This document shows, piece after piece, positions 1 to 64,000 of a stretch of DNA of 64,000 nucleotides. The stretch is taken from positions 62,001 to 126,000 of the forward strand of contig JAJZBX010000002.1 in the NCBI GenBank assembly GCA_021846325.1. Direction: 5' to 3'. Position numbers and translations under genes: made by a program. The DNA comes from Actinomycetes bacterium. Its GTDB lineage: Bacteria > Actinomycetota > Acidimicrobiia > Acidimicrobiales > RAAP-2. Below the pieces are notes generated by a model, which had not been told where the DNA came from, did no database searches, and worked only from the letters and a program-made list of their open reading frames with translations. Position 1 is the stretch's first letter. Every line of letters starts with the position of its first letter.

Positions 1-852
1 CTGTGGAACGACGAACAGGTCGCGGCGTGGCGCGAGGTGACCACGTTCGCCCACGAACAGGGGGCGTCCATCGGCGTTCAATTGTCCCACGCGGGACGCA
101 AGGGGTCCACGCTCGCGCCGTGGGATGACCACCTCGTGGCGGGACCGAGCGAAGGTGGCTGGCAAACCGTGGCGCCCAGCGCCGAACCCTTCACCGGCTA
201 CCCGACGCCACGCGCGATGACCGTCGAGGAGATCCAGGCAACGGTCCTCGCGTTCGCCGACGCGTCCCAGCGAGCGGTGGCCGCCGGCTTCGATGCGGTG
301 GAGATTCACTCGGCGCACGGCTACCTACTGCACCAGTTTCTCTCACCGCTGTCGAATCACCGCGATGACCACTTCGGTGGTCGCTTTGAGAACCGGATTC
401 GGTTTCTCGTCGAGGTGGTCGACGCCGTTCGTGAACGGCTCACCAACACGCCACTCTTCGTGCGCCTGTCGGCGACGGACTGGACGGCGAACGGGTGGGA
501 CCTGGAATCCTCGGTAGACCTGGCGACCACGCTGCGCGGCCACGGCGTTGATCTGGTCGATGTCTCTTCTGGTGGCAACGTTGCGGGAGCGGTGATTCCC
601 CTCGCGCCGGGCTACCAGGTCCCCTTCGCGCAACGCATTCGGCGCGAGGCGCAAATCGCGACCAGCGCGGTCGGGCTGATCACCGAACCGGTCCAGGCCG
701 ACGCGATCATCCGCGACGGTCACGCCGATGTGGTGATGATGGCTCGCGCCTACCTACGCAATCCGCGCTGGGCCCTCAACGCTGCCGAGGACTTGGGTGA
801 GGTAATTGGCTGGCCCCAGCAGTTTGACCGGGCCCGTACGGTGCGGGCCTAG
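1..852 (+). CDS. NADH:flavin oxidoreductase, old yellow enzyme family (YqjM/xenobiotic reductase type), 5' end cut by window
   Basis: The frame is open from base 1, so the gene starts outside the window; about 283 residues of the C-terminal part are seen. It encodes an FMN-dependent TIM-barrel ene-reductase that uses NAD(P)H to reduce activated C=C bonds. The visible landmarks are QLSHAGRKGS near the start, the family signature HSAHGYLLHQFLSPLSNHR followed by FGGRFENR (residues about 100-125), and the C-terminal phosphate-binding part VMMARAYLRNPRW. The SPLSN-R-D variant fits the YqjM/thermophilic-like subgroup. The physiological substrate cannot be told from sequence. A GTG at 37 lies inside the barrel and is not the real start. 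Confidence 0.93.
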   Translation: MWNDEQVAAWREVTTFAHEQGASIGVQLSHAGRKGSTLAPWDDHLVAGPSEGGWQTVAPSAEPFTGYPTPRAMTVEEIQATVLAFADASQRAVAAGFDAVEIHSAHGYLLHQFLSPLSNHRDDHFGGRFENRIRFLVEVVDAVRERLTNTPLFVRLSATDWTANGWDLESSVDLATTLRGHGVDLVDVSSGGNVAGAVIPLAPGYQVPFAQRIRREAQIATSAVGLITEPVQADAIIRDGHADVVMMARAYLRNPRWALNAAEDLGEVIGWPQQFDRARTVRA

Positions 853-966
853 TTTGGTGTCGCCCCGCTGGAATTACGGTCGGTAGACTGGCCCCGAGAG
901 GCTGGTTTGGACACTGGCGTTCGCCCGGAGACTGGGTGAAAGAGGAAGTGCACAGAGAGGGTGATT

Positions 967-981
967 CCAACCACTGGTTGG
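967..981. promoter_or_regulatory. 15-nt perfect palindrome just upstream of the FAD oxidoreductase start
   Basis: CCAACCA-C-TGGTTGG is a perfect 7-bp inverted repeat around one base. It ends 7 nt before the ATG at 989, in the spot where a ribosome-binding site would be expected; no good Shine-Dalgarno is seen there. It could be an operator or a small hairpin that affects initiation. The rest of the 853-988 gap shows nothing clear. Confidence 0.35.
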
Positions 982-988
982 GCACGTC

Positions 989-2401
989 ATGGACAAGAAG
1001 AGTCCCTCCGTTCTTCGTCACCTCGCCGACGTTCAGCCCGAACTGTGGTGGCTCGATTCAGATCCCCTCGAGCCGGCGTCCCACTCGGCGCTGATCGGCG
1101 AGGTTGGCACCGACCTCTGCGTCGTGGGCGCTGGTTACACCGGACTGTGGACGGCGCTGCTCGCCAAAGAACGTGATCCCCAGCGTCAAGTCGTGCTCGT
1201 CGAGCAGTACGAGACCGGCGCTGGTGCCTCGGGGCGAAACGGGGGGTTCTGCTCGGCCTCACTCACCCACGGGTTCAACAACGGCGTGCGTCGGTTCGCC
1301 CACGAGATGCCCGTGATCGAGCGCCTCGGCCGCGAGAACCTGGACGAGATCGAAGCGACCATCGGCCGCTACGGCATCGAGTGTGACTTCGAACGCACCG
1401 GTGAGTTGCGCGTCGCCCTGGCGCCGTGGCAGATGGACGACATGATCGAAGAGGCGCGACTGCGCAACGAGATGGGTGACCACGTACTCGTGCTCTCGCG
1501 CGACGAGGTGCGCGCGCGCGTCAACTCACCGAGTTACCACGGTGGCATTTTCGATCCCGACGGCACGGCGCTCGTCGACCCCGCGCGCCTGGTGTGGGGA
1601 CTCGAGCGGGCCTGCTTGTCACTGGGGGTGGCCATCTACGAGAACTCCAAGGTCGAGTGGCTCGAAGACGTCGACGACGCCGTGCGCGTGCACACGCCCT
1701 ACGGCGCCGTGACGGCGTCCCACGTCGCCCTGGCAACCAACGTGTTCCCGTCGCTTTTGCGCAGCGTGCGCAAGTACGTGGTGCCCGTATACGACTACCA
1801 GCTCGTCACCGAGCCGCTGAGCGACGAGCAGATGGCGAGCATCGGGTGGTCTGGCCGCGAGGGCGTGGCGGACGCCGGAAACCAGTTCCACTACTACCGA
1901 CTGACCAACGACCGGTCGATCGTGTGGGGTGGCTACGACGCCATCTACAACTTTCGCGGCAAGGTGCGCCGCGAGTACGAGTTCAACGCCGAAACCTACG
2001 CGACGCTCGCGAGCCACTTCCTCGAGACGTTCCCCCAGCTGGTGGACATCAAGTTCACGCACGCGTGGGGTGGCGCCATTGACACGTGTACGCGTTTCTC
2101 ACCGTTCTGGGGCACCGCGATGGACGCCAAGGTCGCCTACGTGCTCGGCTACACCGGTCTCGGCGTCGGTTCCACTCGATTTGGCGCGGCGGTCATGCTG
2201 GACCTGTTGGACGGGTTGGACACCGAGCGTACCCGCCTGAGCATGGTGCGCAAAAAGCCGCTCCCTTTTCCGCCCGAGCCCTTCAAGTGGCTCTTCATCC
2301 GCCTGACCCAAGCGGCGCTCAAGCGCGCCGATCGCCACAACGGCCAGCGCAACCTGTGGCTAAAGATGATGGATCTCTTCGGGATCGGATTCGACTCCTA
2401 G
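989..2401 (+). CDS. FAD-dependent oxidoreductase of the DAO family (glycine/D-amino acid or polyamine oxidase-like)
   Basis: The 470-residue protein has the N-terminal dinucleotide-binding motif DLCVVGAGYTGLWTALLA (GxGxxG) followed by the acidic end of the second strand (VLVEQYETGAGASGRNGG), which is typical of the DadA/OrdL/PuuB group. The C-terminal YTGLGVGSTRFGAA is the usual FAD-contacting segment of this family. It should oxidise an amine or amino acid to an imine with FAD as acceptor. About 45 residues precede the Rossmann motif, as in gamma-glutamylputrescine oxidase-like members. The substrate is not predictable. It follows the OYE-family gene in the same direction after 136 nt, so co-transcription is possible but not shown. 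Confidence 0.88.
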   Translation: MDKKSPSVLRHLADVQPELWWLDSDPLEPASHSALIGEVGTDLCVVGAGYTGLWTALLAKERDPQRQVVLVEQYETGAGASGRNGGFCSASLTHGFNNGVRRFAHEMPVIERLGRENLDEIEATIGRYGIECDFERTGELRVALAPWQMDDMIEEARLRNEMGDHVLVLSRDEVRARVNSPSYHGGIFDPDGTALVDPARLVWGLERACLSLGVAIYENSKVEWLEDVDDAVRVHTPYGAVTASHVALATNVFPSLLRSVRKYVVPVYDYQLVTEPLSDEQMASIGWSGREGVADAGNQFHYYRLTNDRSIVWGGYDAIYNFRGKVRREYEFNAETYATLASHFLETFPQLVDIKFTHAWGGAIDTCTRFSPFWGTAMDAKVAYVLGYTGLGVGSTRFGAAVMLDLLDGLDTERTRLSMVRKKPLPFPPEPFKWLFIRLTQAALKRADRHNGQRNLWLKMMDLFGIGFDS

Positions 2402-2439
2402 CGCACCAATCCGCAAGCGCATCGCGGATTGGTGCGCTA
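2399..2439. terminator. Bidirectional hairpin terminator between the FAD oxidoreductase and acs
   Basis: A perfect 16-bp inverted repeat has arms at 2399-2414 and 2424-2439 with a 9-nt loop. The left arm includes the stop codon of the FAD oxidoreductase. It sits between two convergent genes and can serve both. T-runs on either side are poor, so it acts as a strong hairpin rather than a textbook intrinsic terminator. Confidence 0.8.
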
Positions 2440-2443
2440 GGGG

Positions 2444-4414
2444 CTACTCCTCGCTCGAGTTCTCCGTCTGCATCAGGCCGGCGATCATGTTGACGACCGT
2501 GGGGTCCGTGAGCGTCGTCACGTCCCCGAGGGATCGGTTCTCCGCGACGTCGCGAAGTAGACGACGCATGATCTTGCCCGATCGGGTCTTGGGCAGGTCC
2601 GGCGTCAAGATGATCTGACGAGGTTTGGCGATCGGACTGATGACCTTGGCCACGTGTTGGCGAAGCTCCTCGATGACCCCGGACTGGTCCTTGGTGGCGT
2701 CCTCGGCCGACAGCTTGAGCGTGACGAAGGCAACGATGGCCTGACCGGTCGTATCGTCCGACGCTCCCACGACGGCGGCCTCGGCGACCGAGGGGTGGCC
2801 CACGAGCGCGTGCTCCACCTCAGTCGTCGAGAGTCGGTGGCCCGAGATGTTCATGACGTCGTCGATGCGACCGAGCAGCCACAGATCGCCGTCCTCGTCG
2901 CGCTTGGCGCCGTCACCAGCGAAGTACTTGCCAGGAAAGCGCTCCCAGTACGTGGCTTTGAAGCGCTCGGGGTCCCCGTAGATGCCCCGCGTCATCGCCG
3001 GCCACGGGGCCGTGATCACGAGGTAGCCACCCTCGCCGTTACCGACCGAGTTGCCCTCATTGTCCACGACGTCGGCGCTGATGCCGGGGAACGGCGTCAT
3101 CGCGGCGCCGGGCTTCGTTGTGGTGATACCCGGTAGCGGGGTGATCATGATTGAGCCGGTTTCGGTCTGCCACCACGTATCGACGATCGGGCACCGATTG
3201 CCGCCGACGTGCTCGCGGTACCACATCCACGCCTCGGGGTTGATCGGCTCACCGACCGTGCCGAGCAGGCGCAGGCTGCTGAGGTCACGACCCTTGGGCA
3301 GTTCGTCACCCCACTTCATCAGCGTGCGGATGGTGGTCGGCGCCGTGTAGAGAACCGTGGCCTTGAACTCTTCAACGATGCGCCACCAGCGGTCCCGGCC
3401 CCCCGAGTCCGGCAGACCTTCGTACATAATCTGGGTGACGCCGTTGACCAGCGGACCGTAGACGATGTAGCTGTGACCGGTGATCCACCCAATGTCAGCG
3501 GCCGTCCACAGCACGTCGCTGCTGGGCTTGACGTCGAAGATGTAGTGGTAGGTGGTCGCGCACTGGGTGAGGTAGCCACCCGTCGTGTGGAAGATGCCCT
3601 TGGGCTTCGCCGTGGTTCCCGAGGTGTACATGATGAGCAGCGTCTGCTCGGCCGGGAAAAATTCGGGCGTGTGCGACTCGCTCTGGCGTTCGACCTCCTC
3701 GTGCCACCAGTGGTCGCGCCCCTCGACCCAATGGACGTCGCCACCGGTTCGGCGCACGACGAGCACCGCCTTCACGTTGGGGCAACTCTGCAGGGCTTCG
3801 TCGACGGCCGGCTTGAGCGGGCTCGGCGCACCGCGGCGGAACGCGCCGTCGGCGGTGATGACGTACTGGCAGTCGGAGTCGAGGATGCGACTGGACAGCG
3901 CGTCCGCGGAGAATCCGGCGAAGACGACCGAGTGGATCGCGCCGAGGCGCGCGATGGCCAGCATGGCGACGACGGCTTCGGGGATCATGGGCATGTAGAT
4001 GGCGACGCGGTCGCCCTTCTTCACGCCCAGCTCGACCAACGCGTTGGTGGTTTGGCAGACCATCTTGAGCAGCTGCGCGTAGGTGATCGTGCGCGACTCC
4101 CCCTCGATGTCGGCGACCCAGTGGTACGCGACCTTGTCACCGTTGCCGGCCGCCACGTGACGGTCGACGCAGTTCACGCTCGCGTTCAAGGTGCCGTCGC
4201 CGTACCACTTGGCGAAGGGAAGATCCCACTCGAGGGTCGAAGTCGGCTCCTTTTCCCACGTCAGGCGCTCAGCCTGCTTGCGCCACCAGGCCACGGGGTC
4301 AGCGTTGGCCTCGTCGTAGAGCGACGGTTTCGCGTTGGCCGTCGCGACGAACGCCGCGCTCGGGGCGAAGGCCCGCTTCTCGTCGAGCCACGCTTCCAAC
4401 TTTGCTTCAGTCAT
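2444..4414 (-). CDS. acs: Acetyl-CoA synthetase (AMP-forming)
   Basis: The 656-residue enzyme, normal length for Acs, activates acetate with ATP and CoA to acetyl-CoA plus AMP and PPi in the cytosol. Clear signatures are the adenylate loop YTSGTTAKPKG, the DIGWITGHSY segment, TWWQTETGS around the acetyl pocket with its Trp, and the C-terminal PKTRSGKIMRR whose lysine is the catalytic residue that is controlled by acetylation in other bacteria. A GGGGGA ribosome-binding site lies a few bases before the ATG. It lies next to a SatP acetate carrier on the same strand, which supports acetate uptake and activation as one function. Confidence 0.98.
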   Translation of the reverse strand: MTEAKLEAWLDEKRAFAPSAAFVATANAKPSLYDEANADPVAWWRKQAERLTWEKEPTSTLEWDLPFAKWYGDGTLNASVNCVDRHVAAGNGDKVAYHWVADIEGESRTITYAQLLKMVCQTTNALVELGVKKGDRVAIYMPMIPEAVVAMLAIARLGAIHSVVFAGFSADALSSRILDSDCQYVITADGAFRRGAPSPLKPAVDEALQSCPNVKAVLVVRRTGGDVHWVEGRDHWWHEEVERQSESHTPEFFPAEQTLLIMYTSGTTAKPKGIFHTTGGYLTQCATTYHYIFDVKPSSDVLWTAADIGWITGHSYIVYGPLVNGVTQIMYEGLPDSGGRDRWWRIVEEFKATVLYTAPTTIRTLMKWGDELPKGRDLSSLRLLGTVGEPINPEAWMWYREHVGGNRCPIVDTWWQTETGSIMITPLPGITTTKPGAAMTPFPGISADVVDNEGNSVGNGEGGYLVITAPWPAMTRGIYGDPERFKATYWERFPGKYFAGDGAKRDEDGDLWLLGRIDDVMNISGHRLSTTEVEHALVGHPSVAEAAVVGASDDTTGQAIVAFVTLKLSAEDATKDQSGVIEELRQHVAKVISPIAKPRQIILTPDLPKTRSGKIMRRLLRDVAENRSLGDVTTLTDPTVVNMIAGLMQTENSSEE

Positions 4415-4512
4415 AGTTCCCCCAGGGAGTCGTTATCACAGTGTTCATAGAGTTCGTTCGTAGTGGAGACTTGGGCACTCTGTAGCGAGAGTAATCCTCG
4501 GCTCCGTAAAAT

Positions 4513-4552
4513 GCCAACAGCGCCCGAACCGAAGTGGCCGGGCGCTGTTGGC
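4513..4552 (-). terminator. Intrinsic terminator downstream of satP
   Basis: Arms 4513-4526 and 4539-4552 form a perfect 14-bp GC-rich stem with a 12-nt loop. Read on the minus strand the stem is followed by ATTTTA. It lies 37 nt beyond the satP stop and separates satP from acs, so acs is probably transcribed from its own promoter in 4415-4512. Confidence 0.85.
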
Positions 4553-4589
4553 GGTTGGGTCCGGTGGCAAGCCACCAGTGACTCGTACC

Positions 4590-5150
4590 TTAGCCGCGCG
4601 GACCTAGTGGCAACACGACTTTCTTAAAGGTGTCATTAATGACGCCGGCCGCCGAGGCGTACCAGGCGAGCACCGCGGTGAGCAGGCCGAGCCATCCACC
4701 GACTTTGACCATGCTCGAGTGCCCCGCTCCCCAGTTACCAATCGTGAGGAAGACGAAGGTCGCGGTCAGCACCAAGAAGACCAGGAACAGTACCGTGTTG
4801 GTCTTGGACGACGCGATCAGCATGTACGCCGTGAAGATGGTCCAACCCAGCAAATAGACACCGAGTGAAGCTCCCGTACCCTTTTGGAAGTTGATGAAGG
4901 CGTAGACCCCAAGCCAGAACGCTCCGTACGACGTGAAGGCGAGCGCCCCGAAGGTGTTCTTGCGCATAAACTCCCACATACCAGCAAGCAACTGAGCGAA
5001 TCCGCCGTAGACCAACGCGAGCGACACCGCTGCCGTTGCGCCCGCGCCGTGCCACAAATTGGCGTTTGCGCTGCTCAGACAGAAGGTCGTCATCGCGAAC
5101 GCCGCGAGACCCAACGGACCCGGATCAGCTACCTTGTGTTCGTCTGCCAT
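4590..5150 (-). CDS. satP: Acetate uptake transporter, GPR1/FUN34/YaaH (SatP) family
   Basis: The 186-residue protein has about six hydrophobic segments, the size of SatP/AceTr carriers, which take up acetate and succinate with protons through the inner membrane. The N-terminal ADPGPLGLAAFAMTTF matches the family NPxG(L)-type signature just before the first helix, with Asp in place of the usual Asn. A GGGGG ribosome-binding site precedes the ATG. The neighbouring acs and the hairpin between them suggest a functional but not necessarily co-transcribed pair. The 196-nt gap up to trpA contains no other gene. Confidence 0.92.
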   Translation of the reverse strand: MADEHKVADPGPLGLAAFAMTTFCLSSANANLWHGAGATAAVSLALVYGGFAQLLAGMWEFMRKNTFGALAFTSYGAFWLGVYAFINFQKGTGASLGVYLLGWTIFTAYMLIASSKTNTVLFLVFLVLTATFVFLTIGNWGAGHSSMVKVGGWLGLLTAVLAWYASAAGVINDTFKKVVLPLGPRG

Positions 5151-5346
5151 GGATTTACCCCCAATATGGTTTCACAACGAACCGTAACGTTTGACGGCTC
5201 ATCTTCGATTAAACACCAGTCGACTGAACTCACGTGGTTTTGCCGCGGCGAAGAATGTGAACTATTTCACGTTCATCTAGCCTGGTCATCGCCATTCTCT
5301 AGGGACTTAAGTCACACGGGCCGGAAATTTGTACGTCTTTGCCCGA

Positions 5347-6111
5347 TCAGTCGAGCGCGCGGCGAAACGACGCAATCTGTGCCTCGATGGCGGTCGTATC
5401 GGCACCGTTGAGAATTTGTTGCACGATGGCCGAGCCGACAATGACGCCGTCACTGAATTGGGCCGCGTCGCGCGCTTGCTCGGGCGTCGTGATTCCGATA
5501 CCCACGTAGGTCGCGAGGTCGGTCGTCGAGCGAATGGCGCTGACCACGCGTTCGGCGTCGCCGACGTCACTCGCTCGACCGGTGACCGCCATGCGAGCCG
5601 CGGCATAAACGAATCCCTGGGACGCCGCGCCGATACGACGAACACGTGCAAGTGGCGTCGACGGCGCCACCATCAAGACGGTCGCCACGTCCAGCGGCGT
5701 GGCGACGTCGCGCCACGCGTCGGACTCTTCCAAGGCGAGGTCGGGGACAATGACGCCCGAGATCCCACTGGTCGCGAGTAGCTCAGCCGCGCGCGCCAGG
5801 CCGAAGTGGTGCAGCACGTTGTAGTAGGTCATGATCACGATCGGCGCGTCAAAGGCTGACGATGCCACTTCGTGGCAGATGGACTCGAGCGTCGCCCCTG
5901 CGCGCAACGCTCGCAACGCGCCTTCTTGAATCACCGGACCATCCATCATCGGGTCAGAGAACGGGACGCCGACCTCGACGGCGTCGGCGCCGGCGAGGAT
6001 GGCGCCGTGGACGTACTGGCTCCAATCCTTGGTCAAGCCGCCCACGAAGTACGGCACCAGTGCGCGCCGCGAACCGCGCAGTTCACGCAGTCGACGATCG
6101 AGACTGGTCAC
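5347..6111 (-). CDS. trpA: Tryptophan synthase alpha subunit
   Basis: The 254-residue TIM-barrel subunit cleaves indole-3-glycerol phosphate to indole and glyceraldehyde 3-phosphate and channels indole to TrpB. The catalytic Glu is in [10 protein letters not shown] and the catalytic Asp in the following MMDGPVIQ. The phosphate-binding [11 protein letters not shown] and GVIVGSAIV segments are present. The GTG start overlaps the trpB stop as GTGA, so translation is coupled. It is the last gene of the leftward trpCFBA operon. Confidence 0.97.
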
Positions 6112-7292
6112 GACTCACCGCGAAGGATGCTTCGCACCTGCGCGACGTCCTTGTCGCCGCGCCCCGACAAGTTGAGCAATACCGTTGAGCCGAGTGGTAC
6201 CTCGGTGCCGGCAACGGCGCAGAGCCACGCGACCGCGTGGGCCGACTCGAGCGCCGGGATGATGCCTTCGAGTTCGCTGAGCAGTTGCAACGCCGCAATG
6301 ACGACGTCGTCGCCGGCTCGTACGTAACGAGCTCGGCCGAGCTCGGCCAGGTGGGCGTGCTCGGGGCCGATGCCGGGGTAGTCCAGTCCCGCCGAGATCG
6401 ACGAGGCCTCCTCGATCTGCCCACTGTCGTCTTGCAACAGAAGCGAGCGCATGCCGTGCAGCACGCCGGGCGAACCCAGGCCGACCGCGGAACCGCCGGC
6501 GGCCTCTACACCAACCAACGCCGCGTCGGAGTTGGCGAAACCGGCGAAGACGCCCGCTGCGTTGGAACCTCCCCCAACGCACGCCACGACGAAATCGGGT
6601 GTCCCGACGCCTCGTTCGCGCAGCTGCTGTGCGGCCTCGGTGCCGATAATGCTTTGAAATTCGCGAACCATCCACGGAAACGGGTGCGGACCCATCACCG
6701 AACCAATGCAGTAGTGCGTGTCGTCGACGCACGTCACCCACTCGCGCAGGGCCTCGTTCACCGCGTCCTTGAGGGTGCGGCTGCCCGACGTCACCGGAAC
6801 GACCGTCGCACCGAGCAGCTCCATACGAAAGACGTTGAGCGCTTGGCGAACCGTGTCGACCTCGCCCATGTAGACCGTGCAGTCCAGGCCGAGACGTGCG
6901 GCCGCCGTGGCGGTCGCGACGCCGTGCTGACCGGCGCCAGTCTCGGCGATGACTCGACGCTTGCCCATTCGCTTGGTCAGCAGGGCCTGGCCGACAACGT
7001 TGTTGATCTTGTGGCTGCCCGTGTGGGCGAGGTCTTCGCGCTTGGCGTAGATCTCGATGCCGAGGTGCTGCGAGAGACGGCCGAGGTAGGTGATCGGCGT
7101 CGGCCGGCCACCAAATTCGTGCAAGGTCTCGCGATACTCACTCACGAACGCCGGATCGCGCCACGCGTCGCGAAAGGCGTCGTCGAGCTCGAGACAGGCC
7201 GGCATGAGGGCTTCGGGAACGAAGCGCCCACCGAAGGAGCCGAAGTGTCCCCCGTCGTCGGGCGGACCCATGTAGATCGGGCGTTGGGTCAC
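6108..7292 (-). CDS. trpB: Tryptophan synthase beta subunit
   Basis: The PLP enzyme of 394 residues condenses indole with serine. The PLP lysine lies in HTGSHKINN and the phosphate-binding glycines in VGGGSNAAG. The frame is open further upstream to 7499, but that extension is antisense-like filler over trpF; the GTG at 7290-7292 overlaps the trpF stop as GTGA, gives [18 protein letters not shown] at the N-terminus and a normal length, and is the start chosen. The GGRFVPEAL segment of canonical TrpB1 follows shortly after. Confidence 0.97.
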
Positions 7293-7924
7293 GAACGCCC
7301 CTCGAAGGCCTCGCGCGCGCGGGTAACGAAGGACCTCACCGCCGCGGGGTCCTTCACACCGGGTTCGCGTTCGACGCCCGTGGCCACGTCCACGCCCCAC
7401 ACCCAGGAGTGCTCGATCACGTGCGCCACGTTGATTGAGGTTAATCCGCCCGCCGCGATGAGCGGGCGGCTCCACGTCCGGCGCTCGACTTGGTCCCACG
7501 CGTGGACAACACCACGACCGGGATCGGGCCCATCAACGAGCACCGCGTTCACGAGGCGGTCATCGAAGGCGTCGAACTCGGGTGACGACGTCGCTAAGGC
7601 GCGAATGATGAAGGCGTCGCGCTCACCGAGCTCGCTCAGCAGCGAGGGCGACACCGGGTCGTGGAGTTGGACGCCGTCGGGCGCCACCTCGTCAACGGCC
7701 CGCAGGATCTCGATCTCGCTGAGCTCGCGCGTCACCAGGACACAGAGGATGCTGGTCCGAAGCGCTCCCGCGATCGACCGCGCGAGCGAGGTCGTCACCC
7801 GACGACTCGAGGGCGCCACGATAAGCCCGAACGCGTCGGCGCCAGCGTCGCGAACCAGGATCGCGTCGTCGATCGAGGTGACGCCGCAGATCTTGATGAA
7901 TGACGGTCGTCGAACGTCAGCCAC
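7289..7924 (-). CDS. trpF: Phosphoribosylanthranilate isomerase
   Basis: The 211-residue (beta/alpha)8 enzyme converts phosphoribosylanthranilate to CdRP by an Amadori rearrangement. The catalytic cysteine is in FIKICGVTS near the N-terminus and the phosphate-binding region is [11 protein letters not shown]. The GTG at 7922-7924, overlapping the trpC end by 8 nt, puts KICG at residue 11 as in other TrpF proteins; the in-frame upstream starts would place extra residues within trpC and were not used. Trp operon context supports the call. Confidence 0.93.
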
Positions 7925-8705
7925 GTGAACGACTCTCAACGCTCGCGAGCTCGCCGAGCAGAACTTGGGGGTGAGCGTGGCGCACGAGCGCCTCACCGAT
8001 CAACACGGCATCAAAACCATCGCTCGCTGCGCGCTCGACGTCCTCGCGGGTGCTCAGACCCGATTCGGCCACCGCCACGTGCGAACTGGGAATCGTGGCG
8101 CCAACGCGCCCCGCTCGAGTGGGGTCCACCGCAAAGGTGTGCAGGTCGCGCTGATTGACGCCAATCACGTGAGCACCGCACGCAATGGCGCGTCGCGCCT
8201 CGTACTCATCGTGCACCTCGACCAGGGCGTCGAGGCGGCAAAGCCTCGCGACCTCGAGAAATCCGAGGAGCTCGTCGTCACTGAGCACCGACACGATGAG
8301 CAGCACGGCGGCCGCACCCATATCGCGAGCGTCGAGGACGTCATTTTCGGCAACCGTGAAGTCCTTGCGCAAGAGGGGAAGCGGCGACGCGCCGTGTACC
8401 GCGCGAAGGTCGTCAGTCGAACCAGCGAAGAATGCGGTGTCGGTTAACACCGAGATCGCGGCCGCTCCCCCAGCCTGGTACGAACGCGCCAGTGCCGATG
8501 GGTCGAGGTCGGGACCGATGTTTCCCTTGGACGGCGAGCGACGTTTGACCTCGGCGATGACCTGCACGGTCGGTCGACGCAGGGCTTGGGCGAACGAGGG
8601 GCCCCGATAGGGCGCTTCGTCAATGCGCCGGCGCCAATCGCGACGGTCATCACGGGCCCGCGCGCGGTGCCACGAGACGATCTCGTCAAGGTACGTCGAC
8701 GCCAT
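7917..8705 (-). CDS. trpC: Indole-3-glycerol phosphate synthase
   Basis: The 262-residue enzyme closes the indole ring from CdRP with loss of CO2. The catalytic lysine and substrate loop are in VIAEVKRRSPSKG, and FTVAENDVLDARDMGAAAVLL and VGVNQRDLHTF follow in the usual order. It is the first gene of trpCFBA and faces trpD across 51 nt. The ATG lies 6 nt after a TAnnnT box on the minus strand and has no Shine-Dalgarno, so the message is probably leaderless. No attenuator or leader peptide fits in the gap. Confidence 0.97.
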   Translation of the reverse strand: MASTYLDEIVSWHRARARDDRRDWRRRIDEAPYRGPSFAQALRRPTVQVIAEVKRRSPSKGNIGPDLDPSALARSYQAGGAAAISVLTDTAFFAGSTDDLRAVHGASPLPLLRKDFTVAENDVLDARDMGAAAVLLIVSVLSDDELLGFLEVARLCRLDALVEVHDEYEARRAIACGAHVIGVNQRDLHTFAVDPTRAGRVGATIPSSHVAVAESGLSTREDVERAASDGFDAVLIGEALVRHAHPQVLLGELASVESRSRG

Positions 8706-8711
8706 CGACGA

Positions 8712-8717
8712 ATGTTA
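8712..8717 (-). promoter_or_regulatory. -10 box of trpCFBA, leaderless arrangement
   Basis: On the minus strand TAACAT is followed by exactly 6 nt and then the trpC ATG. The TAnnnT form and its distance match the same arrangement at trpD, ispH, DUF512, scpA and trpS in this window. No -35 consensus is evident. Confidence 0.55.
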
Positions 8718-8744
8718 CCGGGCGAACGCGCGAGCACCGACGAG

Positions 8745-8750
8745 TATCGT
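8745..8750 (+). promoter_or_regulatory. -10 box of trpD, leaderless arrangement
   Basis: TATCGT is followed by 6 nt and the ATG at 8757. It lies back-to-back with the trpC -10 box, so both divergent promoters share about 50 bp and could be controlled together. Confidence 0.5.
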
Positions 8751-8756
8751 GGCGCT

Positions 8757-9803
8757 ATGTCAGAGGCCGAGGAAAATCCCATGGACGCCCCGCGGTTCAC
8801 CGCCGAGGTACTCGGACCACTCGTTCGCGGCGCCGACCTCGCGCGCGACCAGGCCCGCGACGCGCTGGGGGCGATCCTCGCCGGACACATCGAAGGCGTC
8901 CTCATCGCGAGTTTTCTCACCGCCTTGACCGCGAAGGGGGAAACCCCCGCGGAGATGACGGGTTTCGTGGACGCCATGGTGGCCGCGGCCAACACCTTCA
9001 CGCTCGACGTGGACGCCATCGACATCGTTGGTACCGGTGGTGATCAGCTTCACACCGTCAACATTTCGACGATGGCGGCGTTGGCGGTCGCCGGATGTGG
9101 GGTGCCCGTCGCCAAGCACGGCAACCGCGCGGCGTCCTCGTCGGTGGGCTCGGCCGACGTCCTCGAGGCGCTCGGCGTTCGCCTGGACACCCCCCCGGAG
9201 CTGGTGCGGGCCTGCATCGACGATGCGCAAATCGGTTTTCTTTTCGCGCCGCGCTATCACCACGCCCTTGGCTACCTCACGCCCATTCGACGAGCACTGG
9301 CGTTTCGAACCGTCTTCAACGTGCTCGGACCACTGGCGAACCCGGCGCTGGTGCAGCGAGCGCTCATCGGGGTCGCGTACGCCGGCCACCTCGAGGCGAT
9401 GGCCGAAGTGCTCAGCGCCCGCGGGATGACCAGGGCTCTGCTCGTCAACGCGGACGATGGTCTCGACGAGCTCTCCCTGGCGACACCCTCGACGATGTAC
9501 GTCATCACGAGTGATGGCGTGCGCGTCGAGCGCATTGACGCCGGTGACCTGCTCGCCCGGCGCCACAGCGTCGCGTCGATTCGCGGTGGTGACGTCCAAC
9601 ACAACGTCGGCGTCGTGCGTCGGTTTCTCGATGGCGAGCCGGGCCCGGTCACCGACGTCGCGTGCGCGAACGCCGCGCTGGCGCTCATGGCCGCCGAGCG
9701 CGTGACAACCTTGCGCGATGGGTTCGAGATGGCGATGGCGAGCGTCGCAAGTGGTCGCGCGGGCCACGCCCTCGAGCGTCTCGTCGCGGTCAGCAACAGT
9801 TAG
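8757..9803 (+). CDS. trpD: Anthranilate phosphoribosyltransferase
   Basis: The 348-residue enzyme transfers phosphoribose from PRPP to anthranilate. The PRPP-binding motif IVGTGGDQLHTVNIST, the KHGNRAASSSVGSADVLEALG segment and the Mg-binding DDGLDE part are all visible. It is divergent from trpC rather than in the trp operon. The start at 8757 sits 6 nt after a -10 box; an alternative ATG at 8781 is preceded by GAGGA and would give a protein 8 residues shorter. No trpE or trpG lies nearby. Confidence 0.96.
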   Translation: MSEAEENPMDAPRFTAEVLGPLVRGADLARDQARDALGAILAGHIEGVLIASFLTALTAKGETPAEMTGFVDAMVAAANTFTLDVDAIDIVGTGGDQLHTVNISTMAALAVAGCGVPVAKHGNRAASSSVGSADVLEALGVRLDTPPELVRACIDDAQIGFLFAPRYHHALGYLTPIRRALAFRTVFNVLGPLANPALVQRALIGVAYAGHLEAMAEVLSARGMTRALLVNADDGLDELSLATPSTMYVITSDGVRVERIDAGDLLARRHSVASIRGGDVQHNVGVVRRFLDGEPGPVTDVACANAALALMAAERVTTLRDGFEMAMASVASGRAGHALERLVAVSNS

Positions 9804-10315
9804 AGTTCGCGCAATTCGTCGCGGTAGCGGCGCCCGTTGGCGACGTAGATCGCGACGCCGTCGGCGATGGAGGACACGTCGCTCGCCTCCGGTTTGATCG
9901 TGGCGGGCACCCCGACGGCCAGGGCCCGCTCGGGCACGTCGGTCCCGTTGCGCACGACAGCCCCCGCGGCGACGGTCGCCCCGCTGTGGACCCGGGCTCG
10001 GTGTAAGACGATGGACCCACTGCCGATCAACGCGCCATCCTCGACAACGCAACCCTCCAAGTGCGCGAGGTGGCCCACCACGCAGTCCGAGCCGATGACG
10101 GTCGGGTACTCGGCCACCGCGTGCACCACGGCGCCGTCCTGGATCGAGGTACGTTCGCCGACGATGATCGTGCCGTAGTCACCGCGTAACACCGCGCTCG
10201 GCCATACCGTCGAATCGGCGCCGATGCGCACGTCGCCAATGACCACGGCCTCGGGATGGACGAAGGCCTCGGGATGGATCTGGGGCGTACGATCGCCGAG
10301 CGCGTAAACGGGCAT
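9800..10315 (-). CDS. Gamma-carbonic anhydrase family protein (left-handed beta-helix)
   Basis: The 171-residue hexapeptide-repeat protein belongs to the YrdA/PaaY/gamma-CA group, trimeric enzymes that bind Zn or Fe between subunits. The three expected metal histidines are seen in GAVVHAVAE and in VVGHLAHLEG. Regular hexad repeats run from about residue 15 to 140. The activity may be CO2 hydration or thioester/acyl chemistry; sequence does not decide. A strong AGGAGG ribosome-binding site precedes the ATG. It is last in the DUF512-der operon and its stop overlaps the trpD stop by 4 nt tail to tail. Confidence 0.9.
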   Translation of the reverse strand: MPVYALGDRTPQIHPEAFVHPEAVVIGDVRIGADSTVWPSAVLRGDYGTIIVGERTSIQDGAVVHAVAEYPTVIGSDCVVGHLAHLEGCVVEDGALIGSGSIVLHRARVHSGATVAAGAVVRNGTDVPERALAVGVPATIKPEASDVSSIADGVAIYVANGRRYRDELREL

Positions 10316-10343
10316 GAGAACCTCCTAGGACGGGCCACTGACC

Positions 10344-10526
10344 CTAATGGGCTAGCCACGAAATTAACTGATACAGCCGCCAGATCAGATAGATCGCCGT
10401 GGCGACCACGAAGAACCGCCAGCGCAGTGGCACGGGTTCGCGCTCGGGCTCTTGCACGGAGTTGCCACACATCTCGCACACGTCGCCATCGACGGGGCGA
10501 TCGCACACGTCGCACCACTTGGCCAT
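10344..10526 (-). CDS. Small membrane protein with N-terminal zinc ribbon (60 aa)
   Basis: This 60-residue protein starts with two CxxC knuckles (WCDVCDRP and VCEMCGNS), a likely zinc ribbon, followed by a charged linker and one hydrophobic helix (FFVVATAIYLIWRLYQLISWL) that ends the protein. Its ATG overlaps the der stop as TGATG, so it is translationally coupled to a ribosome-assembly GTPase. I do not recognise a named family. The two-knuckle plus helix design, overlap with der and a downstream gene on the same strand argue that it is real. Confidence 0.78.
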   Translation of the reverse strand: MAKWCDVCDRPVDGDVCEMCGNSVQEPEREPVPLRWRFFVVATAIYLIWRLYQLISWLAH

Positions 10527-11812
10527 CAGTCGACGCGAACGCGAACTCGCAGCGGCGTCGAGCCCAGATCGAAGCGCTCGCGCAGCGCGCGTTCGACGTA
10601 GCGCAAATACGTTGGGGGCAGCCGACCGGCCACGAACAGCGTGAAGGTCGGCGGTTCGATCGCCCCCTGGACGGCGTAGCGAATCTTGCCCGTCGGAGCG
10701 GGTTGCTTGATCTGCAGGTCACGGATGGCACGGTTCAGCGCCCCCGTCGGCACGCGCTTGACGTAGTCCGCCGCGGCGTCCTGCAGAGCGGGTAGGAGTT
10801 GATGTACACCCTTGCCCGAGGTGGCCGTTGTCTTGATCACGGGTGCGTCACCGAGAAATGCGAGCTTCTCACCGACCGTCGCCAGGATCGGCGGACGTTC
10901 GTCGGTGCCAATAAGTTCCCACTTGTTCAGCACCACGATGGCCGGACAGCCCGCGGCGGCAATGCGCTCGGCCAGTCGCTGGTCCTGTCCGGTGGCGCCC
11001 AGTGTGGCGTCGATGACCAGCACGGCGATGTCGGCGCGATCGAGCGCGTCCAGGCTACGCAACACGGCGTAGGTCTCCAGACCAGCTTCGGTCTTGGCGC
11101 GTCGGCGCATGCCGGCCGTGTCAATAAAGCGGATCCGGCCCTGGTCGGTGTCAACGACGGTGTCGATGGCGTCGCGCGTCGTGCCGGGCAGGTCGTGGAC
11201 AACGGAACGTTCCTCGCCAATCAATCGATTGAAGAGCGTCGACTTGCCAACGTTGGGTCGCCCCACGATTGCGACGCGCAGTTCGTCTTGCGCGGTGACC
11301 TCGACGTCGGGTTCCTCGGTGACCAGTGCGTCGACGACGTGGTCAAGCAGTTCGCCGGCGCCACGTCCGTGCACGGCACTGACGAAGTGCGGATCTCCCG
11401 CCCCGAGGCCGAGGAACTCCCAGCCGGTCGCTTCGTGCGCCTCGTCGTCGACCTTATTGACCACCAGGGTGACGGGTCGCCCACTGCGCAGGGCCCATCG
11501 AGCCGCGTGACGATCCTCGTCGACGAGTCCCGTTCGGACGTCGACCACCAGCAGTACGTGGTCCGCGGTCGCGAGGGCGCGGTCGGCCTGCCCGGAAACC
11601 TTGGCCTCCAGCGAGCTGCCGCGCTCGAGCCAGCCCCCGGTGTCGACGAGGTCGAACTCCACGCCTCGCCACTCCACCGAAAACGTCTTACGGTCGCGTG
11701 TCACGCCGCGGTGCTCTTCGACCACGGCCACCCGTCGTCCGGCGAGCCGGTTCACCAGGGAGCTCTTTCCGACGTTGGGACGACCGACGATCACGACCTG
11801 TGGTCGGCTCAC
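10526..11812 (-). CDS. der: Ribosome biogenesis GTPase Der (EngA), tandem G domains
   Basis: The 428-residue protein carries two complete G domains and a C-terminal KH-like domain, the hallmark of Der, which assists 50S subunit assembly. Walker A motifs are VGRPNVGKSS near residue 10 and VGRPNVGKST near residue 185; the switch motifs DTGGW and DTAGM and the specificity motifs NKVD and NKWE follow each. The GTG start overlaps the DUF512 stop as GTGA. In many actinomycetes der follows cmk and plsC; here it is in a separate operon about 2.3 kb away. Confidence 0.97.
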   Translation of the reverse strand: MSRPQVVIVGRPNVGKSSLVNRLAGRRVAVVEEHRGVTRDRKTFSVEWRGVEFDLVDTGGWLERGSSLEAKVSGQADRALATADHVLLVVDVRTGLVDEDRHAARWALRSGRPVTLVVNKVDDEAHEATGWEFLGLGAGDPHFVSAVHGRGAGELLDHVVDALVTEEPDVEVTAQDELRVAIVGRPNVGKSTLFNRLIGEERSVVHDLPGTTRDAIDTVVDTDQGRIRFIDTAGMRRRAKTEAGLETYAVLRSLDALDRADIAVLVIDATLGATGQDQRLAERIAAAGCPAIVVLNKWELIGTDERPPILATVGEKLAFLGDAPVIKTTATSGKGVHQLLPALQDAAADYVKRVPTGALNRAIRDLQIKQPAPTGKIRYAVQGAIEPPTFTLFVAGRLPPTYLRYVERALRERFDLGSTPLRVRVRVD

Positions 11813-13185
11813 GACGTCACCAGTTCGATGCGGCTCACGCGATCGAGTGTCTCGCGCAAATCGCGCCCCGTCGTGGGCACCACGGTCACCGCCCGCGGTA
11901 GATCACTCAGGGTGAGACCGTCGAGGAATCGTCCCTCGGACAGGCACACGTCGGCCAGGAGGTACGTCGCGCGAGTGGGCAGCGCGTCCAAGACGCGGGC
12001 CAAGTCGTGGCCGGTGAGTAGGCCGGTAACCTTAATATTGCCACCGAAGTAGCGATTCTCTACGGCCACGACGTCGACGTGGCGAAATCCGTACTCGTCC
12101 AACAGCGCACGCAAGAGCGGCGCCGCGTATTCGCCAGTTAACACCGTGACCGGACCACCGTCCCCCGGTGCGCTTGAGATGCCCCGCGGCGCGCGGTAGC
12201 CCCACGCGGGTGCGCCGTCCACGGACTGAAAGAAGCCGCTGCCCAGTGTCGCCATCGTCGTGCGCGTCTCGAAGCTCGATCGAAAGGCCGCGACCATGCC
12301 GATACCGTTTTCGGCCTCGTCGAGGCTGTCGTAGAACTCCTTAGGCGGAGGCAATACGCCGGCCACGAGGTAGAACTCGTCGCTCGCGTAGAACATCGCT
12401 CGACCCAGCGTCTCGCGCGCGAGTTCGCGATACTGATCGACGAGATCGATGACGTGACGGGCCTCGGGGCCACGGTGAGCCCGCATGGTCGCCTCGACCG
12501 AGAAGTCGCTGACGCCCACCGGCACCAGGGCCACCGACGCCGTCTCGGGGTACTGGGTCACGATGTCCTGCATGGTCCGCTCGAGGTGCGCGCCGTCGTT
12601 GACGCCCGGACAGACCACGACCTGCACGTGGACGACGATGTTGGCCCTTAAGAGTTCGCGCAGCCAGCGCAGGCTCGTGGCACCGCGCGGGTTGCGCAGC
12701 ATCGAGGCACGTAGCTCGGGATCGGTCGTGTGCACCGACACGTAGAGCGGTGAGAGCCCTTCGTCGACCACGCGTTCCAGATCGAACTCGGTGAATCTCG
12801 TCAACGTGGTGTAGTTGCCGTACAGGAAGGAGAGGCGAAAGTCGTCGTCCTTGACGTACAGCGATCGACGCATACCCTTAGGCAACTGATAGATGAAGCA
12901 GAAGGAGCAGTGATTGTCACAGGTGCGGATCCGGTCGAACACCGCGGAATCGATCGACAGGCCGAGCGGTTGACCGGGCTGCTTGGCCACGTCGAACTTA
13001 CGTTGCAGGCTCTCGCCTTCGCGCTGGACGAGCAGTGACACCCATGGGCCGTCGATGAGTTGCTGATACTCGATGATGTCGGTCGCGACGCGGCCATTGA
13101 TGGTGATAAGTTCGTCGCCCACCGCGAGGCCACTCGCCGCCGCCGGCGAATCGGGAGAAATCGAGGCGATGCGGACCCTAGACAC
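11809..13185 (-). CDS. PDZ-DUF512 Fe-S protein (radical SAM-like)
   Basis: The 458-residue protein begins with a PDZ-like domain (SPAAASGLAVGDELITINGR, residues about 10-35) and then an iron-sulfur segment TCDNHCSFCFIYQLP whose CxxxCxxC spacing matches the radical SAM cluster motif. A DUF512 C-terminal half contains the TGxY-type sequence TVLTGEYAAPLL. Family members are widespread in Firmicutes and Actinobacteria and are usually found beside der, as here; their reaction is unknown. The GTG start lies 6 nt after a TAGGCT box on the minus strand, with no Shine-Dalgarno. Confidence 0.92.
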   Translation of the reverse strand: MSRVRIASISPDSPAAASGLAVGDELITINGRVATDIIEYQQLIDGPWVSLLVQREGESLQRKFDVAKQPGQPLGLSIDSAVFDRIRTCDNHCSFCFIYQLPKGMRRSLYVKDDDFRLSFLYGNYTTLTRFTEFDLERVVDEGLSPLYVSVHTTDPELRASMLRNPRGATSLRWLRELLRANIVVHVQVVVCPGVNDGAHLERTMQDIVTQYPETASVALVPVGVSDFSVEATMRAHRGPEARHVIDLVDQYRELARETLGRAMFYASDEFYLVAGVLPPPKEFYDSLDEAENGIGMVAAFRSSFETRTTMATLGSGFFQSVDGAPAWGYRAPRGISSAPGDGGPVTVLTGEYAAPLLRALLDEYGFRHVDVVAVENRYFGGNIKVTGLLTGHDLARVLDALPTRATYLLADVCLSEGRFLDGLTLSDLPRAVTVVPTTGRDLRETLDRVSRIELVTS

Positions 13186-13191
13186 CGGTCC

Positions 13192-13197
13192 AGCCTA
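13192..13197 (-). promoter_or_regulatory. -10 box of the DUF512-der operon, leaderless arrangement
   Basis: On the minus strand TAGGCT is followed by 6 nt and the GTG start at 13185. An identical hexamer, TAGGCT, serves the divergent ispH gene. Between them, arms 13204-13211 and 13222-13229 form an 8-bp inverted repeat with a 10-nt loop, a candidate operator. Confidence 0.55.
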
Positions 13198-13251
13198 CTG
13201 GTGCCCTCAGCGGCCCAGCCGGCTGAGGGGGTCTCGTTGGCCCCGTCTCAC

Positions 13252-13257
13252 TAGGCT
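13252..13257 (+). promoter_or_regulatory. -10 box of ispH, leaderless arrangement
   Basis: TAGGCT is followed by 6 nt (GGCGCC) and the GTG at 13264. There is no room for a ribosome-binding site, so initiation on a leaderless transcript is likely. Confidence 0.55.
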
Positions 13258-13263
13258 GGCGCC

Positions 13264-14307
13264 GTGTCCGTTGATCGCGTCGTCTTGGCCGCGCCTCGGG
13301 GATTCTGCGCCGGTGTGGAAAAGGCGATCAAGGCCCTCGATTGGATGACGCGGGTCTTCGCCCCGCCGGTCTACTGCTACCACGAGATCGTTCACAACCA
13401 GTTCGTCGTCGATCACTTCCGCTCCCTCGGGGTCACCTTCGTTGACGACGTCGCCGAGGTTCCCCCCGGCGCACCCGTGATGCTGAGCGCGCACGGCTCG
13501 GCGCCGTCGGTCATTGAGGCGGCCCGGCGCTCGGGCGCGACGGTCGTGGACGCCGTGTGCCCGCTGGTCACCAAGGTTCATCACGAACTCAAGGTCCGCG
13601 CGCGCAAGGGCTACACCGTGCTCTACGTCGGCCACGAGGGTCACGAGGAGGCGGTGGGCACCATGGCCGTGGCGCCGGCGTCGGTGCACCTCGTGCAGAC
13701 CGTCGAAGATCTCGACGCGCTGGGCGCGATCCAGGGCCCACTGGCCCTGCTCAGCCAGACGACGCTCAGCCTCGACGAGTGGCACGACATCCGCGACGAC
13801 GCCGCCCAGCGGTTTCCCGACATCTGGATGCCGAACCGAAGCGACCTCTGCTTCGCGACGACGAACCGCCAAGCGGCGTTGCGCGCCATCGCCGGCCGGG
13901 CGGACGCTGTCATCGTCATCGGGTCGGCCAACTCTTCCAATACCGTCGCCTTGACTGAGGTCGCGCGGGCGGCGGGCTGTGAACGGGTACTGCGCATCAA
14001 CGGAGCCCACGACCTGCCCGATGACCTCACCGGCACCGTGGCGGTCACCGCCGGGGCGTCGGCTCCCGAGTCGATCGTCAATGACGTGCTCGACGTGCTT
14101 GATCCGCGCGACGGCGTTGAAGTCCACGCCGAAACCGTGGAGGACGAGTACTTCCCACCGCCACCGGAGCTGCGCGAGATCTTGCGGACCCTCGTCGCCT
14201 TGGTCGATCTGATCACCCTGACCCCCACGACGTCGGGATTCGACGGCGAGGTCGACCGGGCCTTCACCGCCGCACAAGTCCTGCTGACCAGCACACGGCG
14301 ACGTTGA
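13264..14307 (+). CDS. ispH: 4-hydroxy-3-methylbut-2-enyl diphosphate reductase
   Basis: The 347-residue 4Fe-4S enzyme makes IPP and DMAPP in the last step of the MEP isoprenoid pathway. The three cluster cysteines are in APRGFCAGVEKA, DAVCPLVTK and SDLCFATTNRQ. Substrate-binding histidines are visible in YHEIVHN and SAHGSAP, and the catalytic Glu region in GHEGHEEAVGT. Length and order of motifs are those of bacterial IspH (LytB). The GTG start is the only one that keeps the N-terminal RVVLAAPRGFCAGV intact. Confidence 0.98.
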   Translation: MSVDRVVLAAPRGFCAGVEKAIKALDWMTRVFAPPVYCYHEIVHNQFVVDHFRSLGVTFVDDVAEVPPGAPVMLSAHGSAPSVIEAARRSGATVVDAVCPLVTKVHHELKVRARKGYTVLYVGHEGHEEAVGTMAVAPASVHLVQTVEDLDALGAIQGPLALLSQTTLSLDEWHDIRDDAAQRFPDIWMPNRSDLCFATTNRQAALRAIAGRADAVIVIGSANSSNTVALTEVARAAGCERVLRINGAHDLPDDLTGTVAVTAGASAPESIVNDVLDVLDPRDGVEVHAETVEDEYFPPPPELREILRTLVALVDLITLTPTTSGFDGEVDRAFTAAQVLLTSTRRR

Positions 14308-14418
14308 GGGCGGTGCTCTCGTAACGTCCGGAGTAGTATTTCAGGGCGCCGGTCACGCCGCTCGTCACGCACGTCGCATCGAACGGAGGGACGGAGTGGC
14401 CCCGAGGAGAGAGAAGAG

Positions 14419-15219
14419 ATGGCCAAGCACGACCTCGAAACGCGGCGACTATCGAAGTTGCGGACCTACGCCATCGATCAGGCGTTGAGCGAGTTTGAAC
14501 GTGAGTATCCGGGCTCGTCGCCCGAACCCATCGTCGCATCGATCTGTGCCTACGAAGAAGAAGGCAATATCGGCTCAGTCCTCGATCAAATGCCCGCAAC
14601 TATCGATGGCCGCGCGTACACGACCTTGGTGGTGGTCGACGGCGGTGACGACAAGACCGCGACGATCGCCCGCTCCTACCCCGGCGTGAAGGTCATCGAG
14701 TTTCCCGTCAATCTCGGGCACGGCGTGGCGCTGCAGGTCACGTATCGCTACTGCGTCGAGCGGGGGGTCGATTACCTGGTCACCCTCGACGCCGATGGTC
14801 AGAATGACCCCGCCGAAATGGCAGACGTGCTCGGGCCGCTGCTCGCCGACGAGGCGGACTTCGTCGTGGCGTCGCGTCGACTGGGCGTCGATGAGACCAC
14901 GGACCGCTTCCGCAAGACCGGCGTTCGGTTCTTCTCATTCATCATGAACCGAATGACGGGTGCGAACTTGACGGATACCTCGACCGGCTATCGCGCACTT
15001 CGCGTGACGATGCTCGCCGACGTGATCGACCGGCTGCGCCAGGACCAGTACCAGACGGCCGAATTGCTCATCACCTGCCTGAAGCGGGGCTGGCGGCCCG
15101 CTGAGGTAGCGACGGTGTGGCACCCTCGTCAGTCGGGCACCACCAAGAAGGGTTCCAACTGGCTCTTTGGTCTGCGCTACACCCGCGTGGTCTTTGCCAC
15201 CTGGTGGCGCGAGCGCTAG
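14419..15219 (+). CDS. Glycosyltransferase family 2 (DPM synthase-like)
   Basis: The 266-residue soluble GT-A enzyme shows the nucleotide-binding start VASICAYEEEGNI, the metal-binding DxD in VTLDADGQND, and the acceptor-side segment DTSTGYRALR. No C-terminal membrane helices are present, unlike many DPM/GtrB proteins. It most likely transfers a sugar from a nucleotide donor to a polyprenyl phosphate or a glycan, but the substrates are not evident. A purine-rich GAGAGAGAAGAG precedes the ATG. It stands alone, 111 nt after ispH, and its stop overlaps the plsC stop by 4 nt tail to tail. Confidence 0.88.
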   Translation: MAKHDLETRRLSKLRTYAIDQALSEFEREYPGSSPEPIVASICAYEEEGNIGSVLDQMPATIDGRAYTTLVVVDGGDDKTATIARSYPGVKVIEFPVNLGHGVALQVTYRYCVERGVDYLVTLDADGQNDPAEMADVLGPLLADEADFVVASRRLGVDETTDRFRKTGVRFFSFIMNRMTGANLTDTSTGYRALRVTMLADVIDRLRQDQYQTAELLITCLKRGWRPAEVATVWHPRQSGTTKKGSNWLFGLRYTRVVFATWWRER

Positions 15220-15878
15220 GGCCAGGCCAGCGCTTCGTGGTACGCCGACTCGAGACCGGCGCGTAGTTCTTCGGTTTTGGCCGAGATCTGGGAGCGCGGG
15301 ATGCGTCCCGCACTTGCGGGCGGCTCAATCGGCGAACCGACCACTACCCGAACGCGGGCGAAGCGCGGCAGCTTGGCGCCGGCCGGCATGGCGCGGTCAC
15401 TACCCGCAATGCCCACCGGCACGACGTAGGCGCCAGTGCGAGCGGCAACAAACATGGCGCCGTCGCGCAGCGCGTCCACGCGACGGCCATCGCGCCGGGT
15501 TCCCTCGGGAAAGAGAATCAGCGCCTGGCCCCGCCGCAGGACCTCTTCGGCCAGGTGTAACGATTCGCGATCGGCCGTGCCGCGCGTGACGGGAAAGGCC
15601 CCCACGTGGCGCAGGATCGTGCCGAGCAGCGGCACGCCAAAGAGCTCCTGCTTGGCCATGAAGAAGACCTTGCGCGGCGAGATGAACAGCGTGAAGACGA
15701 AGTCCACGTTGGAGCGGTGAATCGGGGCGATCAGCACCGGTCCGGACGTGGGGATGTTCGACGCACCGCGCACCCGCGGGCGAAACAGCAGCCACGACAG
15801 CACTGCGAGCAGCGTCGCCGCGAAGCGGTAGAGCGGCGTCTTATCGGGATTGAGAATCAGTTCGGCGTCTTCAGGCAC
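15216..15878 (-). CDS. plsC: 1-acyl-sn-glycerol-3-phosphate acyltransferase
   Basis: The 220-residue membrane-associated acyltransferase makes phosphatidic acid from lysophosphatidic acid. The catalytic HxxxxD block is APIHRSNVDFVF and the phosphate-binding block is LFPEGTRRDG. A hydrophobic N-terminal stretch (LYRFAATLLAVLSWLLF) anchors it. The GTG start overlaps the cmk end by 22 nt. It closes the scpA-to-plsC operon; cmk-plsC pairs are common in Gram-positive bacteria. Confidence 0.93.
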   Translation of the reverse strand: MPEDAELILNPDKTPLYRFAATLLAVLSWLLFRPRVRGASNIPTSGPVLIAPIHRSNVDFVFTLFISPRKVFFMAKQELFGVPLLGTILRHVGAFPVTRGTADRESLHLAEEVLRRGQALILFPEGTRRDGRRVDALRDGAMFVAARTGAYVVPVGIAGSDRAMPAGAKLPRFARVRVVVGSPIEPPASAGRIPRSQISAKTEELRAGLESAYHEALAWP

Positions 15879-16480
15879 GTCACGATCTCCTTTACGACTT
15901 CATCGATGCTACGGCCGGTGGTGTCGATGACGATCGCGTCGCTGGCCCGACGCAGCGGCGAGACGGCTCGAGCACGATCGGCGTCGTCACGCCGCGAGAC
16001 CGACGTCGCGCCCTCGTCCCCGCGCCGTCGCGCACGTTCGCTCAACGACGCGGTCAAAAACACCTTCAGCGAGGCGTTCGGGAAGACAACGGTGCCAATG
16101 TCGCGCCCCTCGACGACGGTGCCGCGCGTCTGGGCGGCCACCCACGCCCGTTGGCGCGAGACCATCGCGGCGCGCACGGCGGGATTGGCCGCCACCGCCG
16201 AGACGGCTTGGTTGACCGGCGCACCCCGTATCTCCTGGTCAACGTCGCGGCCGTTGATACGCACCACTGGCTCGGTGGCGATCACCGCGGCACTGGCGAT
16301 CGCGGCGACGCCGTCGACGTCGTCGGGCGACACACCGCACGCGAGCACTTCGGTCGTCACCGCGCGATACATCGCCCCGGTGTCGAGAAACGACCAGTTG
16401 AGCGCGGTCGCGAGCGCTCGGGCGACGGTCGACTTGCCAGAACCCGCCGGACCGTCAATGGCCACCACGTCGGTGCTCAC
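15857..16480 (-). CDS. cmk: Cytidylate kinase
   Basis: The 207-residue kinase phosphorylates CMP and dCMP with ATP. It begins DVVAIDGPAGSGKSTVARALA, with the P-loop GPAGSGKS, and continues with FLDTGAMYRAVT (nucleotide-binding) and VEGRDIGTVVFPNA, the usual Cmk landmarks. The GTG start overlaps the aroA stop as GTGA. Confidence 0.97.
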   Translation of the reverse strand: MSTDVVAIDGPAGSGKSTVARALATALNWSFLDTGAMYRAVTTEVLACGVSPDDVDGVAAIASAAVIATEPVVRINGRDVDQEIRGAPVNQAVSAVAANPAVRAAMVSRQRAWVAAQTRGTVVEGRDIGTVVFPNASLKVFLTASLSERARRRGDEGATSVSRRDDADRARAVSPLRRASDAIVIDTTGRSIDEVVKEIVTCLKTPN

Positions 16481-17754
16481 GTCAGGCGAGCCAATTCATC
16501 GAAAAACCCCGGAAAGCTGGTGGCCACCGTGTCACTGCCCTCAATCAGGCAGCCGTGACCCGCGACACCGGCGATCGCGGCCGCCATCACCATACGGTGG
16601 TCGAGGGTCGCGGCGTGCGTGAAACTCGCGAACTGGCCGGCGTCGCCCAGGCCCTCGACGAAGAAGTCGTCGCCATCGGACCACGCCCGTGCGCCGAGCG
16701 CGCCCGCGAGTGCCACGGCGCCCGCCAAACGATCCGACTCCTTGACGCGTAGTTCGCCCATCGCTCGAAACGCGGTGACGCCCTCGGCCGCGGCCGCGGC
16801 CACGGTCAGTGCGGGTACCTCATCGACCGACGGAATCTCGTGGGACGAGATCGACGTTGCTCGAAGCTTCGAGCGCACGGCGCGCAGCGAGGCGCCGTCG
16901 ACGTCCGGGGTCAGCGTGAGCTCCGCGCCCATGCGACGCAGGACGTGCACAAAGCCGATCCGCTCGGGTGCGACGTCGATGGACGCCACCTCGATCTCGG
17001 CGTCGCGGTGAATCAGACCCAGCACCGCGAAGAAGGCCGCTTGGGAGGGATCCCCCGGTATGGACCAGTCGACCGGCCGGGGCCGACCAGGGTGCAGCGT
17101 GACACGTCGGCCGTCGCCCACGTCCACGGACTCGATGGCGACGCCCGCTCGGGCCAGCATGTCCTCGGTCGTGCTACGAGTGCGCAGCGGCTCGTGCACG
17201 ACGGTGACGCCGTTCGCGACGAGGCCAGCCAAGAGGATCGCCGACTTCACCTGTGCGCTAGCCACGGGCACCTCGTAGGTCACGCCGCGTAAGGCGCCAC
17301 CGACGATGCGCAGTGGTGCCGTGATCCGCGGGCCGTGGCCCTCGACCGTTGCCCCCATCGAGCGCAGCGGCACCGCCACGCGGTCCATGGGGCGCAACGA
17401 CAGCGAGGCGTCACCCACCAAGACGTGTTGTCCGTCGATGGCGCTGAGCACACCGGCGACCAGGCGCATCGTGGTTCCCGAGTTCGCGCACTCGAGCTCG
17501 CGCGGCGCCGGGCGCAGCCCGCCCGAGGGACCCGTGACCACGAGGTCATCGCCATCATCGCGACAGATGGCCCCCAACTGCGCCACGATGGACCTCGTCG
17601 CCCGCACGTCCGCGCCCGGTGAGAGGCCAACGACGCGACTCGGTCCATCCGCGAGCGCGCCAGCGAGCAGCGCGCGGTGCGACGCACTCTTGTCGCCCGG
17701 CACGCGCACCACCCCACGAAGTCGTGGCACCGGCGCAACGGTGGTGGTCGTCAT
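16477..17754 (-). CDS. aroA: 3-phosphoshikimate 1-carboxyvinyltransferase (EPSP synthase)
   Basis: The 425-residue enzyme condenses shikimate 3-phosphate with PEP in the sixth step of the shikimate pathway. Motifs seen are VPGDKSASHRALLAGALA (substrate phosphates), LECANSGTTMRL (PEP site), and the C-terminal RVKESDRL region. The ATG at 17754 overlaps the tyrA stop as TGATG; a TTG one codon earlier would add only Met. It is fused in one operon with chorismate mutase and prephenate dehydrogenase, i.e. shikimate pathway to tyrosine. Confidence 0.97.
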   Translation of the reverse strand: MTTTTVAPVPRLRGVVRVPGDKSASHRALLAGALADGPSRVVGLSPGADVRATRSIVAQLGAICRDDGDDLVVTGPSGGLRPAPRELECANSGTTMRLVAGVLSAIDGQHVLVGDASLSLRPMDRVAVPLRSMGATVEGHGPRITAPLRIVGGALRGVTYEVPVASAQVKSAILLAGLVANGVTVVHEPLRTRSTTEDMLARAGVAIESVDVGDGRRVTLHPGRPRPVDWSIPGDPSQAAFFAVLGLIHRDAEIEVASIDVAPERIGFVHVLRRMGAELTLTPDVDGASLRAVRSKLRATSISSHEIPSVDEVPALTVAAAAAEGVTAFRAMGELRVKESDRLAGAVALAGALGARAWSDGDDFFVEGLGDAGQFASFTHAATLDHRMVMAAAIAGVAGHGCLIEGSDTVATSFPGFFDELARLT

Positions 17755-18827
17755 CAACGATCGAGCGTAACGGAGAAGCCCATGGTGCCCAGTACGTCGA
17801 GGAATTGCTCGGCCTGTTGGGCGTCGACGGCGAGCAGCAGCGTGCCCCCCCGACCCTCGATCCCGTGCGCGATCTCGATGTCGAAGATGTTGATGGCGCG
17901 ATCAGAAGCGGCCACGGTTACGGCCGCCAGCACGCCGGGTTGGTCGGTAACGCCGACGCGTAGGTAGGCGAGGCGGTGTGCGCTCAGGGCACGACCGGGC
18001 AACTGGCGGCGGGCCAGTGACGCCGACTGCAGATCGACGCTGATGAGGTCGCGGCGATCCTCGCCCAGGGCCCGACGCAGCGTCGCGAGGCGATCCTCGA
18101 GCGAGCGCAGGGTTTGCATCACCGCGCTACGGTTTTCAAAGAGGACGTCGGGCCAGATCGAGGGATCCCCGGCGGCGATCCTGGTCATGTCTCGAAAGCC
18201 GCCTGCCGCCAGCTGCAGCAGCACCGCGTCCTCTTGGGCCGCGAGGGCCGCTTCGTTCATCAGCGCCCCGGCGAGCAGGTGCGGCACGTGACTGGCCAGC
18301 GCCACCAGCCGGTCGTGGTCGTCGGGGCTCACCGCCACGACGGTCGCCCCGAGCTCGCGAAGAATGCCGTGCAGTCGGCTGTAGTGCGCGGCCTCGGTAG
18401 CCCGCGTCGGTGTGAGCACCCACGTACAGCCCCGGAAGAGATCGGCCCGCGACGCCTCGATGCCGCGTTGTTCAGAGCCCGCCATGGGGTGTCCACCGAT
18501 GAAACGTGAATCGTCGACACCCGCGATCACGCTCGATTTGACCCCCGCGACGTCGGTGACTATCAGGTCCGGGTCCTCGAGCTGGCTCAACACGTCGCGC
18601 GCAACGCGCGCGACCGCTCCGGCGGGCGTGGCCACGACCACCAGGCTCGTGTCGGCGTGCATCGTCTCGTCGCTGATCACCTCGAGTTCGGTCGCGCGGC
18701 GCACGGTGTCGCGGTCCTGGTCGCTGCCGGTCACCGACCAGTCACTGGCCGCGATCGCCCGAGCGACCGAGGCCCCAATGAGACCCAGGCCAACGACGTG
18801 GGCGTGGCGGCTATTCGGGGAGGTCAT
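17754..18827 (-). CDS. tyrA: Prephenate dehydrogenase with C-terminal ACT domain
   Basis: The 357-residue enzyme oxidatively decarboxylates prephenate to 4-hydroxyphenylpyruvate with NAD(P). The Rossmann motif HVVGLGLIGASVARAI begins at residue 9, and GGHPMAGSEQRGIE is the prephenate-binding block. The last 80 residues (VGVTDQPGVLAAVTV onward) form an ACT domain, likely the tyrosine-feedback module. The ATG at 18827 is chosen because it puts the Rossmann strand at the N-terminus; the upstream frame only covers aroH antisense sequence. It overlaps aroH by 17 nt. Confidence 0.95.
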   Translation of the reverse strand: MTSPNSRHAHVVGLGLIGASVARAIAASDWSVTGSDQDRDTVRRATELEVISDETMHADTSLVVVATPAGAVARVARDVLSQLEDPDLIVTDVAGVKSSVIAGVDDSRFIGGHPMAGSEQRGIEASRADLFRGCTWVLTPTRATEAAHYSRLHGILRELGATVVAVSPDDHDRLVALASHVPHLLAGALMNEAALAAQEDAVLLQLAAGGFRDMTRIAAGDPSIWPDVLFENRSAVMQTLRSLEDRLATLRRALGEDRRDLISVDLQSASLARRQLPGRALSAHRLAYLRVGVTDQPGVLAAVTVAASDRAINIFDIEIAHGIEGRGGTLLLAVDAQQAEQFLDVLGTMGFSVTLDR

Positions 18828-19182
18828 CACGCAGGGTTCGCGCGTCGCGCAGGTAGACGTGGTGGATGTCGTCGCGCGCAACGTTGACGTAGGCGTGCAG
18901 CAGCACGCGAATGCACTTGGGCATCGAACCGGGAACGTTGATCTCGCTCGCGCAGAGCAGCGGAATGTCACCGAAACCAACGGCGCGGGCCGCGGTCGCC
19001 GGGAACGAGGACGTGAGATCGGGGGTCGTGGTCAAGATCACGCTCACCACATCGTGGTGGGCCAACTCGTTGCGCGCCATCATCGAGGTCAAGAGTTCTT
19101 GGGTGGCGTCGGCGATCGCCTCGGGGGTGTCGACCGAACACGTGGTGGCACCGCGCAGTGCGCGAATCATCGGCGAAGTCAT
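18811..19182 (-). CDS. aroH: Monofunctional chorismate mutase, AroH type
   Basis: The 123-residue protein has the Bacillus AroH fold rather than the AroQ fold: the N-terminal IRALRGATTCSVDTPEAI carries the active-site arginine, and ASEINVPGSMPKCIRVLLH and VYLRDARTLR follow as in BsCM. It rearranges chorismate to prephenate. The ATG overlaps the rluB stop as ATGA. Its place directly before tyrA couples prephenate formation and use. Confidence 0.95.
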   Translation of the reverse strand: MTSPMIRALRGATTCSVDTPEAIADATQELLTSMMARNELAHHDVVSVILTTTPDLTSSFPATAARAVGFGDIPLLCASEINVPGSMPKCIRVLLHAYVNVARDDIHHVYLRDARTLRDDLPE

Positions 19183-19916
19183 GCAGGCATCGTAGAGGCC
19201 ATCTCGTCGGTCAGGCCGACGGCCTCGAGCAGACGGCGAACTTCGGCGATCGACAGCTGACGGTAGGCGCCGGGCGCGAGCGTGGCGTCGTGCAGGGGGC
19301 CAATGCGGGTGCGCACGAGCCGGGTGACCTCGTGGCCGACGGCCGCGCACATTCGGCGAACCTGGCGATTGCGTCCTTCGTGGATCACGATGCGCAAGAG
19401 GCCTTCGCTCACCCGGCTCACCTGGGCGGGACTCGTGAACCCGTCGTCGAGCTCCACGCCATCGCGGAGCCGACGAATGGCGCTCGGTGACGGGTCACCC
19501 TCGACGCGAACGAGGTACTCCTTGGCCACGTGCGAACTCGGGTGGGTGAGTAGGTGGGCCAGTCGCCCGTCGTTGGTAAGCACCAGCAGACCTTCGGTGC
19601 TCATATCGAGACGGCCAACGGGGAAGATGCGCACGGGCGACTCGACGATGTCCAACACGGTCGTGCGACCCTGGGGGTCCGACGCCGTCGTGACCACACC
19701 GTCGGGCTTGTTCAGTAAGAAATACACGGTGTGCTGGGTGGTGGAGGCGAGTGCGCCGTCGACGCAGATGATGCTCGTGGCCACGTCGACCCGATTGCCG
19801 AGCTCGGCCACGCGGCCGTCAATCGTGACGCGTCGCTCGCTGATCAGCTGCTCGCAGGCCCGCCGGGATCCGTAACCGGCGCGCGCGAGCGCCTTCTGGA
19901 GCCGCTCGCCTTCCAA
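19179..19916 (-). CDS. rluB: 23S rRNA pseudouridine synthase (RluB/RsuA family)
   Basis: The 245-residue protein has an N-terminal S4 RNA-binding domain (LQKALARAGYGSRRACEQLI) and the RsuA-family catalytic domain with the catalytic Asp in PVGRLDMSTEGLLVLTNDG. KEYLVRVEG and RNRQVRRMCAAVGH are further family marks. Homologues next to scpB in Gram-positives modify a uridine in 23S rRNA helix 89/90; the exact position here is inference. The TTG start follows the scpB stop with no gap. Confidence 0.92.
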   Translation of the reverse strand: MEGERLQKALARAGYGSRRACEQLISERRVTIDGRVAELGNRVDVATSIICVDGALASTTQHTVYFLLNKPDGVVTTASDPQGRTTVLDIVESPVRIFPVGRLDMSTEGLLVLTNDGRLAHLLTHPSSHVAKEYLVRVEGDPSPSAIRRLRDGVELDDGFTSPAQVSRVSEGLLRIVIHEGRNRQVRRMCAAVGHEVTRLVRTRIGPLHDATLAPGAYRQLSIAEVRRLLEAVGLTDEMASTMPA

Positions 19917-20504
19917 CTAGGCCCCCGACCAGGTGGCCACGTCACTGCGCAAACGCTCGTGGATCTCGTCGGCGACCGCGAGCGGCGCCATGAAGGATTC
20001 GATCGGGGCGAGCTCGTCGATGCGGGCCAGTCCCAGGCGATCGAGGAAGAGCTCGGTGGTTCCGTAGAGGATCGACTGACCCGGTCCAGCGGCTCGGCCC
20101 CGTTCCTCGATGTAGCCGCGCTGTTCTAAGAGCCTCGTAACCCCGTCGACGTTGACCCCGCGTAGGGCGGTAATTTGCGCTCGCGAGATGGGCTGGCGAT
20201 AGGCGATGATGGCGAGCGTCTCGAGTGCGGCCGAGCTCAGGCGGTGCGAGACGTCACGATTGGCGAAGCGCGTCACCCAATCGGCTACGTCGGGCGAGGA
20301 CTGCATGACCCAGCCACTGGCCAGTTCGGTCACGGAAAAGCCGCGCCGTTCGCGCGCGAACTCCTCGCGCAGCTCGCCGAGCGTCGCGCGAACCTCGGCC
20401 ACGTCGCGATCGGCCACGTCGGCCAGTTCCTCGGCCGAGATCGGCTCGAGCGCGACGGTGAGCATCGCCTCGAGAATCTGCGCCAACGAGTGTTCAGCCC
20501 TCAT
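19917..20504 (-). CDS. scpB: Segregation and condensation protein B
   Basis: The 195-residue protein has two winged-helix domains and binds as a dimer to ScpA in the SMC condensin complex. Recognisable segments are EAMLTVALEPISAEELA at the start and SSAALETLAIIAYRQPISRAQI in the second half, followed by RGVNVDGVTRLLEQRGYI. It overlaps scpA by 11 nt. No smc gene is in the window. Confidence 0.96.
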   Translation of the reverse strand: MRAEHSLAQILEAMLTVALEPISAEELADVADRDVAEVRATLGELREEFARERRGFSVTELASGWVMQSSPDVADWVTRFANRDVSHRLSSAALETLAIIAYRQPISRAQITALRGVNVDGVTRLLEQRGYIEERGRAAGPGQSILYGTTELFLDRLGLARIDELAPIESFMAPLAVADEIHERLRSDVATWSGA

Positions 20505-21270
20505 AGGCCTCCACCTTCTCCATCGCCAGTTGTCGAGGTTGGACTACCCACACGATGTCGACGTCGCCGAAGGTGTGGCCCTGACCGAGCGTCACGTGGC
20601 CCAGCTTGCACAGTTCGAGCAAGGCAAGAAAGTGGACGATGATCTCGATTCGTGTTTCGAGACCCTCGGTGAGCGAGCGAAAGGACAGTCGACCTAGGTC
20701 GGGCAGTCGCTGGGCCAGTGACGCGACGGTCTCGGCGACGCTCACGGCGTCCACGGTGACGTGGTGCAGGCGAACGGCGAGTACCGGCTTATCCTCGATA
20801 CCTCGCAGGTAGGCCATGGCCAAGGTCGTGGGCGTCACGCCCGCCAACAGGTCGGGTGGTTGCACGACAAAGCCGTCGTCAATCCCGCGCAGGCGCGCGA
20901 ACGCCCGACCGGCGCGCTCCATCAACGTCACAAAGCCGTCGGCGATCGCGGCGTAGGTGCGCAGCTCCAAGAGCCGAGCCAGCAGGACGTCGCGCTCTTC
21001 CCACCCCACGAACTCCTCATCGGGCTCCGTGTCGTCACGACCGGGCAACAGGCGCTGACTCTTCATCTCAAGCAAGATGGCCGCGACGAGCAGAAATTCC
21101 GAGAGTTGGTCGACGTCCAGGTCCACCGACGAGTCGCGCAACGTCGCGACGAACTGATCGACGATCGTGCTGAGTGGCACGTCGAGCACGTCAACGTCAT
21201 GGCGACTCACGAGCTGGAGCAAAAGTTCGATGGGGCCATCGAACGACGGCGTCGTCACGACGAAGGTCAC
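20494..21270 (-). CDS. scpA: Segregation and condensation protein A (kleisin)
   Basis: The 258-residue kleisin links SMC heads. The N-terminal FDGPIELLLQLVSRHDVDV and the DQLSEFLLVAAILLEMKSQRLLP segment that follow are diagnostic. The GTG start lies 6 nt after TAGTCT on the minus strand without a ribosome-binding site, so this first gene of the eight-gene operon is probably read from a leaderless message. Confidence 0.96.
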   Translation of the reverse strand: MTFVVTTPSFDGPIELLLQLVSRHDVDVLDVPLSTIVDQFVATLRDSSVDLDVDQLSEFLLVAAILLEMKSQRLLPGRDDTEPDEEFVGWEERDVLLARLLELRTYAAIADGFVTLMERAGRAFARLRGIDDGFVVQPPDLLAGVTPTTLAMAYLRGIEDKPVLAVRLHHVTVDAVSVAETVASLAQRLPDLGRLSFRSLTEGLETRIEIIVHFLALLELCKLGHVTLGQGHTFGDVDIVWVVQPRQLAMEKVEAYEG

Positions 21271-21276
21271 GGCGAC

Positions 21277-21282
21277 AGACTA
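21277..21282 (-). promoter_or_regulatory. -10 box of the scpA operon, leaderless arrangement
   Basis: TAGTCT on the minus strand ends 6 nt before the scpA GTG. It is divergent from the trpS -10 box in a 50-nt intergenic stretch. Confidence 0.5.
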
Positions 21283-21308
21283 CCGGAGGGTTGAACCCAC
21301 CGACGTCC

Positions 21309-21314
21309 TAGACT
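21309..21314 (+). promoter_or_regulatory. -10 box of trpS, leaderless arrangement
   Basis: TAGACT ends 6 nt before the trpS ATG at 21321. No Shine-Dalgarno is present in the remaining bases. Confidence 0.5.
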
Positions 21315-21320
21315 CGAGCA

Positions 21321-22316
21321 ATGCGAGTATTCTCGGCGATTCAACCATCGGGAGCGCTGCACGTCGGCAACTACCTCGGAGCCATCAAGCAGTGGGTGGA
21401 CCGACAGTCTTCCGAGTCGCTCTACTGCGTTGCCGATCTGCACGCACTGACGTTGCAAGTGGAACCGGCCGACTTACGACGAAACGTCGACGACCTGCTG
21501 ATCGGGCTCTTGGCGGCCGGTCTGGATCCCGAGGTCTGCACGTTGTTCGTCCAGAGTCAGGTCTCCTATCACGCCCAGTTGGGCTGGCTTCTCGAGTGCG
21601 TCGCCACCCACGGCGAGTTGACACGAATGACCCAGTTCAAGGAGAAGGCCGGCCGCCATCAGGGCTATCGAGTTGGGCTGCTGACCTATCCGGTCCTCAT
21701 GGCGGCCGACATCTTGCTGTACCAGACCGATGAGGTTCCCGTTGGCGACGACCAGCGTCAGCACTTAGAACTTGCGCGCACCATCGCCGAACGCTTCAAC
21801 AACCGTTTCGGGTCAGTGTTCACGGTGCCGGTTGGCACGCGACCGCCAACGGCCGCACGGGTCATGGATCTTCAGGAGCCCACCCGCAAGATGTCCAAAT
21901 CCATCGACAGTCCACTCGGCACGCTGTACGTGTTAGACAGTCCCGACGCGATTGCGCGCAAGGTGAAAAAAGCCGTCACCGACACCGACGGCGACGTTCG
22001 CTTCGACTGGGAGACCAAGCCCGGACTCGCCAACCTGCTCGAGCTCTTCGCCGGCTTCAGCGATGAGCGGCCCGAGGAAATCGCCGCGCGCTACTCGCGC
22101 TACGGCGACCTGAAACGAGACCTCGCCGACTTGATTATCGCTCGGCTCTCGCCCATCGCCGAGCGCTACCGAGCCCTGCAGGGCGACCCGCACGTCATCG
22201 ACGACGTGGTGCGCGACGGCGCCCGTAAGGCCAACCTCATCGCCCAGGACACCTACGCGCGCGCGAGCGCGGCGATGGGGCTGCGCTTGAGCTCGCCGGC
22301 GACGCTCACCGCCTAA
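21321..22316 (+). CDS. trpS: Tryptophanyl-tRNA synthetase
   Basis: The 331-residue class I synthetase charges tRNA-Trp. The HIGH-like motif is in QPSGALHVGNYLGAI and the KMSKS motif is exact in TRKMSKSIDSP. DILLYQTDEVPVGDDQRQH is the usual Trp-binding helix region. The stop codon overlaps the stop of the convergent M50 protease gene by 4 nt. Confidence 0.98.
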   Translation: MRVFSAIQPSGALHVGNYLGAIKQWVDRQSSESLYCVADLHALTLQVEPADLRRNVDDLLIGLLAAGLDPEVCTLFVQSQVSYHAQLGWLLECVATHGELTRMTQFKEKAGRHQGYRVGLLTYPVLMAADILLYQTDEVPVGDDQRQHLELARTIAERFNNRFGSVFTVPVGTRPPTAARVMDLQEPTRKMSKSIDSPLGTLYVLDSPDAIARKVKKAVTDTDGDVRFDWETKPGLANLLELFAGFSDERPEEIAARYSRYGDLKRDLADLIIARLSPIAERYRALQGDPHVIDDVVRDGARKANLIAQDTYARASAAMGLRLSSPATLTA

Positions 22317-22930
22317 AACAGCAGGCGTAGCCACCAGTTCTGCAGCGACGCCAAGGCACTGGTGCCCACGTGAAAAAACAGTGAGTCAGCGATGATGAGC
22401 ACCATGACGATTGGCAGCGCCTTCATGCGAAAGCGGTAGTAGTCGGGCAGTCGGTGGCGCGGCACGAAGCGTTCGATGATCGCCGAACCATCCAAGGGTG
22501 GGATAGGCAGCATATTGAAGACCGCCAAGGTCAGATTCACCAGTCCCAGCGAGACGCCGAACTGTAAAAGCCAGAAGGTGTTCAGATGAATCGCCACCTC
22601 ACTGATCACCCAGCCGACGCCGGACAGCACGACGTTGACCGCGGGACCGGCCAGTGAGACGTAGAGCGATTGTCGGCGAGGGTTGCGCAGTCGACCAATA
22701 TTGACCGGTACCGGCTTGGCGTAGCCGAAGGCGGGCAGGTGGCTGAAGATCAAGAGCGCGGGGAGCAGCACCGTTCCGAAGGGGTCGACGTGTCGCAGGG
22801 GATTCAGCGTCAGTCGATGGTTCTCCTTCGCGGTCGGATCGCCGAAGTGGTACGCGACGTAGCCGTGGCTCACTTCGTGCAGCACGATCGACGGCACGAT
22901 GGCGAGAAAAAAGTAGACGTAACTCGACAT
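22313..22930 (-). CDS. Site-2 protease family (M50) membrane metalloprotease
   Basis: The 205-residue integral membrane protein has the zinc motif HExxH in IVLHEVSHGYVAYHFGD and the third ligand region NMLPIPPLDGSAI (NxxPxxxLDG), typical of the SREBP-like M50B proteases of the short type without PDZ domain. About five hydrophobic stretches are visible. It could cut membrane-bound anti-sigma factors or clear signal-peptide remnants; no substrate is adjacent. It follows xerD after 8 nt and is the last gene of the nadK-to-M50 run. Confidence 0.93.
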   Translation of the reverse strand: MSSYVYFFLAIVPSIVLHEVSHGYVAYHFGDPTAKENHRLTLNPLRHVDPFGTVLLPALLIFSHLPAFGYAKPVPVNIGRLRNPRRQSLYVSLAGPAVNVVLSGVGWVISEVAIHLNTFWLLQFGVSLGLVNLTLAVFNMLPIPPLDGSAIIERFVPRHRLPDYYRFRMKALPIVMVLIIADSLFFHVGTSALASLQNWWLRLLF

Positions 22931-22938
22931 CTTCTCTC

Positions 22939-23827
22939 CTAGCCTTGTGCCCGTGGGTGCGCCCCTTGGTAGGCGCGTTGCAACGACGACACCGACACCG
23001 CGGTGTAGAGCTGCGTGGTGGCAATCGATGCGTGACCCAACAGCTCTTGGACAACTCTAATGTCCGCGCCGTGCGCGAGCATGTGCGTAGCGCAACTATG
23101 TCGAAAGACGTGGGCGCTGATGCGATTGCGCTCGATGCCCACGTTGAGCGCCCGCTTCGCGATGATCCCGTCGACGCCCTGGCGAGAAAGTGGCCTACCG
23201 CGAGCGTTGAGCAGCAACGCGGTGCTGGGAACGGCCAGCAGCGACGAACGCCCCTGGGGTCCCAGGTAGGCGCGCAGGGCTCGGTGCAGTGCGCCACCCA
23301 TCGGCACGAGTCGCTGCTTGTCCCCCTTGCCAGTCACCTTGATCAGCTCCTCGTCGAAGTCGAGGTCCTCGAGGCGAACGCCGACCGCTTCGGACACCCG
23401 GCATCCGGTGCCGTAGAGCAGTTCCAGTAGCGCTCGATCGCGTCGGTCGAGCGCTGTTACGGCGGGAATCGAGTCGAGGAGGCGGACTGTTTCGGCCTCG
23501 TCCAGCGGTCGTGGCAGATGGCGCCCCCGGTGCGTGGGACGAACGTGGCGCGTGGGATCAACCTCCAGGTGTCCTTCGTCCATGAGAAAGCCGAACCACC
23601 CGCGCAGCGACGCCAGGGCGCGCGCGACGGTCGTGGGTGCGCGGCCCCGGTCGAACAGGTCCCCGAGGTAGGCGTCAACGTCGTCGCCGTGCAGGTCGTT
23701 GAATGACGTCCCTCGATCATCGAGCCACGTGAAAAAGCCCCGAAGGTCGCGTCGGTAGGCCTCGATCGTCGCGCGGCCCCTGCCCTTCTCGACCGTTAGC
23801 CAGACGAAGTACTCGTCGGCGAGTTCG

Positions 23828-23841
<14 letters not shown>
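22939..23841 (-). CDS. xerD: Site-specific tyrosine recombinase XerD
   Basis: The 300-residue recombinase resolves chromosome dimers at dif with XerC. An N-terminal SAM-like core-binding domain (residues 1-90) precedes the catalytic domain with Arg in GTGCRVSEAVGVRLED, Lys in VTGKGDKQRLVP, HxxR in HVFRHSCATHML, His in LGHASIATTQ and nucleophile Tyr in QLYTAV. Position beside the Nudix hydrolase and pyrG is the usual XerD locus of actinomycetes, which favours XerD over XerC and over a phage integrase. Confidence 0.94.
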
Positions 23842-27668
<3,827 letters not shown>

Positions 27669-27676
<8 letters not shown>

Positions 27677-28496
27677 GACCTTCGCGAAGGCTTTCGCGCA
27701 GACGAAAGCCCAGCTCGAAGCGACGCGTCTCTACGACGCGCACCGGGTTGGCGCTGCGCGATACGCTCACCGACTCGCCCGGCTCGATCGAGCCGATCGT
27801 TCGTCCATCGGCGACGACTTCAGCGGATTTGGTCACGGCGGTAAGTCGTATCACCTTGTCGCCGGCGACCACGATCGACCGGTCGATCGTGAAGTGCGGG
27901 GCGATCGGGGTGAGGACCATGACCGCTAGCGTCGTGTCGATCACCGGACCGCCGGCCGAGAAGTTGTACCCCGTACTGCCGGTCGGCGTGGCGACCATGA
28001 CCCCGTCGGCCGAGTAGGTCAGGTACTCGTCGTCGTCCACGTAGCTACGTACGCGCACCATGTGGCCGGCGTGGGCTCGCTCCACCACCACCTCGTTGAG
28101 CGCGAACTGCGCCGACGCCGGTCGCGGCATCGTGATCTGCAGGGCGAGGCGTTCGACCACGCGCGGGTCGGCGAGCGCCTGCTTGATGTCTTGAATCAAC
28201 TCCGCCGATGGCACGTTCAAGAGAAACCCAAGGCGACCGAGATTGACGGCCATGATCCGGGCACCCAATTCGTGGGCCAATCGAGCGGACTTGAGAAACG
28301 TACCATCGCCACCGAGGCTGACCACCAGGGTGTCGGCCGAAACATTGGGGGCCGTCGCGTCGTCGAGCAGAAACAACTCTGACGAGATCGCACTCGCGCG
28401 CAGGTGACGTCCGACATCATCAGCGAGGACCACGGCGTCGGACCGATTGCTGAAAGCAGTGAATAGTAGATCGGGCACGGCCCTCCTCGACTCCAT
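27669..28496 (-). CDS. nadK: NAD kinase
   Basis: The 275-residue kinase phosphorylates NAD to NADP. The GGDGT motif is in VVSLGGDGTFLKSA, the NE motif in FALNEVVVE, and the C-terminal ligand site in TPTGSTGYNFSAGGP. The usual actinobacterial upstream gene tlyA is not present; a 257-nt gap separates it from the divergent genes. That gap holds a near-tandem GGGTCGGCTC repeat around 28631-28652 and no gene. Confidence 0.96.
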
Positions 28497-28740
28497 GGTA
28501 GTGAAGGACCGCGTACGCCCGCCGACGCTGCCGGCTTCAGGCTCGCCCCGGTGTCACAAGTTGTCGTGTCGATTTACCGCCCCCGTCCCGCAGCGAATCA
28601 ACGGCGCTAAACGCTCTTGGCACCAAGAAGGGGTCGGCTCCCTGGGGTCGGCTCGGGTTCTTCACTCGAGGTAGCCCACGCGCGCCATTCGACTGTCGTC
28701 GCACGAGGCACCTCGTCCCCCGCGCGGCCACCGGGCGCCG

Positions 28741-28746
28741 TAGAGT
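28741..28746 (+). promoter_or_regulatory. -10 box of the pilin-like pair, leaderless arrangement
   Basis: TAGAGT is followed by 7 nt and the ATG at 28754. The same TAnnnT-to-start distance as at the housekeeping pairs supports both the promoter and the reality of the small gene that follows. Confidence 0.4.
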
Positions 28747-28753
28747 TGCCCCC

Positions 28754-29050
28754 ATGACGCCGTTCTTCTTACGCGGGTTGATCGCGGGAATCGTCGCCCT
28801 GGTCACCGTCGCGTCACTGGTCGCTTTCCTACGACCGCAACCCGCGACGGTTACTGGCCTGACCCCGCTCACCCCAAGCGTCACGTTTCGCCCACCACTT
28901 GAACTCCTGGGTGGCTGCGCGGAACGACGGCTCGATCACGGCCACGACGTCGATCCGTCGTGGCGAATCGACCAGGAGAACGACGAATGCCTGCCCGCTC
29001 AACACGTTCCTCGCAGCGCCGACGGCCGGCCACTAGTCGGTGCGCGATGA
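28754..29050 (+). CDS. Hypothetical membrane-anchored protein, 98 aa
   Basis: No family is recognised. Residues 5-25 (FLRGLIAGIVALVTVASLVAF) form one membrane helix or uncleaved signal; the rest is Pro/Thr-rich, then charged. Its stop overlaps the start of the pilin-like gene as ATGA, and a -10 box lies 7 nt before its ATG. These two facts, not homology, are the support. The C-terminal third reads less like a folded protein and could be a frame that has drifted. Confidence 0.5.
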   Translation: MTPFFLRGLIAGIVALVTVASLVAFLRPQPATVTGLTPLTPSVTFRPPLELLGGCAERRLDHGHDVDPSWRIDQENDECLPAQHVPRSADGRPLVGAR

Positions 29051-29592
29051 AGCATGGTGCCTCGGTGACGTGCGAGGCGAGCGAGCGCGGCAGCGGAGAC
29101 GCACCGGGGCCTGGCTGGCGTTACGCCGAGGTTGACAGCGCCGGCGTCTCGTTGGTCGGCATGCTGGTGTCACTCATCATCCTCGGAATCCTCGCGTACG
29201 TCGCGGTGAACTTCCTCGTGTCACCGTCGGCCACCGTTGCGGTGCTCACCGGCACCTCGACTACACCCTCGGCGACGCCGACCACTGGTCAAACACTGTC
29301 GAGCGTGCTGCGACTGGCGGTAGTCACCGCCTGTCGAGCCGATTTCACCTCGGTCGAGACGGCGATCAGCGACTACCGCGCGGTGTCGGCAACTAACCCG
29401 CCCTCGGGCACCGCGTGGGCGACCGCCACGCTCGGCGGGGGTCCCTTCCTGCAGTCGTGGCCAACGGGGAACGGCGCCTACGCCATTGGCTGGAATGGCG
29501 CCAACGTCGTGGTCACACCGCGCGGCGGTGTCGCGTCAGTGGGCAACGTCGGCACCCCCACACCGCCCACCGGCTGTTACGCGGTGCATTAG
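29047..29592 (+). CDS. Type IV pilin-like (pseudopilin) protein
   Basis: The 181-residue protein has a 33-residue leader, a likely prepilin peptidase site (DSAG / VSLVGMLVSL) and a hydrophobic N-terminal helix (SLVGMLVSLIILGILAYVAV) as in class III type IV prepilins and pseudopilins. The usual Glu at mature position 5 is Gly, which is known in minor pseudopilins of the GspK type. The globular part is short, Thr/Gly-rich, with two cysteines (near residues 92 and 177) that could form the C-terminal disulfide. ATG at 29047 is preferred over upstream starts because it overlaps the preceding stop. No pilus assembly genes are near. Confidence 0.68.
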   Translation: MKHGASVTCEASERGSGDAPGPGWRYAEVDSAGVSLVGMLVSLIILGILAYVAVNFLVSPSATVAVLTGTSTTPSATPTTGQTLSSVLRLAVVTACRADFTSVETAISDYRAVSATNPPSGTAWATATLGGGPFLQSWPTGNGAYAIGWNGANVVVTPRGGVASVGNVGTPTPPTGCYAVH

Positions 29593-29707
29593 CGACGCCA
29601 ACTGGCGCCCCAGGAGCGCCGCCCGACTCGCTCGGTGAACATGGCCCGGTCTGTGTTGGAAGGTCGACCTCGCGCGTCGCTGGGCACGATGCGCGTAGCC
29701 TCGGCAC

Positions 29708-31075
29708 TTATCGTGTGTGGCGCCAGCGAAGGTGATGCAGGTGACGAGGTCCGCTTGAGCTCGCGGGTCGATGGACCACGCCGTTGGCGAAGTAGTCGCG
29801 ATCTATCCGACGCATGGTGGGTAAACCCGGCAAGACGGCGGCGGTGATCACGATGCCGATGAGGGCGAGGCCGTCGCGCAGTCCCGTCCAGTGGATCAAC
29901 ACCGTCATCGCCAAGGAGCCCAGGGCCATGCCCGCGACTTCGCTCGCCTCCAGTGCCCCCAACACACGCCCCAGTCGCTCGTTGGGCACAATGTGCTGCA
30001 GTACCGTGATCGCGTTGACGTCAACGACCGAGTTCGCGAGACCGATCAGCCACATGGACACGAGGGCCGCTGCGAGGTTGGGGGCAACCGCAATGATGAG
30101 CAGCGGTGCCGCCCAGACGATCACGCCGAGCGCGAAGTCAGTCGCCAGGTGAGCGCGTTCCATCAGCATCAGTGCCACGACACCGCCCACCAGCCCACCG
30201 ATGCCGAGCAGTGACTCCATGAGGCCCAACCCGGAACTGCCAATGTGCAACAGTCGTAGCGCGATGGCGACGGTGAAGACCGCCGATGCCCCAGCGACGA
30301 TGCACTGGAGCACGTAGAGCACCACCAGGGTCAAAATGTTACGGTCGGCGCGAATGATCCGAAACCCGTGGATCGCTCGGGTGAGAAAACTCTCGGCGTG
30401 GATGGCCGCTGCCTCCGAGTGCTGCGCGTTGGGCGCAGCGTACCCTTCGTCATGCTCGTCGCTCGCGGGCGGGTGAACCGACAGCACCAGCAGGGCGGAC
30501 CACACGAACGTCGCCGCGTCGAAGGCGAAGGCCGTGCTCACGTTCGTAAAGGCCAACAAGAAACCCGCTAACGCTGGGCCCGCGAAGAAGCCAACACTCT
30601 CGATGGTGCTCGACACGACGTTCGCCCCCGCCACTTCATCGTCACTTCGCGCCAGCATGGGGAGGATCGACGCCTGCGCCGGACGAAACGCCGTGCCCGC
30701 CATCCCGACCAGGACGATGAGCAAATAGACGTACCACTTGGAGACGTGGAAGCCGACCAGCGACGCGGCCACCACCACCAGGGCCAGACGGACCACGTCG
30801 GAGACCACCATCACCAGCTTGCGGTTGTACTCGTCAGCGAAGGTGGAGGTGAATGGTGCCACGAGCGCGATCGCGACGTACCGAGCGACCGCCACTTCAC
30901 CAACCGCCGTTGGTCCACCGGAGCGGTACACGAAGACGACCGCACTGAGAGCGAAGACCCCATCGCCGATGAGCGAGCCCGCAAAGGCGTAGAAGATGCG
31001 CCGAAGAGTGACGTTGGCGAAGACGTGGGACATCGCGACCTTGGATGATCGCAACTCGCTGCGGATGAGACTCAC
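29708..31075 (-). CDS. Major facilitator superfamily exporter (MFS_3/EntS-like)
   Basis: The 455-residue protein has about 11-12 hydrophobic segments and the loop 2-3 motif TFADEYNRKLVMVVSD, in place of the GxLaDrxGrrkvl motif, as in EntS-type and macrolide-type exporters of the MFS_3 group. ASILPMLARSDDEVAGANVV is another family mark. A His/Glu-rich cytoplasmic loop (residues about 200-230) divides the two halves. The C-terminal tail is basic and His-rich. The transported substrate is unknown. GGGGGATGAAGCG precedes the GTG start. The adjacent glycan operon is on the same strand, upstream. Confidence 0.88.
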   Translation of the reverse strand: MSLIRSELRSSKVAMSHVFANVTLRRIFYAFAGSLIGDGVFALSAVVFVYRSGGPTAVGEVAVARYVAIALVAPFTSTFADEYNRKLVMVVSDVVRLALVVVAASLVGFHVSKWYVYLLIVLVGMAGTAFRPAQASILPMLARSDDEVAGANVVSSTIESVGFFAGPALAGFLLAFTNVSTAFAFDAATFVWSALLVLSVHPPASDEHDEGYAAPNAQHSEAAAIHAESFLTRAIHGFRIIRADRNILTLVVLYVLQCIVAGASAVFTVAIALRLLHIGSSGLGLMESLLGIGGLVGGVVALMLMERAHLATDFALGVIVWAAPLLIIAVAPNLAAALVSMWLIGLANSVVDVNAITVLQHIVPNERLGRVLGALEASEVAGMALGSLAMTVLIHWTGLRDGLALIGIVITAAVLPGLPTMRRIDRDYFANGVVHRPASSSGPRHLHHLRWRHTR

Positions 31076-31248
31076 CGCTTCATCCCCCGTACTGGCGAGC
31101 CCGCCACGTTCGTCGACTGGCGCCTCGTGAGGCGCCCGTGAACTGGTCGTGGCGCGCTCGTGGCCAGGTGTTGACTGGCAACGTCAGTCGCCCACGGCCC
31201 GTGCCCGGTGGTGCGTCTCGTCCCAGGTTCATCGCGCCGAGGCGAAAA

Positions 31249-31590
31249 TCAACTCGTCGACTTCGCTGCTAACGCTTCGAAGTGCTCGTACAAGCGGGGC
31301 TCGCCCATCTGGACCCGCATAAACAGCGCCCGCGCGCTGACCTTGCGCCACATCGCACCAAATCCCAACAGGTCGGTCAGCAGGCTGGGGTCGAGAACGC
31401 CGTGCTTGACGAAACTCCCGGCCGTCTCGCCGAAGTTGAGTACCTTGCGCGCCGCCGCGCTCTCGGCCGAACCATCCTCACTGTTAAAGGAGTCGGAGAA
31501 AATTTCTTGTAACGCGTCATCGAAGCCCATTTCGGTGCCCCATCGCATCAACGCCACGATCAACTTCGCGTCGTTATAAGTAGCCGGCAT
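31249..31590 (-). CDS. Conserved-looking hypothetical protein, 113 aa
   Basis: The soluble 113-residue protein is mostly helical by inspection. The part AARKVLNFGETAGSFVKHGVLDPSLLTDLLGF resembles the core of DUF4760-like proteins that carry VLNFFE..G.LV..GLvd, but I cannot confirm the family. GGGGG lies 4 nt before the ATG, a good ribosome-binding site. It is isolated by 173 nt and 246 nt gaps, both without genes; the upstream gap is the least GC-rich in the neighbourhood. Confidence 0.7.
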   Translation of the reverse strand: MPATYNDAKLIVALMRWGTEMGFDDALQEIFSDSFNSEDGSAESAAARKVLNFGETAGSFVKHGVLDPSLLTDLLGFGAMWRKVSARALFMRVQMGEPRLYEHFEALAAKSTS

Positions 31591-31836
31591 ACGTCCCCCT
31601 TAAATCACGTCATACTCCCGGTCGAAGTCAACGATGATGGCCAATGTATACCACACCGCTTTTGCCAATAGTGGCGGCGAGACGACGAAAATTCCGTCAC
31701 GACGCGTTCGCAACCACTCCTCGCTGCATGGCCCACGGTGTGGCGTACGGTAAAGCCGTTATCTGAGAGCGCTCTTACACAAATACTCTCCGCGGGGCCG
31801 ATCTGGTCGCCTCGTGGGGTGGCGTAGCCCGGGAGC

Positions 31837-33318
31837 TTACGCTGATCGTCGCGACGTTGGCTCGAAGGCACCGAGCAACTCATCGATCTCGAACGTTGCG
31901 TAGCCGATCGACTGATCGGCAATGCCGTAGGGCAGATAGAGCGTGTCGTCGTGCACGATTGAGCCACACGAGTACACGACATTGGGCACGTAGCCATCTT
32001 GTTCGTCGTCCGCGGGTATCAAGAGTGGCCTCGGCAGTTGGCCGATGACTTTGGTTGGATCGTCGAGGTCGAGCAGTAGCGCGCCGATGCCGTAGGTTCG
32101 CATGGGACCGACGCCGTGGATGATCACGAGCCAACCCGCCGTCAACTCGATGGGCGAGCCGCAATTGCCCAGCTGGAGTATCTCCCAAGTCCCGAGCGGT
32201 CGTTGCGCGGTCACCACCGGCTCCCAGTGCAAGCCATTGGCCGACTGCGCGATAGCGTTCGTCTCGCGATCGAATCGCGATAGCGCGAGGTACTGTCCGT
32301 TGACCTTTCGCGGAAAGAAGGCCAAGCCCTTGTTCCGTGCGCCCGCACCCGCCAAGGGTGAGGAGGTGAAGTGAACGAAGTCATTGGTCTGCAAGAGCTG
32401 TTGAGAGACCGCGCGGCCGTCGAACGCGGTGTAGGACGCGAGGTACGTACTCGTGTCGCCGTCACTGAAGTGCACAAAGCGTGCGTCTTCCATGCCCACT
32501 GCTTCGTTGGGCGCCGATGGCCACAGCACCCGACGCGAGAGGTCGATCTCGGGGTCAAAGGCCACTCGATAGAAACTGGCGGCCAACAGATCCAGTACCG
32601 CGGCCACTTCGGTCGCGTTCACGCGTGTGTCACTCTGGGTTCGTAACCGGTCCGTGGCCAGGGATAAAGCCGCCGGTTCGAAGTCATCGGCTAACGAGTC
32701 GAGCACGGAGGCGGCGGTCTCGCCGTCGACGCCGCGATCGCAGAGCATCGAGTGCAGGAGCTCACGATTCAATGTGGTCGTTGACGCCGGTGGCGCCACG
32801 GGAAACGGCTGCGCCGCGTCGAGCGCCAGTTCACCTGAGGCCCCAACGGTCCCGGACCGAAAGACAATTGACGATCGGTGACCCTCACCGATGGCCCGAT
32901 AGCTGAGAATCACTCGAAGCTCGCCCGACCGTGCGCCGGTCTGATCCGGAGCAGCGACGATGCTCGGATTACAGATCGCCGCCCCTTCAATGGCGTACTC
33001 GTGGGTAAACGCCGCACCGAGCAATTGGTTTCGTCGCTCGGAAATCGGTGCGGTGACGTAGTCGCTCACGCGTTGCGCGTTGGTCTCAAAGACACCAGTC
33101 AAGTTGTGGTGGCGTCGATCAAAACGTCGAATGAGATCGTCCATTCCGTGTTCGACCTCAACTTCGCTCAACGCCAAGATGCGCTCGACGGCGCCAGACG
33201 CTCGCGATTCGCTACCGCCAACCAACTCCTGTCCAGGTATGAACAGCCTCGAGACGACACGCGACGCGTCCGATTTCAGGCGCCACGCACCGCGTGTCGC
33301 CAAGCCCATGTCGCTCAC
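31837..33318 (-). CDS. GH130 family beta-mannoside phosphorylase/hydrolase
   Basis: The 493-residue protein matches the five-bladed beta-propeller family GH130: EDARFVHFSDGDTSTYLASYTA, NKGLAFFPRKVNGQYLALSR, CGSPIELTAGWLVIIHGVGP, YGIGALLLDLDDPTKVIGQ and GYVPNVVYSCG occur in family order. GH130 enzymes phosphorolyse or hydrolyse beta-1,4 or beta-1,2 mannosides. The long N-terminal part (about 220 residues, helical) is seen in the larger GH130 members. No signal peptide is present, so it works in the cytosol. The start overlaps the preceding six-hairpin gene by 4 nt. Confidence 0.88.
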   Translation of the reverse strand: MSDMGLATRGAWRLKSDASRVVSRLFIPGQELVGGSESRASGAVERILALSEVEVEHGMDDLIRRFDRRHHNLTGVFETNAQRVSDYVTAPISERRNQLLGAAFTHEYAIEGAAICNPSIVAAPDQTGARSGELRVILSYRAIGEGHRSSIVFRSGTVGASGELALDAAQPFPVAPPASTTTLNRELLHSMLCDRGVDGETAASVLDSLADDFEPAALSLATDRLRTQSDTRVNATEVAAVLDLLAASFYRVAFDPEIDLSRRVLWPSAPNEAVGMEDARFVHFSDGDTSTYLASYTAFDGRAVSQQLLQTNDFVHFTSSPLAGAGARNKGLAFFPRKVNGQYLALSRFDRETNAIAQSANGLHWEPVVTAQRPLGTWEILQLGNCGSPIELTAGWLVIIHGVGPMRTYGIGALLLDLDDPTKVIGQLPRPLLIPADDEQDGYVPNVVYSCGSIVHDDTLYLPYGIADQSIGYATFEIDELLGAFEPTSRRSA

Positions 33319-34331
33319 GAATGGCTCAAGGCAAACCGACGACCGTGCTGCAACGTGGTCAGCAACGCGATCGTGGACTCCGCTCCCTGATTCAGATTTG
33401 GCCCCGAGGACGTCAGTCCGTCGTAACCACCACCCGATTCCGCGTCGTACATCAACACGCCCCCGTCATTGTCACCGAGAAACCAGTTGACTGCTCGGTC
33501 GATTCCAGAGATCCACGATACGTCAGCCGTGAGCTCAAAGGCGCGCACGCACGCGTCGGCAATCGCGGCGACCTCGATGGGCTGTTGATCGAAGCGCCCG
33601 GCGCTGTCGCGCTGTCCACGACCGCCAACCGGGGTTACCGAAAGATGGCCGTCGCGCGTCTCCATGGCCAACAGCCAGCGCAGGCGACGAAGTCCCGCCG
33701 CCACGAGATCGACGTCCTCGAGTTGGGCACCGACGGCCAGTAACGCCTCAGCGAGGACCGCATTGGCGTAGCTGAGACGGCGCTCTGGCCAACACCACTC
33801 ATCGCCGTACTCCGGGCGACTCAGAATCGGCACACTCGCCTCCACCAGCGCTCGAGCGCCACGGTGCGCAGCGTTCACTCGCAGTACTTCGATGGCGCCG
33901 AGGGTCGCCCACGCCATCGAGCGTGGCCAACGAGAGCGCACCGTCACCGAGCGATCGAAGAGCGCCAGCGTCAACGAGTTCTGTACCTCAGAGCCGCGCG
34001 CCAGCGCCGAACCGAGCGCCCAGACGGCGCGACCCCAACAGTCGTCCGCCGTCGCTGGCCCTCGCCACTGTCCGGTGGCGAGGCGGCGGTTACGGAAGCG
34101 GCCGTCGGGACTTTGGGCCAGCGACAAGAAATTGAGCGAGGAACGAGTCAGCTCCGCCAACGCCGGCGTGACGCGTTGCTCGCGCACAGTGACCAGGAGC
34201 ACCCGAGCCACGTCATCGGTGCAGTAGCCGCCCTCGACGCGCGCGACGGTGCCGCTGGCGTGTTCGTAGGTACCGTAGGGACCACTCAGCGCCAGCAGGT
34301 GGTTGAAATTCGGTACCGGCGCGTCGCTCAC
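33315..34331 (-). CDS. Six-hairpin ((alpha/alpha)6) glycosidase-like protein
   Basis: The 338-residue protein is almost all helical with repeated motifs such as GGYCTDDVARVLL, ADDCWGRAVWALG, CWPERRLSYANAVLAEALL and NLNQGAESTIALL, characteristic of the six-hairpin proteins found between GT4 and GH130 genes in bacterial glycan operons. The conserved Asp/Glu pairs (DD near residue 40, DD near 96, E near 320) suggest a catalytic or sugar-binding pocket. It has no signal peptide. It overlaps both neighbours by 4 nt, so all three are translated together. The reaction is unknown. Confidence 0.75.
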   Translation of the reverse strand: MSDAPVPNFNHLLALSGPYGTYEHASGTVARVEGGYCTDDVARVLLVTVREQRVTPALAELTRSSLNFLSLAQSPDGRFRNRRLATGQWRGPATADDCWGRAVWALGSALARGSEVQNSLTLALFDRSVTVRSRWPRSMAWATLGAIEVLRVNAAHRGARALVEASVPILSRPEYGDEWCWPERRLSYANAVLAEALLAVGAQLEDVDLVAAGLRRLRWLLAMETRDGHLSVTPVGGRGQRDSAGRFDQQPIEVAAIADACVRAFELTADVSWISGIDRAVNWFLGDNDGGVLMYDAESGGGYDGLTSSGPNLNQGAESTIALLTTLQHGRRFALSHS

Positions 34332-35467
34332 GCACCAACTCCGGCGAAGGCGAGATACCGATGGGCGACTTCGATGTACTGGTCGGCCACCGAGTCCCAG
34401 CTCAACGAGGGGGCGATGCGCCGGGCCTGCAGGATCATCCGCGACGTGACCGACGAGTCAGTGGCAACTCGTCGCATCGCCTCGGCCAGCGCCGCGGGAT
34501 CCCGGTGCGGCACAATGATTCCGGCGCCACCGGCCAGCAACTCACGCGAGTGGGGAAACGATGTGGCAATCACGGGCTTACCAGCCGCCACCGCGTCGAC
34601 GAGAACACCCGACGTGGCCTGGTCCGACGTGTCGTACGGCAGGATGACGACGTCCGCGGCCGCGATGAGCGCACCCAGCGCTTCGAGGTCGCGATAGGTG
34701 TTGTCAAAACGCACGAGGTCGCGTACGCCATTGGCGACGACTCGACCTTCGAGCATCGTGCGGTACGCCTCGCCCGCGGCGGCGAGCACCTTCGGGTGCG
34801 TTCGACCCGAAATCACGTACTGCGGTGGCGGAACCAGGTCTCGCAGCTTCGGCAGCGCGTCGATCGCCCATTCAATACCCTTACCTGGCCCGATTAACCC
34901 CCAGGTCAAGAACTGCACTGACGCGGCCGACGTACGCGCCAACGAAGCCGACGGTGTTGCCGCGCCGTGAGGAATCACGTCAATGGGCGTGTTGCCGACT
35001 ACGTTGACTTGGCGCAGTAACTTGGCCGCGGCACTGGTCATCACGACGACGGCATCGGCGCGCGCGATCACCTCATTGAGTACCCGCCACTGGTTGGGGG
35101 TTGGTGAAGGCAGCACCGTATGCAGAATCGCAATCGTGGGTACGCGCAGGTGACGCAGTATGTGCAGGACGTCAGAACCGTCACGACCGCCGTACAGACC
35201 GTATTCGTGCTGAATCACCGCCACGTCGCATCGATTGAGCGCGTCGACCGAACGCGACATTGACGATGGGTCACTCGCCAGCAGCTCGCTAGTTACACGA
35301 AGGGGGGCCGTTGTTCCGAGTTCGGAGCGATCGAGTATTCGAACAAGATTGACGCCAATACCTCGCTGGAGCAGGGATGAACCTAGCGCCGTCGTAAAGG
35401 TAGCGATGCCGCACGGCGTCGGTGGCGCCGTGCTGAGGATTCCAAATACCGGTGATCGATTGGTCAT
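34328..35467 (-). CDS. Glycosyltransferase family 4
   Basis: The 379-residue GT-B enzyme has the N-terminal PPTPCGIATFTTALGSSLL donor-domain loop, IDVIPHGA, and the C-terminal GLIGPGKGIEWAIDALPKL with PHSRELLAGGAGIIVPHRDP that form the nucleotide-sugar site of GT4 (retaining) enzymes. It begins the operon GT4, six-hairpin, GH130. The ATG overlaps the stop of a possible 101-residue gene upstream as ATGA. The set looks like synthesis plus turnover of a mannose-type oligosaccharide or storage glycan; donor and acceptor are not known. Confidence 0.88.
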   Translation of the reverse strand: MTNRSPVFGILSTAPPTPCGIATFTTALGSSLLQRGIGVNLVRILDRSELGTTAPLRVTSELLASDPSSMSRSVDALNRCDVAVIQHEYGLYGGRDGSDVLHILRHLRVPTIAILHTVLPSPTPNQWRVLNEVIARADAVVVMTSAAAKLLRQVNVVGNTPIDVIPHGAATPSASLARTSAASVQFLTWGLIGPGKGIEWAIDALPKLRDLVPPPQYVISGRTHPKVLAAAGEAYRTMLEGRVVANGVRDLVRFDNTYRDLEALGALIAAADVVILPYDTSDQATSGVLVDAVAAGKPVIATSFPHSRELLAGGAGIIVPHRDPAALAEAMRRVATDSSVTSRMILQARRIAPSLSWDSVADQYIEVAHRYLAFAGVGA

Positions 35468-35769
35468 CGTCCATCACCCCAACGAGGCGTACTCGAAGGT
35501 TGTGGGCCAAGCCCCCACACCGAAGCGACAAGAACGTGGCCCCGTGCGCCTCCCTCGACACCAGTCCTCGACACGGTCGGCGCGTCGTGGCGACGCGCTA
35601 ACTCGTCCAAGGAGAGACCGTTCACCGCAAGGGGCAAGATCCGCATGTCGTACGCCCATCGTTCAAGAGGCGTCGTGCCCGAACAGGTGACAATCGGCGT
35701 GATTGTCCGCCCAAACTTGGCGTCTCGCAGCGCAAGGAGGTATTCCTCACCTGCCCATCGTACCGGCAT
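35464..35769 (-). CDS. Possible hypothetical protein, 101 aa, upstream of the GT4 gene
   Basis: An open frame ending ATGA with the GT4 start codes for a 101-residue product with plausible protein texture in the first 65 residues (AGEEYLLALRDAKFGRTIT and WAYDMRILPLAVNGLSLDEL) and a Gly/Pro-rich tail. GGGAAATCGAGG lies directly before the ATG. Third-position GC is lower than in the neighbouring genes. It may be a real small gene or the remnant 3' end of a larger one; no family is recognised. Confidence 0.38.
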   Translation of the reverse strand: MPVRWAGEEYLLALRDAKFGRTITPIVTCSGTTPLERWAYDMRILPLAVNGLSLDELARRHDAPTVSRTGVEGGARGHVLVASVWGLGPQPSSTPRWGDGR

Positions 35770-36343
35770 CCTCGATTTCCCAATCGACCGACGTCGTGAC
35801 CAGTCATCACGGGCAATTCACCATTGAAACAAGGACCCTCACCCGATAACGCCGCCTTGATTGGCACCTACAGGATTTCGCATTCAAGGTGCGATCTCGC
35901 CCCAGCGTTCATCTGACAACGCCAACCCTTCATCACCAGTTGGGAACGTCCGGCGCGAGCGCGATCGTTCGTCACACCGGCGAGTCCGCATCAATCCCGA
36001 CTGGCAATGACCAGATGAAGCGAGCGACTTAACGGCGCCGCGTCGTTCTGGCCGCGGCCGCTCGATTGCTGTACGACCTCGTTCCAACACCGCGTCTCAA
36101 CCATTCCCATCGCGGTGCACGACCGCTGCAACTCACCGCGCAATGACGAGCTTCCGATGGCGATGAGCATTGGTGCTGACGACTCGACGCGAGTACGAAC
36201 CTCGTCATTCGCCTCGCGCTCGGTTCAGAGTGATCGGCTTGGGAGTCTGTCACCTCTCTCGCCGAGAAACACTCCTGACGCCGCGCCCGCCGCTCGCACG
36301 AGTCGAACGCGAGTCCCTAGCCCCGACCGAGACGGCCAGCCAC
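35770..36343 (-). other. Intergenic stretch without recognised gene
   Basis: About 570 nt separate the possible 101-aa gene from the FN3 protein stop. Only short, unconvincing frames are present in all directions, and the base composition is lower in GC than the flanks. No hairpin with a T-run, tRNA or repeat was found by reading. It may be decayed sequence. Confidence 0.5.
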
Positions 36344-39253
36344 TTATGGCGGTGGCGGGTGGTACGGGATTACCGTCAGCGTGGCGGGTTCGGAGGCGAC
36401 GCTCGTACCGGTGGCATTCGCGGCGAACACGACCACGGTGTAGGTGCCAGACGCCGTGAGGGGCAGAGTCGCCGAGGTCGCGTTGCCACCAACGGTGATG
36501 CTCCCCACGGACGGACCCGTCCAATTGACGCGATAGGAAACGATGGCTAAACCACCTAACTGCGTGGACGGCGTCCAGGAGACCGAGGGACCCTGCTGGA
36601 GGCCGCCACCGGACACCGCGGTGATGATCGGCGGACAGGGAGCTGTGTTGCCCGAACTGGCGCAGACCGCTGCGCTCGTGGGCCCGTCGCCCGCGCCATT
36701 GCGAGCGAGCACCGTGAAGAAGTACGTTCCCGGTGCGTTGAGCGTCACCGTGGCCGAGGTCGTGGTAACGACGGTGTTATCCCAGGTTCCCGCCGAGCCC
36801 CACTGAACCAAGTACGCCGAGATGGCCGACCCGTTGTCCGCAGGAGCGAGCCAAGTCAGCGAAACGACATTCGCGCTCGCGGCACTCAGGTGGAGTTGTG
36901 TCGGCACACTCGGGGGCGCTACCGCGGTCGCCGAGACGCACGGTGATTCGGGACCGGCGCCGAGCGTGTTGTACGCGATGACGCAGAAGTCGTACGTGGA
37001 GCCCCAGGTCGGTAGGTGAATGGTCGCTTCAGTTCCCGCAGTGACCGACTGGGTGAACTCACCATCAGTCCACACGACCGCGAATTTGGTCAGCGGTAGC
37101 CCCCCATTGGAGTCCGGCACGGTCCACGTCAGCGTCGCGGCGGGCCCGGTGTAGGCCGTCGACGTCAAGAGCCCGACGCCCACCGAGACGTTGCTCGGAG
37201 AACTCGGATCTCCGACCGGGGTTATCGTGAAGGCGTTTGAGGCGGGACCAGTCCCCTCGGTGCTCGTGGCGGCTACCGTGACTTGGTAAGGAACCCCCCA
37301 CGCCGGAAGGGCGAACGTGGCGGGTGACCCGGCAGCATCGACCGTCGCTGACGTCCCGTCACCTGACCAGACGACCTGATAACCAGTAACCGCGGCGCAC
37401 CCCGTACACGGCGGGGGGGCGGCGAAGGTTGCCTCACCAGTGGGCTGGCCACTGCCCGACGGGGTGGCGACCGCGGTCAACGTGGGCGCCGACGGTGGCG
37501 AAAGAGGCGTCGTGATCGTGGTCGTCGCTTGACTCGTGCCGCACGAACCAGTCGTCGCCACGACGGTCACGGTGTAGGCAGTACCGCCGGTGAGTCCGTT
37601 GACGGTGGCCGCCGACGCGTTGGCGCCAACGGACGTGCTAGCGGAGCCGACGCTTACGGTGTAGCCGCTGATGCCGCAGGTGCTGGGCCACGACGGCGCC
37701 ACCCAGGCGACGTCGACGGCGGTCGACGGCGTGCTCGGGTCCGGTGTGGCCGTCACGTTGCTCGGGGGGCTGGGCTGAAGCGGCCAATTGCCACTGGCCA
37801 GCGTGAAGGTCGATATCGGCACGTTGATGGAGTTTGAGTACGAGAAGCCGAGTGCCGACAGGTCAAAGCCGACCGAGGCCTGGACACCACCCTGGAGACT
37901 CCAGCCGGTCCCGTTCCCCTGCAGGGTGGCCGTGTCCTGTACCCCGACCTGTGGTCCAACGCCACCCACGTCGGGGATGCCGTAGAGGACCTGGAGCGCC
38001 GGACCAATCCCTACGCCAATCGATCCCTGCCACACGGCGTTGTCGCTCGAGGAACCGGTGAGCTGCAATGTATTGGACGACTGGAATCCATTGGCGTTAT
38101 AGCCAAAGGAAAACGATGCGCCAATCGCGCCGACGAGGCTTTCACTGAAACTCTGGGTGAAGGCTTGATCGATGGCACCGTCCACTGACGCGGTCACCAC
38201 CAAATTGAACGTGAAGCATCCGACTTCGGTGCACACGACACCGATCGTCACCGGCGGCAGACTCTCGCCGACGTGGCACGAGACGCCGGTGGTATCGGAC
38301 ACCGTCAATTGACCACTCACCCCCGGTGACAAGGAGAAACTGCCCGTGATCTCAACCTGCCACGGTGCGTACCACGGGCCCCACGACCACCCGAGGTTCA
38401 TCGAGACAGTTGGCTGGAACGACGCGGAGCCGGTGACGCTGAACGTCGAGCCGCAGCCGAAAGCGAGGTCGTGGGGTGAACGTACGCGCGCGGCGGCGCT
38501 GAGTCCCCCCAGTGACGCCAACTGGGCAGTGGCTCGCACCGCGCGCATGCGAATTTGACCGCGGGAGAACGCGCGAAATGGCGTTGTCGCCTGCGTGATC
38601 AGCGACACAGAACCGTTAACAGACTGCATCGAGACGATGGTGCCCATTAGCCCGTGTGGCAGTCCGAGCGCCGCGGGCGCAACGACAATGTCACCCGTAC
38701 GCAACGATGTCACGGCCGTCGACTGGTGGAGTGCGACCGCGCCAAAGGCGGGCAAGAAGCGTCCCGTGGGGACGATGACCTGTGAGGGCGCGAGCACCAA
38801 GGTGCTCACGGGTGCCTGATCGAAATAGTCAATGGTTGCAACGAAGGGCTGCGCCCGCGGCGTCAGTGGAATAACCAAGCGGCGCGCCGCGACGGCGACC
38901 GCCCCCCGGGGTCCCGACGGGTAAGCCCGCCACTGACGCCCTCCTTCAATCGTAAAATTCACGGACCGCGCCACGAGCCAGTAGGTACCGGGCGTCGCCA
39001 GGCACGTGGTACCCGAGGCCGGAAACGCTTGCGCGGTGCCGCCGGGCCCACGTAGGACGACCGCGGCATGGGCTCCAGCGGGTGTGTTCAACACGTTGAC
39101 GCGCAAGGGCGTGCACGCATTGTTGGTGTGCGACGCCTTGCGCGCGTGCCCTCCCGCTGCGTCGGCCAGCGTCGGTGCGCCCACGACGAGTAGTGCGGTT
39201 ACGACGAGGAGTCGTGCGAACCAGTTTCTAGTCAGAGAGAGATTTCGTCCCAC
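36344..39253 (-). CDS. Large secreted protein with C-terminal fibronectin type III repeats
   Basis: The 969-residue exported protein starts with a signal peptide (NWFARLLVVTALLVVGA, cut near ADAAG). Residues about 40-490 are a novel beta-rich region (VALHQSTAVTSLRTGDIVV and a Gly/Ser-rich segment with GSASFQPTVSMNLGWSWGPW). From about residue 494 to the end lie five FN3 modules, each ending in a TYTVTVVA- or TYFFTVLA-like strand; short Pro tail PYHPPPP. No LPXTG or membrane anchor is seen, so it is probably released or held by other means. The GTG at 39253 has GGGGGG 5 nt upstream and is preferred to an ATG at 39340. No enzyme motif was recognised. Confidence 0.85.
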   Translation of the reverse strand: MGRNLSLTRNWFARLLVVTALLVVGAPTLADAAGGHARKASHTNNACTPLRVNVLNTPAGAHAAVVLRGPGGTAQAFPASGTTCLATPGTYWLVARSVNFTIEGGRQWRAYPSGPRGAVAVAARRLVIPLTPRAQPFVATIDYFDQAPVSTLVLAPSQVIVPTGRFLPAFGAVALHQSTAVTSLRTGDIVVAPAALGLPHGLMGTIVSMQSVNGSVSLITQATTPFRAFSRGQIRMRAVRATAQLASLGGLSAAARVRSPHDLAFGCGSTFSVTGSASFQPTVSMNLGWSWGPWYAPWQVEITGSFSLSPGVSGQLTVSDTTGVSCHVGESLPPVTIGVVCTEVGCFTFNLVVTASVDGAIDQAFTQSFSESLVGAIGASFSFGYNANGFQSSNTLQLTGSSSDNAVWQGSIGVGIGPALQVLYGIPDVGGVGPQVGVQDTATLQGNGTGWSLQGGVQASVGFDLSALGFSYSNSINVPISTFTLASGNWPLQPSPPSNVTATPDPSTPSTAVDVAWVAPSWPSTCGISGYTVSVGSASTSVGANASAATVNGLTGGTAYTVTVVATTGSCGTSQATTTITTPLSPPSAPTLTAVATPSGSGQPTGEATFAAPPPCTGCAAVTGYQVVWSGDGTSATVDAAGSPATFALPAWGVPYQVTVAATSTEGTGPASNAFTITPVGDPSSPSNVSVGVGLLTSTAYTGPAATLTWTVPDSNGGLPLTKFAVVWTDGEFTQSVTAGTEATIHLPTWGSTYDFCVIAYNTLGAGPESPCVSATAVAPPSVPTQLHLSAASANVVSLTWLAPADNGSAISAYLVQWGSAGTWDNTVVTTTSATVTLNAPGTYFFTVLARNGAGDGPTSAAVCASSGNTAPCPPIITAVSGGGLQQGPSVSWTPSTQLGGLAIVSYRVNWTGPSVGSITVGGNATSATLPLTASGTYTVVVFAANATGTSVASEPATLTVIPYHPPPP

Positions 39254-39606
39254 GTCGACCCCCCCGCGCGTCGCGGTGGACCGGGTGGGCGGCACCACGA
39301 CTCCGCTCTCACGGTGACCACCTCGTGGGGGGTGCGACATGGTCGCCCGGGCTCATACTAGGCCGCAGGGACGGCGCCAGCAACTCCGTCGGCGCCGGTC
39401 CGACGTAGTGTCTACGAACACCCTGCGAGCAGCGATTTTAGTGGTCGATACCCGTGCTTGGTCCGACCCTCGCGGGTTTCGACCTCTCTCGGACAATGGC
39501 TCGTGCTACCGCGACTTCGCTCGGGCCGACGACGCCCCAGGGTACTCGCGTGCACGACCCGTTTCGTCCAACGCGAGAACGGCCGACGTTGCCGCGCCGA
39601 GCTTGG
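39254..39606 (-). other. Intergenic region with a short sequence shared with the Asp-box gene start
   Basis: This 353-nt gap lies between the FN3 gene start and the stop of the next secreted-protein gene. On the minus strand, 39502-39555 encodes PSEVAVAR preceded by a CGTGCAC at the same distance as the CGTGCATGCG start region of the Asp-box gene (42053-42106); 21 of 24 bases agree in the PSEVAVAR block and 8 of 9 near the start codon, with the middle diverged. The equivalent start codon here reads ACG. It may be a relic of a related gene 5' end, or chance. Confidence 0.3.
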
Positions 39607-40248
39607 CTACCCGACTCGCATCCCAAGACTCGAGAACGATGAGACGTACCAGCGCTGAGCCACGCGCACGACCGAAACCGTCGCGCTCGACGTGGTCGTC
39701 GACCCGGCGAGGTGCTCGATGATCGTGACGCGCACCCTTTCGCTGGTGGGACCGCGCGCGATCACGGTGATCTTGCCCAGTGACTGCGCGAGCGAGCTCG
39801 GTTCGCCATAGAAGAGGTGCTGTTCGAAGGTCGTGCGCTGGGCGGTGGACATGGTCGCCCACTGCGTGCGCAGGTGTGCGAGTGCCCCCGGCCCACCGAA
39901 GAGAGTGACGAGCGCGAGTGAGCGCGCCACGTAGGCGACGGTGAGAACGTTGCACGCGGGTACCAGACCCCGCGCCTCAGCGATGGTGCCGGCGGCGCGT
40001 AGCGCCGTGGTTGCGCCACCTCCCGACTCGAGTGGTTGAACGGCGAAGAGATCGTGACGCCACGGTGCGCCATCGTGCAACAGGTCCTCCCACACCCGCA
40101 CGATCGCGACTCGACAGGAGGTCGACGTCGTGCGCGGGTGAAGCCCACCGACGAGCATGGCGTCACTGAAGCGAGGACCAATCGCGACGACGCTCAAGAG
40201 CGCTGTGGTGGCGTTTACGGACCTGCGTACTCGATTGACCGGTGACAC
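39607..40248 (-). CDS. Hypothetical exported protein, 213 aa
   Basis: No family is recognised. The N-terminus (RRSVNATTALLSVVAIGPRFSDA) is a weak signal peptide or membrane anchor. The C-terminal half (ITVIARGPTSERVRVTIIEHL, VVRVAQRWYVSSFSSLG) looks like a compact beta domain of the kind seen in actinobacterial extracellular nuclear-transport-factor-2-like proteins, which is only an impression. A strong AAAGGAGA lies 8 nt upstream of the GTG at 40248, which decides the start over an upstream ATG at 40281. It follows the Asp-box gene by 33 nt, so both are likely one transcript. Confidence 0.7.
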   Translation of the reverse strand: MSPVNRVRRSVNATTALLSVVAIGPRFSDAMLVGGLHPRTTSTSCRVAIVRVWEDLLHDGAPWRHDLFAVQPLESGGGATTALRAAGTIAEARGLVPACNVLTVAYVARSLALVTLFGGPGALAHLRTQWATMSTAQRTTFEQHLFYGEPSSLAQSLGKITVIARGPTSERVRVTIIEHLAGSTTTSSATVSVVRVAQRWYVSSFSSLGMRVG

Positions 40249-40281
40249 GGGGAATCTCCTTTCGTCATGACCACTGCGCAA

Positions 40282-42102
40282 CTAGGCGAGCCACGCCTCG
40301 ACGGGTGGACAGCGCGTCACGTTGCGGTCAGGTGGATGAGCGGCACCAGAAACCAGACACGGCCCTAGATCGACGGCGGGACCGGGGGTACCCGAAGCGT
40401 CAAGATGCACCGTCACGCGCAAGCGATAGGGCACGGCGCAACTCGAGCAGCGATTCACCAGCGGATACTGCAGCGTTACCGCGTTTGGCGACGGCGAACC
40501 GGATTCAACCCACCCACTCAGGCCGGCCAACGCGAGGCCGGAACCACCGCCGGGAAGGGGATAGAACCGCGCGAGCGCCGTCCATCGGGGCCCGCCGGGG
40601 TGCGGGACCGGCGTCGTGACGCCGCTCGCTGGCGTGAACAGCACCATCTGCTCGCACCCGCAGTCCATGGGCACGAGCGAGAGCTCGTCGCCAACGCGGA
40701 TGGCGCCCGGGCGCCAGCCAACCAGGTAGGCGTGAAAGTACATCACGAAGGTCACGGCCCCCATCGGGGCACCGTGGCTGAGCAGATAGCCCCGCAGGCA
40801 CGACATCGACGCGGCGCTGGTTGATCGCTCAAGGCACGCGGCCGCGGCGGAAGCTTGGGTGCGCACCGACCCGGCCCAGACGGTATTAGCCGAGATCGGC
40901 GGTGCCGGCGTTGCACGCAGCGGCAGTGTTCTCCAGTGCACGCCGGCATCGAGGGTCACGAGCAGGCGATCGGGACCGGCCACCCCCGGACCGCCCTCCA
41001 CGACGACCGCACTTGTGGGCCCGGTCCAGGCGAGGCTCGTCAGCGATGCTCCCCCACCCGCGATCGTGGTGGTGGTGTAGTGGAGTCCACCGTCAAGCGA
41101 GACATCGATCTCGTCAGCGCCCGAACTCGCCGTGAGGGCGACCGTGTCGAGCCCGTAGGCGGCAACTTGCTCGAGTCCGCCATTGAGTGGTGCGGTGCCG
41201 ACGTCGACGAACGTTGTTCCCCCGTCCGCTGAGGCGAAGAGCACTTTCGCTTGCTGGCCCGAGCCCGGCGACCCGCCGCACTCAACAAGGATGCCACCTT
41301 GCGTGACGGCGACCGCCCCGGGCGCCATCGCTGCACGTGGGTCACAGGGCTGGCGGCCGACCGACCAGGTGGCGCCGCCGTCGAGGCTGCGCCAGAGCTG
41401 GCTGGGACCTACCGTGGGCACACTGACTAGCGCAATGACGCCGACGTTGCCCTGCTCGGCGGCTAGCCACTGTCCAGCGCCGACCAGCCGGGTGGTGAGG
41501 GACAAGCTAGCGACGCCGATCGGGGCGCGCCAGACCGTGAGTCCGGGCGACGCGCACGTCGCAGCGCTAGCGGCGCAGGACTGCGCGAGGACGTCAACCA
41601 TTCCGGCGCCGGCGAGGACGGCGACGACATGAGTGGGGCCTATCAAGGTCCAGTGTCGTGCGCCGTCGGTCGTCATCCAGATGCCCGGCCCCCAGGCGTA
41701 GCCGACGCGGGGACTGACGAACAACAGGCGGCTCACCGCCTCGGTCGAGGCCGGGTCACGCGGAGCCAAGGGTACGGGGGGTCCCGGCGCGCTCGTGAAC
41801 GTACGGCCGCCATCGCGTGTGTAAAGAATTGACGTGCAGTTCGAGAGGCGCACTACGCACGCATTCTCACCGAGAACGAATCCCGTCGACGCGTTCAACC
41901 ACGACGTGGCCGCGGGTGCGAAGGTGGTCTGCCCAAGCGGCGCGAGCCCCGCCGAACTCGCGATGGCCGGTGTCCCAAACACGATCATCGCGGCCGTAGC
42001 GAGTAAGCCCACGCGCCAGCGTTGTGCGATCAACCCATGGCGTTGGCGCGTCCGGGCCACCGCGACCTCGCTCGGGTCATACCCTTCGACGCGGGTGCGC
42101 AT
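40282..42102 (-). CDS. Secreted Asp-box (BNR/sialidase-like beta-propeller) protein
   Basis: The 606-residue protein has a signal or anchor helix (WRVGLLATAAMIVFGTPAIA) after about 28 basic residues. At least six Asp-box-like repeats are seen: YTRDGGRTF, MTTDGARHW, RSLDGGATW, ASADGGTTF, VSLDGGLHY and VTLDAGVHW, i.e. SxDxGxxW/F spaced 50-70 residues as in BNR/Ycf48-like propellers. A C-terminal beta-rich domain of about 150 residues with cysteines (MDCGCEQM, RCSSCAVPY) follows. Catalytic residues of true sialidases were not identified, so binding or assembly roles are as likely. A GGGGGAGG site 6 nt before the ATG at 42102 decides the start. Confidence 0.82.
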   Translation of the reverse strand: MRTRVEGYDPSEVAVARTRQRHGLIAQRWRVGLLATAAMIVFGTPAIASSAGLAPLGQTTFAPAATSWLNASTGFVLGENACVVRLSNCTSILYTRDGGRTFTSAPGPPVPLAPRDPASTEAVSRLLFVSPRVGYAWGPGIWMTTDGARHWTLIGPTHVVAVLAGAGMVDVLAQSCAASAATCASPGLTVWRAPIGVASLSLTTRLVGAGQWLAAEQGNVGVIALVSVPTVGPSQLWRSLDGGATWSVGRQPCDPRAAMAPGAVAVTQGGILVECGGSPGSGQQAKVLFASADGGTTFVDVGTAPLNGGLEQVAAYGLDTVALTASSGADEIDVSLDGGLHYTTTTIAGGGASLTSLAWTGPTSAVVVEGGPGVAGPDRLLVTLDAGVHWRTLPLRATPAPPISANTVWAGSVRTQASAAAACLERSTSAASMSCLRGYLLSHGAPMGAVTFVMYFHAYLVGWRPGAIRVGDELSLVPMDCGCEQMVLFTPASGVTTPVPHPGGPRWTALARFYPLPGGGSGLALAGLSGWVESGSPSPNAVTLQYPLVNRCSSCAVPYRLRVTVHLDASGTPGPAVDLGPCLVSGAAHPPDRNVTRCPPVEAWLA

Positions 42103-42589
42103 GCACGCCCTCCCCCATCCAGGTGACGGGCAACGACACCTGAACACACTTCGATCCTGGTGCAGCGATCAGTCGTCGCGCCGACGTCGGCGCCGGCAAC
42201 TAAGCGCAGCATAGCGGTGAACCTTCAGTCGGGCAGTGCCTATTCGTGGCGGGTCCGATGCGACACGCGACACCATCGTCGAGCGCCCACGTCGGGTTGC
42301 GTGGCCGCGCTCGACCAGCCACGTTGCCCAGCCGGCTCGTCACCGGCATCGTCACCGGCCCACCGTGCGTGGCGCGCCAAGGACCGATCTCGGCACTGCG
42401 TCAGTGACCACGGCGAACCCAAACGTGGCGCGAGTTCGGATCACGACGCGGTCGCCAACACGCGCGACGTGGCTCAACAAACCGGGCCGACCAGCCGTTG
42501 ATCCAAAGGCGATGCCACTCGCGTTCTGGTAGCACTGGATTTGCAAGCAGGGCCGCCCCCTTGTTCGTGCCACTTCAGCAGTCAGCCGC
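42103..42589. other. Intergenic region, no supported gene
   Basis: About 490 nt upstream of the Asp-box gene hold only short frames. A minus-strand frame at about 42352-42573 contains SHVARVGDRVVIRTRATFGF, faintly like the core of a class E/F sortase, but it lacks the catalytic TLxTC and a start, so it is not called. The stretch is probably degraded DNA together with the fragments that follow. Confidence 0.45.
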
Positions 42590-42691
42590 GCCTTCGATGC
42601 CCGGTTCGCCCGCGACGACGGTTGTGGTGGGACCTCGACCAGCGATAGCAGCGGCCAACGCGTTCAACTCGCGCAGCTGCGCGATTCGACC
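42590..42691 (-). pseudogene. Fragment of a LuxR/AAA-type regulatory ATPase (N-terminal Walker A region)
   Basis: Read on the minus strand this short frame gives GRIAQLRELNALAAAIAGRG followed by VVAGEPGIEG. This resembles the GRxxELxxLxxALxxAxxGRGxxVVVxGEPGIGKS opening of large LuxR-family ATPases, with the P-loop spoiled (GIEGAAD in place of GIGKS). The rest of such a 900-residue gene is missing. It is therefore a relic, overlapped from the other strand by the transposase remnant region. The similarity is short and recognised only by eye. Confidence 0.4.
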
Positions 42692-42728
42692 GGCCCACGT
42701 CATAGTCGACCTCCTCGAGCTAGTCGGG

Positions 42729-42926
42729 CGAGCGCTAGAAGACCGCGTCGGATCGCTACGTGCGCGTTGGTCAGATTGGTCCAACACCGAGCGACTACAC
42801 GGTGAACTGAATGACCACACGCCGAGCGAGGTCGAAGTTGACTACGCCGAGCAATCTCGGGCTCACGCGGCCCGACGGATCAAAGACGAAGAGCCTGCGC
42901 AATACCTGGACCGAATCAGTCACTGA
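42729..42926 (+). pseudogene. Remnant of an IS3/IS481-type transposase (C-terminal end)
   Basis: The frame encodes WSDWSNTERLHGELNDHTPS followed by EVEVDYAEQ, matching the conserved C-terminal end of IS3-family DDE transposases (W..YN..R.H..L...P...E..Y). Catalytic D, D and most of the E region lie upstream and are absent, so the element is truncated. No terminal inverted repeats or target duplication could be seen. It ends about 130 nt before the Ehr-type operon. Confidence 0.75.
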
Positions 42927-43054
42927 ATTTTAAGTATCGTGCGAAGCACGAGTTGCTCTCCATGAGACCGTTGAGATTCAGCGCAATTGACCCGCAGTGC
43001 TACCATCGCTCTGTCGCGACGGCTTGAGGCCTGCGCAGCGTAACGGGACAGTGG

Positions 43055-43537
43055 ATGATTCTCTCTCTTCTTGGTAGCTGGACGAAACGACGGCGCGCAA
43101 GCGAACGACTCGCCCCGGTTCCTGCCCCGGTCGCAGCTGCGGTGAACCTTCGCCACTCGCTGCAACTCCGTCACGTCGACGCGGGCAGCTGTAACGGCTG
43201 TGAGATCGAAATCGGCTCGGTCTTTGGCCCGGTCTATGACGCCGAGCGGATCGGCGCCCGCCTCGTCGCCTCGCCGCGCCACGCCGACGCACTGCTCGTG
43301 ACCGGACCTGTGACCCACAACATGGCCTCGCCGCTCGAGCGGACCTACCTCGCGATGCCCGAGCCACGCCTCGTGATCGCGCTCGGTGACTGCGCGCGCG
43401 ACTGTGGCGTGTTTTCCGGTGGCTACGCCGTCGCCGGCGCGGTCGCCGACGTGGTGCCGGTCGACCTCGAGATACCCGGCTGTCCGCCCCACCCCGACGA
43501 GATCGTCAGCGCGCTGCGGCGCTTTACGAACCGGTGA
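43055..43537 (+). CDS. hycG: NuoB/HycG-like [4Fe-4S] small subunit of Ehr-type complex
   Basis: The 160-residue protein is the complex I NuoB / hydrogenase-4 HyfI homologue that carries the proximal [4Fe-4S] cluster. The four ligands are present: Cys46 and Cys49 in GSCNGCEIEIGSVFGP, Cys113 in GDCARDCGVFSGGY, and Cys143 in EIPGCPPHPDEI. The extra Cys117 is unusual. It should pass electrons from a donor to the large subunit at the membrane. It opens a six-gene operon in which each start overlaps the previous stop; the ATG has only a weak GGGA upstream. The order equals Rv0082-Rv0087 of Mycobacterium tuberculosis as I know it. Confidence 0.92.
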   Translation: MILSLLGSWTKRRRASERLAPVPAPVAAAVNLRHSLQLRHVDAGSCNGCEIEIGSVFGPVYDAERIGARLVASPRHADALLVTGPVTHNMASPLERTYLAMPEPRLVIALGDCARDCGVFSGGYAVAGAVADVVPVDLEIPGCPPHPDEIVSALRRFTNR

Positions 43538-45531
43538 TCGTTCTCGCACTCGTCGCGGGCCTCGGGGTGCTCGCGACGCTCACCGCCCTCGTGCCGCGCG
43601 CGGTGCGCGTCAAACTCGTCGCGGGTCTGCTCGGGCTCGTCGAGATCGTCGGCGGCGCCACGGCGATTCGCGTGCTCGCGACGAACCACGCGATCGTGGG
43701 CCACACGTCGAGTCTGGTGCCCTTCACCGGGGTGCGCATCGACCTGACGCCCCTCGGGGCGCTGTTCACGCTCACGACTGCCGTCGTGGCGATCGCCGCG
43801 ACTATCCACTGGGTCGGCTACCGGCGCCACGCCATGAGTTCGGTTAGCTTGTCGAGTGCCTTCGCTCTCTTCGTGACCAGCTTGCTACTCGTCCCAGCGG
43901 CCGGGGACATCGTGACCTTCCTCGTGCTCTGGGAGGTGATGGCGCTCAGCTCGCTCGTGCTCGTCGCCCACGACCACGCGAAACGAGACGAGACACGCCA
44001 GGCCGCGTGGTGGTACGGGGCGATGACCCAGGGCGGCGCGGCGCTGATCACGCTTGGACTCGTCGTGCTCGGTGGTCACGCCGCGAACCCGAGTTTTTCC
44101 GCCATCGCAGCGAGCGCTTCCCACCTGCCAGCGGCCACCCGCGGGGCGGTCTTTCTCGTGCTTCTCGTCGGCTTTGGCTCGAAGGCCGGGCTCGTGCCCG
44201 CCCACGTCTGGTTACCGCGCGCCCACGCCGAGGCTCCCGCACCCGCCTCGGCCCTGCTCTCGGGGGCGATGGTGAACCTCGGGATCTACGGGATCGTCCT
44301 CGCGCGAACCCTGCTCGGGGTCGGCGCAACCTGGTGGTGGCTCGTCGCGGGCTTCTTCGGCGTGATCTCTGCCCTCTACGGCTCGCTGTACGCCGCGACA
44401 AGCACCGACCTCAAACGGCTCCTCGCCTACTCGACGAGCGACAACATGGGACTCGTCGTGATCGGCCTGTCGGCCTCGGGACTCTTCGCCGCGCATAATG
44501 CGGCCGCCTCGAGCCTGGCCCTCATCGCGACGCTCGTTCTCGTGACGGCCCACGCCCTCTACAAGTCCACCCTCTTCCTCGGGGCGGGCTCGGTGCAGTA
44601 CGCGACCGACGAACGCGACCTCGATCGCCTGGGCGGCCTCGCGCGCACCATGCCCGTAACGACCGCGGTCATCGTGGTCGGCGCACTCGCGGTCGCGGCG
44701 CTACCGCCACTCAACGGCTTTGGCGCCGAGTGGCTCGTCGTCCAGAGCCTCGTGCACGGCCTCTCGGGTGCCGACCCCGTGACGACGGTCGCGACCGCGG
44801 TCTTCGTGGCCGCGCTCGCCCTTACGGGCGGGCTCACCATTGTCGCATTCGTGAAGGCCGTCGGCGTCGGCTTCCTTGGCCGCGCGCGAAGCGAGTCGGC
44901 CGAGCACGCACGCGAGGTGCCCGTCTCGATGCGCATCGCTCCCGCGATCACGGCGGCCGCGTGCGTCGCCCTCGGCGTCGCGCCAGGCCTCGCGATCACC
45001 GCGATCTCTCGCGCGAGCGACGCCGTCGCGCCCAACCGATCGGGACTCACAGCGACGCTGTCGGGCTTTCACCTCCAGGCGCTGCGCAGCGCGGTCGACC
45101 CGCTCGCTCTCGCCCTCGGCGCGGTCGCCGCCGCGCTGGTCGTCGCGGGACTACGCCGCGCGGGCGGACCGCGGACGGGTGCGAAGCTGCGGGTCTTCGA
45201 GCCGTGGGGGTCGGGCCGGGCCGTCACCAGCGCGCGCATGCAGTACACGGCGACGTCCTTCGCCGAGCCGCTCCAGCGGGTCTTTGACGACGTTCTCGCC
45301 CCCCAGCACGACCTCGACGTCAGCCACGTGCTCGAGAGCCGCTACTACGTCGAACGCGTCGCCTATGCGAGCGCCAACGACGACATCGTCGAGCGACGCC
45401 TCTATCGACCGGTGCTCGCTCTCGCGGCGGTGCTCGGGGTACGGGCGCGCGGACTCGCCAACGGCTCGGTGCACCGCTACCTCGCCTACGGCTTCGTCGT
45501 GCTCGTGATCGCACTGGTGGTGGTCTCGTGA
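43534..45531 (+). CDS. hyfB: HyfB/HycC-like proton-translocating membrane subunit
   Basis: The 665-residue antiporter-like protein with about 15 or more hydrophobic segments is the NuoL/NuoM/MrpA homologue of group-4 hydrogenases. Charged residues expected in the proton path are retained: Glu in FLVLWEVMALSS, Lys in GFGSKAGLVPAHVWLPRAHA, Lys in DLKRLLAYSTSDNMG and Lys in AHALYKSTLFLGAG. The last roughly 100 residues form a soluble tail, as in HyfB. It overlaps the small-subunit gene by 4 nt and hycD by 4 nt. Confidence 0.94.
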   Translation: MIVLALVAGLGVLATLTALVPRAVRVKLVAGLLGLVEIVGGATAIRVLATNHAIVGHTSSLVPFTGVRIDLTPLGALFTLTTAVVAIAATIHWVGYRRHAMSSVSLSSAFALFVTSLLLVPAAGDIVTFLVLWEVMALSSLVLVAHDHAKRDETRQAAWWYGAMTQGGAALITLGLVVLGGHAANPSFSAIAASASHLPAATRGAVFLVLLVGFGSKAGLVPAHVWLPRAHAEAPAPASALLSGAMVNLGIYGIVLARTLLGVGATWWWLVAGFFGVISALYGSLYAATSTDLKRLLAYSTSDNMGLVVIGLSASGLFAAHNAAASSLALIATLVLVTAHALYKSTLFLGAGSVQYATDERDLDRLGGLARTMPVTTAVIVVGALAVAALPPLNGFGAEWLVVQSLVHGLSGADPVTTVATAVFVAALALTGGLTIVAFVKAVGVGFLGRARSESAEHAREVPVSMRIAPAITAAACVALGVAPGLAITAISRASDAVAPNRSGLTATLSGFHLQALRSAVDPLALALGAVAAALVVAGLRRAGGPRTGAKLRVFEPWGSGRAVTSARMQYTATSFAEPLQRVFDDVLAPQHDLDVSHVLESRYYVERVAYASANDDIVERRLYRPVLALAAVLGVRARGLANGSVHRYLAYGFVVLVIALVVVS

Positions 45532-46475
45532 ACCTCGCGTCGCTGCTCGTCGGCGCCGTCCAACTCGCGCTCGTCGTCCTCGGCGGGCCGCTGTTGCTCG
45601 GCCTGATGCGCGTCGTGCGAAGTCGCCTCGAGGGTCGCGTCGGCCCCCCGGTCAGTCAACCCTGGCGCGACATCGCTAAGCTCGCCCGCAAGCAGCGCAC
45701 GCGACCCAGCGAGTCCAGCTGGATCTTCGCCGTGGCCCCCCTCGTGCTGGTCGCGACCGCGGCCACCGTTGCCGTGCTCGCGCCACTCGTCACCCTCGCC
45801 CCGCCGCTCGCCAGCTCGACGGACTTCATCGCGGTGATCTTCGTCCTTCTCGTCGGATCGGTCGCCCTCGCGCTCGCCGCGCTTGACACAGCCACCGCCT
45901 TCGGGGGTATGGGGGCGAGTCGGGCGCTCACTATCGGTGCCCTCGTCGAGCCGGCGCTGCTGGTTGCCGTGCTCGCGCTCTCGATGCCGCTGCACTCGAC
46001 GAACCTCATCGCGATCGTCGCCAACGGGTCGCGCCACGCCTCGACGTTGCTCGGACCGAGCCACCTGCTCGCGCTCTGCTCTTTCATCGTCGTCATCCTC
46101 GCCGAGAGTGGCCGGCTGCCGGTGGACAACCCCTCGACGCACCTCGAGCTGACGATGATCTACGAGGCGCTCATCCTCGAATACAGCGGTCCGGACCTCG
46201 CGGCGGTGACCCTGGGCGAATCGATGCGCCTCGCGATCTGGCTAGGACTGTTCGTGAACCTGGTCGCGCCGGTCGGCATCGCCGCGACCGCCCACCCGCT
46301 CGCCCTCGTCGTCGGCCTCGTCGCGCTGACCTTGAAGGTCGTCGTTGTTGGGATCGTCGTCGCGATCTTCGAGGTCACGACCGCGAAGTTGCGCCTCTTC
46401 CGTTTGCCCGAACTGCTCGCCGGGGGCTTCATCCTCGCCGTGCTCGGGGTCGTCACCGGGGCGGTGATGCGGTGA
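45528..46475 (+). CDS. hycD: HycD/HyfC-like (NuoH-like) membrane subunit
   Basis: The 315-residue protein has about 8 hydrophobic segments and is the complex I NuoH homologue that anchors the hydrophilic arm. GRVGPPVSQPWRDIAKLARK in the first loop and the acidic segment LPVDNPSTHLELTMIYEALI, which corresponds to the quinone/coupling region E-rich loop of NuoH, are both intact. Start and stop both overlap their neighbours as GTGA. Confidence 0.94.
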   Translation: MNLASLLVGAVQLALVVLGGPLLLGLMRVVRSRLEGRVGPPVSQPWRDIAKLARKQRTRPSESSWIFAVAPLVLVATAATVAVLAPLVTLAPPLASSTDFIAVIFVLLVGSVALALAALDTATAFGGMGASRALTIGALVEPALLVAVLALSMPLHSTNLIAIVANGSRHASTLLGPSHLLALCSFIVVILAESGRLPVDNPSTHLELTMIYEALILEYSGPDLAAVTLGESMRLAIWLGLFVNLVAPVGIAATAHPLALVVGLVALTLKVVVVGIVVAIFEVTTAKLRLFRLPELLAGGFILAVLGVVTGAVMR

Positions 46476-47122
46476 GCGCCTTCGCCAACTCGCTCGCAAG
46501 CGCCGCCGTTGTCGTCACCGTCGGGGCCGTGGTCGTGCTCTGGCGCCACCGGCTGCGCTCGATCGTGGCCGCCCTCTCGGTCCAAGGCGTGGCACTCGCC
46601 GCGACCGCCGCGCTGCTCGGCATCCACGAGCACGACCGGGGCTTGCTCGCCGTCGCGGGGCTCGTCCTTCTCGTAAAGGCCGCGGTCGTTCCGGGACTGC
46701 TCGCCCGAGTCGTCGCGGCGAACCCCGGGGCCCGCGAGTCCGACCCCCTCGTCAACGTCCCCGCGTCGCTCGTCGTCGCGGGACTGCTCACGCTCGGCGC
46801 CTTCGTCGCGGCCCGACCGATCGTCGCGCTCGTCGGCGGGCCGACGGGCCGACTCGTGCCGCTCGGCCTCGCGACCGTGCTGATCGGCTTCTTCGCCATG
46901 GTGGCGCGGCGGCGCGCGATGAGCCAGGTCGTCGGACTACTGCTGGTGGACAACGGTATCGCCCTCGTCGCCTTTCTCGTCACGAGCGGCGTGCCGGTCA
47001 TTGTCGAGTTCGGCTCGACACTCGACGTGCTCTTCGGGGTCGTCGTGCTGCGGGTGTTACTCGCTCGGCTGAGCGCGGCGGGCTTCAGCGACCTCGACCA
47101 ACTGAGGAGCCTGCACGACTGA
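46472..47122 (+). CDS. hyfE: HyfE-like membrane subunit
   Basis: The 216-residue protein has about 6-7 hydrophobic helices. It is homologous to HyfE, which corresponds to NuoK (and part of NuoJ) in complex I. The helix with VLLVKAAVVPGLLARVV keeps the conserved Lys that follows the NuoK-like Glu, and LLVDNGIALVAFLVTSGVP is the second typical segment. It is the equivalent of mycobacterial HycP by operon position. Confidence 0.88.
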   Translation: MSAFANSLASAAVVVTVGAVVVLWRHRLRSIVAALSVQGVALAATAALLGIHEHDRGLLAVAGLVLLVKAAVVPGLLARVVAANPGARESDPLVNVPASLVVAGLLTLGAFVAARPIVALVGGPTGRLVPLGLATVLIGFFAMVARRRAMSQVVGLLLVDNGIALVAFLVTSGVPVIVEFGSTLDVLFGVVVLRVLLARLSAAGFSDLDQLRSLHD

Positions 47123-48555
47123 TGGTGTACTGGCTCTTCCTCGCTCCTCTCGTAGCGGGACTCGTCGCGATGCTCAGCCCGTGGCGACCGGCCGTCGCCT
47201 GGCTCGGCGCGACTTCGGCTCTGGTCGTGCTCGTCCTCGGCGTGGGGCTCGCGGTTCGCGTCGAGCACTCGGGACCGATTGGTTCGGGCGTGCTGCGCGT
47301 TGACGCGCTCGCGGCCTTCCTCGTGATCGTCATCGGAGCGGTCTCCCTGCTCGCCACGGTGCGAAGCGTCAGCTATCTCTCCAACGAGGTCCAAGCGGGC
47401 CATTCGACGCTTCGCCACGCCGCGCTCTATTCGACCCTTGTCCAGGGCTTTATCGCCGCCATGGTGCTCGCCGTGGTCGCGAACAACCTCGGCGTGCTCT
47501 GGGTCGCGATCGAGGCCACCACGGTCGTGACGACCTTCCTCGTCGGCCACCACCGCACTCCGGCCGCCCTCGAGGCGTCCTGGAAGTACATCATCATCTG
47601 CTCGGTCGGCATCGCCGTCGCGTTCCTCGGCACCACCGTGCTCTACCTCGCCGGCGTTCACGCCCACGTCGCGAACCCGCTCGACTTCACGTCCCTCGCC
47701 GCCCACGCGGCGCTGCTCAACGCGCCGGTCGTGCGCCTCGCCTTCACCTTGATCGTCTTCGGCTACGGCACCAAGGCCGGCCTGGTGCCGCTCTTCAGCT
47801 GGCTGCCCGACGCTCACGGCCAGGCACCCGCGCCGGTGTCGGCGTTGATGTCCGGGGTGCTACTCAGCGTCGCGCTCTCGGCGATTCTGCGCCTGCGGGT
47901 GATCGCCGTCAGCACGCTCGGCCCGACCTTTCCTCGGGTCCTGCTCCTTGCCATCGGTATCGCCACGCTCGTCGTCGCCGCCGTCATGCTCCTCGCCCAA
48001 CGAGACCTCAAGCGACTCCTCGCGTACTCGAGCATGGAACACATGGGGATCATGACAGTCGCCGCCGGCGTCGGCGGACCGCTCGCACTCTCGGGGGTGT
48101 TGTTGCACATCCTCGGCCACGGTCTCGTAAAGGGCGTGCTGTTCCTCGACGCCGGCGAGGTCCTGCGCCTCGAGGGCACGACCCGAATCGCCCGCCTGGG
48201 CGGCTTGCTCGCGCGTCGCCCCGCGCTCGGGGCGATCCTCGCCATCGGACTCGCCGGCCTGCTCGGCCTGCCGCCGTTCTCGATCTTCGTGAGCGAGCTC
48301 ACCATGCTACGCGCCGAGGCCGGCGCCGGCCTGTGGTGGGTGGCTGCCGTCGTGCTCGGCGTCCTCGCCATCATCCTTGCCGCGATCCTCGCCCACGGGC
48401 GAACGATGCTGCTCGGCCCGAGCGAGCAATCAACCCGCAGCCCGGTATCGCTCGTCGCGCCGCTCGGCGTCGCGCTCGGCGCGGCGGTCTGGTTCGGACT
48501 CGTCGCCTGGCCACTCGCCCACCTTCTCAGCCTCGCCGCGGGAATCGTCGCGTGA
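47122..48555 (+). CDS. hyfF: HyfF-like proton-translocating membrane subunit
   Basis: The 477-residue second antiporter-like subunit is homologous to HyfF and NuoN/L. Glu in LWVAIEATTVVTTFLVGHHR, Lys in GYGTKAGLVPLFSWLPDAHG, Lys in DLKRLLAYSSMEHMGIM and Lys in GHGLVKGVLFLDAGE are all present, so a second proton path seems functional. The ATG overlaps the hyfE stop as TGATG. It corresponds to mycobacterial HycQ by order. Confidence 0.93.
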   Translation: MVYWLFLAPLVAGLVAMLSPWRPAVAWLGATSALVVLVLGVGLAVRVEHSGPIGSGVLRVDALAAFLVIVIGAVSLLATVRSVSYLSNEVQAGHSTLRHAALYSTLVQGFIAAMVLAVVANNLGVLWVAIEATTVVTTFLVGHHRTPAALEASWKYIIICSVGIAVAFLGTTVLYLAGVHAHVANPLDFTSLAAHAALLNAPVVRLAFTLIVFGYGTKAGLVPLFSWLPDAHGQAPAPVSALMSGVLLSVALSAILRLRVIAVSTLGPTFPRVLLLAIGIATLVVAAVMLLAQRDLKRLLAYSSMEHMGIMTVAAGVGGPLALSGVLLHILGHGLVKGVLFLDAGEVLRLEGTTRIARLGGLLARRPALGAILAIGLAGLLGLPPFSIFVSELTMLRAEAGAGLWWVAAVVLGVLAIILAAILAHGRTMLLGPSEQSTRSPVSLVAPLGVALGAAVWFGLVAWPLAHLLSLAAGIVA

Positions 48556-50006
48556 GAAGCGAGACCCGCGCGATTCGTACGAGCGAGCTCGTCGACGAGG
48601 CGAGGGGTCTCTTCGCCGCGCAGTTCCGCCTGGCCCTCGTCGCGGGCCAGGACGACGAGCGCGGTCTACGCGTCGTCTACACCTTCCTCGCCCCGCGAGA
48701 ACAACCCGTCGAACTGCACGTCGCGCTCAACCCCGCGACGCGCCGCAGCGTCTCGCTCGCCGCACTCTCGTTCCCGGCCAGCCGCTTTGAGCGCGAGCTC
48801 TTTGACCTCTACGGGATCGAGCCTGAGGGCCATCCCCAGCGTCGCCCGCTCATTCGTCACGCCCACTGGCCCGAGGGGTACCACCCGATGGCGGCGGGCG
48901 CGGGACCGGCCCCGACACTGCACCCCGACGAGGGCGGCTTTCCCTTCATCGCGGTCGAGGGACCGGGCGTCTACGAGATCCCCGTCGGGCCGGTCCACGC
49001 CGGACTGATCGAGCCGGGTCACTTCCGCTTCTCAGTCGTCGGCGAGACGATCCTCAAGATGAAGGCGCGGCTCTGGTTCACCCATAAGGGCATCGAGCGC
49101 CTCGTCGAGGGTAAGACCGTCGAAGACGTCATGGCGATCGCGGAGCGCGTCTCGGGCGACAGCGCCGTCGCGCACGGACTCGCCTACGCACGCGCAATCG
49201 AAGACGCGCTTGAGCTCGTCGTCGCCCCCGGTGTCGAGGCCCGCCGCGCCGTCGCACTCGAGCTCGAGCGGCTCTACAACCACGTGGGGGACCTCGGCGC
49301 GCTCGCGAACGATGTCGGCTTCGGCCTCGCCAACGCGAGGGCCCTCACGCTGCGCGAGCGATTGCTACGCCTAAACGAGCGCGTGAGCGGACACCGGCTG
49401 CTGCGCGGGGTCGTCACCCCGGGCGACGCGCGATTACTCGACCTACCAACGCCACGCGAACTCGACGAGATCGGAGCGCGCGTCGATGAGATCACGTCGA
49501 TGACGCTCGCTCAGTCCATCGTGCTCGACCGATTCACCGGCACCGGGGTTTTGTCACTCGACGCCGCGCGCGATCTCGGCGTGGTCGGCGTAGTCGGACG
49601 CGCCTCGGGCGTCGACCTCGACGCGCGAGGCGACCACCCGGTTGATGGTGTCACGCTCGCTCCGATGGTCCTGCGGTCCAGCGGTGACGTGCTCGCGCGC
49701 TACATGGTGCGCCGCGACGAGGTGACGAGCAGCCTTGCCATTCTGCGATCGTTTACCTCGAGCGGCGGCGGACACCTCGCGGTCATGAGCGGATCGGGCG
49801 TCGGGCTCGGAATCGTCGAGGGGTGGCGCGGACCGGTAATCCACCGGGTCGAACTCGTCGACGGGCGCGTGGCGCGGCTCAAGATCGTTGACCCCTCGTT
49901 CCTCAACTGGCCCGCGGTCGCGATAGCGCTCGTCGACACCATCGTGCCGGACTTTCCCCTCGTGAACAAGAGCTTCAACCTCTCTTACGCCGGCAACGAC
50001 CTGTAG
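48552..50006 (+). CDS. hycE: HycE/HyfG-like large subunit (NuoC-NuoD fusion) lacking NiFe cysteines
   Basis: The 484-residue protein joins a NuoC-like domain (residues about 1-120, LSFPASRFERELFDLYGIEP) to a NuoD-like domain (VGPVHAGLIEPGHFRFSVVG onward). The N-terminal NiFe motif RxCGxCxxxH reads R199-V-S201-G-D-S204-A-V-A-H208, with both cysteines replaced by Ser. The C-terminal DPCxxC site aligns with SFNLSYAGNDL at the very end, giving Ser478 and Gly481 instead of Cys. It cannot bind a normal NiFe centre and no C-terminal processing peptide is present. It resembles Ehr complexes and complex I NuoCD. The GTG at 48552 overlaps the hyfF stop. Confidence 0.94.
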   Translation: MRSETRAIRTSELVDEARGLFAAQFRLALVAGQDDERGLRVVYTFLAPREQPVELHVALNPATRRSVSLAALSFPASRFERELFDLYGIEPEGHPQRRPLIRHAHWPEGYHPMAAGAGPAPTLHPDEGGFPFIAVEGPGVYEIPVGPVHAGLIEPGHFRFSVVGETILKMKARLWFTHKGIERLVEGKTVEDVMAIAERVSGDSAVAHGLAYARAIEDALELVVAPGVEARRAVALELERLYNHVGDLGALANDVGFGLANARALTLRERLLRLNERVSGHRLLRGVVTPGDARLLDLPTPRELDEIGARVDEITSMTLAQSIVLDRFTGTGVLSLDAARDLGVVGVVGRASGVDLDARGDHPVDGVTLAPMVLRSSGDVLARYMVRRDEVTSSLAILRSFTSSGGGHLAVMSGSGVGLGIVEGWRGPVIHRVELVDGRVARLKIVDPSFLNWPAVAIALVDTIVPDFPLVNKSFNLSYAGNDL

Positions 50007-50020
50007 CGCAATACGGCGCT
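50005..50020 (+). terminator. Weak hairpin at the end of the Ehr-type operon
   Basis: AGCGC (50005-50009) and GCGCT (50016-50020) form a 5-bp stem with a 6-nt loop followed by TTCT. It overlaps the stop codon of the large subunit. The 230-nt gap to the tRNA has no other feature I can support, only a 38-codon frame without family likeness. Confidence 0.3.
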
Positions 50021-50236
50021 TTCTGTCATTCGCTGTTGGTCCGCGCCACCGTTCTCGACAGCGGGGACGGCGAGGGATTCGTATGGTCGACGCGTTGCGC
50101 AAACTGCCGTCGAAAGACTCATCAATCGACGTGCTTTATCTCAATGTGAGGCATTTCATCCTCTGTCCGCGATTGCAAAAGACCTGGAACCAACCTTGAA
50201 CCGCTGAGGAACTTTTCGAACCCGGTCGCAAACCTG

Positions 50237-50323
50237 TGGTGTCGGAGGCGGGACTTGAACCCGCACGCCCCAAAGGGCACCAGCCCCTCAAGCTGGCGCG
50301 TCTGCCTATTCCGCCACTCCGAC
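50237..50323 (-). tRNA. tRNA-Leu (anticodon GAG), CCA encoded
   Basis: The minus strand from 50323 folds into a class II tRNA: acceptor stem GTCGGAG pairing with CTCCGAC, anticodon stem CCAGC/GCTGG with loop TTGAGGG (anticodon GAG at 50287-50289), long variable arm and the T-arm GCGGGTTCAAGTCCCGC. The discriminator base is A and CCA follows in the DNA (50239-50237). The long variable arm and GAG anticodon identify leucine; it reads CUC and CUU. Confidence 0.96.
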
Positions 50324-50333
50324 GCAGCGCCTC

Positions 50334-50339
50334 AGTTTA
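50334..50339 (-). promoter_or_regulatory. -10 box of the tRNA-Leu gene
   Basis: TAAACT on the minus strand lies 10 nt before the tRNA 5' end. It matches TAnnnT; no -35 hexamer is recognised at the proper distance. Confidence 0.4.
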
Positions 50340-50357
50340 ACCGATACCAGTGGCGTC

Positions 50358-52040
50358 TTATGAAGTTGGCGGCACGACAACGGCGACTTTGCTCCACGTC
50401 GGCACCTCATCGATGAATCCAGGAATCGATTCGCTCGCGAGAACGCCCTGCAAGACCGGCGTCCACTCGATCAGCGACGGCGGCGTGAACAGTGGCCGCA
50501 ACCAGAACGAAGTGAGCAACGTCTGATCAAAACTCTTCCACACCGCGCCAGCGGTGACGGGATTGAAGGTGTTCATCGCCGTGTTGAATAATTTGTCGAG
50601 CGATGACAAACGCAGCCCACTCGGGTAGGAGTCCACGAACGGTGGACCGGTCCACGAACGCGCGCTGTAGGACGCCACACCTATCGTCGGGCGCAGGAAG
50701 AGGGCGACGTCGGCGTTGTTGTAGGACAAGGTCGTGGCGGCCAGTGTTTCGCTCTTGGCGCTCACGACGTAGGTCGAGACACCGAACTGTGCCCACTGTC
50801 GCACAATCAGCATCGCCGTAGCGCGATCCAGCGCGCTGGGTCCCGTGACCAGACGAATCGCCACGGGCTGGCCGTTCGGGGTCACCCAACCTAGCGCCGT
50901 CTTCACGTAACCGGCTCGCTGCAGGACCCGTATCGCACAGATCAAGCAGTCCGCGAGGTTGGTGGTAGTCGATGACGTCGGCGGAACCGTGGTGGTGGTC
51001 GACGACTCGCTCGGCACTTGACCCGACGAGCCGGGATAGTTGAGTTCGCCCTGGGCGTACAGCGCCGAGGCCGCCACCGAGGGCGAGAACGTCACGAGTC
51101 CCCACAGCGAGGTGATCATCGCCTGGCGATTGAGCGACCAGCTGAGCGCCTCGCGCAGCGCCAACGCTCTGGTCAACGGCCGCTGCGAGTTGAACACGAG
51201 CTCTTCGATCGCACTCGCGCTACCGATGTGACTCAAGACGGCCGGGTGAGCGCTCAGGCTCTCGACCTGGGACCGGTCCACGGTCAAGGAGTACGACGCG
51301 AAGGGCGCGCTAGCGTTGCTCGGCAAGGTTGCGTCGGCGCGCAGTACGACGCGACCAAAGCGCGTGACGTCGGTCGGCCACGAGGGATTGAGGGCCAAGA
51401 CGATGGTCTGAGGGGTGGCGCTGACCACGCGATACGGTCCGAGCGACGGACGACGCATCAGATTGGCGATCGCACAGCCGCTCAAACTCGTGCGACTCTC
51501 CACGTCGCGAAACAGGAGGTTCCAGTCGGCGTAGGGCTTGGCGAAGACCGCCGTGACGGTCAGGGCGTGGTTGCTCAGCGTCATCGACTTGATCGACCGG
51601 TAGCCGTCGCTCACCACGCTCGCCAACCCGCGGGCCCGCAGCCACCACGCGACCAGGTCACGGCCGTCGAAGGGCTGGCCGTTGCTCCAGAACTCCTTTG
51701 GACTGATCGTGTAGACGACGGTTTCGGGCGTGAGCGACGTCAACTCGGCTGACGCGATGGGCCCCTGCGCACCGACGAGCGAACCATCGACCGCGGTGAG
51801 GAAGGCCGAGGGGCGAACCAGGTCCAAGATCGCGTTGGACGTCGGCGTGGCGCCCGCGTCGAGGTACGAACAACCGTTGAAGGGTCCCGGCAGGGACACC
51901 GTCAGGGTCTGCGTCGCGCCTCCGGCGGCGCTCGCATAGGTCGACGGACTGGCCCACGCCATCGAACTTGCGATCAGCGCCAGTACCGCGCCGATCACGA
52001 CCGACCCGACGGCGCGCCTGCGCGAACCGTTCGCCAACAC
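50358..52040 (-). CDS. Extracellular solute-binding protein, family 5 (oligopeptide/nickel type)
   Basis: The 560-residue exported protein begins with a signal peptide (VVIGAVLALIASSMAWA) but no lipobox cysteine. The family 5 SBP fold is suggested by YTISPKEFWSNGQPFDGRDL, the DppA-like block that follows the N-terminal lobe, and ALREALSWSLNRQAMITSLW near the middle. A Ser/Thr/Pro-rich insert (SSTTTTVPPTSSTTTN) near residue 350 is unusual. No ABC permease or ATPase genes lie nearby. The GTG start comes 4 nt after secG on the same strand, so it is probably in the gap-pgk-tpiA-secG transcript. Confidence 0.88.
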   Translation of the reverse strand: MLANGSRRRAVGSVVIGAVLALIASSMAWASPSTYASAAGGATQTLTVSLPGPFNGCSYLDAGATPTSNAILDLVRPSAFLTAVDGSLVGAQGPIASAELTSLTPETVVYTISPKEFWSNGQPFDGRDLVAWWLRARGLASVVSDGYRSIKSMTLSNHALTVTAVFAKPYADWNLLFRDVESRTSLSGCAIANLMRRPSLGPYRVVSATPQTIVLALNPSWPTDVTRFGRVVLRADATLPSNASAPFASYSLTVDRSQVESLSAHPAVLSHIGSASAIEELVFNSQRPLTRALALREALSWSLNRQAMITSLWGLVTFSPSVAASALYAQGELNYPGSSGQVPSESSTTTTVPPTSSTTTNLADCLICAIRVLQRAGYVKTALGWVTPNGQPVAIRLVTGPSALDRATAMLIVRQWAQFGVSTYVVSAKSETLAATTLSYNNADVALFLRPTIGVASYSARSWTGPPFVDSYPSGLRLSSLDKLFNTAMNTFNPVTAGAVWKSFDQTLLTSFWLRPLFTPPSLIEWTPVLQGVLASESIPGFIDEVPTWSKVAVVVPPTS

Positions 52041-52044
52041 GTCG

Positions 52045-52275
52045 TTACTGCAAGCGCAGGTCGAGGGTCAGGGTCGCGAACGTGAAGATCAGGGCCACCG
52101 CCACCGTGATGCGGTCGAGGTTCTTTTCAACCACCGTCGATCCCGAAGCCGCAGCGCCCAGGCTGCCACCCATCAGGTCCGATATCCCTCCGCCACGGCC
52201 CGAATGGAGCAGCACGAGGAAAATCAGCGCCACCGCCGACAGCGCTTCAACAACTACGAATGACCAGGTGAACAC
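52045..52275 (-). CDS. secG: Preprotein translocase subunit SecG
   Basis: The 76-residue protein has two membrane helices separated by the conserved loop LLHSGRGGGISDLMGGSLG, the SecG signature. It stimulates SecYEG-mediated export. It follows tpiA by 12 nt, as in most actinomycetes. Confidence 0.94.
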   Translation of the reverse strand: MFTWSFVVVEALSAVALIFLVLLHSGRGGGISDLMGGSLGAAASGSTVVEKNLDRITVAVALIFTFATLTLDLRLQ

Positions 52276-52287
52276 CGAAACCTCCGC

Positions 52288-53058
52288 TTAGCGCCTCTCA
52301 GCGTAGCAGTCATTGCACGCGCTCACGATGGCGGCAAAGGACTCGGCCTTCAGACTCGCGCCGCCAACCAAGAAGCCGTCCACTCGCCCTTCAGTGGCGA
52401 TCTGCGCGGCATTGTCCGCAGTGACCGATCCGCCGTAGAGCACGCGCGCGGCGGCGTAGCCGCAGCGGGCGGCCTCGTCACGGATCTCGTCGACCATCTC
52501 GGCCACCTGCGTCGTCGTCGCGCTCTGACCGGTGCCGATCGCCCAGACCGGTTCGTACGCCACGGTCACCCCGTCGTGGCCCTCGAGGGCACCCAGCGCC
52601 GCGGCGATCTGCGCTCGAACGAACGATCGCTCGTCTCGCGCCTCGCGCGTCGCGAGACTCTCCCCCACGCACAAAATGGCGTCCAGACCACCTCGGCGAA
52701 CCGCGCGCAACGTGCTCGCCACCAACTGATCGTCCATGTGAAAAAGGGACCGACGCTCCGAGTGGCCAACGAGCACCGTGGCCACCCCGAGCCGGCGCAA
52801 CATCGTCACGCTCACCTCACCGGTGAACGCGCCACTCTCGTGGTCGTTGACGTGCTGGGCGGCGACACTAATGAGCGAACGCTCCGCTTCGACCACTGAG
52901 GCAACGCTGCGCAGATCGACGAACGGTGGCGCTACCGTGACGTCGACGTGCTGGGCGGGGCGACTGGCCAGCACGCTCACGAGTTGTTGGGTGAGATGAA
53001 CCGCCTCGACGTGATCGAGGTTCATCTTCCAGTTACCAACGACCAGGCCGCGCGTCAC
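52288..53058 (-). CDS. tpiA: Triosephosphate isomerase
   Basis: The 256-residue enzyme interconverts DHAP and glyceraldehyde 3-phosphate. Lys in VVGNWKMNLDH, His in LVGHSERRSL, Glu in VAYEPVWAIGTGQS and the phosphate-binding YGGSVTADN are all present. The start overlaps the pgk stop by 4 nt. Confidence 0.97.
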   Translation of the reverse strand: MTRGLVVGNWKMNLDHVEAVHLTQQLVSVLASRPAQHVDVTVAPPFVDLRSVASVVEAERSLISVAAQHVNDHESGAFTGEVSVTMLRRLGVATVLVGHSERRSLFHMDDQLVASTLRAVRRGGLDAILCVGESLATREARDERSFVRAQIAAALGALEGHDGVTVAYEPVWAIGTGQSATTTQVAEMVDEIRDEAARCGYAAARVLYGGSVTADNAAQIATEGRVDGFLVGGASLKAESFAAIVSACNDCYAERR

Positions 53059-54191
53059 CGGCTCATCCCCGTTCGCAGGGCTCGCAGACCGGGCAGGTCG
53101 CCGAACTCGACGAGCTCGAGCGATGCGCCACCGCCGGTCGAAACAAAGCTCACCCGCGACTCCAGCCCGAACTCTTGGAGCGCGGCGACCGAGTCGCCCC
53201 CACCGACCACCGAGAGCGCCGGCGACGTCGCTACCGCCTGGGCGATTGCCGCGGTGCCGTCACGGAAGCGGGGATCCTCGAACATTCCGACGGGGCCGTT
53301 CCACAGGATCGTGTGAGCATTCGCGATCACCTCAGTGAACTGGGCCACCGACTGGGGTCCGATGTCGAAGCCCTCGCAGCCGTCGGGCACCTCCGCGCCG
53401 AAGTCGACCGCCGAGTCCGCGCCGCCGCCTCGACCAACTGGGACGCCGTCGGCCAGTCCCCTCGTGTCCACGGGGATGCGAACCTTGCCCGTCGCCAGCA
53501 GCGTTGCGCACTCCTCGAGGTAGGACGCGTCGAACAGTGAAGAGCCGATGCCTCGCCCCTGGGCGGCCTCGAAGGTGTAGGCCATGCCACCGCCGACCAA
53601 CACCACGTCGGCCTTCGCCGCAAGCACCTTGACAAAACCGAGCTTGTCCGCCACCTTCGCGCCACCCACGATGGCGACGAAGGGCCGATCGGGGGCGTCG
53701 AGCAGGTCGAGCAGAAAGGCGACCTCGCGACGAAGATTCGGTCCCGCGGCGCTCGGTACGAGGGTCGGGGGCACCATGATCGACGCGTGCGCCCGGTGCG
53801 AAGCGCCGAATGCCTCGTTGACGTAGAAGTCAACGCCGTCGACGAGCGAGGCGCCAAAGGCTGGATCGTTCAACTCCTCGCCCGGATCAAAGCGCAGGTT
53901 CTCCAGCAACTCGACGCCCGGACAGAGCGCGTCGAGACGGCGTCGTATCGGCTCGACACCGTAGCGTTCGTCCACGCGACCCTTGGGGCGACCGAAGTGC
54001 GTGCAGGCCACGACCGACGCGCCGCGTTCCAATAACGAGGTGAACAGCGGCAGGGCCGCTCGAATCCGAAAGTCGTCGCCGACCTCGAGCCGACCGTCCA
54101 TCTCGACGACCGGGACATTGAAATCCACGCGCACCAGGACCCGGCGACCGCGAACGTCCCAGCCGTCGGGCGTGGGGAGCGACTCGCTCAC
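53055..54191 (-). CDS. pgk: Phosphoglycerate kinase
   Basis: The 378-residue kinase transfers phosphate from 1,3-bisphosphoglycerate to ADP. VLVRVDFNVPV, THFGRPKG, ENLRFDPGEE, the nucleotide-loop AIVGGAKVADKLG and the C-terminal VVGGGDSVAAL are the standard blocks; a few residues are fewer than in the average Pgk. The GTG at 54191 overlaps the gap stop as GTGA; the longer frame above it is within gap. Confidence 0.96.
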   Translation of the reverse strand: MSESLPTPDGWDVRGRRVLVRVDFNVPVVEMDGRLEVGDDFRIRAALPLFTSLLERGASVVACTHFGRPKGRVDERYGVEPIRRRLDALCPGVELLENLRFDPGEELNDPAFGASLVDGVDFYVNEAFGASHRAHASIMVPPTLVPSAAGPNLRREVAFLLDLLDAPDRPFVAIVGGAKVADKLGFVKVLAAKADVVLVGGGMAYTFEAAQGRGIGSSLFDASYLEECATLLATGKVRIPVDTRGLADGVPVGRGGGADSAVDFGAEVPDGCEGFDIGPQSVAQFTEVIANAHTILWNGPVGMFEDPRFRDGTAAIAQAVATSPALSVVGGGDSVAALQEFGLESRVSFVSTGGGASLELVEFGDLPGLRALRTGMSR

Positions 54192-55198
54192 GCCCGCCCG
54201 ACCAGCGCCGTCAGATCGACCAGACGGTTGGCGTAGCCCCACTCGTTGTCGTACCAGCCAAAGACCTTGACGAGGCTCGTCTTGTCATCGATGGGCTGGA
54301 CCATGGTCATCAGCGAGTCGAACGTGCACGAGGCCGGCGAACCCACGATGTCTGAGGAGACGATGTGGTCGTCGCTGTAGTCGACGATCCCCTTCAACGC
54401 GCCATTGGCCGCCACCCGAAACGCGTCGTTGACCTCGTCGACGGTCGTGGCGCGCACGACCGCGGTGAAATCGGTGATGCTGCCGTCTTGAACCGGGACG
54501 CGTAATGACGTGCCGTCGAGGCGACCCTTCATCGCGGCGAGCACCAAACTGGTGGCCCGAGCGGCCCCCGTCGAGGAGGGAACGATGTTGACCGCCGCCG
54601 CGCGCGCGCGGCGCAGATCCTTGTGCGCGACGTCCAGGAGGTTCTGATCGTTGGTGTACGCGTGCACCGTGGTCATGAGCCCACTGCGCACGCCGACGGC
54701 GTCATCGAGGACCTTCACCATTGGCACGAAGCAGTTGGTGGTGCACGAGGCGTTCGAGATGACGTGGTGAACCGCGGCGTCGTAGCTGGCTTCATTGACG
54801 CCCATCACGAACGTCGCGTCGGCGTCGCTCGCCGGTGCCGAGATGATGACCTTGCGGGCCCCGGCGGCCAGGTGCACCGCGGCGGCCTCGCGAGTGGTGA
54901 ATCGGCCGGTCGACTCGATCACCACGTCAATGGCGAGTTCTCGCCAGGCCAGCTGCGTGGGGTCACGCTCGGCGAGGACCCGCACGAAGCGATCCCCGAC
55001 CGTCATGCCGCCTTCGCGCACCGCCACGATCTCGCCAAAGCGCCCCTGGGTCGAGTCGTACTTGAGCAGATGCGCGTTGGTCTCGGGTGAGGTGAGGTCG
55101 TTCAGTGCCACCACCTCGATCTCGGGGTTCGCGAGCGACGCGCGCAAGAATCCTCGCCCGATTCGGCCAAAGCCGTTGATCGCGACACGAATAGGCAT
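54188..55198 (-). CDS. gap: Glyceraldehyde-3-phosphate dehydrogenase, type I
   Basis: The 336-residue NAD-dependent enzyme has INGFGRIGRGFLRA for NAD binding, the active-site Cys in SNASCTTNCFVPM, and the His/Arg sites in VHAYTNDQNL and PSSTGAARATSLVL. Asp in VVALNDLTSPE indicates NAD preference. AAGGAG lies upstream of the ATG. It begins the glycolytic stretch gap-pgk-tpiA. Confidence 0.97.
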   Translation of the reverse strand: MPIRVAINGFGRIGRGFLRASLANPEIEVVALNDLTSPETNAHLLKYDSTQGRFGEIVAVREGGMTVGDRFVRVLAERDPTQLAWRELAIDVVIESTGRFTTREAAAVHLAAGARKVIISAPASDADATFVMGVNEASYDAAVHHVISNASCTTNCFVPMVKVLDDAVGVRSGLMTTVHAYTNDQNLLDVAHKDLRRARAAAVNIVPSSTGAARATSLVLAAMKGRLDGTSLRVPVQDGSITDFTAVVRATTVDEVNDAFRVAANGALKGIVDYSDDHIVSSDIVGSPASCTFDSLMTMVQPIDDKTSLVKVFGWYDNEWGYANRLVDLTALVGRA

Positions 55199-55227
55199 GA
55201 CACTCTCCTTCTCCGACGCCCCGGGGA

Positions 55228-56085
55228 CTAGCCAAGCGCGGCACTGATGGCGTCAGACAAGTGTTGCACATCGTGTACGAGCCCATTGGCCCTCGACAAC
55301 GGGGCAACGAGGGTCGCGAGCGTGCTCGGGTCGCCTCGATAGGGTCCGTTCCGGTCCACCAACACCACGTCGGGAACGACCCCGTGGCGAATCAGTGCGT
55401 CGACGTGGTCCTGCAGGCGATACCCGCTGGTCTCGGGAATCTGCGGGTGCAGGTTCGCGACGTAGACGACACGGGCGCTTGAGCCGGCGATCGCCTGGGT
55501 GATGCCGGGAACCACCGCCGCGGCGAGAACGCTTGTGTACAGCGACCCGGGGCCGACCACCACGACGTCGGCGCGCTCGATGGCTTCCACGGCGCGAATC
55601 GGTGCCGCCGCGTTACTGGGATCGATGCGGATGCGACGGATCGTCGCCGAGCCCGCGATCGCGCTTTGACCACGGGTATCGCCCTCTTCGGTCGTCGCGC
55701 ACAGGACGACGCCCTCGGTACTGGCGGGGACAATCGAGCCCGTCACCCCCATCACCTGGGCCAGCGCCAGCACCGACTCCTCGAGGTCGCCCGTGGCGTC
55801 CACCAGCCCCACCAGCAGCAAGTTGCCGACGGCGTGGCCGGCGAGCTCGCCGAGGGTGAAGCGGTGCTCGAAGGAGCGCGTCAGCGGATTGTCGGGGTCC
55901 GCCAGGGCCCCCAGACACTTGCGAAGGTCCCCGACCGCCGCGACGTTGAGCATCGCGCGCAGGCGCCCCGTCGATCCCCCGTCGTCGGCGACCGACACCA
56001 CGCCGGTCACCTCGGTCGTGAGTCGACGTAGCGCCCGCAGTGACACGGCCGTGCCGTGTCCACCGCCGATCGCGACCGCCCTCAT
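55228..56085 (-). CDS. yvcK: Gluconeogenesis factor YvcK/MgfK (CofD-like)
   Basis: The 285-residue protein has the CofD-like fold motifs AIGGGHGTAVSLRALR, VSVADDGGSTGRLR, GDLRKCLGAL and VVVGPGSLYTS. Homologues are needed for growth on gluconeogenic carbon and for cell-wall balance, and bind UDP-sugars. The ATG at 56085 overlaps the rapZ stop as ATGA. In most Gram-positives whiA follows; here gap follows after only 29 nt. Confidence 0.95.
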   Translation of the reverse strand: MRAVAIGGGHGTAVSLRALRRLTTEVTGVVSVADDGGSTGRLRAMLNVAAVGDLRKCLGALADPDNPLTRSFEHRFTLGELAGHAVGNLLLVGLVDATGDLEESVLALAQVMGVTGSIVPASTEGVVLCATTEEGDTRGQSAIAGSATIRRIRIDPSNAAAPIRAVEAIERADVVVVGPGSLYTSVLAAAVVPGITQAIAGSSARVVYVANLHPQIPETSGYRLQDHVDALIRHGVVPDVVLVDRNGPYRGDPSTLATLVAPLSRANGLVHDVQHLSDAISAALG

Positions 56086-56924
56086 CGGGCGAGGTCGCGA
56101 TGGTAGACCGAGTTCGTGATATTGAGCCGGCGTCGAATCTCCTCGGCGATGGCGACCGAGCGGTGACGCCCACCGGTGCAACCGATCGCGACCGACAGGT
56201 ACGACTTACCCTCCTTGGCGAATTCCGGTATCTGCCACGACAGCATGTTCACCACGTCGTCGACGAAGTGCTGGGCCGGCTCGTGCTCCAAGACGTATCG
56301 CGACACGGGCTCGTCCAGTCCGCTCATCGGTCGCAGGTCGTCGATCCAGTGCGGATTCGGTAGAAAACGGCAGTCAAAGACCAGGTCGACGTCGCGCGGA
56401 ATGCCGTTGGCGTAGCCGAAGGTGACCAGTGACACCCGCAGCGAGTCGTGACCCAGGGTGGCGAAGGTCTCGACGATGCGCGAACGCAACTGGTTCGTGT
56501 TGATCGAGCCCGTGTCGATCACCAGGTCGGCGGCGTCTCGGATTGACTTCAGCGACGCGCGTTCGTTCGCGATCGAGCTCGCCAGCGTCGTCCCCGGGTA
56601 GGGGTGGCGACGGCGATTGCCCTCGTAGCGGTGGATTAACACGTCGTCGGGGGCGTCGAGGAACAAAATCTTGGCCCCGCCGTACTTACGCCGTAGCTCC
56701 GCTTCTATCTGCAAGAGTGAGTCGGGCTGGACCCGACCACTGCGCCCGACCACGAAAGCCACACCCGAGTAATCCAGTTTGCCCGCGGTCGCGAGTTCGC
56801 CCACGCGCACCACCAGCTCCAAGGGGAGGTTGTCGATGACGAACCAACCGAGGTCTTCGAGCGCCGCCGACACCGTCGATCGACCCGCCCCCGACATGCC
56901 CGTCACCAAGAGAATCTCACTCAT
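56082..56924 (-). CDS. rapZ: RNase adapter RapZ family nucleotide-binding protein
   Basis: The 280-residue protein (YvcJ/RapZ) has Walker A LVTGMSGAGRSTVSAAL, followed by DNLPLELV and, near the C-terminus, the metabolite-binding GCTGGRHRSVAIAEEI. In E. coli RapZ guides RNase E to sRNA GlmZ; in Gram-positives it is a nucleotide-binding protein of unsettled role. It overlaps uvrC by 8 nt. Confidence 0.95.
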   Translation of the reverse strand: MSEILLVTGMSGAGRSTVSAALEDLGWFVIDNLPLELVVRVGELATAGKLDYSGVAFVVGRSGRVQPDSLLQIEAELRRKYGGAKILFLDAPDDVLIHRYEGNRRRHPYPGTTLASSIANERASLKSIRDAADLVIDTGSINTNQLRSRIVETFATLGHDSLRVSLVTFGYANGIPRDVDLVFDCRFLPNPHWIDDLRPMSGLDEPVSRYVLEHEPAQHFVDDVVNMLSWQIPEFAKEGKSYLSVAIGCTGGRHRSVAIAEEIRRRLNITNSVYHRDLAR

Positions 56925-58776
56925 CGTCCGTCATCTCCCTGGACGCTCGCCGCGGCGTCGGCGCACGTAAGTGATCGTAGAGGTTTCGAGCCACGTCGTG
57001 GGGCAGCCACGAGCGCGCGAGCAGGTCATCGAGCTCTAGGGCGCGAATGGCCTCCAGGGTGCCGAACTCGGCCATCAGCCGCTCTCGTCGGCGCGCACCC
57101 AGGCCCGCGACACCCTCGAGGGACGACGCGACCATCGCGCGACCCCGTTTGGAGCGGTGAAAGGTGATCGCGAATCGGTGCGCCTCGTCGCGCACGCGCT
57201 GAACGAGGTACAGCGACTCCGACCCGCGCTCGAGCACCACGGGCGTCGACGTGCCGGGACGATAGAGCAACTCCTCTCGCTTGGCCAAGGCCGCCAACTC
57301 CACGTCGGCCACGCCCGCCGCTGCGGCGGCGCGCTGCGCCGCGTGCAGCTGGGCCAGACCGCCGTCGACGATGATGAGATCGGGCCGGCGAAATGCGCCG
57401 CCACCAAGCTCGTCGTGCCAGTGGCTCAGACGACGTCGAACCACCTCGAACATCGCGCCCACGTCGTCGTTGCCAAGGGTCTCACGTACGTGGAAACGGC
57501 GGTAGTCGGCCTTCTTGGCGAGCGCGTCTTCGAAGACCACCATCGAGCCGACGTAGTTGGTCCCCTGCAGATGGCTCATGTCGAAGCACTCGATCCGGAA
57601 GGGCGGCTGCGCTAGTCCGAGGGCGCTACCGATCTCCTGGAGCGCTCGGGAGCGAACGTTGTAGTCGTGCTCGCGTCGGTGGCTGTCTCGCGCCATGACG
57701 GCGTCCGCGTCGGCCAGCGCGAGGTCCATCACGCGCTTTCGTCGCCCGCGCTGGGCCACCGACACGACGACCCGCGCGCCCCGAAGCCCCGTGAGGAACA
57801 CCGTGGCCAGCGGCGACGCCGCGCCCGCGCTCACCACGACCTCGCGCGGAACGTCGGCGGCCTCGCCGTAGAGCGTGGGCAGCGCGGCCTCGAGCACCTC
57901 GGCGGACGATTCGTCCAGTGAGCGGTCGACGAACTTCACCTCGCGCCCGATGATCCGACCACGCCGGACGCGAAAGCGCACCACGCCCGCCCGCGCGCCG
58001 TTCACGCGCACCGCGATGACGTCCAGATTCGAGTGATCGTCGAGCACCACCGTCTGGGCCTGCGCCGCGCGGGCTAGCGCGGCGAGGCCGTCGCGCAGGC
58101 GGGCCGCTGCTTCGTAGTGCTGACGCTGGGCCGCGTCACTCATCTGGGACTCGAGCGCCCGGCGCAGGGGCTTGACGTTACCCTCGAAGAACGCCGCCCA
58201 GGACGCGACGAGCGACGCGTACCCTTCGCGATCGATCGCGCCAACGCACGGCCCGCTGCACTTACCAATGTCGAACAGCAGACACGGCCGAGCGATCCGC
58301 TGCTGGTAGTCAAACTTGTGTCGCGAGCAGGTGCGCAGCGGGTAGACCTGCAGGAGCTCGTCCATGGCGGTGCGCAGCGCGCCCACGTCGGCGACCGGGC
58401 CGAAGTAGCGAACCCCTCGAACGTGCTGGCCACGCGTCACGTACGGCACCGGAAAGGGCGTACGGACGTCGAGCGCGACGTACGGGTACGACTTGTCATC
58501 CTTCAGGCGAAGGTTGTAGCGGGGCTGGTTCTCCTTGATCAACTCGTTCTCGAGGATCAGGGCGTCGACCTCGGACGGCGTGACGATCCACTCGACGCTC
58601 GCGGCCTCGACCATCAGCGCCTGGGTCTTGGGGTCCAGGGCCCCGAGTCGCTGGAAATAATTGCTCAGGCGCTGCGCGAGCGACCGCGCCTTGCCGACGT
58701 AGATCACCGTGCCGCGTTCGTTGCGAAAGAGGTAGCAGCCGCTGGTGCGCGGAATCGAACCCGGCTTGCTCAGCAC
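56917..58776 (-). CDS. uvrC: Excinuclease ABC subunit C
   Basis: The 619-residue endonuclease makes both cuts around a lesion. The GIY-YIG domain is [20 protein letters not shown], then a UVR motif near residue 210 ([18 protein letters not shown]), an RNase H-like domain with [10 protein letters not shown] and [12 protein letters not shown], and a C-terminal helix-hairpin-helix ([15 protein letters not shown]). It overlaps uvrA by 7 nt and rapZ by 8 nt. Confidence 0.97.
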
Positions 58777-61610
58777 AACTGCGCCGCAGCGGCGAGGACC
58801 TCTCGCAGCACCGTGCCGGTCGCGCTGTCCAGCGCCGCGATGTCTTCGGGGGTGCCCTCGCCCACGACGAGCCCGCCCCGACGGCCGCCCTCGGGTCCGA
58901 GGTCGATAATCCAGTCGGCCGTCTTGATGACGTCCAGGTTGTGCTCGATGACCACGACCGTATTGCCCTGGTCAACCAAACGATGCAGCACCTCGAGCAA
59001 CCGGTGCACGTCATCGAAGTGCAGTCCGGTCGTCGGCTCGTCCAACACGTAGAACGTGTGGCCGGTCGGGCGACGGGCGAGCTCGGCCGCCAACTTCACG
59101 CGTTGGGCCTCGCCGCCCGAGAGCGTCGGCGCCGGCTGACCGAGTCGAACGTACCCGAGCCCGACGTCAAAGAGGCTCTCGATGTGACGCATGATCGACG
59201 GCTGGCGTTCGAAGAACGAGCGAGCCTCGGCCACCGGCATGTTGAGCACGTCGCTGATCGACTTACCCCGATAGAGGATCTCCAGGGTCTCGCGGTTGTA
59301 GCGAGCACCGTCGCAGGCTTCGCAGTTGACGTAGACGTCGGGCAGAAAGTGCATCTCGATCTTGATCGTGCCGTCGCCCGCGCAGGTCTCGCACCGCCCT
59401 CCCTTCACGTTGAAGGAGAATCGACCCGGCAGATAGCCGCGTACCTTGGATTCGGATGTCTCGGCGAAGAGCTTGCGAATCTTGTCGAAGACCCCCGTGT
59501 AGGTGGCCGGATTCGACCGTGGCGTTCGACCGATGGGCTGCTGATTCACCGCGACTACCTTGTCCAGATACTCGATGCCCACCAGCGCGTCATGGGCCGC
59601 CGCGGTCGTCTTGGCGCCGTTGATCGCGCGCTCGAGCGCGTTGAGCACGATGGCGTTGATCAGGGTCGACTTGCCCGACCCCGAGACGCCGGTGACGGCC
59701 ACGAAGGTGCCGAGCGGGATGCCCACGGTGACGTCGCGAAGATTGTTGGCCCGCGCGCCCTTGACGACCAGGCGATGACCATCACCTGGTCGCCGATCGG
59801 TCGGTACCGCTATCGATCGGCGTCCCGACAGGTACTGACCGGTGATCGAGGCCTCATTGTCGAGCAAGTCGGCGTAACTCCCGGCGTGCACGACTTGACC
59901 GCCGAACTCCCCGGCCCCCGGTCCGATATCGACGACGAAGTCCGCGGCACGGATCGTTTCCTCGTCGTGCTCGACGACGATCACTGAGTTACCCAGATCG
60001 CGCAGGCGCTCGAGTGTGGCGATGAGCCGTTGGTTGTCGCGCTGGTGGAGACCGATCGACGGCTCGTCGAGGACGTAGAGCACCCCGACCAGGTAGCTGC
60101 CGATCTGGGACGCGAGACGGATGCGCTGGGCCTCGCCACCCGACAAGGTCGCCGAGGCTCGACTGAGGGTCAGGTAGTCCAGGCCGACGTCGAGCAGGAA
60201 CGTCAGGCGCTGACGGATCTCCTTGACGACCTGGTGCGCGATCGCCTCGTCGCGATCCGAGAGCCGCAGGTCGTCGAAGAAGGCGATCGCCTCGTCAATG
60301 GTCATCGAGCTCACGTCGGCGATGCTGTGCGCACCAACCCGCACGGCGAGCACCTCGGGCTTGAGGCGCTGACCGCGGCACGCGGTGCATTCGACCTCGC
60401 GCATGAACTGCTCGGCCTGTTCGCGCGACCAGTCCCCGTCGGCCTCGCTGCGCTTACGCTCGAGCCATTCGACGATGCCGTTGTAGGTCGTCTCGTAAGT
60501 CCGCACGCGGCCGTAGCGGTTGCGGAATCGTACGGGCACCGCCTTTTGGTCAACGCCGTAGAGGATGAGCTTGCGGTCCTTGGCCCGTAGTTTGTTCCAC
60601 GGCGTCGCAACGTCAAAGCCGCCCAACTGCGCGATGCCTTCAATGAGTCGTTCGAAGTACTTGAAACGCTGGCCGGCCCACGGCGCGAGTGCGCCGTCGG
60701 CCAGACTACGCGTGGGATCGGGGACCACCAGCTCGGGGTCAACTTCGAACCGTGTACCCAGTCCCGTACAGACCGCGCAGGCGCCGTAGGGCGAGTTGAA
60801 CGAGAAGTCGCGTGGTGCGAGCTCGCTGAAACTCACGCCGCAGTCCGCGCAGGCCAACTTCTCCGAGTACCGCACGAGCTCATCCGAGCCGGTGAAGTGA
60901 ACTGAGACGACCCCCATGGTCAGCGCGAGCGCCGCCTCGACCGACTCGGTCAACCGCTGACGATTCGCGGGCTTGACGCTGAGGCGGTCCAAGACGACGT
61001 CGATCGTATGCTGCTCGTAACGCGCGAGGTTCACCTCGTGACGCTGCTCGAGCTCCACGATGGCGCCATCGATTCGCACGCGCGAGAAGCCCTGCGCGCT
61101 CAGATCATCGAGCAGGGCGCTGTACTCGCCCTTTCGTCCGTCGACCACGGTTGCGAGCACCATGAATCGCTCATTGGCCGTACGCGTCAGAATCAGGTCG
61201 ACGATCTGCTGGGGGGTCTGGCGAGTGACCGGTCGCCCGCAGTTCGGGCAGTGCGGCACACCTATACGCGCGAAAAGCAGGCGCAGGTAGTCGTGGATCT
61301 CCGTGATGGTGCCAACCGTCGAACGGGGATTGCGCGAAGCCGTCTTTTGGTCGATCGAGATCGAGGGCGACAGGCCTTCGATGAAATCCACGTCGGGCTT
61401 GTCCATCTGGCCCAGGAACTGGCGCGCGTACGCCGAAAGACTCTCCACGTAACGGCGCTGGCCCTCGGCGTAGATCGTGTCGAAGGCCAGCGACGATTTC
61501 CCTGATCCCGAGAGGCCGGTGAAGACCACCAGGCGATCGCGGGGTATCTCGACCGCCAGATTCTTCAAATTGTGTACTCGCGCACCCTGCACGCGGATCG
61601 ACGGCGACAT
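58770..61610 (-). CDS. uvrA: Excinuclease ABC subunit A
   Basis: The 946-residue ABC-type damage sensor has two ATPase modules: [19 protein letters not shown] near the start and [16 protein letters not shown] near residue 640. Zinc modules are [18 protein letters not shown] / CAVC and [16 protein letters not shown] / CEACDG. ABC signatures [15 protein letters not shown] and [11 protein letters not shown] are present. It detects lesions with UvrB. It is 47 nt after uvrB on the same strand. Confidence 0.98.
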
Positions 61611-61657
61611 GTCGTGAATCTACCAATCGGGTGTGCCGCGTCGACCGGCCGGCGGTC

Positions 61658-63664
61658 TCACTGCCCCTCGAGCATCGAGGGGTCCAGACCCTGTCGCTGC
61701 AGACTGTGCAGCAGATCGCGCAGCGCCGCCGCCTCTTCGAAACGCAGCTCGCGCGCCGCCTCGAGCATCGCGTTCTCGACACGGGTGATCTCACGCGACA
61801 GGTCGTCGGGCAGCGATCCCCCGAGCCGCTCGATCGGCGCGGGCCGCTCGCGGCTCGGTCCGGCGTCGCTGCGCAGCCGATTCAGTATGTCCGCGACGTT
61901 CTTGGTCACCGTCTGGGGCTCGATGCCGTGTTCGAGGTTGTAGGCAACCTGGCGTTCGCGGCGCCGTTGGGTGAGCGAGATCGCGTCACGCATGGAGTCC
62001 GTGAGGCGATCGGCGTACAAGACGGCCGTGCCGTTGGCGTTTCGCGCCGCCCGGCCAATGGTTTGGATCAGGGCGCTGCGCGAACGCAAGAAGCCCTCCT
62101 TGTCCGCGTCCAGGATCGCGACGAGGGACACCTCGGGCAGGTCCAGACCCTCGCGCAGCAAGTTGATGCCGACCAAGACGTCAAACTCACCCAGTCGCAG
62201 GGATCGAAGGATTTCGATCCGCTGAATCGTGTCGATGTCGCTGTGCAGGTACTGCACGCGGTACCCCGCCTTGGTCAAGAACGTGGTGAGGTCCTCCGCC
62301 ATGCGCTTGGTCAGGGTCGTGACCAGGGTTCGCTCACCTCGAGCGATGACCTCGTCGAGCCGAGTGCGCAGATCGTCGATCTGATTACGCGTGGCAACGA
62401 CGTGAACCAGCGGGTCGACGAGCCCCGTCGGGCGGATCACCTGTTCGGCGATCTGGTCGCTCACCTCGTACTCAAAGGGGCCCGGCGTCGCCGACACGAA
62501 GACCATCTGGGGCACCAGATCGATGAATTCGTCGAAGTTGAGCGGGCGGTTGTCCATGGCGCTGGGCAGACGGAACCCGTGCTCGACGAGCGTCTCTTTG
62601 CGCGAGCGGTCACCGGCGTACTGACCGCGCACCTGGGGGATCGCCACGTGAGACTCGTCGACCACGACGAGGTAGTCGTCGGGGAAGTAATCCAGCAGCG
62701 TGTAGGGGCGCTCGCCGGGTCGGCGCCCGTCGAGGTGGGCGGAGTAGTTCTCGATACCCGCACAGACGCCCGTCTGCTCGAGCATCTCCAGGTCGTGCTC
62801 GGTGCGCGAGCGTAGTCGCTGGGCCTCGAGCAGCTTGCCCGCTCGCTCAAAGCTGGCCAGCTGCCCCTGCAGTTCGATCTCGATCGAGCGCGCCGCGCGA
62901 TGCAACGTCTCAGAGCTGGTGGCGTAGTGGGTCGCCGCGAACAGGGTCACGTCATCGACCGTGCCCCGCAGCTCTTGGGTGAGCGGGTTGAAAAAGGTGA
63001 TCGTCTCAATTTCGTCGAAGAAGAAGGAGACGCGTACTGCCTCGTTGCTGTACGCCGGTTGAATCTCCAGCGTGTCACCCTTCATCCGAAAGGTGCCGCG
63101 TTCGAGCACGGTCTCGTTGCGGTGATACTGCATCTCGACGAGTCGGCGCAACAACTGGCGCTGCTCGACTGACTCGCCTCGCGCCAGCGCCAACATTCGA
63201 TCGCGGTATTCGAGCGGGTTGCCCAGCCCGTAGATGCACGACACCGACGCGACCACGATCGTGTCGCGGTGCGTCAGCAACGACGACGTCGCCGCGTGAC
63301 GCAGGCGATCGATCTCCTCGTTGATCGAGCTGTCCTTCTCGATGAAGGTGTCGGTGCGCGGAATATACGCCTCGGGCTGGTAGTAGTCGTAGTACGAGAC
63401 GAAGAACTCCACCCGATTGCGCGGCAGCATGTCACGCAACTCGGACGCCAGTTGCGCGGCGAGCGACTTGTTGGGTTCTAGAATCAGCGTGGGCCGTTGC
63501 ACGCGCTCCACGAGCCAGGCGATGGTCGCCGTCTTGCCGCTGCCGGTGATGCCCTCGAGTGTCTGATAGCGCAGACCGTCTCGCACGCCGCGCGCGAGCA
63601 ACTCAATCGCCTGCGGCTGGTCACCCGCCGGACGAAAGGGCGACTCGACCAGAAACTCGTTCAC
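61658..63664 (-). CDS. uvrB: Excinuclease ABC subunit B
   Basis: The 668-residue DNA helicase-like protein verifies damage. Walker A is [17 protein letters not shown], the beta-hairpin is in [20 protein letters not shown], the DEAD-like box is [11 protein letters not shown], and the helicase motif [10 protein letters not shown] follows. A UVR domain ends the protein ([20 protein letters not shown]). The start overlaps the coaE stop by 4 nt. Confidence 0.98.
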
Positions 63665-64000
63665 GACAGACCCGCCTCGCTGAGTAACTCGTCCACACGA
63701 GCCTCGAGCTCGCCGATCGAACCCTCGTTCCAGATCACCGCGTCGACGAGGGCGATACGCTCCTCGTTGGTCATCTGGGAACCGAGGCGGGCCACGGCGT
63801 CACTCGCCGTCAGGCCGCGCAGCCTCGTCAGTCGCCCCACGGCGACCTCGGGACTCGCGAGCACGGCCCACACTCGCGTCAACTCGAACGCCACCCGGTG
63901 CTCCGCGCGAAACAGCGGCAGCGCGATGAACGCCGCAGGCCCGCTGATCGCCTTCAGTCGATCGTGGATCTCCCGGCCGATGCGCCCGTGGGTGATCCGG
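63661..64000 (-). CDS. coaE: Dephospho-CoA kinase (C-terminal part; N-terminus beyond window)
   Basis: The frame is open to the window edge; about 112 residues are seen. [53 protein letters not shown] and [20 protein letters not shown] correspond in order to the CoaE C-terminal half (PLL/F, RL..R, R...Q, AD.vi.N.G). CoaE completes CoA synthesis. The P-loop lies outside. coaE-uvrB is a common actinobacterial pair. Confidence 0.85.

Follow-up and report, generated by a model that had tools for sequence, protein, structure and literature searches.

Gene content of the operon

In the window, i.e. the whole stretch of 64,000 nucleotides that was analysed, six genes lie at positions 43055-50006 of the + strand, each overlapping the next by 1 or 4 bases (window ORFs), and the set was typed as HycG/HyfB/HycD/HyfE/HyfF/HycE-like, confirming the six-gene hydrogenase-like operon proposed by the first-pass annotation. 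The first gene encodes a HycG/NuoB-like small subunit of 160 amino acids (EhrS; 43055..43537; PF01058, E 5e-31), and it is followed by those of a HyfB-like antiporter subunit of 665 amino acids (43534..45531; NCBIfam PRK06521, 491 bits, under its cut-off of 667), a HycD/NuoH-like membrane anchor of 315 amino acids (45528..46475; PF00146, E 3.6e-35), a HyfE-like membrane subunit of 216 amino acids (46472..47122; NCBIfam PRK11492, E 1.1e-16, under the cut-off), a HyfF-like antiporter subunit of 477 amino acids (47122..48555; PF00361, E 2.3e-52) and a large subunit of 484 amino acids of the fused NuoC-NuoD/HycE type (EhrL; 48552..50006; PF00329 and PF00346). The start of the large subunit is the GTG codon at 48552; the mechanical ORF, which begins at 48333, extends back into the HyfF-like gene. 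When E. coli queries were used, Hyf proteins matched five of the six subunits directly, and the HyfE-like one was matched by profile.

Alignment of the small subunit with HycG, HyfI and NuoB revealed that the four Fe-S cysteines claimed earlier are indeed kept as Cys46 (codon 43190-43192), Cys49 (43199-43201), Cys113 (43391-43393) and Cys143 (43481-43483), all on the + strand, and the protein is predicted to hold one [4Fe-4S] cluster. It carries an extra Cys117 (43403-43405), and its best PDB sequence match is E. coli HycG (7z0s_G). In the membrane arm, the HyfB-like subunit retains Glu134, Lys217, His340 and Lys344, and the HyfF-like subunit retains Glu131, Lys218, His307, His333 and Glu392. 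The claim that the antiporter Glu/Lys residues are kept held for the key residues of both subunits and needs refining at the position of NuoL Lys399, which is Ala398 in the HyfB-like subunit of the window and Ser in E. coli HyfB.

The operon combines small and large subunits like those of complex I and group 4 hydrogenases with a NuoH-like anchor and antiporter-like subunits, which is the composition that characterizes Ehr. Judged by sequence, it is an Ehr-type complex, kin to group 4 hydrogenases and complex I and devoid of NiFe ligands. It shares with Ehr the group 4-like small and large subunits, the antiporter-like membrane arm and the absence of NiFe cysteines. For Geobacter, the available text of one report lists EhrA-1, C, L and S as parts of Ehr (PMC7894505). 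In contrast to such published descriptions, although perhaps not to all Ehr, the small-subunit gene leads in the window (G-B-D-E-F-L), the replacement motifs are SGD(S/T)xxxH and NKSFNLSYAGNDL, and some members of the clade have no Fe-S ligands. Complex I resembles the operon in having homologues of NuoB, NuoCD and the antiporter subunits and, by profile, a NuoH-like anchor; however, the tandem-Cys cluster ligand of complex I is absent from the aligned small subunit of the window, and no NuoE, NuoF, NuoG or NuoI was found in the window.

The former NiFe site and its conservation

In the 484-residue large subunit, the two motifs singled out by the first-pass annotation were read again as RVSGDSAVAH at residues 199-208 (49146..49175, + strand; RVCGICGFAH in HycE) and SFNLSYAGNDL at the C terminus (49971..50003, + strand; DPCYSC in HycE), and the two CxxC motifs of the group 4 [NiFe] hydrogenases are absent from the protein. 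Alignment placed Ser201, Ser204, Ser478 and Gly481 opposite Cys241, Cys244, Cys531 and Cys534 of E. coli HycE, in agreement with the proposed loss of all four NiFe ligands. That the cysteines might be present after all was not borne out by the alignment of 95 large subunits, in which a Cys at any of the four NiFe positions is confined to the two E. coli hydrogenases and four further relatives.

Among solved structures, those of E. coli Hyc and Hyf are the best relatives for the two hydrophilic subunits. The large subunit matched 7z0s_E in a PDB sequence search (E 4.5e-49), and its predicted fold resembles 7z0s_E with a TM score of 0.85 by query length, the pLDDT of the model being below 50 at residues 143-162, 171-178 and 479-484. 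Some features of HycE persist, since Glu193 is kept as the proton-donor-like Glu154 and the canopy Arg is kept as Arg426. In contrast to Hyc and Hyf, besides the missing NiFe ligands, E-channel and canopy residues are changed in the aligned window proteins: Glu199 and Glu201 of the HycD E-channel are replaced by Ser203 and His205 in the anchor, which maintains HycD Glu203 as Glu207, and the canopy Asp is Asn476. The quinone ligands of complex I are also absent, as His224 and Tyr273 of E. coli NuoCD correspond to Ile153 and Gly202 of the large subunit.

A genuine NiFe hydrogenase with unusual ligands would be consistent with the overall similarity to HycE and with a PF00374 match at residues 179-245 whose 28.2 bits slightly exceed the cut-off of 25.8. 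However, all four ligands are replaced, a genome-wide PF00374 search returned the large-subunit gene as its sole match, at 25.2 bits, and a genome-wide check for hyp genes found no HypD in this genome (93.75% complete), whereas the same search was positive in 4 of the 14 named genomes taken as control. A true hydrogenase was rejected on these grounds and is practically out of the question.

All six genes are on the fetched stretch in 70 of 85 window-type loci (69 distinct), with identical gene order in all 70. The replacement motifs of the large subunit are near-invariant among window-type relatives: in the tree alignment, Ser201 is found in 55 of 56 window-type rows, Gly202, Asp203 and His208 in all 56, and Asn472-Lys-Ser-Phe475, Ser478 and Tyr479 in the 54 rows that have letters there. 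Because of this constant gene order and these near-invariant motifs, the operon is not a product of chance. The trees hold E. coli Hyc, Hyf and Nuo together with the fetched loci, and 13 Cryobacterium near-copies and L107 were excluded from both; the first tree also excluded L006, L007 and one duplicate, and the tree of 95 large subunits, in which L073 and L073_2 are a single sequence entered twice, excluded proteins shorter than 330 amino acids or lacking a small subunit on the same stretch.

Decay of a hydrogenase operon to a state in which it does little or nothing would fit a 2026 paper that, in its available text, deems the Geobacter Ehr already nonfunctional on the grounds that it is unable to oxidise H2 (PMC13194489). 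Nevertheless, strong purifying selection was observed in 17 Cryobacterium loci (median omega of 0.12 for HycG and 0.06-0.14 for the other five genes), and relatives of the operon were also found on plasmids. These data, together with the conserved gene order and motifs, already contradict decay for the relatives tested and make it very improbable.

Electron-input partners and neighbouring genes

The claim that no ferredoxin or hyp partner lies in the window was also sustained, since E. coli Hyc, Hyf, HypA/B and Nuo queries gave no window matches outside the operon and no CxxCxxCxxxC motif was found in the six frames of the window. Unlike Hyc and Hyf, the operon has no HycB-, HycF- or HypA/B-type gene found adjoining it. 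Likewise, no match to HycF, HyfH, NuoI, HycB, HypA, HypB or HycI was found beside 85 window-type loci (83 distinct), whose flanks were searched over up to 9 kb, many being shorter. A weak HyfA match at L013 and a NuoF match at L062 lie 5.7 and 8.7 kb, respectively, from the start of the large subunit, and 10 of the 81 scanned loci contain a ferredoxin motif in one frame or another, with no common location.

Because the window keeps all four Fe-S ligands, the main rival explanation is a minimal redox pump, in which a soluble low-potential donor, probably a ferredoxin reduced by a 2-oxoacid:ferredoxin oxidoreductase, would feed the single [4Fe-4S] cluster directly, an acceptor in the old pocket would be reduced and protons would be pumped. 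Two POR-domain matches in the genome and the conserved Glu154 and Arg426 are consistent with such a pump, and redox-coupled charge translocation was suspected by earlier authors in the available text of PMC6349859. However, POR matches were found in 104 of 118 genomes and therefore do not discriminate, which renders the co-occurrence of a KorAB-type 2-oxoacid:ferredoxin oxidoreductase as donor uninformative. The flanks of the window-type loci offer no electron-input subunit, the quinone ligands are missing, the canopy Asp is replaced, and both pocket and channel are kept in the cluster-less relatives described below. A redox pump is a serious possibility, if on balance a doubtful one.

A formate dehydrogenase partner was set aside as the donor and is a lead only, because the one FdhF/YdeP-family oxidoreductase of the genome is encoded on another contig (C70) with no operon link seen; the genome-wide molybdopterin search gave three matches, every one on other contigs. 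One NuoD-like and one NuoB-like match of the genome are on a contig other than that of the window. The one neighbour seen across genera was an ArsR-like cluster (identity assigned by eye), with ORFs in 52 of 81 clustered stretches, and it is absent from the window, L003 and L004. The remaining neighbour clusters were rejected as partners because they reflect synteny within the genus Cryobacterium, are shadow ORFs or belong to broad families, e.g. ABC ATPases.

Fe-S ligand loss in relatives and proposed ion translocation

Four Fe-S ligands are present in 75 of the 109 distinct small subunits from the fetched loci (116 fetched, less seven genes fetched twice), three in 17, and at most one in another 17. 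Because the window and these 75 small subunits keep the four ligands, the cluster is evidently selected for in most sampled lineages, which favours a redox pump. In contrast, redox cofactor ligands have been lost in relatives with intact operons. Agromyces bauzanensis, within the clade of the window, has the same gene order and pocket residues and has lost the Fe-S ligands, and the sole NuoB-like match in its genome is the cluster-less one. Among the matches listed for Agromyces small-subunit homologues (n = 120), 63 have four ligands, 40 lack only the fourth and 17 lack two or more. In the tree of 95 large subunits, the ligand losses amount to four changes, three of them forced. As a complex I control, all ligands were kept in 13 of 13 NuoB fetched from the same order.

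The 17 Cryobacterium loci under purifying selection have three of the four ligands, the fourth being missing. This arrangement, as well as the absence of quinone ligands, recalls the sulfane sulfur reductase MBS of P. furiosus, a hydrogenase-derived complex with a three-cysteine proximal cluster (PMC7684303, available text), and a similar enzyme might use a cluster beside a hydrophobic or polar pocket to reduce polysulfide, quinone or a similar compound directly. However, MBS has two pocket cysteines, whereas the window has four cluster ligands and lacks Cys at every one of the four pocket positions, and this mode of action is excluded for the relatives down to one or no ligand; for the window, an MBS-like reductase appears improbable.

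The cluster-less complexes maintain HyfB Glu134, Lys217, His340 and Lys344 and HyfF Glu131, Lys218, His333 and Glu392 in 14 of the 14 cases with the gene found (15 in total). Moreover, the four that have the window's kind of pocket keep 57 (L040), 57 (L137), 55 (L047_2) and 52 (L117) of 57 large-subunit residues that are invariant in 64 cluster-bearing rows (one duplicate pair; L040 excluded from this reference). Since Fe-S ligands were lost several times and ion-channel residues were kept, redox chemistry is not to be assumed, and of the Ehr-type ion-pumping redox complex put forward by the first-pass annotation, the Ehr type without NiFe stands, whereas the redox label lacks support in the form in which it was given. 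Types without a predicted metal site in the operon appear to have arisen more than once (Agromyces, the L137/Cryobacterium second copy and L103/L104).

Because the cluster-less relatives keep the antiporter Glu/Lys and most invariant large-subunit residues, we favour, at a little short of an even chance, a metal-optional proton or cation translocator in which the old active-site pocket would be a coupling or gating site. The basic translocation cycle would not require electron transfer, and the two antiporter-like subunits and the NuoH-like anchor could exchange protons for another cation or move them along a gradient. Such an action would be modelled on Mrp cation/proton antiporters, which share the antiporter-like subunits but lack the NuoH-, NuoB- and NuoCD-like subunits of the operon. 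The former nickel pocket, lined by Ser, Thr, Lys, Tyr and Asn, might take a small ligand or relay protons and thereby couple or gate the membrane arm, and the single [4Fe-4S] cluster of this genome would be a regulatory or redox-sensing extra. Against a translocator of this kind, the cluster-less lineages may have switched function instead of exposing the basic one of the family, and the changed E-channel and canopy residues might signal weak coupling rather than redox-free coupling. More broadly, it is possible, although somewhat less than an even prospect, that in this clade the Ehr complexes, as kin of complex I, have been freed from redox chemistry, are metal-optional with metal-free versions arising repeatedly, and use the hydrogenase head as a coupling device operated by a ligand or by protons.

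The NiFe-less Ehr family was known already, and its function is called unknown or merely suspected in the available open-access texts; what appears to be new is the repeated loss of the Fe-S cluster, which questions the "redox" label. No mention of Fe-S ligand loss in Ehr was found in the available text of PMC6349859, PMC7304191, PMC10284858, PMC5037454, PMC6177252, PMC12361115, PMC7684303, PMC9474812, PMC7894505, PMC10432482, PMC13194489, PMC6688271 or PMC3569383; this covers open-access literature, and an earlier description in Marreiros 2013, Coppi 2005 or He 2011 is possible. No biochemistry on the clade of the window was found in the open-access texts available. Many bacteria of soil and water, as well as plasmids, carry operons of the Ehr kind. 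A natural series starts with four NiFe cysteines and passes through Fe-S only and three ligands to one or none; the key ion-channel residues are nearly fixed along it, and it renders the question of redox dependence testable. Should ion movement persist in the cluster-less versions, members of the complex I superfamily could translocate protons without electrons, with a direct bearing on the coupling between the two halves of complex I.

Several traits of the cluster-less relatives also count against the translocator. The Ehr-type His205 of the anchor is replaced by Thr in 10 of 14 cluster-less anchors. Of the 17 cluster-less small subunits, 11 come from complexes that share the window's order but have another pocket (Glu at 201 and mostly EASF at the end), and a cluster-bearing relative is also encoded in 5 of these 11 genomes. 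Nine of the 11, like the plasmid type L117, have in the same open frame a NuoI-like part with CP...CxxCxxC; this motif provides the cysteines for one ferredoxin-type cluster.

Operon, active-site pocket and metal sites

The operon (43055-50006, + strand) consists of six genes, neighbours overlapping by one or four bases. From the first gene to the last, their products are a HycG-like small subunit (160 aa), a HyfB-like antiporter subunit (665 aa), a HycD/NuoH-like anchor (315 aa), a HyfE-like subunit (216 aa), a HyfF-like antiporter subunit (477 aa) and a fused NuoC-NuoD/HycE-like large subunit (484 aa). The operon is followed by a tRNA-Leu gene on the opposite strand (50237-50323), and triosephosphate isomerase and phosphoglycerate kinase genes lie further downstream (52288-54242, - strand). 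Judged by subunit make-up and missing ligands, the operon is a new member of the known energy-converting hydrogenase-related (Ehr) family. Excerpts of earlier papers describe Ehr complexes without NiFe ligands, of unknown or suspected function (PMC6349859, PMC7304191, PMC10284858, PMC10432482, PMC7894505), and one excerpt reports a four-Cys EhrL for Desulfotomaculum ruminis (PMC3569383).

The best solved sequence relative of the large subunit is HycE of E. coli formate hydrogenlyase (7z0s_E, E 4.5e-49), which its predicted fold also matches (TM 0.85 by query length), the model being of low confidence at 143-162 and 479-484, stretches of the old active site. In agreement with the first-pass annotation, which had reported the loss of all four NiFe cysteines, HycE Cys241, Cys244, Cys531 and Cys534 align to Ser201, Ser204, Ser478 and Gly481. 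The C-terminal NKSFxxSYxGxDL, like each of Gly202, Asp203 and His208, is conserved in at least 79 of 80 aligned large subunits including that of the window, or in 79 of the 79 with letters there; among the window-type rows, position 201 is Ser in 55/56 and position 204 is Thr or Ser in 55/56. Because these replacement residues are near-invariant, the pocket must be selected for something. Glu154 (HycE Glu193) and the canopy Arg426 are retained, and Asn476 takes the place of the canopy aspartate HycE Asp529, as Asn does in 53 of the 54 window-type rows that have a letter at this position. Ile153 and Gly202 stand where complex I has its quinone-binding His and Tyr, residues that an excerpt of PMC7684303 gives for Nqo4. 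Two glutamates of HycD, Glu199 and Glu201, have become Ser203 and His205 in the anchor, and Glu138 and Glu203 are retained; an excerpt of PMC9474812 reports that H2 production fell by 99% when HycD Glu199, Glu201 and Glu203 were changed together, and that complex I is substantially impaired in quinone reduction when its canopy residues are non-protonatable.

The small subunit has the four Fe-S cysteines noted in the earlier annotation (Cys46, Cys49, Cys113 and Cys143, with CxxC spacing like that of HycG) and an additional Cys117, and these four are the sole metal site that can be predicted in the operon. The claim that the window holds no ferredoxin subunit or hyp gene also stood, since no CxxCxxCxxxC motif occurs in any frame and E. 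coli Hyc, Hyf, HypA/B and Nuo queries matched inside the operon only. The genome-wide look-up of hyp genes proposed there found no HypD in the assembly (97 contigs, 2.28 Mb; completeness 93.75%, contamination 2.61%). The only PF00374 match in the genome is this large subunit (25.2 bits in the genome search, where the cut-off is 25.8, and 28.2 bits for the protein itself); contig 7 carries NuoD- and NuoB-like genes, and contig 70 one FdhF/YdeP-family oxidoreductase gene. Contig 32, 3763 bases long, has another small-subunit gene (94% identical to that of the window) and the beginning of a HyfB gene (87%) downstream of a response-regulator-like ORF, as in the ZJ1.bin29 MAG locus; this contig represents contamination, a second copy or a strain variant.

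Distribution and gene order of the relatives

The genome-contig scan, of which the best 80 of 98 loci were retained, gave relatives in Actinomycetota, Acidobacteriota, Omnitrophota and others. A large-subunit relative was present in 22 of 118 genomes of the window's order at E below 1e-25, eight of them below 1e-130. Within the window's genus presence is patchy: G069, G104, G437, G442, G475 and G480 have no small-subunit match at E 1e-35, and G347 and G493 possess an operon that does not group with the window in the tree. Trees built on 94 and on 95 large subunits both group the window with ZJ1.bin29, within a clade of actinobacterial sequences (SH-aLRT 100) that in turn joins Acidobacteria (99), and place the window apart from HycE/HyfG and complex I. 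Four Ehr-like relatives of the same order (L088, L089, L090 and L101, in G083, G110, G068 and G019) retain the four NiFe cysteines, within the same sequence frame, which shows the site of cysteine loss; their operons contain no HycF match, and HypD was not found in three of the four genomes (92-94% complete).

Gene order is identical in all 70 loci having all six genes (69 distinct). HycF, HyfH, NuoI, HycB, HypA, HypB and HycI were found in none of 85 window-type loci (83 distinct) within the fetched flanks, at most 9 kb in the main set and many shorter; one weak HyfA match and one NuoF match each lay more than 5 kb from the large-subunit start. Of 81 stretches scanned, 10 contain a ferredoxin-type motif in one frame or another, with no position in common. 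An ArsR-like ORF, identified by eye, adjoins the operon in 52 of the 81, being absent beside it in the window, ZJ1.bin29 and L004.

A relative at E below 1e-20 was found in 89 of 72,556 plasmid records, not all necessarily Ehr. All seven plasmid regions fetched had matches to the six genes, with annotation there in six; the module was seen on L113 (Rhodococcus plasmid pRZP3), L115, L116, L117, L118 and L119, and L113, L115 and L118 have transposase genes annotated no more than about 11 kb away.

Loss of iron-sulfur ligands

Among 109 distinct small subunits from the fetched loci, 75 have four ligands; the fourth is missing in 17, all from Cryobacterium, and another 17 retain one ligand or none. 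The latter, cluster-less proteins form separate groups, the ligand positions reading A/C/A/S in Agromyces bauzanensis, T/C/D/D in three small subunits of the L127-L129 type (L137 being a longer stretch of L127), D/T/D/D in the second copy of Cryobacterium sp. Y50, T/D/E/S on the Allomeiothermus silvanus plasmid, and D/E/D/S, D/D/D/S or D/V/D/D in eleven of the window's order. Parsimony on the tree requires four changes, three forced by well-supported branches; the placement of the A. silvanus plasmid type (L117) is unsure because of its long branch. Hence the Fe-S cluster, as judged from its ligands, has been lost too, and more than once. The excerpts and open-access literature searched, which leave several key papers outside, contain no mention of Fe-S loss in Ehr.

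Among the 120 homologues listed, out of 1477 for the Agromyces small subunit, 63 have four ligands, 40 lack the fourth alone (S, N, G, Q, A, D or R standing in its place) and two or more are gone in the other 17. The Agromyces protein has one cysteine in total, its predicted fold still matches MbhJ and HycG, and the A. bauzanensis draft genome gave no second NuoB-like match at E 0.001. As a control, all 13 NuoB proteins of complex I that were fetched for the window's order retain the ligands.

Conserved features and competing readings

Fifteen cluster-less complexes had both hydrophilic subunits, and membrane genes were found for 14. In all 14, HyfB Glu134, Lys217, His340 and Lys344, HyfF Glu131, Lys218, His333 and Glu392, and anchor Glu141 and Glu207 are unchanged, as is HyfF His307 in 13 of them; in ten each, anchor His205 is replaced by Thr and Asp200 by Glu. 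Residues invariant in 64 cluster-bearing large-subunit rows are kept at 57/57 in Agromyces (L040), 57/57 in L137, 55/57 in the Cryobacterium second copy (L047_2) and 52/57 in L117, and a looser set (97% or more) at 69, 68, 67 and 62 of 69, respectively, compared with 67-69 of 69-72 for eleven controls that bear the cluster. Because of their different pocket, the eleven cluster-less complexes from the window's order stand outside this test. Over 136 pairs from 17 Cryobacterium loci, the small subunit has a median omega of 0.12 and the remaining five subunits have medians of 0.06-0.14; the single comparison of the cluster-less pair L103/L104 gave 0.07-0.28.

Pocket, membrane arm and gene order make up a unit that persists in the absence of nickel and, in Agromyces, also of iron-sulfur. 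The simplest reading, which we favor tentatively and give a little under an even chance, is that ion translocation would be the conserved function and that the old pocket would couple or gate it through a bound ligand or a proton relay. Since the window's cluster is still present, it may act as a sensor or modulator, or may go on carrying electrons.

Against a redox-free reading, the window and most sampled relatives retain the cluster. The main rival, a single-cluster ferredoxin pump, appears a serious if doubtful contender. A NuoI-like part with CP...CxxCxxC, predicted to be enough for one ferredoxin-type cluster, occurs in nine of the eleven cluster-less complexes from the window's order, and likewise in L117, sharing an open frame with the cluster-less small subunit (L091, L093_2, L094, L095_2, L097-L100, L102 and L117); the other half of the ferredoxin motif is lost in all of these, and the part is absent altogether in L103/L104. 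The POR genes (2-oxoacid:ferredoxin oxidoreductase type), found in 104/118 genomes, with two POR-domain matches in that of the window, neither support nor exclude a ferredoxin donor. The pocket of these eleven complexes differs from that of the window, and five of their genomes also encode a cluster-bearing relative, without the NiFe cysteines in G030, G041 and G061 and with them in G068 and G083. Cluster-bearing and cluster-less Ehr operons are adjacent on one contig in G041 (L093) and G061 (L095), convergent in the former and in tandem in the latter.
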